This document shows, piece after piece, positions 1-33,271 of a stretch of 33,271 bases of DNA. Where the stretch lies: positions 1-33,271 of IMG/VR virus record IMGVR_UViG_3300009175_000048. One strand, 5' to 3'. Both the position numbers and the translations under genes were made by a program. Source of the DNA: a virus. The notes beneath the pieces were generated by a model. It worked only from the letters and a program-made list of their open reading frames with translations. It was not told where the DNA came from and searched no databases. Each line of letters begins with the position of its first letter. The first letter of the stretch is position 1.

Positions 1-108
1 GGCCGAATGGTGAAATTAGCAGACACACAAGACAAGCGACAGTCATCGCTATGAATTAAAATCTTGTGGAGGGTAACCTCCGTGCGGGTGCAAGTCCCGC
101 TTCGGCTA
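1..108 (+). tRNA. tRNA-Leu(UAA) with a 22-nt insertion in the anticodon loop
   Basis: Acceptor arms GGCCGAA (1-7) and TTCGGCT (101-107) pair over 7 bp, with one G-U pair, and A108 is the discriminator. The D stem is GTG/CAC (10-12/24-26). The anticodon stem is CAAGA/TCTTG (28-32/62-66). A long variable arm GGAGG/CCTCC (68-72/77-81) and a T arm GCGGG/CCCGC follow, which is class II leucine architecture. The loop should be 7 nt (CTTAAAA type) but is 29 nt. It ends in TTAAAA (56-61), which fits U33 and the UAA anticodon. The extra bases hold a hairpin AGCGA/TCGCT (35-39/46-50). CCA is not encoded. The T loop TGCAAGT has G where pseudouridine 55 normally sits. It may be an interrupted tRNA needing processing, or a decayed gene. 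Confidence 0.85.
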
Positions 109-111
109 CTA

Positions 112-149
112 AAAAACCCAATGTCGGCGTAGGCCGACATTGGGTTTTT
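112..149. terminator. Bidirectional terminator hairpin, copy 1 of a conserved hairpin family
   Basis: A perfect stem of 17 bp (112-128/133-149) with loop GTAG. The outer arms are A5 and T5, so both directions see a T tract after the stem: the tRNA on the plus strand and the glycosyltransferase-like gene ending at 158 on the minus strand. The inner 10 bp, CAATGTCGGC/GCCGACATTG, are identical in two other hairpins at 991-1024 and 11432-11465. Confidence 0.85.
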
Positions 150-157
150 CAATTAAA

Positions 158-886
158 TTAGCATGCAGGCATCGCAGAAATCGCTTGTGGTTGAGCGACA
201 ACTGGAGTTGCTGCTGTAACAGCCGGTTTCGGACACGGACATGGGCAAGGGGTTACAGGAGTCGCAAGGGACTGAGCAGCGGTTGTTTTTGGTTGTGTGG
301 ATGCAAATACATCCCCTAATGGCCAACCACTAGGCCAAATCATGCTCCATTTTTGTATATCTTCTCCATGAGGGGTAAGAATACATCTCTGTTCATGTCC
401 AATAATTCCCACTTGCCGACCATCGTATCCTTGTTCTTGTGCTCGATCTTTGAAATATCCACAATCACAATATGTTTGAGAAGTGCGATCCCCAGTATGG
501 CCCATACGGAACCACGGTGGGCCAAATGATTGTAAAACCTTAGCATGTCCTCTCCAACAGGCGGCAGAAAAATTCTTGTCGCCATGATGGTCTAATCGAC
601 CTTCATTTCCCATTGATTGACAATAAATCAAATCTCCTGGTTCTGTCAAAATATTGAAAGTCGTTGGCATCGGAACCATATCATTGGCAATCATTAATAA
701 ATATTCCTTTCCTCTGGGAACGTCTTCGGCAAGGAACTTCATAACCGAACGATTCTTGGCCACATCAATTTCATATCCGCCTTCACTGTATCGCCAATCA
801 ACTTTGGTCCAAGCGATCCATTGTTGTAGTTCTTTGGTGGCAGGCTGATTATAAGTTTGAATTACACATTGGATTTTATCCCACAT
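158..886 (-). CDS. Glycosyltransferase-like (GT-A fold) protein with a Cys-Pro tail
   Basis: A 242-aa protein. The order of blocks resembles GT-A (family 2-like) glycosyltransferases: AKNRSVMKFL near residues 43-52, then LLMIANDMVPMP near 63-74, where the usual DxD-type metal motif appears as NDM, then a GPPWFR block and a CDCGYF...GIIGHEQRC region. After about residue 195 the chain becomes a low-complexity Ala/Thr/Pro tail with a CPCPCPKP run. Start ATG at 886 follows GGAG with 7-nt spacing. It is the last gene of the minus-strand fibre cluster, so modification of the fibres or another virion component is a reasonable inference; donor and acceptor cannot be read from sequence. The fold assignment is by pattern only. 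Confidence 0.5.
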   Translation of the reverse strand: MWDKIQCVIQTYNQPATKELQQWIAWTKVDWRYSEGGYEIDVAKNRSVMKFLAEDVPRGKEYLLMIANDMVPMPTTFNILTEPGDLIYCQSMGNEGRLDHHGDKNFSAACWRGHAKVLQSFGPPWFRMGHTGDRTSQTYCDCGYFKDRAQEQGYDGRQVGIIGHEQRCILTPHGEDIQKWSMIWPSGWPLGDVFASTQPKTTAAQSLATPVTPCPCPCPKPAVTAATPVVAQPQAISAMPAC

Positions 887-925
887 TATCTATCTCCAAG
901 TCCTAAAAGTGGTGTTTGTAAGATT

Positions 926-954
926 ATTAGAGTGAAATTTATATTTTTTTACAA
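926..954 (-). promoter_or_regulatory. Sigma70-type promoter for the glycosyltransferase-like gene
   Basis: On the minus strand TTGTAA (949-954) and TCTAAT (926-931) are separated by 17 nt, about 40 nt upstream of the start at 886. The -10 matches consensus 5 of 6. Confidence 0.45.
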
Positions 955-990
955 ACATTTTAGAAAGGCTTTTAGGTGCTGATACCAAAT

Positions 991-1024
991 GATCTCAATG
1001 TCGGCTTACGCCGACATTGAGATC
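991..1024. repeat. Conserved hairpin, copy 2
   Basis: A perfect 15-bp stem GATCTCAATGTCGGC/GCCGACATTGAGATC with loop TTAC, just 3' of the 99-aa gene ending at 1036. The inner 10 bp equal those of copies 1 and 3, while the outer 5 bp differ but stay complementary. No clear T tract follows on the minus strand, so terminator function is less certain than for copy 1. Confidence 0.8.
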
Positions 1025-1035
1025 TATATTATTAA

Positions 1036-1335
1036 TTACAGTGCGGCTCTTGTTTTAAGTTCTGTAAGTATGCCTCCCATGATTTGAAGCAAGGCAGGAT
1101 TAGCTTCTGCTTCGGCAAAGAAATCATCTATATTTACATAAGAACTACCATCTTTTTTTAGCTCCCATGTTACGCCATCTTCAAGAATTCTTCCTTTATC
1201 AAGTCTGGCACTTACTGCAACTTTTTGATTAGGATTATCGGCCATAATATTAAGTTGCGACAGCCACAAAAGATTATATACTTTTTCTGGTGTAGCTGGT
1301 GTTATTTCTGGGGTATTGAGTTCTATAGCAGCCAT
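1036..1335 (-). CDS. 99-aa protein, paralogue A, flanking the fibre cluster
   Basis: Small soluble protein beginning MAAIELNTPEITPATPEK. It aligns without gaps over most of its length to the 99-aa protein at 11494-11793; shared blocks include LLWLSQ, DKGRILEDG.TWELK and DFFAEAE. A start further upstream at 1359 is possible, but the ATG at 1335 follows AAAGGAG by a good distance and gives exactly the paralogue's length. It lies just downstream of the third giant fibre gene, separated by 47 nt. I do not recognise the family. A role as fibre accessory, connector or assembly factor is inferred only from its position at both ends of the fibre cluster. Confidence 0.8.
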   Translation of the reverse strand: MAAIELNTPEITPATPEKVYNLLWLSQLNIMADNPNQKVAVSARLDKGRILEDGVTWELKKDGSSYVNIDDFFAEAEANPALLQIMGGILTELKTRAAL

Positions 1336-1365
1336 ATTTTTCTCCTTTAATTTAAGCACATATCC

Positions 1366-1373
1366 TATTTATG
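1366..1373 (-). promoter_or_regulatory. Possible late-promoter motif CATAAATA
   Basis: The minus strand reads CATAAATA 30 nt upstream of the start at 1335, one mismatch from the T4 late -10 element TATAAATA. Suggestive only. Confidence 0.25.
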
Positions 1374-1382
1374 CTACACATG

Positions 1383-4364
1383 TTAAAAAGTTGATATGTC
1401 TACTGCCGTAACAACCATGTGCCATAATATATTTTGAGCCGCACATCCTGTTGCGCAAGCAACTATGCAGTTAGTGGAGAATCCCACTGTAATACCAGTA
1501 ACAGCATTTACTGCACCGGGACCAACTTCATTATAACCACAACAACAGCAACATATACCACCTGATGGATTGGCTAGGCCCCATACATAAAATCCAGCAC
1601 CAAGATCGCAAGATTTATTGTAAGCTGATATGTGCATATTGTATGCAGTGGTTCCACTTAATGCGAAGTTTGCAATGGGCAATGTCGAAGCATTTACAGT
1701 GCATACTTGGCTATAATATCTAAAGTGTTTATTATCGGGCTGACATGATCCAACTGCGAATATTCCACTAGATGTAGTGTGTTGAGCGGTTAAATTAGCA
1801 CTAGAAGCATATCCTTCTGCATGAGCGGCCTGACCACAAGCAGATGTACAAAATCCTTCGGCATGAGATGCACAACAACATGTTGCGGTACAAAATCCTT
1901 CTGCATGAGAATAAGGAGCAGTAACCGAATTTGAAGAGCAAAATCCCTCTGCGTGCGAAGCAAGACCACAAGCTTTGGTACAAAATCCTTGGGCATGGCC
2001 ACCAGCGTTTCCACCAACACCTGTACAACACCCTTCGGCATGACCATAACAAAATCCAACACAGGTACAACACCCTTCGGTATGAGCCATACAACAGCAT
2101 GCACATGTACAAAATCCTTGGGCATGAACCGCATCACCAGCACCAATATTACAACATCCTTCGATGTGCATGTCGTAATTGGTACAAGAACCAATGCATG
2201 TAGCGAATGGTTTATATCCTTCTAGATGAGAATTACATTGAGATGAATTTCCCAAACACGCACCAAATCCTTCAATATGCATATTACTAGGAGTAGCTCC
2301 TATGCCAATGCAATGACAGCCACCTTCTGCATGTATACACTGCGCACTTATACAATTGCATATACCTTCAATATGAGCGCCGTAGCAACATGCTCTATTG
2401 CACGATCCTTCCATGTGTGAAGCATCTCCACACACTTGATAATTGCAAAATCCTTCCATATGATTACCGCAAATATACACTGGTGAGTAAGCGATATAAT
2501 TGCAAAATCCTTCAACGTGAGAACCCACAGCACAGGAGGTACATAAAACACTGCAAAGTCCTTGAGTGTGATTACCCATATTACAAGATGAATTACAAGC
2601 TATAACCTTATTATAAGCGCCATGAACATGATCTGCGATGCCAGCACATACAAAATTACAAAATCCTTCCACGTGCTGTGTGTTCGTTACGGTGGTAATC
2701 AAATTGCAAAACCCTTCTATGTGCCCTTGCGTGCCAGTACACGGTATAAAATTACAAAATCCTTCAACATGTGCATTATCAGATACCGCTCTATTTCTGC
2801 ATCCTTCCATGTGTATGTTGTTACCACCACCGCTTGCACAGGTACATACACCCTCTACATGTATCTGACCACCGCAAGCAAATGTTTGGCATCCTTCTAC
2901 ATGAAGAGGTTTACTTCCCGGTGAAGCATAGCCCATATTACACAATCCTTCTATGTGCATGTAACTGCTGCCGCAGAACCCAATATTCCCATACCCTTCT
3001 ATGTGATGAGCTATTTGAGTCTGGTTCGAGTACACGACGTTACAAAATCCTTCCATGTGAGTGGCACAGCCATAGGATGACCCAGTGCAACAAATATAAT
3101 GACATCCTCCTTCAATATGACTAAACTGACCACCACAGCCACAATTTCCAACGCCTTCAACGTGGGCGGCAAAACAAACCGCACAATTAATGATATGTGT
3201 GGCTCCAGACCCGTATGCTGCTCCTTCAACATGAGCCGCTGCCGCAAGAGCACAATTTCCAGCACCTTCCACATGACTGCTTAGATCACATGCGCAATTG
3301 TAGATTACGTTTGGAGTGGCCGTTGCGCTATATCGGATAAAACCTTCGGCATGAGTGTTGCTATTAGTAGCATATGTGCAGAAGCCTTCAGCATGAGCGC
3401 CAAGATATGCACCACTGCAAGCGCATGCGCAAAAACCTTCAGCATGAGCGGCAATCGATAAAGCTTTGGTATACATGCCTTCAGCATGACTTATTGTGCC
3501 GCTAGATTGTGTACAAAAACCTTCAGCATGAAATGAACTCGTTGTTGAACCTATTGGAGTTACGCCCTCCATGTGACCAGCACTACTGGTAACGTTGCCT
3601 GCACCAAAACAGCCGCAAAATCCTTCAGCGTGAATAAATGTACCTCTTGCACAATTGCCATACCCTTCTACGTGACCAAAGCAACTACAACAAAGAGTAT
3701 TGGTATGACCCTCAGCATGAGAATAATTCGAACTACATGTTGACATATTTCCACATCCTTCGGAATGTGAAAAAGACTCACACGTACTGTTGTTACATCC
3801 TTCTACGTGACCAACACAGCCACGAACTCTATTGCAAAATCCTTCGCCGTGCGAACAACTACAGCAAACTACAGTATAACATGCACCATCAACGTGTGAG
3901 CATTTAGCGCCGCCAATTACTATTCCGCCACTTTCCACCACAGTGCAGTCGGCCAGTATGTATTTATATCCCTCTGAACCGCAAAGAACACCGCCACAAT
4001 TGTATTGTATTTGATCTGCCATACCTGCGGGAGTACAACTAAAACAAGTGATGTAACCAGCGTCATTAACCATGTCGCAAGTTCTTGCACTGGTTGCAAC
4101 TGTGTGTAAAGTAATGGCTCCGTGACAAGTGTTTACCGATTGTACTCCAGTGACGCATGTTAAGAAGCCACAGTCATTAACTACATCACACGATTTTCCA
4201 CTTTTTGCTGCGGCTGATAATTCACTATAATTTTGCTTTTGTACAGCTAAATTTCGCAAACTATTATCCACATTTAATGCTGGACTATCGGGGGATAAGT
4301 CCCCTGTACAATTTAGCAATTGCACTTGGCCATTATAGCAACTAACAAAACAATGTGTTGACAT
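1383..4364 (-). CDS. Giant cysteine-rich HAEG-repeat tail fibre protein 1
   Basis: A 993-aa protein. The N-terminal ~130 residues share the pattern CF..Y.GQV/I...P and SLRNL..QKQN with the next two genes. About 43 repeats of the form xxH[AVIM]EGxC follow, of the kind seen in HAEG-repeat phage fibres and related to YadA/Hep-Hag head repeats. In one 100-residue stretch I counted 14 cysteines. Outer repeats read HAEG and central ones HVEG, HMEG or HIEG. The last ~130 residues form a separate C-terminal domain, diverged from that of the other two proteins, with a run of five cysteines (GGICCCCCG). GGAG lies 8 nt before the ATG. The stop of gene 2 is 15 nt upstream, so the three are probably one operon. 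Receptor binding or fibre shaft is inferred from repeat type. Confidence 0.8.
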   Translation of the reverse strand: MSTHCFVSCYNGQVQLLNCTGDLSPDSPALNVDNSLRNLAVQKQNYSELSAAAKSGKSCDVVNDCGFLTCVTGVQSVNTCHGAITLHTVATSARTCDMVNDAGYITCFSCTPAGMADQIQYNCGGVLCGSEGYKYILADCTVVESGGIVIGGAKCSHVDGACYTVVCCSCSHGEGFCNRVRGCVGHVEGCNNSTCESFSHSEGCGNMSTCSSNYSHAEGHTNTLCCSCFGHVEGYGNCARGTFIHAEGFCGCFGAGNVTSSAGHMEGVTPIGSTTSSFHAEGFCTQSSGTISHAEGMYTKALSIAAHAEGFCACACSGAYLGAHAEGFCTYATNSNTHAEGFIRYSATATPNVIYNCACDLSSHVEGAGNCALAAAAHVEGAAYGSGATHIINCAVCFAAHVEGVGNCGCGGQFSHIEGGCHYICCTGSSYGCATHMEGFCNVVYSNQTQIAHHIEGYGNIGFCGSSYMHIEGLCNMGYASPGSKPLHVEGCQTFACGGQIHVEGVCTCASGGGNNIHMEGCRNRAVSDNAHVEGFCNFIPCTGTQGHIEGFCNLITTVTNTQHVEGFCNFVCAGIADHVHGAYNKVIACNSSCNMGNHTQGLCSVLCTSCAVGSHVEGFCNYIAYSPVYICGNHMEGFCNYQVCGDASHMEGSCNRACCYGAHIEGICNCISAQCIHAEGGCHCIGIGATPSNMHIEGFGACLGNSSQCNSHLEGYKPFATCIGSCTNYDMHIEGCCNIGAGDAVHAQGFCTCACCCMAHTEGCCTCVGFCYGHAEGCCTGVGGNAGGHAQGFCTKACGLASHAEGFCSSNSVTAPYSHAEGFCTATCCCASHAEGFCTSACGQAAHAEGYASSANLTAQHTTSSGIFAVGSCQPDNKHFRYYSQVCTVNASTLPIANFALSGTTAYNMHISAYNKSCDLGAGFYVWGLANPSGGICCCCCGYNEVGPGAVNAVTGITVGFSTNCIVACATGCAAQNILWHMVVTAVDISTF

Positions 4365-4379
4365 TTTACATACTCCAAT

Positions 4380-7300
4380 TTATGCTTTAATAATAACTTC
4401 TGCACATTCTACAATCGCACTCCAACGAGTAGCGGCTCCTGTACCGGTTGCTTGAATTCTTAACCAACTAATAGAACCATCATAAGCCGCATCTATAGCT
4501 ATAGATCCACCTCCCATAGTGTTCCATTCATACTCTGTAACGGTAGGTGCTATTAATGCAACTGAATCTAGAGTTAGATATTTATTTATAACTCCTTGTA
4601 TAAACCAAGCTCCTCCACTAACAGACCCAGCTTTACTAGCTACTATTTTTACAGTATACATCCATGTTGTACTCGGCGGTAAAGTAATGACGCCACCTTG
4701 ATTGCCAATCGTTAATTCAACTGTTTCACTCAAAGTCGTTTTTGCCATCAAATGGAATCTGCTATATTGCGCACTTCCAACCTTACCAGGGGTTTCTGTG
4801 CCAATTACACCACTCGCTGATGCGTGTTGACCTAATTTACAAGCACAAGAAAGACATCCTTCTGCATGCGATGCTAGTGCGTATGCGCACGTTTTAATAC
4901 CCTCTGCGTGAGACCCTATACAACTAGCATAAGTATAATAGCCTTCAGCGTGAGAGGCATCACCACCAGCACATGTACAAAACCCTTCAGCGTGAGAGGC
5001 GACCCCATCAGCACGTGTACAACATCCTTCGGCGTGGGAAGCAATCCCGCAAGCACATGATCCACACCCTTCGGCATGGGAAGCACCTGCACCCGCACGG
5101 GTGCAGGTGCCTTCTGCATGAGAGGCGGCTCCACCGGCATAAGTATAACAACCTTCAGCGTGGGAAAAAGCAGCATCAATACAATTACAAAAGCCTTGAA
5201 CGTGGGAAGCTATAGCTATTGGTGTAGCTCTATTTCCATAACCTTCCATGTGTGTATAATTAGCGCCTGTGCATAAAACATTACAACAACCTTCTACGTG
5301 AGAATAACATGCACAACAATAAACGTTATACATGCCTTCAACGTGACCAGCGACAAGATTACTAGCTCCTCCCTCACCTAACACATTGCAAAATCCCTCA
5401 GCATGTGAGCCACAACCAATAGAAGATTGAATAATATTTCTATAGCCCTCTACGTGAGACCCGCATTGATCGGTATATGTTCTGTATCCTTCAGCGTGTG
5501 AACCTACAGCCAAAGCACAAGTTCCTCCTCCTTCGGCATGAGAACCACGACAACTAGCACAAACAGGATTTGGAACACTAAGAACCTCACAACACATCGC
5601 AGAATCGTAAGTATGTGATTGTAAAGGAGCAGCCATGCCTTCAGCATGTGATGCGTAACCCATTGCGCATGTGCCCACGCCTTCAGCGTGGGCAGCACAA
5701 TCACTTGCTCTATTATAAATAAAGGTTGGTACACAATAATAAGAATATTTTAATGCCACATTACCAGTTGATCCACACATGGGAATATTTCCCCACGCTC
5801 CAGTGGTTAAATTAATAGCTGTAGGCACACAAGCTTGACAAATACAAGTGGAAGGAGTTCCACAATTACATACAATACACAACGTTCCAACAGAATCAAC
5901 AACAAAGCATTGGACAACTGTGGTAGGTGGATTAGAAGCACCGCACATCACACATCCAATCATTGCACCGTAATGTGTAGGGTTACAGAATGGAGATAAT
6001 GTAACAACTGGAGCATAACGTGCCATGCAAAATCCACTAACCGTTCCGCTTGTAGCTACTAAAGTACAAGAAAGTTCAGCAAAAACACTTGTATTAGAGC
6101 AAAAACACATGCCTTCCACGTGTACTGCATTACAAAATCCCAGTCCACCCATGCCTTCTATGTGGACGCCGCAGAATCCAATGGTGTCTGCTATTTTGCC
6201 ACAAAATCCTTCTATGTGATTAAATCTACCACAAGATCCAGCAGCATTACAAAATCCTTCAACATGTGTAGCACAGTTACAAAATCCTATATAATTACAA
6301 CAACCTTCAATGTGATTGGCTACACCCTCACTATCACAAAATCCAGAGATGCGATTACAAATGCCTTCAGCATGCGATATCTGACTTCCTACAATATTAC
6401 AACAACCTTCAGCATGAGAAACACAATGTATGACTATATTGCAAAATCCTTCTACATGTGAAGCACAAGGCCGATACCCATTGACTTGGCTATCGTAAAT
6501 TACGTTGCAAAATCCTTCAGCATGTGACATACACCCACAAACACATGTGCGATATCCTTCAGCATGATCTGCGGTTGACAGAGCACAGGTTCCTCCACCT
6601 TCGGCATGAGAACCACAACCACCAGCACAAACAGGATAAAGAACTGGATTGGCAAGATCGCCATTAGAAACCGCTATACCTTCAGCATGTGATGCAAATC
6701 CTGTAGCACAGGTTCCCATGCCTTCGGCATGGGAACCATCACCAGCAGCATTATTAAATACTATAGCTGTAGAGCAAGTTCCTGTCACACATCTAAACGT
6801 TCCTTCGGCATGTGCTCCAATACCAGAAGCACATGTACAGAACCCTTCGGAGTGAGAGGCAACTCCATCAGCACGTGTACAACATCCTTCGGCATGCGAA
6901 GCATCTCCCATCGCACAGGAGCCAACGCCTTCAACATGCGATCCGACACCGCACGCACATCCACCGCTAATGACTGGATTGGCAAGATCTGTATTGGGAG
7001 ATGCTACACCTTCAGCATGCGATCCAATGCCAGCAGCACAAGTGCCGACACCTTCAGCATGCGATCCAGCGGATGCAGCAGTTGGGTATCTATAAACAGC
7101 AGCGGTGCCATATCCTATTGCTGCTCCCTCTGCATGGGCACCTCGACCAATGGCACAAGTGCAAAATCCTTCGGCATGAGCACCGTAATTAGCGCAAGCA
7201 CAAGTACAAAATCCTTCAGCGTGAGCACCGTAACCATCTGCTGCAACATTATAACCGATACAGGTACAAAATCCTTCAACATGATTTGCGCAATGTGCAA

Positions 7301-7910
7301 CGCAAGTGCAAAATCCTTCTGCATGATTTGAACAACCTGGATTCGCTTCTGTGCCGGTGTATCCAGATCCTTCTGCGTGATTCCAACGTCCGTCTGCATA
7401 TCCAAATCCTTCTGTGTGATTACAAAATCCATTTATATCTACTGTACCGCAGGATTCTGTAACATTTCTTGAATCATCCCCAGAAAATTTTATTGATGAT
7501 CCTGCAATAGCTTTTGCTGTTCCAATAGTATTATTATATTGAACTTTGCCATTCCCAGATACTCCTTCAATAATACTGCTAGGGGTGAAGAATGTAACAG
7601 GAGTATTCACTAAGTCACTACTTTTTCCACTAACTGCTATTGTGGCCAAAGTAACATCTCCACATAAATAACTTCCATTAAAAATACAACTTACGCCAGT
7701 AACACTAGTTAAAAATCCTGCTCCATTGGTCAGATCGCTAGTTTTACCAGTAGTGGCAAATAAGCATAAATCACTACTATTTTGCTTTTGATCAGATAGA
7801 TTCTTTAAGCTCACGTCTATAGCCCAAGAAGGTGTAGTCTGATTCGTTGGTTCAGGGGATATGCATTTTACCTGCCCGGAACAATAATCACAAAAACAAT
7901 ATATTGACAT
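4380..7910 (-). CDS. Giant cysteine-rich HAEG-repeat tail fibre protein 2
   Basis: A 1176-aa protein. The N-terminus has fibre-typical segments (GKTSDLTNGAGFLTSVTGV) leading into about 44 HAEG-type repeats, many as HAEGFCTCA. Around residues 607-735 the repeats are interrupted by a ~130-aa non-repeat island, still cysteine-rich, after which repeats resume. From about residue 1027 (GQHASASG) a C-terminal domain starts with GSAQYSRF and contains ITLPPSTTW, GAWFIQGV and TRWSAIVECAEV. This resembles the beta-rich C-terminal domain common on phage tail fibres. RBS TTGGAG precedes the ATG at 7910. It lies 22 nt downstream of fibre 3 and 15 nt upstream of fibre 1. Confidence 0.82.
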   Translation of the reverse strand: MSIYCFCDYCSGQVKCISPEPTNQTTPSWAIDVSLKNLSDQKQNSSDLCLFATTGKTSDLTNGAGFLTSVTGVSCIFNGSYLCGDVTLATIAVSGKSSDLVNTPVTFFTPSSIIEGVSGNGKVQYNNTIGTAKAIAGSSIKFSGDDSRNVTESCGTVDINGFCNHTEGFGYADGRWNHAEGSGYTGTEANPGCSNHAEGFCTCVAHCANHVEGFCTCIGYNVAADGYGAHAEGFCTCACANYGAHAEGFCTCAIGRGAHAEGAAIGYGTAAVYRYPTAASAGSHAEGVGTCAAGIGSHAEGVASPNTDLANPVISGGCACGVGSHVEGVGSCAMGDASHAEGCCTRADGVASHSEGFCTCASGIGAHAEGTFRCVTGTCSTAIVFNNAAGDGSHAEGMGTCATGFASHAEGIAVSNGDLANPVLYPVCAGGCGSHAEGGGTCALSTADHAEGYRTCVCGCMSHAEGFCNVIYDSQVNGYRPCASHVEGFCNIVIHCVSHAEGCCNIVGSQISHAEGICNRISGFCDSEGVANHIEGCCNYIGFCNCATHVEGFCNAAGSCGRFNHIEGFCGKIADTIGFCGVHIEGMGGLGFCNAVHVEGMCFCSNTSVFAELSCTLVATSGTVSGFCMARYAPVVTLSPFCNPTHYGAMIGCVMCGASNPPTTVVQCFVVDSVGTLCIVCNCGTPSTCICQACVPTAINLTTGAWGNIPMCGSTGNVALKYSYYCVPTFIYNRASDCAAHAEGVGTCAMGYASHAEGMAAPLQSHTYDSAMCCEVLSVPNPVCASCRGSHAEGGGTCALAVGSHAEGYRTYTDQCGSHVEGYRNIIQSSIGCGSHAEGFCNVLGEGGASNLVAGHVEGMYNVYCCACYSHVEGCCNVLCTGANYTHMEGYGNRATPIAIASHVQGFCNCIDAAFSHAEGCYTYAGGAASHAEGTCTRAGAGASHAEGCGSCACGIASHAEGCCTRADGVASHAEGFCTCAGGDASHAEGYYTYASCIGSHAEGIKTCAYALASHAEGCLSCACKLGQHASASGVIGTETPGKVGSAQYSRFHLMAKTTLSETVELTIGNQGGVITLPPSTTWMYTVKIVASKAGSVSGGAWFIQGVINKYLTLDSVALIAPTVTEYEWNTMGGGSIAIDAAYDGSISWLRIQATGTGAATRWSAIVECAEVIIKA

Positions 7911-7932
7911 TTTATATTACTCCAATTATTTT

Positions 7933-10900
7933 TTATGCCACACTAACTTCTGAAGTTTCCATTACAGCCACCCAATTTATAGTATTGGCCTCAACTCCTG
8001 TTGCTGCAATATTAAACATAACAGGATTAAAAGACGATGTGCTTAATGTTACGGTACTTCCTACACCCAAATTATTCCATGAATTTACTGCTACGTCTGA
8101 GTTGTTGATGAATCTAAGTGTTCCATCGGTATTGACCAGTGTTCCTCTAAAATACCAACCAGCGGCAGTGTTGCCAGTACAATGATGAGCAGCCACTCTT
8201 ATGGTAAACATAATTGTTGCTTTAGATCCAGGCATTATCATCCCATATCCAGTAACACTATCTGTTGCAAGAGTTACAGGAGCCGCATTAATAGTTTGTG
8301 CCTTAAATACATATCGACTATATTGAGCATCGCCCAGAGTGGAAAACCCGCAATTGGCGGCAGCATGTTGTCCTGCCGTCCTAGCGAGAGAACAGCATCC
8401 TTCAGCGTGTCCAGCTTTTGCTCCAGTGGTAGTTAAACCAGTGCAAAATCCTTCAACGTGTCCACCGCAAGAATTTGCTAAAATAAATGAGCAAACTCCT
8501 TCAGTGTGACTACTTGGACTACAAGTAAAAGTTAATCTTCCTTCAGCATGTGAATGACAAGCATCTGCCAAAGAACAGCACCCTTCTGCGTGCGAGCTTT
8601 GACACTTAGCACAAGAACAGAACCCTTCTGCGTGCGATGAATCTTGGCATGCAAAAGTTCCTTTACCTTCTGCATGAGCAGCAGTATTCAATGATTTTGA
8701 CCAAGCCCCTTCAGCATGTCCTGCACAAGAACAAACCTGCGTACAACACCCTTCAGCGTGTCCAGCGTGACCAAGACTACAAATACATGAGCAACATCCT
8801 TCTGCATGAGCGTACCACAAAGTACAAGTAGTGGTACAAAGCCCTTCAGCGTGTGAAGCTGGTCCTTGGAAATCGCCACTTCCAGAAACGGTAGAAGCTC
8901 CTTCTGCATGTGAAGCCATTCCAAACGCAGTAGTTAGATTTCCTTCTGCATGTGAAGCAAATCCACACGCAGCAGTTAGAGATCCTTCTGCATGTTGAAC
9001 ATTTATGCTAGCGGTAGCGTTTCCGGCAATTGTTGACTTTCCTTCTGAATGTGAGTAATTATTACAAGCAGAGGTACAACATCCTTCCGCATGAGAAGCA
9101 AATCCAAGAGCCTTACTACCATATCCTTCTGCATGGGCGGCAATACCACCAACACAAGACAGTCCTCCTTCTGTGTGGGCTCCACAAACAATACAAGTAG
9201 CATTGTTAGCACAAATAGCCGAGCAAAACCCTTCAAGGTGTAGTCCGCAAGTGTATACAGCGGTGCCGCCTAGACTACAGTTTTTATATCCTTCTACATG
9301 AGCATATTGTAGACAATTAATTGGAGTGTAGCCAGGGCCAGCCCCTTCTAGGTGAGAAAAGTGACCACACGTACCCACACAATGACAAGTACCTTCTATG
9401 TGAAAACCAATAGATGCACAAGTACCATTACAAAATCCTTCCATATGTGTAGCCATCATTGGATGACCAGCACAGCCCATGTTTATATGTTGACAACATC
9501 CTTCCATGTGTAGAGCATTCATATTTTTATCAGCGGGATTACCAGCACCATAATTACCCTGCCAACATCCTTCTACGTGGACGGCATGAGCTTGACTTGG
9601 CATTTGAAAATTAATAGTAAGTCTTACGTTACACCCATCAGTGCATGCAATTGGTAAAAATACACAACCACCACCACTGGAAAATGTGGATGAGCATTGG
9701 TGAAAATAAACCGGCACCAATGTACTTGAAGTAGTTGAGCCTATAATGCAGGTGTTATTTGTGCCAGAAGCACAAACGCAAAATCCATTAGGATGAAATG
9801 CAAGAGTTTGTGCTGTACAATATGTCCCTCCGCAATTACACGATAAACATCCAGTAATGGTTGAAGGATTAGCAAGTTTTATAACCCCCCAGTTTGCACC
9901 GAAATCCCACCAATAACCAGTACCCGTTTTTGTACCAACAGAGCAACAGCTACAACATCTAGTGTTAGAACTACAACTCGATAACAAGTTTTGAAATCCT
10001 TCAACATGACTAAAACAAACAGCATCATTACATATACACTGACAACATCCTTCTGTGTGCCCTGCCAAACCAAAAATGTTTCGATTGGTATATCCTTCGA
10101 CATGAGAATAGTCTCCATGTGCAATTTGCACACATGAACTGGTACACCCCATGCCTTCCATGTGTGCTGCTAAACCTATTGCACAATTAGCAACCCCTTC
10201 AATGTGGGTTGCACAATTACATGCACAATTACAAAATCCTTCAACATGTGACGCTTCAAAACAAGCACATGAAAAGATGATTTGGCTTGCTAAATTCACT
10301 CCACCTTCAGCATGAGCACCAAGATTAGTAGCACAAGTAGTTCCTTCAGCATGAGATGCGATTCCAAGTGCCTTGCTACACCAGTTTTCAGCGTGAGATC
10401 CTGCACAACAAGCACATGTACAAAATCCTTCTGCGTGGGCTGCACAAGCACAAACACAGGCGTAAAATCCTTCTGCGTGGGCTCCTGTACAATAAGCACA
10501 TGTACAAAATCCTTCGACATGAGCGCCACAACCATCGGCCCAATTATATGTCACTCCACAAGCAGATCCTTCAGAGTGGGCTCCTATGCCACAAGCGACA
10601 GTACAAAATCCTTCAGCATGGGCTCCTATACAATCAGCACGTGTACAAAATCCTTCGACATGAATACCTGGAGTGCCGCTGCCGCAGGCCCAATTACAAA
10701 AACCTTCAACATGAGAAACCATGTTTATTGCTTTGCCACACCCGCCTTCAGCGTGAGAATAATGACCAACCGCACAAGAATCCAACCCTTCGGCATGCGA
10801 AAAACAGCCATAAGTACAACTTGACCCTTCGGCATGAGAACAATTACCACTAGCCGACGAAGCCCCCATAGCCACACTATTGTTAGAAGCATTAAAACAA

Positions 10901-11313
10901 AGTCCTGCTGCTCCACAAAATCCATTGTTACAATTATATTGAATTTGACCTGTGGTTCCGCCAGCAAGAACATTGCAAAAATAGTTGCAATTAATAGCCT
11001 GACAAGCCAATCCTTGACCAGATATAGCAGCTAAAGTAATCATGCCGCTTGCACCATTGACGGTAGTTACACCACAAGCCGCTGTCAGGAAACAACATCC
11101 ACCACAACAACTATTGTCTAAATCACAGGTATTTGCAGTTGTACCTACGGTAGCCACAGCACGAACACCGCCAACACAGTGTTTATCCGCTTTACAGTCA
11201 GATAAACACCTCAAACTCATGTCTATATTTGCTACCGGTAAACTAAAATCTGTAATGGCTGGATCGATTCGTTTAATTTGTCCGCTATTATAATCTATAA
11301 AACAATGTGCCAT
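7933..11313 (-). CDS. Giant cysteine-rich HAEG-repeat tail fibre protein 3
   Basis: A 1126-aa protein starting MAHCFIDYNSGQIKR. The ATG at 11313 is preceded by TTTGGAG; a TTG four codons upstream overlaps that site and is rejected. The N-terminal region includes GGTTGQIQYNCNNGFCG, a cysteine-substituted form of a linker frequent in phage fibres (QIQYNNNGAFGG type). About 45 HAEG-type repeats follow, interrupted at roughly residues 440-575 by a ~135-aa Gly/Ser/Cys-rich island. The C-terminal domain from about residue 984 (GDAQYSRYVF ... INWVAVMETSEV) is clearly homologous to that of fibre 2. It is the first of the three fibre genes in transcription order. Confidence 0.82.
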   Translation of the reverse strand: MAHCFIDYNSGQIKRIDPAITDFSLPVANIDMSLRCLSDCKADKHCVGGVRAVATVGTTANTCDLDNSCCGGCCFLTAACGVTTVNGASGMITLAAISGQGLACQAINCNYFCNVLAGGTTGQIQYNCNNGFCGAAGLCFNASNNSVAMGASSASGNCSHAEGSSCTYGCFSHAEGLDSCAVGHYSHAEGGCGKAINMVSHVEGFCNWACGSGTPGIHVEGFCTRADCIGAHAEGFCTVACGIGAHSEGSACGVTYNWADGCGAHVEGFCTCAYCTGAHAEGFYACVCACAAHAEGFCTCACCAGSHAENWCSKALGIASHAEGTTCATNLGAHAEGGVNLASQIIFSCACFEASHVEGFCNCACNCATHIEGVANCAIGLAAHMEGMGCTSSCVQIAHGDYSHVEGYTNRNIFGLAGHTEGCCQCICNDAVCFSHVEGFQNLLSSCSSNTRCCSCCSVGTKTGTGYWWDFGANWGVIKLANPSTITGCLSCNCGGTYCTAQTLAFHPNGFCVCASGTNNTCIIGSTTSSTLVPVYFHQCSSTFSSGGGCVFLPIACTDGCNVRLTINFQMPSQAHAVHVEGCWQGNYGAGNPADKNMNALHMEGCCQHINMGCAGHPMMATHMEGFCNGTCASIGFHIEGTCHCVGTCGHFSHLEGAGPGYTPINCLQYAHVEGYKNCSLGGTAVYTCGLHLEGFCSAICANNATCIVCGAHTEGGLSCVGGIAAHAEGYGSKALGFASHAEGCCTSACNNYSHSEGKSTIAGNATASINVQHAEGSLTAACGFASHAEGNLTTAFGMASHAEGASTVSGSGDFQGPASHAEGLCTTTCTLWYAHAEGCCSCICSLGHAGHAEGCCTQVCSCAGHAEGAWSKSLNTAAHAEGKGTFACQDSSHAEGFCSCAKCQSSHAEGCCSLADACHSHAEGRLTFTCSPSSHTEGVCSFILANSCGGHVEGFCTGLTTTGAKAGHAEGCCSLARTAGQHAAANCGFSTLGDAQYSRYVFKAQTINAAPVTLATDSVTGYGMIMPGSKATIMFTIRVAAHHCTGNTAAGWYFRGTLVNTDGTLRFINNSDVAVNSWNNLGVGSTVTLSTSSFNPVMFNIAATGVEANTINWVAVMETSEVSVA

Positions 11314-11431
11314 TTTTTGCTCCAAATACTAGGGCAGTATAGTTGCTTAACTATGATTATATATGAAAGTTGTTGATAATTACATTAGTTATTTAACATC
11401 GCAAGATGTTATTTTCAAACAACTATTGAAA

Positions 11432-11465
11432 AAGCTCAATGTCGGCGGATGCCGACATTGAGCTT
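11432..11465. repeat. Conserved hairpin, copy 3
   Basis: A perfect 15-bp stem AAGCTCAATGTCGGC/GCCGACATTGAGCTT with loop GGAT. It lies between the second 99-aa gene and fibre 3, inside a ~180-nt gap. Core identical to copies 1 and 2, outer arms different but complementary. No long T tract on either side. It could be an attenuator between the 99-aa gene and the giant fibre genes, or an RNA processing or stability element. Confidence 0.8.
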
Positions 11466-11493
11466 AGATAGAATTCTTGATGTGACTTATTAA

Positions 11494-11793
11494 TTACAGG
11501 CCAGATCTAGTTTTGAATTGCGATAGGATCATGCCCATGATTGTAGCAAGTTCAGGATCTTTTTCTGCTTCGGCAAAGAAATCGTTAATAACGACATCGG
11601 TAGAACCACCGGGTTTTAGTTCCCAAGTTTTTCCATCTTCTAGGATTCTTCCTTTGTCTATTTTGCCTTGCACTCGAACGGTTCGATTAGGATCATTTGC
11701 CATGATAACAACTTGTGATAACCACAAAAGATCATATGTCTTTTCTGGTACTGCTGGTACGACTTCTGGGGTGTCTAACGGTATTGCAGCCAT
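11494..11793 (-). CDS. 99-aa protein, paralogue B, flanking the fibre cluster
   Basis: Begins MAAIPLDTPEVVPAVPEK and matches the protein at 1036-1335 in length and in blocks LLWLSQ, DKGRILEDGKTWELK and DFFAEAEKDPEL. RBS AAGGAG precedes ATG at 11793. It lies upstream of the three fibre genes in transcription order, while paralogue A lies downstream, so the pair brackets the cluster. The family is not recognised; there are no membrane segments or cysteines. A duplication at the cluster edges could have accompanied expansion of the fibre genes. Confidence 0.8.
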   Translation of the reverse strand: MAAIPLDTPEVVPAVPEKTYDLLWLSQVVIMANDPNRTVRVQGKIDKGRILEDGKTWELKPGGSTDVVINDFFAEAEKDPELATIMGMILSQFKTRSGL

Positions 11794-11817
11794 GATACTC
11801 CTTCTTATAAATCTATG

Positions 11818-11825
11818 TTATTTAG
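11818..11825 (-). promoter_or_regulatory. Possible late-promoter motif CTAAATAA
   Basis: The minus strand reads GACTAAATAACATAG about 24 nt before the start at 11793, leaving room for a leader and the AAGGAG site. Resembles T4-type late -10 TATAAATA. Similar sites lie at 14899-14906 and 20508-20514. Confidence 0.3.
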
Positions 11826-11902
11826 TCTTTTGTTTGAGAATTTCTTTCTTGCATTATGCGATTGCACTGGCCGTTGTGACAGCGTGCCACTTCGTATTTT
11901 TA

Positions 11903-12199
11903 CTATTTACGCCTTTCCCCACTTCGTTGCCCAAACCTATCGGCCGTTCCCGTTCTTGAATGACCAAAATCAATATATCCATCCCTGCTTATGGAAACGT
12001 GATAACATGGAGTTGACTGATCAGAATAGCCACAATTCTTATCTGGATCGGATTTTACGTTAAATCTGAAGGTGTGCGAAGACGAGTCCTCTTCGGGAGA
12101 TTGATCCCATCGGCCATCTTCCGGCTCAAAAGCATCAATTTCTTCCGGTTCGAAGATTTCTAGATAAAGTTGTTCTTGAAACCAATCTTTGAATTGCAT
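11903..12199 (-). CDS. Small conserved protein with N-terminal FKDW motif (paralogue of the gene at 14527)
   Basis: A 98-aa acidic protein beginning MQFKDWFQEQLYLE. An ATG at 12211 is in frame, but GAGGGG lies between the two ATGs and favours the one at 12199. It aligns with the protein at 14527-14895 through EEID, DG.W, H.F.FN, DP.K.C, CY..HVS and DRF. Two shared cysteines suggest a small compact domain. I do not recognise the family. The N-terminal F-x-x-W peptide is shared with five other unrelated proteins in this window. It sits just upstream of the fibre cluster on the same strand and divergent from the gene at 12303. Confidence 0.7.
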   Translation of the reverse strand: MQFKDWFQEQLYLEIFEPEEIDAFEPEDGRWDQSPEEDSSSHTFRFNVKSDPDKNCGYSDQSTPCYHVSISRDGYIDFGHSRTGTADRFGQRSGERRK

Positions 12200-12233
12200 T
12201 ACACCCCTCATTTTTCTACTCTTTTATCTAGTC

Positions 12234-12262
12234 TTTACGTGAAAGACTTTTGAGGGTATAAT
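12234..12262 (+). promoter_or_regulatory. Sigma70-type promoter
   Basis: TTTACG (12234-12239) and a perfect TATAAT (12257-12262) with 17-nt spacing, 40 nt before the gene at 12303. It lies in the divergent gap between 12199 (minus) and 12303 (plus). Recognition by host RNA polymerase is likely. Confidence 0.65.
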
Positions 12263-12302
12263 AACAAACTGGCTTTAGAGACAATTCTAACAGGAGAGAA
12301 CC

Positions 12303-12938
12303 ATGTTGAGCGGAATGGAAATCACAATAGGAATTGTGGGTACGATTATTATTTTTGTGCTCCTAATGATAGCAAATAAGCTTGCAGACGGCATTAGTGC
12401 CTTCAAAAAGACTACAAAATATTGTCCAGAACCAGTTAAACCTTTCGAAGGCACCACCACATTGCCGCCAGGATTGGCAGCGACCGCTTGCTCACATCAA
12501 TGGGAAGTGATTAAAGATGAGATTCTGAAAAATGATCAACGGCAGAAAATGGTTACCATTCTCCAATGCCGATCCTGTGGTAGTATTGACAAAACCATAG
12601 AAGACATTGAATTTACTCCTCCACCGCCTCCCCCTAAGCCGGTATTCCCGCCAGAACCTAAAAGCGAATGTCGTCACAGTTGGGAAGAAAAGAAAGCGGC
12701 ATCAATTAGCTCTGCTTATGAACAATTGGCAGCTAATAGTCCATGCAAACCAGGATCGTTTTCCAAGAAAGAGATTCCAGAAGATAAAATTGTTCATTCA
12801 CCGTGGTTTTTCAAAAAAACCTACGTGTGCGAACGAGTATGCAGTAAGTGCGGAGAAATCCGAACAACCATTGCATCTAATTATGAATTGAAGGATTTGC
12901 CAATGGAAGCATGGGGCAAAGAGTCTCAATCGATTTAA
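12303..12938 (+). CDS. Membrane-anchored protein with two zinc-knuckle-like halves
   Basis: A 211-aa protein with one N-terminal membrane segment (about residues 6-26). The rest is predicted to lie on one side of the membrane. Two similar halves each have C-x-H-x-W followed by CxxCG: ACSHQW...LQCRSCG and ECRHSW...RVCSKCG. They are joined by a proline run (PPPPPPKP). The pattern fits two small zinc-binding modules, a shape common in viral proteins of unknown role. RBS GGAG lies 7 nt before the ATG. The sigma70 promoter at 12234 and the terminator at 12942 make it a stand-alone transcription unit. No specific function is claimed. Confidence 0.75.
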   Translation: MLSGMEITIGIVGTIIIFVLLMIANKLADGISAFKKTTKYCPEPVKPFEGTTTLPPGLAATACSHQWEVIKDEILKNDQRQKMVTILQCRSCGSIDKTIEDIEFTPPPPPPKPVFPPEPKSECRHSWEEKKAASISSAYEQLAANSPCKPGSFSKKEIPEDKIVHSPWFFKKTYVCERVCSKCGEIRTTIASNYELKDLPMEAWGKESQSI

Positions 12939-12941
12939 GAC

Positions 12942-12969
12942 AAACCGCCCGGCCAAGGCCGGGCGGTTT
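12942..12969 (+). terminator. GC-rich intrinsic terminator
   Basis: Perfect inverted repeat AAACCGCCCGG/CCGGGCGGTTT around CCAAGG, starting 4 nt after the stop at 12938. The T run after the stem is only three bases. Confidence 0.7.
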
Positions 12970-12991
12970 GCTGCCTAGAAATTCATCTGGG

Positions 12992-13111
12992 GGCGGCGTG
13001 AAACCCCTACATTCCAAAGGAATGTTTGTTCTGTGAGTGAGTAAGTTAGCCGTAGGCGAACGACCGAACGAACAGAGCGAACCTCTTTAGGGTAGTGGGA
13101 TGTAAGCCGCC
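12992..13111 (+). ncRNA. Upstream copy of the TnpB-associated RNA fold
   Basis: Nested pairing is visible: GGCGGC (12992-12997) with GCCGCC (13106-13111); CCCCTAC (13004-13010) with GTAG-T-GGG (13092-13099, one bulge); hairpin ATTCC-AAA-GGAAT (13011-13023). A variable central arm contains GAGTGAGTAAG and AGGCGAACGA. The 3' block GAACCTCTTTAGGGTAG is identical to the right end of the element at 14532-14548. It may be the left end of the element, or the omega RNA of a lost or separate element. No known RNA family is assigned. Confidence 0.5.
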
Positions 13112-13184
13112 ATAATAAAAATAATTTCAAAATAATTTAGAATTCATAAAAAAATTATGAGCAATCATACTATATAAGTATGAG

Positions 13185-14543
13185 ATGTTCAAAGTCCAAA
13201 AGAATAAGATGAAGTTGGATAGAAGCCAATTTAGGTTTTGGCGTGATATGTGTCGCCGTAGCAAAAATCTTTTCAATTCTACATTGTGGGAAACTAACAA
13301 TCACTTTGGTCAATGCGGAGAATTTTTGACCTACAACAGTGCGTACCATGTAATGAAAGTAAGACCTGAATATAAGGCACTTGGAACTGATGCCTCTCAA
13401 CAAACAATGAAAATAGTAGAACGCTGTTTTCGTTCTTTCTTTGGACTTTTGAAAAAGAAACAACATGGCAATTACAACAAGCCAGTCAAAAAACCTCATT
13501 TTCTTCCCAAAGATGGACATTTCCTCTGTATATTTCCACAGCGAAATTGTGTTGAACATTTTAGTGTAGCAGTGCCAAAAGATTTACGAAGTAAGTATAA
13601 GTTCAAGAAGTTTGTGTATCAAATCCCTCCGAATGTCAAAGGCAATCGGATAAAAGAGGTTCGCATTCTTCCAAAGAGTAAAGCAGAGCATTTTGAGATT
13701 GAGTTTGTGTATGAAGTTGAACAAGAACATCCAAAACTTGAAAAAAGTCGTGTATTGAGTATTGATCCTGGCGTAAGTAATTTCGCCACTTGCCTTGACA
13801 GTAAAACTGGACACTCGTTTATCTTAGACGGGCGTAGAATGAAATCCATAAATCAATGGTATAATAAGGAGAGAGCAAGACTACAATCAATACTGGAAAC
13901 ACAAGGACAAAAATCAAGTAAGCGTATGCGAACAATGGAGGATAAAAGAAATCGTAGATTGAACGAACATCTCAATCAATATGTCAATTTGATTGTTCAA
14001 ACTTGTATTAAACATCAAATTGGCAAAGTGGTAATTGGTGAAGGTTGGCACGCTCAAGATGGAAGTCACATTGGAGACAAAAACAACCAAAACTTTGTAA
14101 TGCTTCCGTTTGGTAAGTTTGCTTGGAAATTGCGAAGTAAGTGTGAGTTATATGGAATTGAATATAAATCCATCAACGAAGCATATACTTCAAAGTGCGA
14201 CCATTTAGCAAATGAACCAATGTGTCATCACGAAGAGTATTTAGGACGAAGAATAAAGCGTGGTTTGTTCAAGTCAAGTACAGGTATTATTATCAATGCT
14301 GATATGCACGGTGCATTGGGAATTATGCTGAAATCAGGTAGCGGGAAGGGTCTTCGGACTCAACTCAGTAGAGGCGTTGTCAATACGCCTTCAAGAATTA
14401 GGTTGGATAAAATCCATTCTTTCTCTTGTAAGAGGTTGGTTGAAAACATTTTTAATCAATCCAAGCCCCTACTTTCCGAAGGAAAGTTCAATAGTGGAGC
14501 GAGTGAGCGTAAGCGAATGAAAACCACTATTGAACCTCTTTAG
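13185..14543 (+). CDS. tnpB: TnpB RNA-guided endonuclease
   Basis: A 452-aa protein of normal TnpB length. The N-terminal helical region has clustered basic residues. RuvC-like motifs are visible: LSIDPGVSNFATCLD (first Asp, near residue 192), KVVIGEGWH (Glu, near 288) and ININADMHGALGI-like (last Asp, near 374). Between the last two lies a Cys/His cluster (SKCDH...MCHH), a variant of the usual Cys4 finger. Family knowledge: TnpB cuts DNA guided by an omega RNA made from the element's 3' end. The final codons and stop (14541-14543) lie inside the candidate omega RNA. A small palindrome CATACT/AGTATG (13166-13182) precedes the ATG and no strong RBS is seen, suggesting low or structured translation. 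Confidence 0.85.
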   Translation: MFKVQKNKMKLDRSQFRFWRDMCRRSKNLFNSTLWETNNHFGQCGEFLTYNSAYHVMKVRPEYKALGTDASQQTMKIVERCFRSFFGLLKKKQHGNYNKPVKKPHFLPKDGHFLCIFPQRNCVEHFSVAVPKDLRSKYKFKKFVYQIPPNVKGNRIKEVRILPKSKAEHFEIEFVYEVEQEHPKLEKSRVLSIDPGVSNFATCLDSKTGHSFILDGRRMKSINQWYNKERARLQSILETQGQKSSKRMRTMEDKRNRRLNEHLNQYVNLIVQTCIKHQIGKVVIGEGWHAQDGSHIGDKNNQNFVMLPFGKFAWKLRSKCELYGIEYKSINEAYTSKCDHLANEPMCHHEEYLGRRIKRGLFKSSTGIIINADMHGALGIMLKSGSGKGLRTQLSRGVVNTPSRIRLDKIHSFSCKRLVENIFNQSKPLLSEGKFNSGASERKRMKTTIEPL

Positions 14544-14551
14544 GGTAGGGG
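14466..14551 (+). ncRNA. Candidate omega RNA (3' end of tnpB)
   Basis: A compact fold: CCCCTAC (14466-14472) pairs with GTAGGGG (14545-14551). Inside are hairpin TTTCC-GAA-GGAAA (14473-14485) and a 12-bp arm GTTCAATAGTGG/CCACTATTGAAC (14486-14497/14524-14535). It overlaps the tnpB 3' end, as TnpB guide RNAs do, so the guide would begin at 14552 (TAATTGACTACATCC). The transcript may start further upstream in tnpB. Confidence 0.6.
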
Positions 14552-14895
14552 TAATTGACTACATCCTTACCAATCTTTTCTTGCAAAACCTTTTCTTCCG
14601 TAGAGGCACCGTACTTAAATCTATCACCATAACCAGAGTAAGCATGTCTGAAACTAATGTTTGCCACATCTCCTTCTCCGCCATGATAATTGCAACTAAC
14701 ATGTAATTTATAGCATTGACGACCATTACATTCTTTTTGAGGGTCGGGTTCAGAGTTAAAATAGAAATTATGCTCATTAGCAATTTGGTTGAGTGGGGGC
14801 TCCCACTTCCCATCTAAGACCTTGTGGGAGTCTATTTCTTCTTGTCCGAAAGCTTCGACCAAGTAATCCAATGCTAACCATTCTTTGAAATTCAT
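14527..14895 (-). CDS. Paralogue of the gene at 11903, C-terminus replaced by the TnpB element
   Basis: A 122-aa protein starting MNFKEWLALDYLVE. It aligns with the 98-aa protein at 11903-12199 (EEID, DG.W, H.F.FN, DP.K.C, CY.LHVS, DRF). Beyond the aligned part it has a tail ending NYPYPKEVQ. The last eight or so codons and the stop are read from the element's right end (14527-14551), so the insertion has probably truncated or rewritten the native C-terminus. The ATG at 14895 has only a weak RBS, and CTAAATA lies 4 nt upstream. It carries the F-x-x-W N-terminal motif. Confidence 0.7.
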   Translation of the reverse strand: MNFKEWLALDYLVEAFGQEEIDSHKVLDGKWEPPLNQIANEHNFYFNSEPDPQKECNGRQCYKLHVSCNYHGGEGDVANISFRHAYSGYGDRFKYGASTEEKVLQEKIGKDVVNYPYPKEVQ

Positions 14896-14898
14896 ACT

Positions 14899-14906
14899 TT
14901 ATTTAG
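14899..14906 (-). promoter_or_regulatory. Possible late-promoter motif CTAAATAA
   Basis: The minus strand reads CGCTAAATAAAGTATG, with ATG the start at 14895. If used as a late promoter, transcription would begin about at the start codon (leaderless). Weak evidence. Confidence 0.25.
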
Positions 14907-14911
14907 CGGTC

Positions 14912-14940
14912 TTGACTAAGAAACTGTTACTTGTTATTAT
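14912..14940 (+). promoter_or_regulatory. Sigma70-type promoter
   Basis: TTGACT (14912-14917) and TATTAT (14935-14940), spacing 17 nt, 20 nt before the start at 14960. Five of six bases match in each box. Confidence 0.65.
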
Positions 14941-14959
14941 ATCTGTTAGGAGAAAATAT

Positions 14960-15364
14960 ATGAAAGAATTCACGGTACAAACTTATTGGGCAAAGATATA
15001 CATTGGTTCCGTCCGTGGCTACAATGGCAGCAAATTCTTTGATCATGACGTGATAGCGGCCATTGGCGAATTCCAAAAGAGACATGAAGTAGAACGCATA
15101 TTGGATGCAGCCGAGCTAGTGTCGGTAACAGTTACAAATACCACCTATGTGGTTAGGGATTATGTGGAAGATGGCTTCGAAATAGCTTCTATCAACTATC
15201 CACGATTTCCCAAAACGAACCAGGAAATCTTTGTCTACATACATGCTTTAGCCGAATTTTTGCTAAACAAGTTTGAACAAAACCGATTAAGTCTAGTCAC
15301 CCCATTAATGACCTATACTTTTGAAAAAGATAACCCAGAAGAACACCCCAAACCCGTCAAATGA
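14960..15364 (+). CDS. Hypothetical protein
   Basis: A 134-aa protein, MKEFTVQTYWAKIYIG at the start. The ATG at 14960 follows TTAGGAG with 7-nt spacing; an upstream in-frame ATG at 14885 overlaps the divergent gene and its promoter and is rejected. Mixed alpha/beta composition, no membrane segment, no motif I can name. It follows the promoter at 14912 and precedes uvsW by 56 nt on the same strand, so it is likely an early gene. Confidence 0.65.
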   Translation: MKEFTVQTYWAKIYIGSVRGYNGSKFFDHDVIAAIGEFQKRHEVERILDAAELVSVTVTNTTYVVRDYVEDGFEIASINYPRFPKTNQEIFVYIHALAEFLLNKFEQNRLSLVTPLMTYTFEKDNPEEHPKPVK

Positions 15365-15366
15365 TG

Positions 15367-15395
15367 TGGACTTCTAGCTAAAAATAAGTTATAAT
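15367..15395 (+). promoter_or_regulatory. Sigma70-type promoter for uvsW
   Basis: TGGACT (15367-15372) and perfect TATAAT (15390-15395), spacing 17 nt, 26 nt upstream of the uvsW start. Confidence 0.65.
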
Positions 15396-15420
15396 GCCGA
15401 TATAAGGTTGGTGTTATAAC

Positions 15421-16863
15421 ATGGGTGATAAACTTGCGCATATACGGGTTGATAATTGCTTTGGTCAATTATTAACTGGAAATGAAAATCTTCTCCTGCA
15501 ACTTTGGCGGGCTTTGCGATTTCGTGAACGTGGATACTTTCACAGTCGCCTCTACAAGCAAAAGTTGTGGGATGGTTATATTGACTTCTTCAAAAAAGAT
15601 TCCGGCAAATTCTTGACCGGACTCCTTCCAGAAATCGAAATGGCTCTCAATCTTTGGAAGGTTGAGTACACCATTGAGGATAATCGTGATCCTCTAAAGT
15701 TTCGATTCGAGTCTGTTGATGAACACTTTTTTGACCAATGGACTCCAAAAGGGCAGAAGAAAGTAACTTTATATGACTATCAAGTAGAGTTAATAAATCA
15801 TGCCATTCAAAACAAGCGTGGAGTAATTCAGGCTCCAACATCGGCTGGCAAGACCAACATTATGATAGGCATCCTAAAGTGCCTTCCAGAAAACACCCCC
15901 ACACTCATTCTAGCCAACAAGAAGAGCCTTGTCGAGCAAAATTATGATGAAATGATGAAGTGGGGATTTAAGAACGTTGGTAGATTGTATGACAAATACA
16001 AAGAACCGAACATGTTTACATGTGCTACGGTTCAGTCATTACACAAAATTGAAAAGCTTTTGCCAAGTATTCGATGTGTTATTGTGGATGAAATCCATGA
16101 TATGATGAGCAAAGTGCCGAGAAAATTTTATGGAAAAATGAAGTCATGTTCGGTTAGAATCGCCGTAAGTGCTACCCCCTTCAAATTTGGCGGTACACAC
16201 AAGACACAAAAGTATGCAGTCAAAGGATACTTTGGCCCAATTGTAAAAGCAAAGTCGGCCGGTGACACAGGTGTATTAACCACCAAGAAACTACAGGATA
16301 GAAACATCCTCTCGGCGTCTCAGTGTATCTTCTATCCAATCAATACTCCGCAGCTACCATATGACATCTACATAGATGCCGTTACACACGGTATAGCTGA
16401 AAACTTTGAGTTTCATCAATTGGTAACACGATTGGTGAAAGGACTAAAAGGACGTACATTAATCCTCGTAGAGCGATTAGCTCACGGTGACACATTGGCC
16501 AACATGATACCTGGATCGTTGTGGGTGCAAGGAAAAGATAATCTACAAACCCGCAAATATATTATTGGCGAATTACAAAAGTCTAAAAAGAATCTGATCG
16601 CAATTGCTACACATGGCATATTTAACGCTGGCATTAACGTCTACTGTCATAATTTATTGAATGCGGCAGGTGGGCAGGCCGATCACCAGATCATTCAAAG
16701 GATGGGTAGAGGATTAAGAACAGCCGACGACAAAGAAATTCTTCATTATTATGACTTTATATTTAAGATCAACGATTATCTGCTTGAGCACTCCAAGAAA
16801 CGTGTTAAGATACTCACGCAGGAAGGGCATGAAGTCATAGTAAAGGATGAGATCGACTTTTGA
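15421..16863 (+). CDS. uvsW: UvsW-like superfamily 2 DNA helicase
   Basis: A 480-aa protein, close to T4 UvsW length. Helicase motifs in order: Walker A APTSAGKT (138-145), DEIH box (223-226), SAT (250-252) and motif VI QRMGRGLR (426-433). The ~115-residue N-terminal domain ends before LYDYQ, the Q-motif region. Family knowledge: UvsW is an ATP-driven branch-migration and R-loop-unwinding helicase that shifts T4 from origin to recombination-dependent replication. Preceded by a sigma70 promoter; the RBS AAGG is modest. Its TGA overlaps the ATG of the CAP gene (TGATG), implying translational coupling. Confidence 0.85.
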   Translation: MGDKLAHIRVDNCFGQLLTGNENLLLQLWRALRFRERGYFHSRLYKQKLWDGYIDFFKKDSGKFLTGLLPEIEMALNLWKVEYTIEDNRDPLKFRFESVDEHFFDQWTPKGQKKVTLYDYQVELINHAIQNKRGVIQAPTSAGKTNIMIGILKCLPENTPTLILANKKSLVEQNYDEMMKWGFKNVGRLYDKYKEPNMFTCATVQSLHKIEKLLPSIRCVIVDEIHDMMSKVPRKFYGKMKSCSVRIAVSATPFKFGGTHKTQKYAVKGYFGPIVKAKSAGDTGVLTTKKLQDRNILSASQCIFYPINTPQLPYDIYIDAVTHGIAENFEFHQLVTRLVKGLKGRTLILVERLAHGDTLANMIPGSLWVQGKDNLQTRKYIIGELQKSKKNLIAIATHGIFNAGINVYCHNLLNAAGGQADHQIIQRMGRGLRTADDKEILHYYDFIFKINDYLLEHSKKRVKILTQEGHEVIVKDEIDF

Positions 16864-17276
16864 TGAAAACCATAATACTTGCAATTGCCATATTGGTGGC
16901 ACAGGTCACCCACGCTCTCGCTCAGGATGTAGAGGCCACGATCCTGATTGCCCACAATACCCCAAGAGAACAGCAAAGAATACAAAAACTGGTCGGGGAC
17001 CGGAACTTAGACGCAATAGCCCAAGCTCATGCGAATTGGATGGTTGCCAACAGAAACCTAACCCATCAATCTCTAAACAAAATAATGAGAACGTGGAGAA
17101 CGGGTGGTGAAAATATTGCCTGTGGCCAACGTACCGAAGCCGAGGTTCTACGAAGTTGGATAAATTCTAGTGGTCACCGAGCAAATATATTGAATAGAAA
17201 TTTCACTCATGTTGGATTTGGAATTGCCGTTGCTGCTGATGGTACAGTTTATTGGTGTGTGAATTTTGGAGGATAA
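16863..17276 (+). CDS. Secreted CAP (SCP/PR-1) domain protein
   Basis: A 137-aa protein. Residues 1-21 (MKTIILAIAILVAQVTHALA) are a typical cleavable signal peptide. The mature part shows CAP signatures: AHNTPREQQ, a HANWM helix, GENIACG, SSGHRANIL, FTHVGFGIA and YWCVNFGG at the end. Two cysteines (ENIAC and YWC) could form a disulfide after export. The ATG overlaps the uvsW stop. Family knowledge: CAP proteins occur widely in bacteria and eukaryotes with varied and often unclear roles. In a phage, action in the host periplasm or cell wall is an inference. It is followed 4 nt later by a small membrane protein, so the two may work at the envelope, possibly in lysis. Confidence 0.8.
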   Translation: MKTIILAIAILVAQVTHALAQDVEATILIAHNTPREQQRIQKLVGDRNLDAIAQAHANWMVANRNLTHQSLNKIMRTWRTGGENIACGQRTEAEVLRSWINSSGHRANILNRNFTHVGFGIAVAADGTVYWCVNFGG

Positions 17277-17280
17277 TTAA

Positions 17281-17487
17281 ATGATGACTATCTTTGGGGT
17301 ATTAGGGATTATATTAATGATCACATCCGTATTATTCATCATGGTGTCGGTAACACCAATGTTGGCAATGATGTGGGACAGTCCAAAAGCTGGATACAAA
17401 CCATTGGTGGTTGCTATACCTTGGTTCTTAATAATGATAGCACTATTGATTGGCGATGTAGTTTTATTGTTTAGGCTTTTTTCCTAA
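17281..17487 (+). CDS. Small two-helix membrane protein
   Basis: A 68-aa protein with hydrophobic stretches at about 3-28 and 42-66, separated by a short polar loop DSPKAGYK. RBS GGAGG lies 8 nt upstream of the ATG, within the CAP gene's end. Size and topology would fit a holin or a generic envelope protein; no family is recognised. Its 3' end overlaps the convergent gene at 17464 by 24 nt. Confidence 0.6.
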   Translation: MMTIFGVLGIILMITSVLFIMVSVTPMLAMMWDSPKAGYKPLVVAIPWFLIMIALLIGDVVLLFRLFS

Positions 17488-18078
17488 AAGTTCATCCACA
17501 TCAATCTTATCCTGCCAACGTGTGATCATTTTCTGAATAGTGTCCAACGGAACGCCATGCGTGTTACGTTTGGCGAGTATTTTAGCAAATTCTTCTAGCT
17601 TTTTTGGATCAAGCTTTTTATCAGCTAAATATGGGCGATATTCATTCCACCAAGGAGAATCAGGTTCTTCAATTTTAACCGTATAACCTGCTTTATCAGC
17701 ATACTCGACGTAGTGACGAAAATCTCTGGAAACAATACAGGTATTATCTAATACTAATGGCGTAACACCAAGATCTACGGCATATTGAAACTCTTGAAAA
17801 TTATGTGCGTGAGCAGCACCTAATTTCTCTGCCTTCCAGTTTGATCGATACTCTTGATATTCATCACTAGTAGAAATCTGCTCACCACGTCGCTTCTTTT
17901 GTTGTGATACAGGGATAAAATAATTATCGGTCGAAAATACATGATCGTAATCTCCTCCGTATTGAGCAAGCAATGCATTGATCTTCGTTGATTTTCCAGA
18001 CCCCGGAGGCCCACGAAGTATAATGAATATCTTTTCTTGTTGTTTGTTTTCTACCCACTGACTAAATTTTTTTATCAT
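17464..18078 (-). CDS. P-loop kinase-like protein (AAA_33 / polynucleotide-kinase type)
   Basis: A 204-aa protein. After the N-terminal MIKKFSQWVENKQQ comes a Walker A LRGPPGSGKST (about 20-30), then FSTDNYF, LGAAHAHNFQEF and PLVLDNT. That succession is typical of the small ATPase/kinase group that includes N4BP2-like and polynucleotide kinase P-loop domains. Substrate is unknown; a nucleic acid 5' end or a nucleotide is plausible. The start overlaps the end of the upstream HNH gene by 17 nt. The first 14 residues resemble the F-x-x-W tag seen on several other proteins here and lie outside the enzymatic domain. Confidence 0.7.
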   Translation of the reverse strand: MIKKFSQWVENKQQEKIFIILRGPPGSGKSTKINALLAQYGGDYDHVFSTDNYFIPVSQQKKRRGEQISTSDEYQEYRSNWKAEKLGAAHAHNFQEFQYAVDLGVTPLVLDNTCIVSRDFRHYVEYADKAGYTVKIEEPDSPWWNEYRPYLADKKLDPKKLEEFAKILAKRNTHGVPLDTIQKMITRWQDKIDVDELLGKKPKQ

Positions 18079-19129
18079 GATTATAATCCATAACTAATGT
18101 ACAAATCCTCTTGAACTCATCATCTGAGAAACATGATTTCATTTTATTGATCAATCTTGTGACCCATTGCACATTTCCTTTTACGTATCCCTTAGAACTA
18201 TCTATTCTATCCAGCGAAGCGTTGCCATCTCTTGTCTTTTGATAGGAGTATACACTTTTAGGAAATGATAATTCCAATCCTGAAAGGGCACATCTTTTGC
18301 CTTGTGATAAATATAACTGCCATGCCCAATCCATGTCTAAGTCATATTCCCACCCTCTTTGCCTTGCTGTCATCCTAATCAAATTCCAATTTGCGGTTTT
18401 GATTACATTTGTTTCCTCTGCAATATCATGATGCGACGGATGATAATCCGCTATCAAAGTACAAAAGCCAATGAATTCATCATTAGACCATGTATATTTA
18501 ATCCGATTTACGTGCTTGTGTACCCACTGTATGTTTTCAACACAGTAACCTACATTAGATTGAATGCGGTCTAATGACGCAGTGGTTTTCCCATGATTGT
18601 GTTCAGTCACGGTATCTGCAATGCATATAGAAATTCCTGTTAAGGCACATTTGAATTCTTGCTTTAACAATAAATCATAAGCCTGCTTTGGTATTATGTC
18701 GAACTCCCATCCCCTATTGGCTGCGCCACTTCTGATTTGCTTCCAAAAGACATTTGACAATCTATCCTTAACACGTCTTGCTTTGCCACCGCACGCTATA
18801 CATTGTATCCTTTTACCACTTGCCAATGCGTTGTGTTCTATTTCTAATTGCTGACCGCATTTGCATTCACATAACCATTTGGTATGGCCGGATTTTGCAG
18901 GAGCAACTTCTTTAATTGGCGTCCAATTGCCAAATGGAATACCCTGTACAGCTACCTTTTTATGCTGTCCATTAGTTTTTGGATGTATGCCAAATAATTT
19001 GACATATCTATTAATAGAAGAATAAGCACAACCTACTTCCAATGCGATATCTTGCATACTTCTGTCTTTAGTAATGTACTCGCTCTCCAGCCAATCCTTG
19101 GTAATTTTTATTATTACTTTTATAGCCAC
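18062..19129 (-). CDS. Free-standing HNH homing endonuclease with tandem nuclease domains
   Basis: A 355-aa protein. GTG start at 19129 behind TAGGAGGG. N-terminal helix-turn-helix-like segment (MQDIALEVGCAYSSINRYVK), then a zinc-ribbon-like block (CECKCG...CIACGG, about 88-118). Two copies of an HNH module follow: CALTG...TASLDRIQSNVGYCVENIQW and CALSG...NASLDRIDSSKGYVKGNVQW, about 120 residues apart, each followed by N[RK][IM]K. The LDRI-x(4)-GY-x(4)-N[IV]QWV pattern is characteristic of phage HNH homing endonucleases. It sits between phage genes and overlaps the next gene by 17 nt, consistent with invasion followed by adaptation. Confidence 0.85.
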   Translation of the reverse strand: MAIKVIIKITKDWLESEYITKDRSMQDIALEVGCAYSSINRYVKLFGIHPKTNGQHKKVAVQGIPFGNWTPIKEVAPAKSGHTKWLCECKCGQQLEIEHNALASGKRIQCIACGGKARRVKDRLSNVFWKQIRSGAANRGWEFDIIPKQAYDLLLKQEFKCALTGISICIADTVTEHNHGKTTASLDRIQSNVGYCVENIQWVHKHVNRIKYTWSNDEFIGFCTLIADYHPSHHDIAEETNVIKTANWNLIRMTARQRGWEYDLDMDWAWQLYLSQGKRCALSGLELSFPKSVYSYQKTRDGNASLDRIDSSKGYVKGNVQWVTRLINKMKSCFSDDEFKRICTLVMDYNHDKKI

Positions 19130-19182
19130 GATAACCCTCCTATAAAACCATATAAGTATTATAGTGTTTGAGTTATCAATTT

Positions 19183-19542
19183 CTATATTCCCTGACCTAA
19201 GTTCTGTGATTGTTGAGGTTGAATGGCCGGATTACTATCGGGAGGTTCGGCCATTGGAGCATTTGGTTTAGAACTGTTTATCCTATCAATTAAAGTGCCT
19301 ACTGTTGTGTCTGATTTACTCATAAAGTCTTTAATAGCATCGGCTTGTGTTGGATCTATCTTATCCATCACCGATCCGATCTTCAAGATTTCTTCTTGAG
19401 CATCACTACTCAAATCAGCCGTTTTCATTTGAGTAATTTCATCATCGTCATCGATTCCCATGTCGGATCGCAACTTCGATATTACGGCGTCCCGAATTTC
19501 ATTTGCTTGTCTATCTTCTAACCAAATTATAAAATGTTTCAT
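19183..19542 (-). CDS. Hypothetical protein with N-terminal F-x-x-W-type peptide
   Basis: A 119-aa acidic protein starting MKHFIIWLEDRQANE. The body is predicted helical with a Pro/Gln-rich C-terminal tail (PPDSNPAIQPQQSQ). RBS GAAGGAG is 6 nt before the ATG. It starts 18 nt after the pyrB stop, so it is in the same transcription unit. No family recognised; the N-terminal peptide hints at a virion or capsid-directed protein. Confidence 0.65.
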   Translation of the reverse strand: MKHFIIWLEDRQANEIRDAVISKLRSDMGIDDDDEITQMKTADLSSDAQEEILKIGSVMDKIDPTQADAIKDFMSKSDTTVGTLIDRINSSKPNAPMAEPPDSNPAIQPQQSQNLGQGI

Positions 19543-19560
19543 GATACTCCTTCGATGTCA

Positions 19561-20460
19561 TTATATATCGCTAGGTGTATCAAATTGCATCATACTAATA
19601 AGAGCCATTCGCAAAAACATGCCATTCTTTACCTGCTTCCAATAGGCTGCTCTTGGATCAGAATCAATTCTGTGATCTAATTCATTGGTTCTTGGCAAAG
19701 GATGTAAAACCATAGCGTTTTGTTTCATAAGATTCAATTGTTCTTGACCAAAACACACTTTTTGTAAATTTACGAACCCTGGTGTCCATCGCTCTCGTTG
19801 TAATCTTGTAATGTACACTACGTCGGCCGCTGGCAATTTTTCATTAAGCAAATGCTCCCAATTATTAATTGTACCAGCATATGGATCGATAATATCCACA
19901 ATCACGTCCTTAAAATTCTTCAGCATGGCTGTAAGCGATTTTACGGTGCGTGCTTTAGTGGTGTCGCCAAAAAATATAATGTTGGCCCCATCTATTGTAC
20001 CACGTTCTCGTTGAATTGTGTACAAGTCCAAAAGAGCTTGCGTTGGATGTTCTCCATCGCCATCGCCAGCATTAATAATTGGAACATCGGATGATTCAGA
20101 TGCAATTTGGGCAGCACCATCACGTGGATGGCGAATAACAATTACATCAGCATACTGTGAAATGGTTTTTACGGTATCCTCAAGAAGCTCCCCTTTTACT
20201 TCGGAAGAAGAAAGAGATCCGTTCTCGATAGAGATGATTTTACCTCCTAACCGCTGCATAGCTGATTCAAAAGACAGCCTAGTGCGGGTGGATGGTTCGG
20301 CAAAATATGTGGCCATAACCATGCCTTTTTGCCGTTTTGATAAAAACCCAGAACTTGAATTATTTTGAAAAGTTTTAGCCCGTAACAAAATGTCGTCAAT
20401 AATCTCCCTTGTGAATTGACTCGCACAAATGACATGTCTGAATGGGAGTGTTTTTATCAT
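19561..20460 (-). CDS. pyrB: Aspartate carbamoyltransferase catalytic chain
   Basis: A 299-aa protein, full family length. It catalyses the first committed step of pyrimidine synthesis, carbamoyl phosphate plus aspartate to carbamoyl aspartate. All expected binding and catalytic blocks are visible: STRTR (57-61), the Lys of SSSEVKGE (89), RHP (110-112), HPTQ (138-141), Arg171 in KARTVKSL, TRLQRER (218-224) and HPLPR (253-257). No regulatory pyrI gene is seen nearby, so the enzyme may work as an unregulated trimer. RBS AGGAG is 5 nt before the ATG and a sigma70 promoter lies just upstream. In a phage this is an auxiliary metabolic gene that could raise pyrimidine supply for DNA synthesis. Confidence 0.92.
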   Translation of the reverse strand: MIKTLPFRHVICASQFTREIIDDILLRAKTFQNNSSSGFLSKRQKGMVMATYFAEPSTRTRLSFESAMQRLGGKIISIENGSLSSSEVKGELLEDTVKTISQYADVIVIRHPRDGAAQIASESSDVPIINAGDGDGEHPTQALLDLYTIQRERGTIDGANIIFFGDTTKARTVKSLTAMLKNFKDVIVDIIDPYAGTINNWEHLLNEKLPAADVVYITRLQRERWTPGFVNLQKVCFGQEQLNLMKQNAMVLHPLPRTNELDHRIDSDPRAAYWKQVKNGMFLRMALISMMQFDTPSDI

Positions 20461-20488
20461 GGGGTCTCCTGGTTAATTGTTGTCTGCA

Positions 20489-20517
20489 ATTATAAACGAT
20501 CTGATGCCTAAATACAA
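20489..20517 (-). promoter_or_regulatory. Sigma70-type promoter for pyrB
   Basis: On the minus strand TTGTAT (20512-20517) and perfect TATAAT (20489-20494), spacing 17 nt, about 28 nt before the pyrB start. It overlaps the possible late motif read on the plus strand at 20508-20514. Confidence 0.55.
20508..20514 (+). promoter_or_regulatory. Possible late-promoter motif CTAAATA
   Basis: CCTAAATACAAGAGATATG runs into the start at 20523. T4-like late -10 shape; a transcript would have a very short leader. Weak evidence. Confidence 0.25.
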
Positions 20518-20522
20518 GAGAT

Positions 20523-21308
20523 ATGGCATACTTAAAATTTCAAGACTGGTTGTTCCGTGAATTCCGAGATGTGTTCGGATTTGATAGAGATGTACGTCCA
20601 CAAAAAAAGGACAAAAACTCTGAATGGCCAATACATCAACTGAATGTTGAAAGCATTATTAATACGTTAGCGGAGTATCACCTACCCACAAGGCAGGGTA
20701 CGGCTAATTTCGTAAATGAAGCACAATGGGGAGATGACCAGGGTGCCATTAGGCTAAGAGTTGGCACAGGACTTAATTTTTTCATTGATCGTCAGACATT
20801 AGACCTAGAAGGCAATCCCCAGTGGATTACTAAAAAAATATATCAAGTAGATCAATCTGGAATAGGTGACAAAGAAGAAACAATTGTTCAAGAACTGTTT
20901 GATGAAATAAAAGTCATTGATGAACAGCCAACCGATTCAGCGAAACGGGATTATCCAGAAATCGAAAGTCTTGTAGCTAACATGGCTGGAAAGCTGCGAC
21001 GGACGGCAAAAGATATATTTGTATATGAAGGCGTAAGAAAGATAGATGAAAATGATTATGTCATTAGGTTTACCCTTAGAGGTCACGGTCAACTATCAAG
21101 AGACGGATGGGTAGTGAAAGAAAATCAAACACATATTGTGTTTGATACTAAAAAGGGATTGTTAAGGGTTATGAACTACGATGTTGCCAATCAAAGAGAA
21201 GGAAGGAACTGGGTAATCCGTCCATCAGAAATAGATGTATATTTCTGTCCAACACAGACTAAAGAAGAAATGTCTGAAGCAATCGCCACAACGTTACATT
21301 GGTTCTAA
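20523..21308 (+). CDS. Hypothetical, probably virion-associated protein
   Basis: A 261-aa protein starting MAYLKFQDWLFREF, with the F-x-x-W motif. The rest is a mixed alpha/beta protein with no motif I recognise. It begins a run of four plus-strand genes (20523-24511) that touch or overlap. The stop TAA at 21306-21308 is 2 nt before the next ATG. RBS is weak (AAGAG). Structural or injected protein is inferred from the N-terminal peptide and operon only. Confidence 0.65.
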   Translation: MAYLKFQDWLFREFRDVFGFDRDVRPQKKDKNSEWPIHQLNVESIINTLAEYHLPTRQGTANFVNEAQWGDDQGAIRLRVGTGLNFFIDRQTLDLEGNPQWITKKIYQVDQSGIGDKEETIVQELFDEIKVIDEQPTDSAKRDYPEIESLVANMAGKLRRTAKDIFVYEGVRKIDENDYVIRFTLRGHGQLSRDGWVVKENQTHIVFDTKKGLLRVMNYDVANQREGRNWVIRPSEIDVYFCPTQTKEEMSEAIATTLHWF

Positions 21309-21310
21309 AT

Positions 21311-22837
21311 ATGCCAAGGCAAGATAGTAGTAAAAAACAAGCAGTAGTTGATATAGCCAAAGCCCTGAGAGATGTCTTTAAGGGATACACACGCCATGCC
21401 CGTGGCGATGCTTGGAAAAAGATTTTGGAACCAGATACCAAACGAGAAATTGAAAAATTAGTACAAGATCCATATCGTCCACTCAACATGTTCCAAAGAA
21501 TTACATTCAAAGAATGGATCGATCAAGAAGAAGACTTTAATCCAGAAGATTTCTTTGGAAAGATACAACGATATATTTTTGCAAATATGCGTGTAGAACA
21601 AGGAAGAATAAACTTTCACTTCCCTACAGACTATCAATCGTTTATCGTACAGTCCATATCAATGCAAAGGCCGCAAGATATTACACAGCAAAAACCGCAA
21701 ATGGCATTGGATGCACATACTAAGCATGATGGCTCAATGATTTCTGAAGATGAGCAGGTTCAAAAACTATTACCATATGCCGGATTAGGAACTTCTAAAT
21801 GGAGCGGTGCCAGTAAAGCCTTAAAACAAGTCGGTGCGCCAGATTGGAAACAATCTCAATGGAATGCGTTTGAACGAATCATTAAGAGCAAGGTAAGGAA
21901 AATAGCCCGTTTAATGGGTTTCTTATTTGAGATAGAAATCTATTTGTGTCTAGAACATCAACATGGTGTTAAAAACAGAGATGATGAGGAAATGGGACAG
22001 GCCAATAATGGAACTCAAATAGATGAAAACAGAGATAAGTTCATGACGCAGATCAAGGAAAATCTTGGATCTGAAAAGCAGGCCGATCAGATATTTTTAA
22101 TGATTCAAAGTCATGCAAAAGACATAGCGGATAGAATCTTTGTAAGAAGTAAGCAATTATTAAAATGCACTCCAGATCACATGTTGTTTACAGGCGGAGA
22201 AGGTGATTGGAGTTCAACCGGAGGACGACAGACACCATCTGATCTCGTATTAATGTGCAGTGGTGCAATTGATGGAGAACAAGGTGAATTAGGATGGAAC
22301 ATTAAGTTAACAAGCGAAGGCCGTGTGGTAATGGCCGACTTGCAATCTGCTAAAGCTTATAAATTATTGGGCGGAGCAAACGTTCGAAAGTTTACAGATG
22401 AACTCTCTGCAATTATGGCCGATTCTAATGATGCAACCGCAGCTACAGATTATCGACAAGCCATTATACCGATGTTAGCCAAAGTGGCAGAAGATAAATT
22501 AACAAACAATCCACGTAAATTTACAGAAATTCTTAGTTGGCTAATAGCTGGTAAGAAAGGTGAAAGCCATCCCGTGGCTCTAGCAGTCAGACATTATGCC
22601 AGCAGTGCGTCAGGCGGGGCAGATTGGTCACCAAGTCTAAGACGTGATTTTAACATACGTGGATTAAGCATTTCACCAAAAGATGAAGCAAGTGTAAGCG
22701 TCACAAGTAATTCGACATATGTTAAATTAACCTACAAAGTTTCTGGCGGTAGCTCGGCCGGAACAAGCATTATCTTTGAGCCTAAAAGAGATAGCGTATC
22801 TGTAAAAGTTAGTAATTTAACTAGGGAAAAGCAATAG
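21311..22837 (+). CDS. Large hypothetical protein, possible PD-(D/E)XK nuclease-like core
   Basis: A 508-aa protein. I take ATG at 21311, just after the previous stop, rather than a TTG at 21299. An internal MFQRITFKEWIDQEE stretch near residues 60-74 repeats the F-x-x-W motif found at the N-termini of neighbours, so the protein may have gained an extension. In the middle, TPSDLVLMC followed about 15 residues later by GWNIKLTSEG resembles a D...xxK nuclease core, but this is only a pattern. The C-terminal ~90 residues are Ser/Thr/Val-rich and beta-like. Function unknown. Confidence 0.65.
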   Translation: MPRQDSSKKQAVVDIAKALRDVFKGYTRHARGDAWKKILEPDTKREIEKLVQDPYRPLNMFQRITFKEWIDQEEDFNPEDFFGKIQRYIFANMRVEQGRINFHFPTDYQSFIVQSISMQRPQDITQQKPQMALDAHTKHDGSMISEDEQVQKLLPYAGLGTSKWSGASKALKQVGAPDWKQSQWNAFERIIKSKVRKIARLMGFLFEIEIYLCLEHQHGVKNRDDEEMGQANNGTQIDENRDKFMTQIKENLGSEKQADQIFLMIQSHAKDIADRIFVRSKQLLKCTPDHMLFTGGEGDWSSTGGRQTPSDLVLMCSGAIDGEQGELGWNIKLTSEGRVVMADLQSAKAYKLLGGANVRKFTDELSAIMADSNDATAATDYRQAIIPMLAKVAEDKLTNNPRKFTEILSWLIAGKKGESHPVALAVRHYASSASGGADWSPSLRRDFNIRGLSISPKDEASVSVTSNSTYVKLTYKVSGGSSAGTSIIFEPKRDSVSVKVSNLTREKQ

Positions 22838-22844
22838 ATACATT

Positions 22845-24395
22845 ATGGAATTTAAGAACTGGATTATAACTGAAGAAGGGTGTGACGGTTATTTATTGGC
22901 CGATCTTGTGCTTGGAATGTGTCATTTGAACGAAGCAAAAAAAGTAAAGAAACAAGATTGGCAGCGTATGTTGATGAATCTATCTCCAGAATTAAAATCT
23001 CTACCTCCTCCAGATGAGAGAAAAGCAAACGGTAGGATTGAAGTTCCAAAATTTGATCCAGATGCGGCTAAGGGTATGGCACCATTTGATGACGATGACG
23101 ATAAAGACTCTTGTGAAATAACGCCATTAAGCAGCTACGCTAAACACATTAAGAAAATTCAAAAATTTGCACATAGCAGTCCAGAAAACTTTGCTCAAAC
23201 AATGATGTTTTCTCCATTGTCTGCTAATACTCCGTTTCCTAAACACTGGGATAACTTCTACGTGTTGATGTTGTTATTAAAACATGTACATCCACATGAT
23301 GTAACAGAAGCACAGTTAAAAGATTTGGTACGGGTATATGATGATAAATATCATTCTCTTGGACACACTATTAGTGGATGGAAACTAAGAACCATTGCTG
23401 AAATTTGGAGTAATAAAGAAAACCTATTCCAAGAGTTAATGGCTTTGGCCGCACGTGGCACAGACAGAGACATTATAGCTAGACTTTGTAAATTCACTGG
23501 AGTACAACCTGTTAAGGCTGGATTTATTGCGCAACTTCTATTCGGTCGTGCCGGTTGCATTGATACACATAACATTGACATATACAGCACGGTTTTCCCA
23601 GACATGGCCGGTGAATTAGGGTTTTCTACAGACACTTTAGAAAAAGAAAAAGCAAATAAGAAATGGCAAGTAACTAAAGCTCAATTAGAAAAACCAGAAG
23701 TTCCTCGGGGTGTTGATGCTTATGTTAGCACGCTTGAGAAGCTAAAAGGAAGAGGCGTAGGCACTGAACAATTATGGAATGTATGGGTTGATTTCGTAGA
23801 AAACTTCTATCGATACATATCAGAGCATGGCAGAGGAGCGTATACACCGATGGGTGCCGCCGCCGATATGAGCGATCCTTTATACAAAAAATTATCAACC
23901 ATACAAATCCCTAAAATTCTTCCAGCAGGTAGAATGGATACTGGAGATAACGAGGACGCTAGAAAAATTTTAATACCATTGATGACAGGTAGGGGTGAAG
24001 CTGGAAGCGCAACGCATCTACAGTTAGACCCCGATACCATGTTCAAGCAGCATGTGGGAATGTACAAACATGGAGAGCCTGGAGGATATGCGGCTTCTTC
24101 AATTCCTTTTGCAACTCTTGTAAAGCCAGACGGAACAAGAGAGCCATTGGAAAAGAGCATTGGATTAGCCGACAAGCCAGGAAACGTACATTACTTTGGT
24201 AAAGATAGTGGAGAACGTGAGATAGATCCAGATTTCGTTCGTTATGTAAACAGAAGAAGATTAGAGACTGGTGGTAGAAAAGGCGCAGAGGAAAGAGATC
24301 GAGTGGAACGAGAAAAGAAAATTATGGCACGTGTTCCAGGATTACCAGGGATGGAAGATCTTCCGCCTCCAAGAAGGAAGAGAGGCAGAAGATGA
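22845..24395 (+). CDS. Large hypothetical protein with helix-hairpin-helix-like segment
   Basis: A 516-aa protein starting MEFKNWIITEEG (F-x-x-W motif). An acidic stretch FDDDDDKD lies near residue 80. Around residues 219-245, GVQPVKAGFIAQLLFGRAGCIDTHNIDIY looks like a helix-hairpin-helix DNA-binding segment of the HhH-GPD glycosylase type, though the rest does not complete that fold clearly. The C-terminus is strongly basic (PPPRRKRGRR), which suits DNA contact inside the head. Start is 7 nt after the previous stop; the next small gene overlaps its stop (ATGA). Confidence 0.6.
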   Translation: MEFKNWIITEEGCDGYLLADLVLGMCHLNEAKKVKKQDWQRMLMNLSPELKSLPPPDERKANGRIEVPKFDPDAAKGMAPFDDDDDKDSCEITPLSSYAKHIKKIQKFAHSSPENFAQTMMFSPLSANTPFPKHWDNFYVLMLLLKHVHPHDVTEAQLKDLVRVYDDKYHSLGHTISGWKLRTIAEIWSNKENLFQELMALAARGTDRDIIARLCKFTGVQPVKAGFIAQLLFGRAGCIDTHNIDIYSTVFPDMAGELGFSTDTLEKEKANKKWQVTKAQLEKPEVPRGVDAYVSTLEKLKGRGVGTEQLWNVWVDFVENFYRYISEHGRGAYTPMGAAADMSDPLYKKLSTIQIPKILPAGRMDTGDNEDARKILIPLMTGRGEAGSATHLQLDPDTMFKQHVGMYKHGEPGGYAASSIPFATLVKPDGTREPLEKSIGLADKPGNVHYFGKDSGEREIDPDFVRYVNRRRLETGGRKGAEERDRVEREKKIMARVPGLPGMEDLPPPRRKRGRR

Positions 24396-24511
24396 GTGAT
24401 TCTAATGTCAAAAAATACGTTCAGCAATTCAAGAAGCCAAAGAAAGACAACAGCCACATTGTTGATAAAAGCAAAACTACAAAATGCTGTGGAAAGTGCT
24501 GCTGCCGTTAA
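24392..24511 (+). CDS. 39-aa basic protein ending in a cysteine cluster
   Basis: Small ORF overlapping the upstream stop as ATGA: MSDSNVKKYVQQFKKPKKDN, then 10 residues, then KCCGKCCCR. It is Lys-rich with five cysteines in its last nine residues. AGAGG lies 6 nt before the ATG, inside the upstream gene. Convergent with, and overlapping by 4 nt, the stop of the gene at 24508. The end resembles a metal-binding or redox cluster; function unknown. Supported by the stop/start overlap, RBS and how exactly it fills the gap between two genes. Confidence 0.6.
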   Translation: MSDSNVKKYVQQFKKPKKDNSHIVDKSKTTKCCGKCCCR

Positions 24512-25212
24512 ACATACTCATAAGCAAATTCTTGCTTAAAGAATTCACGCACCGGTTGAGTGATTGAATTTTCATAAACAACCAAATCGAACATAAAAAC
24601 TTCTACAAATGTTCGACCGTCCATACATCTTGCTACCCAAGGCGACAATAGAATATAATATGGGGACACACGATCCATAGTAACCCAGCGAACCATTGTA
24701 TGATCTTTGAGAGCTTGCTCAACCTGCGAAAAATTTGGACAGCCGCCGAATTTTTTTATAAAATGATCTTTTGTGTGTCGCAAGTCTTTAACAACTGTAG
24801 TGTTAGGAGCGGTAACCGTTACTGGCTCTACCAGAGTGACCGTTTCACGCTTCCTCTTAGCGTACTTGGATCTCCATACTTGCCATCGTTTCCACGCCTT
24901 ATCTCCAATGAGAATAATAGGATCGATCAACGCATGCTCTTTAGTGACAGCAAGATATTTAAGAATTTGAAGTTGTGCCAGAATATACAGTCTATATTCA
25001 TGATCTGCTATAATTCCTCTTGTTTCTTGCACTAATTTATAGCAATATTTGAATAAAATAGACTTACGAGGGTCGCCCTTTTTTCTTAACTTGGTATGCT
25101 CATAATCTGGAAATTCATGATGAGCCAACTCCATCCAGAGCAAGGAAATTTTGTAGCTTTTTGCTTCATCTTCATTCATGCTATAATGAAGGATGTCTTC
25201 GAGATCCCACAT
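24508..25212 (-). CDS. Hypothetical protein
   Basis: A 234-aa protein, predicted mostly helical in the first half and mixed in the second, with no membrane segment and no motif I recognise. I chose ATG at 25212 (MWDLEDILHYSM) because AAGGA lies 8 nt upstream and a sigma70-like promoter (25252-25280) sits inside the longer TTG-initiated reading frame that reaches 25302. It is an isolated minus-strand gene between plus-strand operons. Confidence 0.65.
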   Translation of the reverse strand: MWDLEDILHYSMNEDEAKSYKISLLWMELAHHEFPDYEHTKLRKKGDPRKSILFKYCYKLVQETRGIIADHEYRLYILAQLQILKYLAVTKEHALIDPIILIGDKAWKRWQVWRSKYAKRKRETVTLVEPVTVTAPNTTVVKDLRHTKDHFIKKFGGCPNFSQVEQALKDHTMVRWVTMDRVSPYYILLSPWVARCMDGRTFVEVFMFDLVVYENSITQPVREFFKQEFAYEYV

Positions 25213-25251
25213 GAAAATTTTCCTTGAAAGAAATTCGTTCTTAACAACGCT

Positions 25252-25280
25252 ATCATAGCAGAAATGGAAATCTTTGGAAA
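25252..25280 (-). promoter_or_regulatory. Possible sigma70-type promoter
   Basis: On the minus strand TTTCCA (25275-25280) and TATGAT (25252-25257), spacing 17 nt, 40 nt before the start at 25212. Confidence 0.4.
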
Positions 25281-25343
25281 TATCTATTGATTTGGATGTC
25301 AATTGGCACTAAAATTGCGCAGAACGAATTACACGAAAAACAA

Positions 25344-25541
25344 CTTACCAGTCTCCGTGTGGAGCAAACGAAAGTCAACGGGCTGGATTGCAGGAGTGAT
25401 GCTTAATGCGATCTACTTACCAAAAGCACAGTCATCAGGGATTCCTCACCAGAGGGGAATCCTGGCAATAGTCGAAATCACTTCTACTGGTTCCCAGGGG
25501 AGCCTGCAATCAGTAGTTTCCACGCAACGGTGAAGGTAAGG
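25344..25541 (+). ncRNA. Candidate structured RNA with internal pseudoknot
   Basis: A non-coding stretch of about 200 nt closed by CTTACC/GGTAAG (25344-25349/25536-25541) and CCGT/ACGG. Inside: a 9-bp pairing GATTGCAGG/CCTGCAATC (25386-25394/25503-25511); a hairpin CAGG-g-ATTCC/GGAAT-CCTG (about 25436-25464); and CTACTG/CAGTAG (25484-25489/25511-25516), whose loop contains the 3' strand of the 9-bp helix, so a pseudoknot or alternative fold. A TTG-initiated ORF crosses it but lacks an RBS. Which strand is transcribed is not proven. Family unknown; a relic of a mobile-element 3' end is one possibility. Confidence 0.45.
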
Positions 25542-25736
25542 TATGTTCCTTTATAAAAATCTATCCTTCGTGAAACGGTTACGTCGTGGTCCCCAAACGA
25601 TGGGATGCGAAAGTAAAAAGTGAGTATAAGATATATGCGGCTTGCATTATAGACCTGGAATAAGACTTAATTCATAAGTATATCCCCAGAGTTAAGGGAA
25701 ACCGGTGCGCAATTACAGTACGATTGGAATGTCAGA
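25542..25736. other. Non-coding leader upstream of the DNA polymerase
   Basis: About 195 nt with no convincing ORF. Several modest helices are visible: AAGG/CCTT at 25535-25550, CGT-GAA-ACG near 25569-25577, TATATGC/GCATTATA around 25632-25651, and CTGG/CCAG at 25656-25659/25685-25688. It could be a polymerase leader, part of a larger RNA with 25344-25541, or an origin region. The polymerase frame stays open upstream to about 25679 but has no start codon there. Confidence 0.35.
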
Positions 25737-27041
25737 ATGATTAGTACGGAAGTAATAGAAGCTTTGGACAAGGTAGTTGGACAAAATATCTTCATTACCA
25801 CAGAACCAGACATTTTGGACTTTACTGATCCTAGACGACCTGGAAAGTTGATTTTGATGGTAAAGGGATTGAAGTTTGAATTCCCATTACCAGAAGACAA
25901 AAAAGAATGCATTGAACTGATCGCAGGATTGAAAGCTGAAATTTATCAAAAAAGGATTGTTACACTTGCTTGGAACATCAAAGGGTTTTTAAGTTATGTA
26001 CGATTTAGGACCAATACTAATTGGGAGACAAATGGACCCTTGATCGATTTGAAGATTATTGAAGCATTTTCAGGGGAACAAACAGAATGTCCAAAAAGTT
26101 ACAAGGAGGCAGCCGCTCGATTTAGCACGATTACTAAATCAGCCATGTGGGACAGAATAGGTAAGATATATCAAGAAATTTACATTCCTCTACTCACAAG
26201 AGTGGTTCCAGAGATTGAAACTCTTGGATTTAATGATACTGAAGCAAGATATCCTGTCTATCCATGCTATGAGCTTGAGGGTCAAGTTAATGGTCGTATG
26301 AAGTGTTTGAAGGCGTTTAGCCACTCTTTCAATCCACATAGTTTGGATGAGGTAGCTAAATCCCACCTGCGGCCGGTTGGCTACGACAAGGTTTTTCTGT
26401 TGTTTGATTATAAACATATGGAAGTTTCGGTGCTTCAATGGCTTTCTAAAGATCCGGCTTTACGTGAGATTTTATATTCTGAGGGGGATGTTTATAAAAA
26501 TATTTTAGACAAGATCACTACTATACAATGCGACGACGCCAAGAAGCGTGCGGTGTGCAAGGCTGTGTTCTTACCGGTCATATACGGTCAAGGATCAAAA
26601 TCAGTAGCCGAAAGATTAGGGATAAGCGAATCAGCCGGGGAACGGTTGGTACGGGGAATATACAATAATTTCCCTGTAGCCATGTCTTGGATTCAAGAAC
26701 AACAAGATACATTTGATGCAAACAACTTTGCAACGGATTATTTTGGACGACGACGAAGATTTAATGAGCAACAATATAAGATCAGAAATTTTGTGGTGCA
26801 GGCTCCAGCCTCAATTATTTGTTTGCACAAACTCATTAGATTACACGACACACTTCAAGGTCATGCGGAAATAGTTTTTCATGTTCACGACGGATATGGT
26901 ATAGTAACTCATAAGAGTAACACCAAAGTTGCAGAAATGGCCATTCAAACTTTAGAAGCAAATGAATCTTTATATTCCGGCTTGAAATTGAAAGTTTCCG
27001 GCAGTCGTGGCGAAGCTCTTGGCACATTAAACTCAATTTAG
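25737..27041 (+). CDS. polA: Short family A DNA polymerase
   Basis: A 434-aa protein, much shorter than E. coli Pol I (928 aa) or its Klenow part. Motif A is FDYKHMEVS (about 224-232) with the metal Asp. Motif B is RAVCKAVFLPVIYG (about 270-283): Arg754, Lys758 and Tyr766 equivalents are present and Leu stands at the 762 position. Motif C is HVHDGYG (about 381-387), where the usual HDE is HDG. Upstream, VTLAWNIKGF and PLIDLKIIEAF look like a reduced 3'-5' exonuclease remnant. Polymerisation is expected; proofreading is doubtful. RBS is weak (GGAATG). It heads the replication block with the helicase downstream. Confidence 0.85.
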   Translation: MISTEVIEALDKVVGQNIFITTEPDILDFTDPRRPGKLILMVKGLKFEFPLPEDKKECIELIAGLKAEIYQKRIVTLAWNIKGFLSYVRFRTNTNWETNGPLIDLKIIEAFSGEQTECPKSYKEAAARFSTITKSAMWDRIGKIYQEIYIPLLTRVVPEIETLGFNDTEARYPVYPCYELEGQVNGRMKCLKAFSHSFNPHSLDEVAKSHLRPVGYDKVFLLFDYKHMEVSVLQWLSKDPALREILYSEGDVYKNILDKITTIQCDDAKKRAVCKAVFLPVIYGQGSKSVAERLGISESAGERLVRGIYNNFPVAMSWIQEQQDTFDANNFATDYFGRRRRFNEQQYKIRNFVVQAPASIICLHKLIRLHDTLQGHAEIVFHVHDGYGIVTHKSNTKVAEMAIQTLEANESLYSGLKLKVSGSRGEALGTLNSI

Positions 27042-27048
27042 GAGGATT

Positions 27049-27609
27049 ATGGAAAGTATCTTTGCGTCATTTCCGATTACGGAAGAAGAATATCTAACAT
27101 TAGATAAACAATTCGGCTCTCTATGTCAGTATCAAAGTTGGCAGTTGATTAAAAAGAATTCTAGAAACAACCATATCAACAGCCAAGAAGATTTTGCTCA
27201 GGATATACGCATATCTTTGTTAACGGCAGGATCGTATTACAAGAGACAGGTCTATGTTGAATCTTGTCTTAGGTTGTGCAGAAAGTATGTTTCTGACAAA
27301 TTCTTAAAATATATGGTGGACGGCCTTTGTGATTTATGGAAAAATAAAACACGACATGGGGCTAATAAACAGAAGTTTGGTCCATATCAAGAACAGTTAT
27401 TATCCAAGTTATTAAAGGCAATTGTTCCTAGCCGACACAGACCATCCAAGCAAGCTCCATTGCAAATGGATACGAAGTTTAAGACCTATTGCAAGGCTAT
27501 TACGTGGAATAATACGAAAGCTTTGGGTAAGAAAATTACCAGAAGTAAGTCGATTACTACAGGACAGGTCTCATTATCAGAATTTGATTACTTAGCTAAC
27601 ATAAACTAG
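27049..27609 (+). CDS. Possible sigma-factor-like protein
   Basis: A 186-aa basic protein starting 7 nt after polA, with RBS GGAGG. Residues ~42-80 read SQEDFAQDIRISLLTAGSYYKRQVYVESCLRLCRKYV, resembling sigma region 2 (ED-x-x-Q then LL-x-A-x-x-Y-x-R). The C-terminal part is Lys-rich. A phage late sigma (gp55 role) would fit the late-like motifs noted elsewhere, but this is a weak resemblance and no clear region 4 is seen. It could instead be an unrelated DNA-binding replication accessory. Confidence 0.4.
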   Translation: MESIFASFPITEEEYLTLDKQFGSLCQYQSWQLIKKNSRNNHINSQEDFAQDIRISLLTAGSYYKRQVYVESCLRLCRKYVSDKFLKYMVDGLCDLWKNKTRHGANKQKFGPYQEQLLSKLLKAIVPSRHRPSKQAPLQMDTKFKTYCKAITWNNTKALGKKITRSKSITTGQVSLSEFDYLANIN

Positions 27610-27634
27610 AATCTATCTAGTTCTGTTTTCTCTG

Positions 27635-27672
27635 AAGATCTCCCGGCGTTTGTAACGCCGGGAGATCTTTTC
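27635..27672 (+). terminator. Intrinsic terminator after the polA operon
   Basis: A perfect 16-bp stem (27635-27650/27654-27669) with loop TGT, GC-rich inner part CCCGGCGTT, followed by a T run. It lies 25 nt after the stop at 27609. Confidence 0.85.
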
Positions 27673-27681
27673 ATTTACATC

Positions 27682-27710
27682 TTGACTAATATGGCGCTTT
27701 TGGTTAATAT
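27682..27710 (+). promoter_or_regulatory. Sigma70-type promoter for the helicase
   Basis: TTGACT (27682-27687) and TAATAT (27705-27710), spacing 17 nt, directly after the terminator and 67 nt before the helicase start. Confidence 0.6.
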
Positions 27711-27776
27711 CGAGCAAGATGCAAAAAAATTAAATTCATATGAGTAGGTATGGAGAGTCCAATGGAGGAAAAGAGT

Positions 27777-29393
27777 ATGACACAAGAAATGACAGCGGAA
27801 GAGCGAGAACAACTGAGTAAGTTTGAAGACCCGGATGCGGGCACAAGTGATCAATTTAAGTGGGATGAGGAGTTACAGCGAGAGATTTTGGCAATGTTGC
27901 TGAAGGATCGTCACTTCCTCATCCAAAGCTGTGATATGGTGCAACCGTATTATTTTACAAATGAGGTTCACCAACTGATAGCACGAATTTTGTTCAAACA
28001 TTTTTCAAAATATAAGATCCTGCCTCAAAAAATTCATATTGCGCAGGAAATGGAAGAGGAGATAGCTAATAAGAAGGCCGAAGTGAAATATCATTATCGT
28101 TCGGAGTTGAATGTTGTATATGATCATTTTCATCCTGGTCTCGATTCTAGGGATTATCTTACCGACAAGATTACAAATTTTGCTAAAAAGCAAGCTGTTA
28201 AAACAGCATTTTATCGTTGTCGGGAAAAGCTCAATTCTGCCCCTGAAGAGGAATCCACTTGGGATTTTGTGTATAGCACGTTACGAGATGCTATGACTTT
28301 GGATCGTGACTTTGGAATGGGGTTGGACTATTTTGCTTCGGCTGAAGAACGATACGCTCGTATGGCTGAAGAGTTGGAGAAGGGGGAATTCTTTACTTGT
28401 GGGTTACACACGATAGATACCGCTTTGATGTGTGGTGGTCTAAAGCGTGGGGAGATGGCTTCGTGGATTGGGCTATCTGGTGCTGGCAAATCGCTTGCTT
28501 TAGTACGTGCTGCGGTAGCCAATATGAACAAAGGCAAGAAAGTGCTTTATGTTTCATTGGAAATTGACCAGGATGCAGTAGCAGAGCGATTTGACGCCCA
28601 GTTGGCCGATCCAGGGAAGGAGTTTGGGGTTTCCATCAATAATTTGTTGGGGAAGAAGGATGTTGTTATTCAATCGTTGCGGGAGTATGTAGAAGATTAT
28701 GACGATAAGATGCGATTGATCATTAAGCAGTTTCCGCCAGGAGAGATGGGCGTAAGTGATTTCAGAGCATATTTCTCGCAAATTGTTTTAAGAGGGTTCA
28801 AACCGGATTTGGTAATTGTGGATTATATTGGTGAAATGAAAGATTACCCCAATATACCCACGTGGGATTCCAGATATCGTATTGTTCGTGATTTGAGAAG
28901 ATTTGCAGTAGAAGAAAGTATTTGTATGATGGTTGCCATGCAACCTAACAAAACCGCCAAGGAAGTCATTAAGTTGGGCGAAGTTATTGATGATGAAAAC
29001 CTTGGTGATGCTTATGGTCAGCAAAAGCCGTTGGACGCTTTTTGGTCTATTAATCAGATGCAGATTGAAAAGGATGCTGGTATTGGTCGAGTGTGGGTAA
29101 TTAAACATCGACATGGCAAGAGTCGATTTATGGTGTATGTTGAGATTAATCAAGAAACATTGGCAATTACTGAAATTAGTAAAGCTGTGTATGAGCAACG
29201 GAGAAGAGCGGCCGAACAGAAGAAGGAAGTGACGAGTGCTGACAAGACTCGACAGGAATTGGAAGCCAAACAAATGTATGCACGGTCTAAGGCTTATGGC
29301 GAAAAGAAAAAAGGTTCGAAGAATCCGTTGGCATCATTGGCCGCTAGCGATTACTCGTCAGAGGTGGATAATATTGTGAAACCAGTTGAATAA
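27777..29393 (+). CDS. DnaB-like replicative DNA helicase
   Basis: A 538-aa protein from the chosen start; in-frame ATGs at 27750 and 27762 are also possible, but GGAGG 8 nt before 27777 is the best site. N-terminal helical domain (DEELQREILAMLLKDRHF...), then a RecA-like motor: Walker A GLSGAGKS (232-239) and Walker B DLVIVDYIGE (about 344-353), then a Gln-containing VAMQPNKTAKE and a C-terminal KHRHGKSRF arginine-finger region. This is the pattern of DnaB and T4 gp41. It is expected to form a hexamer and unwind the fork for the family A polymerase. The C-terminal ~70 residues are charged and may bind partners. Confidence 0.85.
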   Translation: MTQEMTAEEREQLSKFEDPDAGTSDQFKWDEELQREILAMLLKDRHFLIQSCDMVQPYYFTNEVHQLIARILFKHFSKYKILPQKIHIAQEMEEEIANKKAEVKYHYRSELNVVYDHFHPGLDSRDYLTDKITNFAKKQAVKTAFYRCREKLNSAPEEESTWDFVYSTLRDAMTLDRDFGMGLDYFASAEERYARMAEELEKGEFFTCGLHTIDTALMCGGLKRGEMASWIGLSGAGKSLALVRAAVANMNKGKKVLYVSLEIDQDAVAERFDAQLADPGKEFGVSINNLLGKKDVVIQSLREYVEDYDDKMRLIIKQFPPGEMGVSDFRAYFSQIVLRGFKPDLVIVDYIGEMKDYPNIPTWDSRYRIVRDLRRFAVEESICMMVAMQPNKTAKEVIKLGEVIDDENLGDAYGQQKPLDAFWSINQMQIEKDAGIGRVWVIKHRHGKSRFMVYVEINQETLAITEISKAVYEQRRRAAEQKKEVTSADKTRQELEAKQMYARSKAYGEKKKGSKNPLASLAASDYSSEVDNIVKPVE

Positions 29394-29403
29394 GTGTTAT
29401 AAT
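29374..29403 (+). promoter_or_regulatory. Possible sigma70-type promoter
   Basis: TTGTGA (29374-29379) and perfect TATAAT (29398-29403), spacing 18 nt, overlapping the helicase 3' end and 21 nt before the next gene. Confidence 0.45.
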
Positions 29404-29424
29404 TAAAATCAGTGGAGGTAATTT

Positions 29425-29919
29425 ATGTCTGAACTATTAGAAGATTCTGTAGCGGTCGGGAAAGATAAGGTTGTTCTAAATCCAGACCATTTGAAATTTG
29501 ATGATGCTACTTTGAACAAGTTCTTAATGGAAGCGGCTAGTTGGTATAACTATTATGGTCAAAAGCTTGCAGATGCCGAAAGTTATTTGCAATGGTTTGA
29601 GACGAAGTACGACCAGGAGTATTCCAAGAAGTTTGCTTTTCACAAAGAGAGCGGCTGTACGGAGAAACTAGCAGAGTCTAAGTCGAAAACAGACACGGAG
29701 GTTGAGAATGCAAAAAATGCCAGCATTAAGGCTAAGCGAACAGTTGGCAAACTCAAGCAGTTTATTCGAGCTATGGACAAAGCCCATGAGTCCGCTATTA
29801 ATTTTGGCTATATGCTTCGTAAGGAAATGGATAAAACCAATTTCAGAATTAAGCAGGCTGCGGACATGGAAATGGGCGAAGCTATAGATCAAATTGTGAA
29901 GGCGGCAGATCTTTCGTAA
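29425..29919 (+). CDS. Helical protein, possibly a UvsY-like recombination mediator
   Basis: A 164-aa, nearly all-helical protein with long charged helices and no membrane segment. The layout resembles T4 UvsY: a WYNYYGQKLADAESYLQWFE helix, a basic YSKKFAFHKESG linker and a C-terminal helix with INFGYMLRKEMD. UvsY loads UvsX recombinase onto gp32-coated DNA; such a role would pair with the UvsW-like helicase here. Resemblance is of architecture and spacing, not strong identity. RBS GGAGG with a good spacer. A replication-linked role also fits the helicase just upstream. Confidence 0.5.
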   Translation: MSELLEDSVAVGKDKVVLNPDHLKFDDATLNKFLMEAASWYNYYGQKLADAESYLQWFETKYDQEYSKKFAFHKESGCTEKLAESKSKTDTEVENAKNASIKAKRTVGKLKQFIRAMDKAHESAINFGYMLRKEMDKTNFRIKQAADMEMGEAIDQIVKAADLS

Positions 29920-29948
29920 TTTTTGAAATTAAAGGAGTAAATACAGTA

Positions 29949-30117
29949 GCAGGTAAGGTTCAATCTTCAAATTGTAAGATTAGGCTAAAATGGTACTGCC
30001 CATGCGGATGAGCCATTAGCCCCTTGCAATAGGAAAGACGCTTGCATGGAAGTTGAATGATACTTAGTGTCACAACTTGAGCGGAAATCCGATAGGGATA
30101 AAATCCCGAATACCTGC
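29949..30117 (+). ncRNA. Candidate structured non-coding RNA with pseudoknot
   Basis: Closed by a perfect GCAGGTA/TACCTGC (29949-29955/30111-30117). Inner helices: AATCTT/AAGATT; GGCTAA-a-ATGG with CCAT-TAGCC; AAGTTG/CAACTT with an inner TGATAC arm; CGGA-aa-TCCG; GGGAT-AAA-ATCCC. The loop of the second arm carries CCATGC, complementary to GCATGG further on, which would make a pseudoknot. An orphan Shine-Dalgarno AAAGGAG (29931-29937) with no start codon precedes it, as if the RNA were inserted between that site and its gene. No known family (tmRNA, RNase P, 6S, riboswitch) fits. Confidence 0.55.
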
Positions 30118-30160
30118 AAAGAGGTGCTATAAATTGTTTTTATAGATACCTCTTTTTTTA
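30118..30160 (+). terminator. Intrinsic terminator of the structured RNA
   Basis: AAAGAGGT (30118-30125) and CTATAAA (30127-30133) pair with TTTATAG (30139-30145) and ACCTCTTT (30148-30155), followed by T residues. It follows the closing stem of the RNA directly. Confidence 0.75.
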
Positions 30161-30180
30161 TATAAAAATTGGAGAATGAC

Positions 30181-30699
30181 ATGCAATATGTAGAAGCGTT
30201 AGATACCCGGTTGAGTAAGAGCCCTCATGAAAAGTGGTTATTTTTAGCTGGAGGTATTAATGGATGTGAAGATTGGCAAGCAGAAATGCGATCTAAGTTA
30301 GAAGACGTTATCAATTTGATATTGTTTAATCCTCGTCGTGCCGATTTTCCAATTAACGATCCCAGTGCAGCAGTGGATCAAATTGGATGGGAGTGGAAAC
30401 ACTTGAAATTGGCGGATGCTATAAGTTTTTGGTTTACTAAAGATACTATTCAACCAATTACACTTTTTGAACTTGGAAGATGGTCTACTCCGCACAAACC
30501 GGCCATTAAGCCGTTTGCTAATGATTCTTTGAAAATTGACGTAGAGCCAAAGCCAATATTTGTTGGCGTGGACGCCAATTATCCCCGGCGACTGGACGTT
30601 GAAATTCAATTATCTTTAGAGCGTCCGGGCCTTAAAGTGGTGTACTCCCTGGCAGATTTGGCATGTCAGATTAAGGAGTGGGTAAATGCAAGAAACTAA
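30181..30699 (+). CDS. Nucleoside 2-deoxyribosyltransferase-like protein
   Basis: A 172-aa protein. ATG at 30181 behind TTGGAG; the TTG at 30169 is part of that site. Motifs in order: LFLAGGINGCEDWQ (about 25-38), NPRRADFP, QIGWEWKHLKLADAISFWF, PITLFELGRW and VGVDANYPRRLDVEIQ. These match the deoxyribosyltransferase-like group: Gly-rich base-binding start, Asp of the LADAI block, and the Glu of the FELG block as probable nucleophile. Family members exchange bases on deoxynucleosides or hydrolyse nucleotides. Here it would act in phage nucleotide metabolism. It overlaps the next gene by 14 nt. Confidence 0.75.
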   Translation: MQYVEALDTRLSKSPHEKWLFLAGGINGCEDWQAEMRSKLEDVINLILFNPRRADFPINDPSAAVDQIGWEWKHLKLADAISFWFTKDTIQPITLFELGRWSTPHKPAIKPFANDSLKIDVEPKPIFVGVDANYPRRLDVEIQLSLERPGLKVVYSLADLACQIKEWVNARN

Positions 30700-30991
30700 A
30701 GCATACGTAGATAAAGATGGTTGTAAACACCTAATGTGCAAAGGCAAAGATGGCCGTGAATACGAGGACTGTATTGATACCAGCGTGCCACCGATCATTG
30801 AATTTTTTTATGCAGGCGATGGAAAGCCAATCCCTCGGGAAAGAATCGGTTCAGACGGTCGCACTTATCATCGTACAAATGAAACAACTATAACCATGCG
30901 ATTAACAGCATCTCAAGGAAGTGCCTGGGAAAATCGTTGTACATGGCGTCCTCTCAAGCCAGAATGCGAAAAAATTAATAATCTTGCATAG
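30686..30991 (+). CDS. Hypothetical protein
   Basis: A 101-aa protein with RBS TAAGGAG upstream of ATG at 30686, overlapping the previous gene's end. Four cysteines are spread along the chain (GCKHLMC, EDC, NRCTW, PEC). Polar, no membrane segment. Not recognised. Confidence 0.65.
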   Translation: MQETKAYVDKDGCKHLMCKGKDGREYEDCIDTSVPPIIEFFYAGDGKPIPRERIGSDGRTYHRTNETTITMRLTASQGSAWENRCTWRPLKPECEKINNLA

Positions 30992-31002
30992 ATAACACTG
31001 GA

Positions 31003-31098
31003 CTATAAACAGGTGTGTATTACCCAGGAAACTGGTTGAATACTCTCGCCTCAAGTCCTCTTCCGTCAACAAATGGGCGTTAGGGGCGAGACTTTTAT
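31003..31098 (+). promoter_or_regulatory. Structured leader upstream of the methyltransferase-like gene
   Basis: Three successive folds in a 125-nt gap: an arm ACACTG/CAG-GTGT (about 31006-31017); GTATT/AATAC enclosing CCAG-GAAA-CTGG with a GNRA tetraloop; and an 8-bp stem CTCGCCTC/GGGGCGAG (about 31047-31054/31083-31090) followed by ACTTTTATTTT. The last could act as a terminator, so the whole could be a regulatory leader or a short RNA. No riboswitch class is recognised. Confidence 0.4.
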
Positions 31099-31116
31099 TT
31101 TAGAAGGGTTAGTAAA

Positions 31117-31737
31117 TTGGACGTAAAAACATTAGGGGCCACGCTCGACAAAGAGCTTGACCGTCAGACCATTAGCGCATCTACGTTACTTTCAACATGC
31201 AGAGTAATTGATGAAGATTCTCGCAAATCTGCGCCGTATGTAGATCATCGCTATATTCCGTTCTATTACTATTTAGGCAAACATATACAGCCAAAGACTA
31301 TGCTGGATTTTGGTTTTCGGTTGGGTCTATTTTCTAGCTGTTTTTTCAGAGGTTGCCATACAGTAGATAATTTTCTAGCCTTCCAACACAAGGACGAAGA
31401 GTTTTATTCCCCACGCTTAGGAACTAAGAATGTCATGGATCATTTTCATAAAAAGATTCATGTATACGTGGGTAATGTGACAGATGATTCTTTCTTGGGA
31501 TTACTTCGGGCAAATACATGGGACTTGGCCGTCATTAATGAAGAAGTGTCTTATGAAGAACATCGTTTGCTTTTAGATTTAATTTGGCCTCATATAAGTT
31601 TAGGTGGATTGGTGGTTATGGACTATATTGATAAGCACCAGCCCGCCCGTGAAATTTTTTATGATTTTTGCAAGGTTCATAAGTGTGAGCCTGTAAAAGT
31701 TAAAAGCCGATATGGGGTGGGACTTATAGAAAAATAG
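31117..31737 (+). CDS. Class I methyltransferase-like (Rossmann) protein
   Basis: A 206-aa protein. TTG start at 31117; no ATG is available nearby and GAAGG lies upstream. Motifs fit a SAM-dependent methyltransferase fold: TMLDFGFRLGLFSSCF (about 61-76) in place of the GxGxG loop, WDLAVINEEV (motif IV region) and LGGLVVMDYID (motif V/VI region). The glycine loop is degenerate, so SAM binding is not assured. Substrate unknown. It lies 9 nt upstream of the capsid gene and downstream of a structured leader. Confidence 0.55.
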   Translation: MDVKTLGATLDKELDRQTISASTLLSTCRVIDEDSRKSAPYVDHRYIPFYYYLGKHIQPKTMLDFGFRLGLFSSCFFRGCHTVDNFLAFQHKDEEFYSPRLGTKNVMDHFHKKIHVYVGNVTDDSFLGLLRANTWDLAVINEEVSYEEHRLLLDLIWPHISLGGLVVMDYIDKHQPAREIFYDFCKVHKCEPVKVKSRYGVGLIEK

Positions 31738-31746
31738 GAAGGACAT

Positions 31747-32727
31747 ATGGATGAATTACAAAAGTTTCTCAATCGAAAGAAGGAGATTGTAAAAAACTGG
31801 AAAACAACTGGCTTATTGGCCGGTATAGAAAATGAATTTGAACAAGAACAAATGGCATTAGTTCTTGAGAATCAAAGAATAGACAATGAACTAGAGGTAG
31901 AGGCGAGGGATAATCCAGAGGATAAGAATATAACTGGTTATTATCCTCAATTTAGACGAATCAGTATCCCGTTAGTCAGAAGGATGTATAATCCAAAGAC
32001 ATTCTTGGGATTTAAGTTAGTGTCTGTGCAGACTATGATGGCACCAGAGCACTCATTCTATTACAGAGATAAATATGGGAATCTTAAAGCTAGTGCAGTG
32101 AGAGCTAAGACTCGATCAACTGCGGTTCCCATACCGCCATTACAGGGCGGAGAACTATTCACTCTTGATAATGAGGCAAAATTAGTCGCCCTATGTGCCA
32201 ATGAGTTAATGTGGGAAATGAACAGGGAAATAACGGGTGATTTGTGGGCCAATGCCGGAAGTAAGTTTGAGCATACCTATCGCTCTAGGGAGCATCTGGA
32301 AGATTATATTCGCATAGCCGCAGCTAGAGTTAATAATAGATGTGGGTTCTCCCCGAATTGGATAGTCACTTCTACAGATATTGCCTATTCATTAGTAGAG
32401 AAGAAAAAGCCGGAAGTTACCGAGAGTGTCAGGCCATTGCCAACATATGCTGGAAAATTAGCAAATAAATGGGATGTGTATGACAACCCCATGTGGCCAG
32501 ATGATAGAATTCTAATAGGGTTCAAAGGTGACGCATATACATCTGGGTATTTCTATTGTCCATATACGCCCGTATTTTTTAATCCCGGTGGAGCTACAGA
32601 TAGTCATTGGGATTATCGTATTATGACTCGATATGGTAAGGCAATGCCCGATCAAATGTTTTATGGAAAAATTGAGTTGGAGGATTACTCTTCTAGTCAG
32701 GAAGAATTGGAGGGTAATAATGGCTAG
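31747..32727 (+). CDS. Major capsid protein, gp23-like
   Basis: A 326-aa protein with features of T4-type major capsid proteins: IPLVRRMYNPKTFLGFKLVSVQTM near residues 78-100, MAPEHSFYYRDKYG, and the C-terminal DVYDNPMWPDDRILIGFKGD and SGYFYCPYTPVFF blocks. It is shorter than T4 gp23 (521 aa), as in several distant relatives, and has no obvious long insertion domain. It forms the head shell; whether a phage protease trims the N-terminus is not clear. RBS GGAAGG, start at 31747. Its stop overlaps the next gene by 8 nt. Confidence 0.8.
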   Translation: MDELQKFLNRKKEIVKNWKTTGLLAGIENEFEQEQMALVLENQRIDNELEVEARDNPEDKNITGYYPQFRRISIPLVRRMYNPKTFLGFKLVSVQTMMAPEHSFYYRDKYGNLKASAVRAKTRSTAVPIPPLQGGELFTLDNEAKLVALCANELMWEMNREITGDLWANAGSKFEHTYRSREHLEDYIRIAAARVNNRCGFSPNWIVTSTDIAYSLVEKKKPEVTESVRPLPTYAGKLANKWDVYDNPMWPDDRILIGFKGDAYTSGYFYCPYTPVFFNPGGATDSHWDYRIMTRYGKAMPDQMFYGKIELEDYSSSQEELEGNNG

Positions 32728-33205
32728 TTATTGGGAAAAGAAGGCAGATGCCTATGAAGAAAAGGAAGCGAAGGAAGCTTTTGAAAAGATATGGGAAGCT
32801 GAGATGGGTGATCAACACCTAGACCCAGAGGATCGTTATTGTAAAGAGGTTGTAGATCGATCCAGTCGGGGCATAACTATAGGGTTTTATGGTGAAGATG
32901 TTATTGATGGTATGCTTAAACAGCTTTTCCACCATCGTCATAAGATGATGTTTGCCGATGATGATAAACGGTCTGCAATGATTGATCCTGTCCTTCCTAA
33001 AATCACTGATGATGAAATTATGGAACATATGGGAATTTCTTTACAGAAAAAGGAATTGAAGAACTTCATGCGTATGTTGAGATTTACTAAAAAATTCGTG
33101 GACGCTAGAGATAATTTGTGTAAGGGCATGATGGCCAAACACGACTATCATAGTTTTGAATACGATGGAGAATTTGGTGACTTTAGAAGTTGGGGGTTAA
33201 TCTAA
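32720..33205 (+). CDS. Hypothetical protein downstream of the capsid gene
   Basis: A 161-aa acidic, mostly helical protein, MASYWEKKADAYEEKEAKEA at the start. ATG at 32720 follows GGAGGG inside the capsid gene; longer upstream readings are out of context. The stop TAA shares its last base with the ATG of the next gene (TAATG). A head or head-completion role is inferred from position only. Confidence 0.65.
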   Translation: MASYWEKKADAYEEKEAKEAFEKIWEAEMGDQHLDPEDRYCKEVVDRSSRGITIGFYGEDVIDGMLKQLFHHRHKMMFADDDKRSAMIDPVLPKITDDEIMEHMGISLQKKELKNFMRMLRFTKKFVDARDNLCKGMMAKHDYHSFEYDGEFGDFRSWGLI

Positions 33206-33271
33206 TGGGATACGAGATAATATTCAAATATCACCCTGAACTTGAAAAGGGTAAATATGATGAGAGTAAGA
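33205..33271 (+). CDS. Hypothetical protein, N-terminal part (runs off the window)
   Basis: ATG at 33205 overlaps the previous stop (TAATG). Reads MGYEIIFKYHPELEKGKYDE and continues past the end. Too short to classify; the tight coupling supports a real gene. Confidence 0.55.
   Translation, partial: MGYEIIFKYHPELEKGKYDESK

Follow-up and report, generated by a model that had tools for sequence, protein, structure and literature searches.

The window analysed here, a complete viral contig of 33,271 bases, begins with the first base of a tRNA-Leu(UAA) gene whose anticodon loop holds 22 extra nucleotides. The locus raises the question of what this insert is and whether the RNA that carries it is spliced, works unspliced or is dead. 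An earlier note, made from the sequence, had suggested a minimal intron, a target left by escape from an anticodon nuclease, or a dead tRNA. The window corresponds to bases 5204-38474 of the 259,024-base IMG/VR contig IMGVR_UViG_3300022555_003232 (G001), at 99.99% identity. G001 is an incomplete genome with about 50 tRNAs. Its tRNA-Leu(UAA) is identical to that of the window in every letter, and an upstream reading frame ends within a few bases of it. The window also contains three giant adjacent reading frames (1383-4364, 4380-7910, 7933-11325 (-)), the first built from dozens of repeats that are rich in Cys, centre on HAEGFC and resemble the SHAEG-type repeats of phage tails and adhesins. 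TnpB/IS605-type transposases are present in several copies, at 13185-14543 of the window and elsewhere in G001, and share a stretch of about 150 bases.

The interrupted tRNA-Leu(UAA) gene

At 1-108, neither ARAGORN with introns disallowed nor Rfam applied to the whole window gave a match. A scan with intron models, as the earlier note had proposed, was performed with ARAGORN and identified a tRNA-Leu(taa) at 1-109, of which 22 nt (aagcgacagtcatcgctatgaa) were called as intron. The Rfam tRNA model, applied to the short stretch, covered 1-108 and scored 33.9 bits, against a gathering score of 29. In its default mode, ARAGORN overlooks such interrupted tRNA genes. The locus is arranged as follows.

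1..108, + strand: interrupted tRNA-Leu(UAA), class II, CCA not encoded (ARAGORN with introns, Rfam, stem counts)
1..33, + strand: 5' exon, through tRNA position 32, which is C33 of the window (ARAGORN, position analysis)
34..55, + strand: 22-nt insert, A-AGCGA-CAGTCA-TCGCT-ATGAA, between tRNA positions 32 and 33
35..50, + strand: hairpin within the insert, 5 bp with the 6-nt loop CAGTCA (fold; covariation across ten inserts)
56..108, + strand: 3' exon, beginning with U33, anticodon UAA (57-59) and anticodon stem (62-66), followed by the variable arm, the T-arm with G55 at 90, the acceptor and A73
112..149, no strand: perfect inverted repeat AAAAACCCAATGTCGGC GTAG GCCGACATTGGGTTTTT directly after the tRNA, read from the sequence

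The inverted repeat may be a terminator that works in both directions; it is absent from the terminator-scan output.

Apart from the insert the gene is intact, as the earlier note had stated. All positions pair in the acceptor (7/7), D (3/3), anticodon (5/5) and T (5/5) stems, with G-U as the first acceptor pair, and the D-loop has A-G in place of the usual G18-G19. The decayed stems and conserved positions of a tRNA pseudogene were not found in the window gene. The T-loop reads TGCAAGT, and the G55 to which the earlier note drew attention is real. T54-G55 occurs in 4 of the 50 G001 tRNAs, two of them uninterrupted, and G55 is therefore not a mark of decay in the window gene.

The anticodon loop is 29 nt long (C-AAGCGACAGUCAUCGCUAUGAA-UUAAAA, hyphens marking the ends of the insert) and, as had been noticed, contains its own 5-bp hairpin, AGCGA/UCGCU, closed by a 6-nt loop. 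The fold was better than that of any of 200 shuffled sequences (z -3.6), and the predicted structure runs from the anticodon stem through an asymmetric internal loop, with 2 nt in one strand and about 11 nt in the other, to the terminal hairpin. Without the insert the loop reads CUUAAAA, which is normal for Leu-UAA. Only removal at 31/32 or 32/33 restores U33, and 31/32 leaves A32.

Ten short hairpin inserts in related huge phages

An exact-DNA search of annotated phages with the first 8 kb of the window found no relatives, and single-protein searches of viral contigs recovered the same phage alone. A three-member DnaB alignment gave access to a clade with over 180 contigs. Among annotated phages, the one with the closest DnaB helicase is LR756511.1, an uncultured phage of 595 kb, which we take to originate from the 2020 huge-phage study. 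The DnaB of a second contig, G002, is 51% identical to that of the window, and contigs G063, G082, G025 and G026 were recovered through the DnaB-based search. The earlier note had suggested looking for the same insert in related phages, and the same kind of 21-22-nt hairpin recurred in ten tRNA genes, spread over seven related contigs whose DnaB helicases are about 39-53% identical where compared.

G001, Leu-UAA: the gene of the window
G001, initiator-type tRNA-Met: CUC-UUGGCUCAGACAAGCCCUAGA-AUAA
G001, tRNA-Arg-UCU: CUU-AGGGGCAAGUCAGCCCCAUAAU-CUAA
LR756511.1, tRNA-Met: C-ACGGGUUUAUCAACCCGCGAU-UCAUAA
G002, tRNA-Phe: C-AGGGGUCAGGCAACCCCAUGAA-UGAAAA (from the generic scan)
G025, Arg-UCU: CUU-AACGUCUUAUCAGACGACAAA-CUAA
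G026, Leu, first gene: UUU-AAGGGUUUAAGAACCCACUAAA-AGAA
G026, Leu, second gene: UUU-UAGGGUUUGAAAACCCAUUAAA-AGGU
G063, Leu-UAA: A-ACCGCCUGAUAGCGGAUAAUC-UUAAAA
G082, Leu-UAG: C-CACGGCCAAAAAGCCGCCAAU-UUAGGA

The insert sequences are unalike, and the structure is common to all ten. Each insert is 21-22 nt long and consists of 1-2 letters, a perfect hairpin of 4-5 bp with a loop of exactly 6 letters ending in A, and 4-6 further letters, the last of which is A, T or C. Five inserts lie at 32/33 and five at 34/35, with a one-letter shift possible in several, and more than one removal frame gives a plausible loop in several of the 34/35 cases. In 10/10 genes, removal of the insert yields a normal 7-nt loop with U33 and the cognate anticodon.

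After letter shuffling, a 6-nt loop closed by 4 bp or more without mismatch arose with a probability of 0.5-16% per insert, and the product over the ten is about 6e-13. When the inserts were aligned on a 14-column core, all 40 cells paired and each of the four pairs varied on both sides; sliding the partner by one column reduced pairing to half. The covariation score was reached by 0 of 500 shuffles. The cores were picked by best hairpin, which itself favours pairing, so the contrast in covariation score is stronger evidence than the pairing. ARAGORN, run on 6.45 Mb of shuffled genome, called no intron.

An assembly or sequencing artefact, which the earlier note had named as a means of refutation and which might be feared since every sequence is metagenomic, is excluded for practical purposes by the agreement between contigs. 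The tRNA-Leu is letter-identical in the window and the 259-kb contig, the initiator Met insert of G001 recurs unchanged in a contig from a second dataset (3300009175), and the unrelated inserts of other phages follow the same rules. We regard this explanation as negligible.

The integrity of the exons bears on the suggestion of a dead tRNA. The anticodon stem pairs at 5/5 positions in all ten interrupted tRNAs, and nearly all of them retain the full set of acceptor, D, anticodon and T stems. The acceptor pairs at 7/7 positions except in the initiator (6/7), where the mismatch at 1-72 is expected. tRNA anticodon loops are common integration targets, and a small mobile or recombination-derived hairpin might have inserted into them at the DNA level and left the genes dead or dying. 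The intact copies that sometimes accompany interrupted ones would fit such an origin. However, the inserts resemble one another in structure and not in sequence, and the exons have not decayed. Leu-UAA is interrupted at the same site in G001 and G063, and Arg-UCU at the same site in G001 and G025, with stems that have diverged in each case and still pair. Both stems of the interrupted arm vary by paired changes between relatives. A dead tRNA is not supported, and we consider the genes improbable as casualties of insertion.

G002 contains uninterrupted Leu-UAA and Phe genes beside its interrupted Phe, which indicates that the insertion is optional among relatives. An uninterrupted copy of the same isotype accompanies the interrupted one for Phe in G002 and for Arg-UCU in G001; the only copies of the initiator and Leu tRNAs found in the incomplete G001 are interrupted. 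The earlier note had counted uninterrupted copies in relatives, together with decay elsewhere in the gene, as evidence against its view. Such copies exist, but decay elsewhere in the window gene does not.

The set of ten was kept narrow. A generic pattern for class I tRNAs of extra length matched more than 120 contigs, but most matches were odd tRNA-like RNAs or extended variable arms, and only structure-checked cases were therefore used. An insert pattern of the CAGNCA type, run on viral contigs and bacterial genomes, returned the G002 Phe gene and coincidences in coding sequence, with nothing further. A Leu-specific pattern returned three ordinary Leu tRNAs and one more interrupted gene, in G096. 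Candidates that broke the 6-nt-loop rule or had an unclean U33 (a 'Val' candidate at G001 209999-210094 and Arg-CCU-like genes in L123/L124) were placed outside the ten.

Further hairpin inserts were observed outside the clade and were left out of the statistics. G096 (IMGVR 3300045971_000356) has a Leu-UAA gene at 14843-14962 with a 33-nt hairpin insert at 34/35, G023 a Met gene at 46379-46481 with a 28-nt insert, and G018 a Val gene at 9135-9230 with a 21-nt insert. Arg-like genes with 26-nt hairpin inserts lie at about 101161-101261 in G007 and at 10877-10977 in G021.

Other unusual tRNA-like genes of G001 were also recorded. Two tRNA-like RNAs, at 128960-129089 (L044:8960-9089) and 161889-162016, share a different, longer insert (TTTCAGCG...AGTTGGAACTACATC) and were set apart. 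The first lies directly after a Ro60/TROVE gene, a placement as in bacterial Y RNAs, and a sub-threshold Rfam match to YrlA (E 0.0038) lies just downstream of it. LR756511 has two comparable RNAs at about 289133 and 291310 (-). Genes at 188112-188186 and 188262-188336 have an abnormal anticodon loop (ACGCAAGT) and could not be assigned by ARAGORN. Two CUA suppressor tRNAs are located at 183724 and 210663, yet 78 of the 357 predicted frames end in TAG. A gene resembling a release factor lies at 230695-231318.

Comparison with known tRNA introns

The known bacterial tRNA introns belong to group I (PMC4090602), as the earlier note had stated in agreement with the literature (PMC4090602, PMC3984707). 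Like the inserts described here, they interrupt the anticodon region, including that of initiator Met (PMC8450103, PMC4090602, PMC3984707), and the authors of tRNAscan-SE reported bacterial initiator tRNAs hidden by them (PMC8450103). Every phage intron known as of 2014 lay in a protein-coding gene (PMC3984707). Group I introns are mostly longer than 200 nt and have a catalytic core, which an insert of 22 nt cannot hold. The core (P3-P9) needs about 200 nt or more, and Rfam gave no group I match in the window. The splice signals of group I, a U before the 5' site and a G at the 3' end, are likewise absent from the window gene, which has C before the insert and A at the insert's end.

A candidate for a true group I intron is present in the clade. 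The tRNA-Leu(UAA) of LR756511 (about 409955 to 409170 (-), L054) is split by an insert of roughly 700 nt at 34/35, a site used in Leu-UAA by bacterial group I introns as well. Both exons pair, and the start of the insert resembles a group I intron, with a weak Rfam match (E 0.79). This gene, and the occurrence of bacterial group I introns in the same region of the tRNA, could suggest that group I introns once lay in the same loop and shrank to the short inserts. We consider this very unlikely: the window insert is at 32/33 and not at 34/35, ten introns would hardly have shrunk to one size and one hairpin form, and the Rfam match in LR756511 is itself weak.

Archaeal and eukaryal tRNA introns are, like these inserts, short, located in the anticodon loop and too small to self-splice, and a ligase joins the exons after cutting (PMC4090602). 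They lie mostly at 37/38, and the archaeal norm is a bulge-helix-bulge (PMC4090602), whereas restoration of the loop places the present inserts at 32/33 or 34/35, and their hairpin projects from an asymmetric internal loop. The two 3-nt bulges around a 4-bp helix that define the bulge-helix-bulge are absent from the predicted fold of the window gene. The inserts are too short to be group I introns and differ from archaeal and eukaryal ones in both site and layout.

The earlier note's account of bacterial introns did pass over the tRNA introns already mentioned for Lak megaphages (PMC8346664). For recoded jumbo phages, too, tRNAs with intronic sequences have been reported (PMC13037316). Like the inserts described here, those introns occur in the tRNAs of huge phages with many tRNAs and are missed by tRNA finders in bacterial mode; no structure, site or mechanism was found for them in the searched text of these two sources. 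In the Lak-A1 genome (MK250016), tRNAs at L376:5331-5517 and 12983-13147 (-) are split by tRNA-like segments. These clear introns measure 93-114 nt, in contrast to the 21-22 nt found here, and the window insert is neither long nor tRNA-like. No 21-22-nt hairpin insert of the present form was seen in the Lak-A1 tRNA regions examined. Introns are unmentioned in the main text of the 2020 huge-phage paper (PMC7162821), and in a study of phage tRNA anticodon loops (PMC10264068). An earlier description of the exact form is possible, as the literature search excluded most subscription papers and all bioRxiv-only preprints.

Phage repair enzymes and the fate of the insert

Several genes for the healing and sealing of RNA ends were identified.

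Window 17464..18078, - strand: P-loop kinase related to polynucleotide kinase (AAA_33; PHROG 505)
G001 112970-114286, - strand: T4-Rnl1-type ligase
G001 185966-186679: Rnl2-type ligase
G001 240523-241629: RlaP

The kinase matched Pfam AAA_33 (1.3e-8) and a PHROG polynucleotide kinase (1.2e-7) and is a candidate 5'-end healing enzyme. All four proteins have homologs in LR756511 and G025. In LR756511 a weak kinase homolog (8090-8587) lies just upstream of Rnl1 (8856-9962), and in G025 the kinase homolog is fused to a histidine-phosphatase domain. G001 also has weak matches to 2H-phosphoesterase-like proteins, one of which adjoins a calcineurin-like phosphoesterase. Rnl1 was not found in G026 or the fragment G002, and the fragments G002, G063 and G082 gave no match of the Rnl2 type. 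Queries with E. coli RtcA/RtcB and T4 PseT found no match in G001, LR756511 or G025, and no splicing endonuclease of the EndA/TSEN type was found among about 50 G001 proteins compared with Pfam.

Such a set of enzymes is able to heal and seal cut tRNA ends, a capacity reviewed for jumbo phages (PMC7824862). The enzyme families found here are those of T4 tRNA repair, in which polynucleotide kinase and RNA ligase 1 act after PrrC, and the joining chemistry proposed below is the same (PMC7824862). T4 mends cuts that a host nuclease makes in an uninterrupted loop, whereas the extra segment here is encoded within the tRNA gene. The same ligases occur in clade members and other phages in which no such inserts were detected, and the link to the inserts is therefore suggestive only; because the ligases have a known role in repair after anticodon nucleases, their presence is not specific. 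A target left by escape from an anticodon nuclease, as the earlier note had proposed, received no direct support, even though the phages carry tRNA-repair enzymes.

These results favour the minimal intron. We consider it on balance probable, from the structure and distribution of the inserts, that they are protein-spliced mini-introns of 21-22 nt belonging to one clade of huge tailed phages. Since a group I core does not fit into a hairpin of 22 nt, excision would depend on proteins. An endonuclease would cut the precursor tRNA at both ends of the insert, the phage kinase and a phosphatase would heal the cut ends, and T4-type RNA ligases, Rnl1 and/or Rnl2, would join the halves into a tRNA with a normal 7-nt loop and anticodon UAA. 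The two insertion sites would require one tolerant enzyme or two. A plausible benefit is that the unspliced tRNA would lack the loop that host anticodon nucleases attack.

The main rival is that the insert is never removed and that the product is a stable tRNA-like RNA that functions with its arm extended. It could, for instance, sequester host anticodon nucleases or tRNA-binding proteins as a decoy or sponge. The conserved form of the hairpin is what a decoy would also need, huge phages have other insert-bearing tRNA-like RNAs (in G001, one beside Ro60/TROVE), and an uninterrupted copy is sometimes kept, as for G002 Phe and G001 Arg-UCU. We nevertheless judge this rather unlikely, since the exons are fully tRNA-like, U33 and the cognate anticodon appear without the insert in all ten genes, and both the only initiator and the only Leu tRNA found in the incomplete G001 are interrupted.

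Protein splicing of the mini-introns could go further, and we propose more tentatively, at somewhat less than an even chance, that this clade runs its own protein-based tRNA splicing in bacteria. An endonuclease, phage-encoded or recruited, would recognise the hairpin of a mini-intron at 32/33 or 34/35, and the phage's polynucleotide kinase, phosphatase and RNA ligases would join the halves. Cut-and-ligate tRNA splicing has been described for archaea and eukaryotes, and bacterial tRNA introns have been described as self-splicing group I introns. If the proposal is true, cut-and-ligate tRNA splicing operates in bacterial cells too, and phage RNA ligases gain a role beyond repair. The inserts of G096 (Leu-UAA, 33 nt) and G023 (Met, 28 nt) would make the splicing pathway a wider trait. 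The mini-introns are also relevant to why phages carry tRNAs at all.
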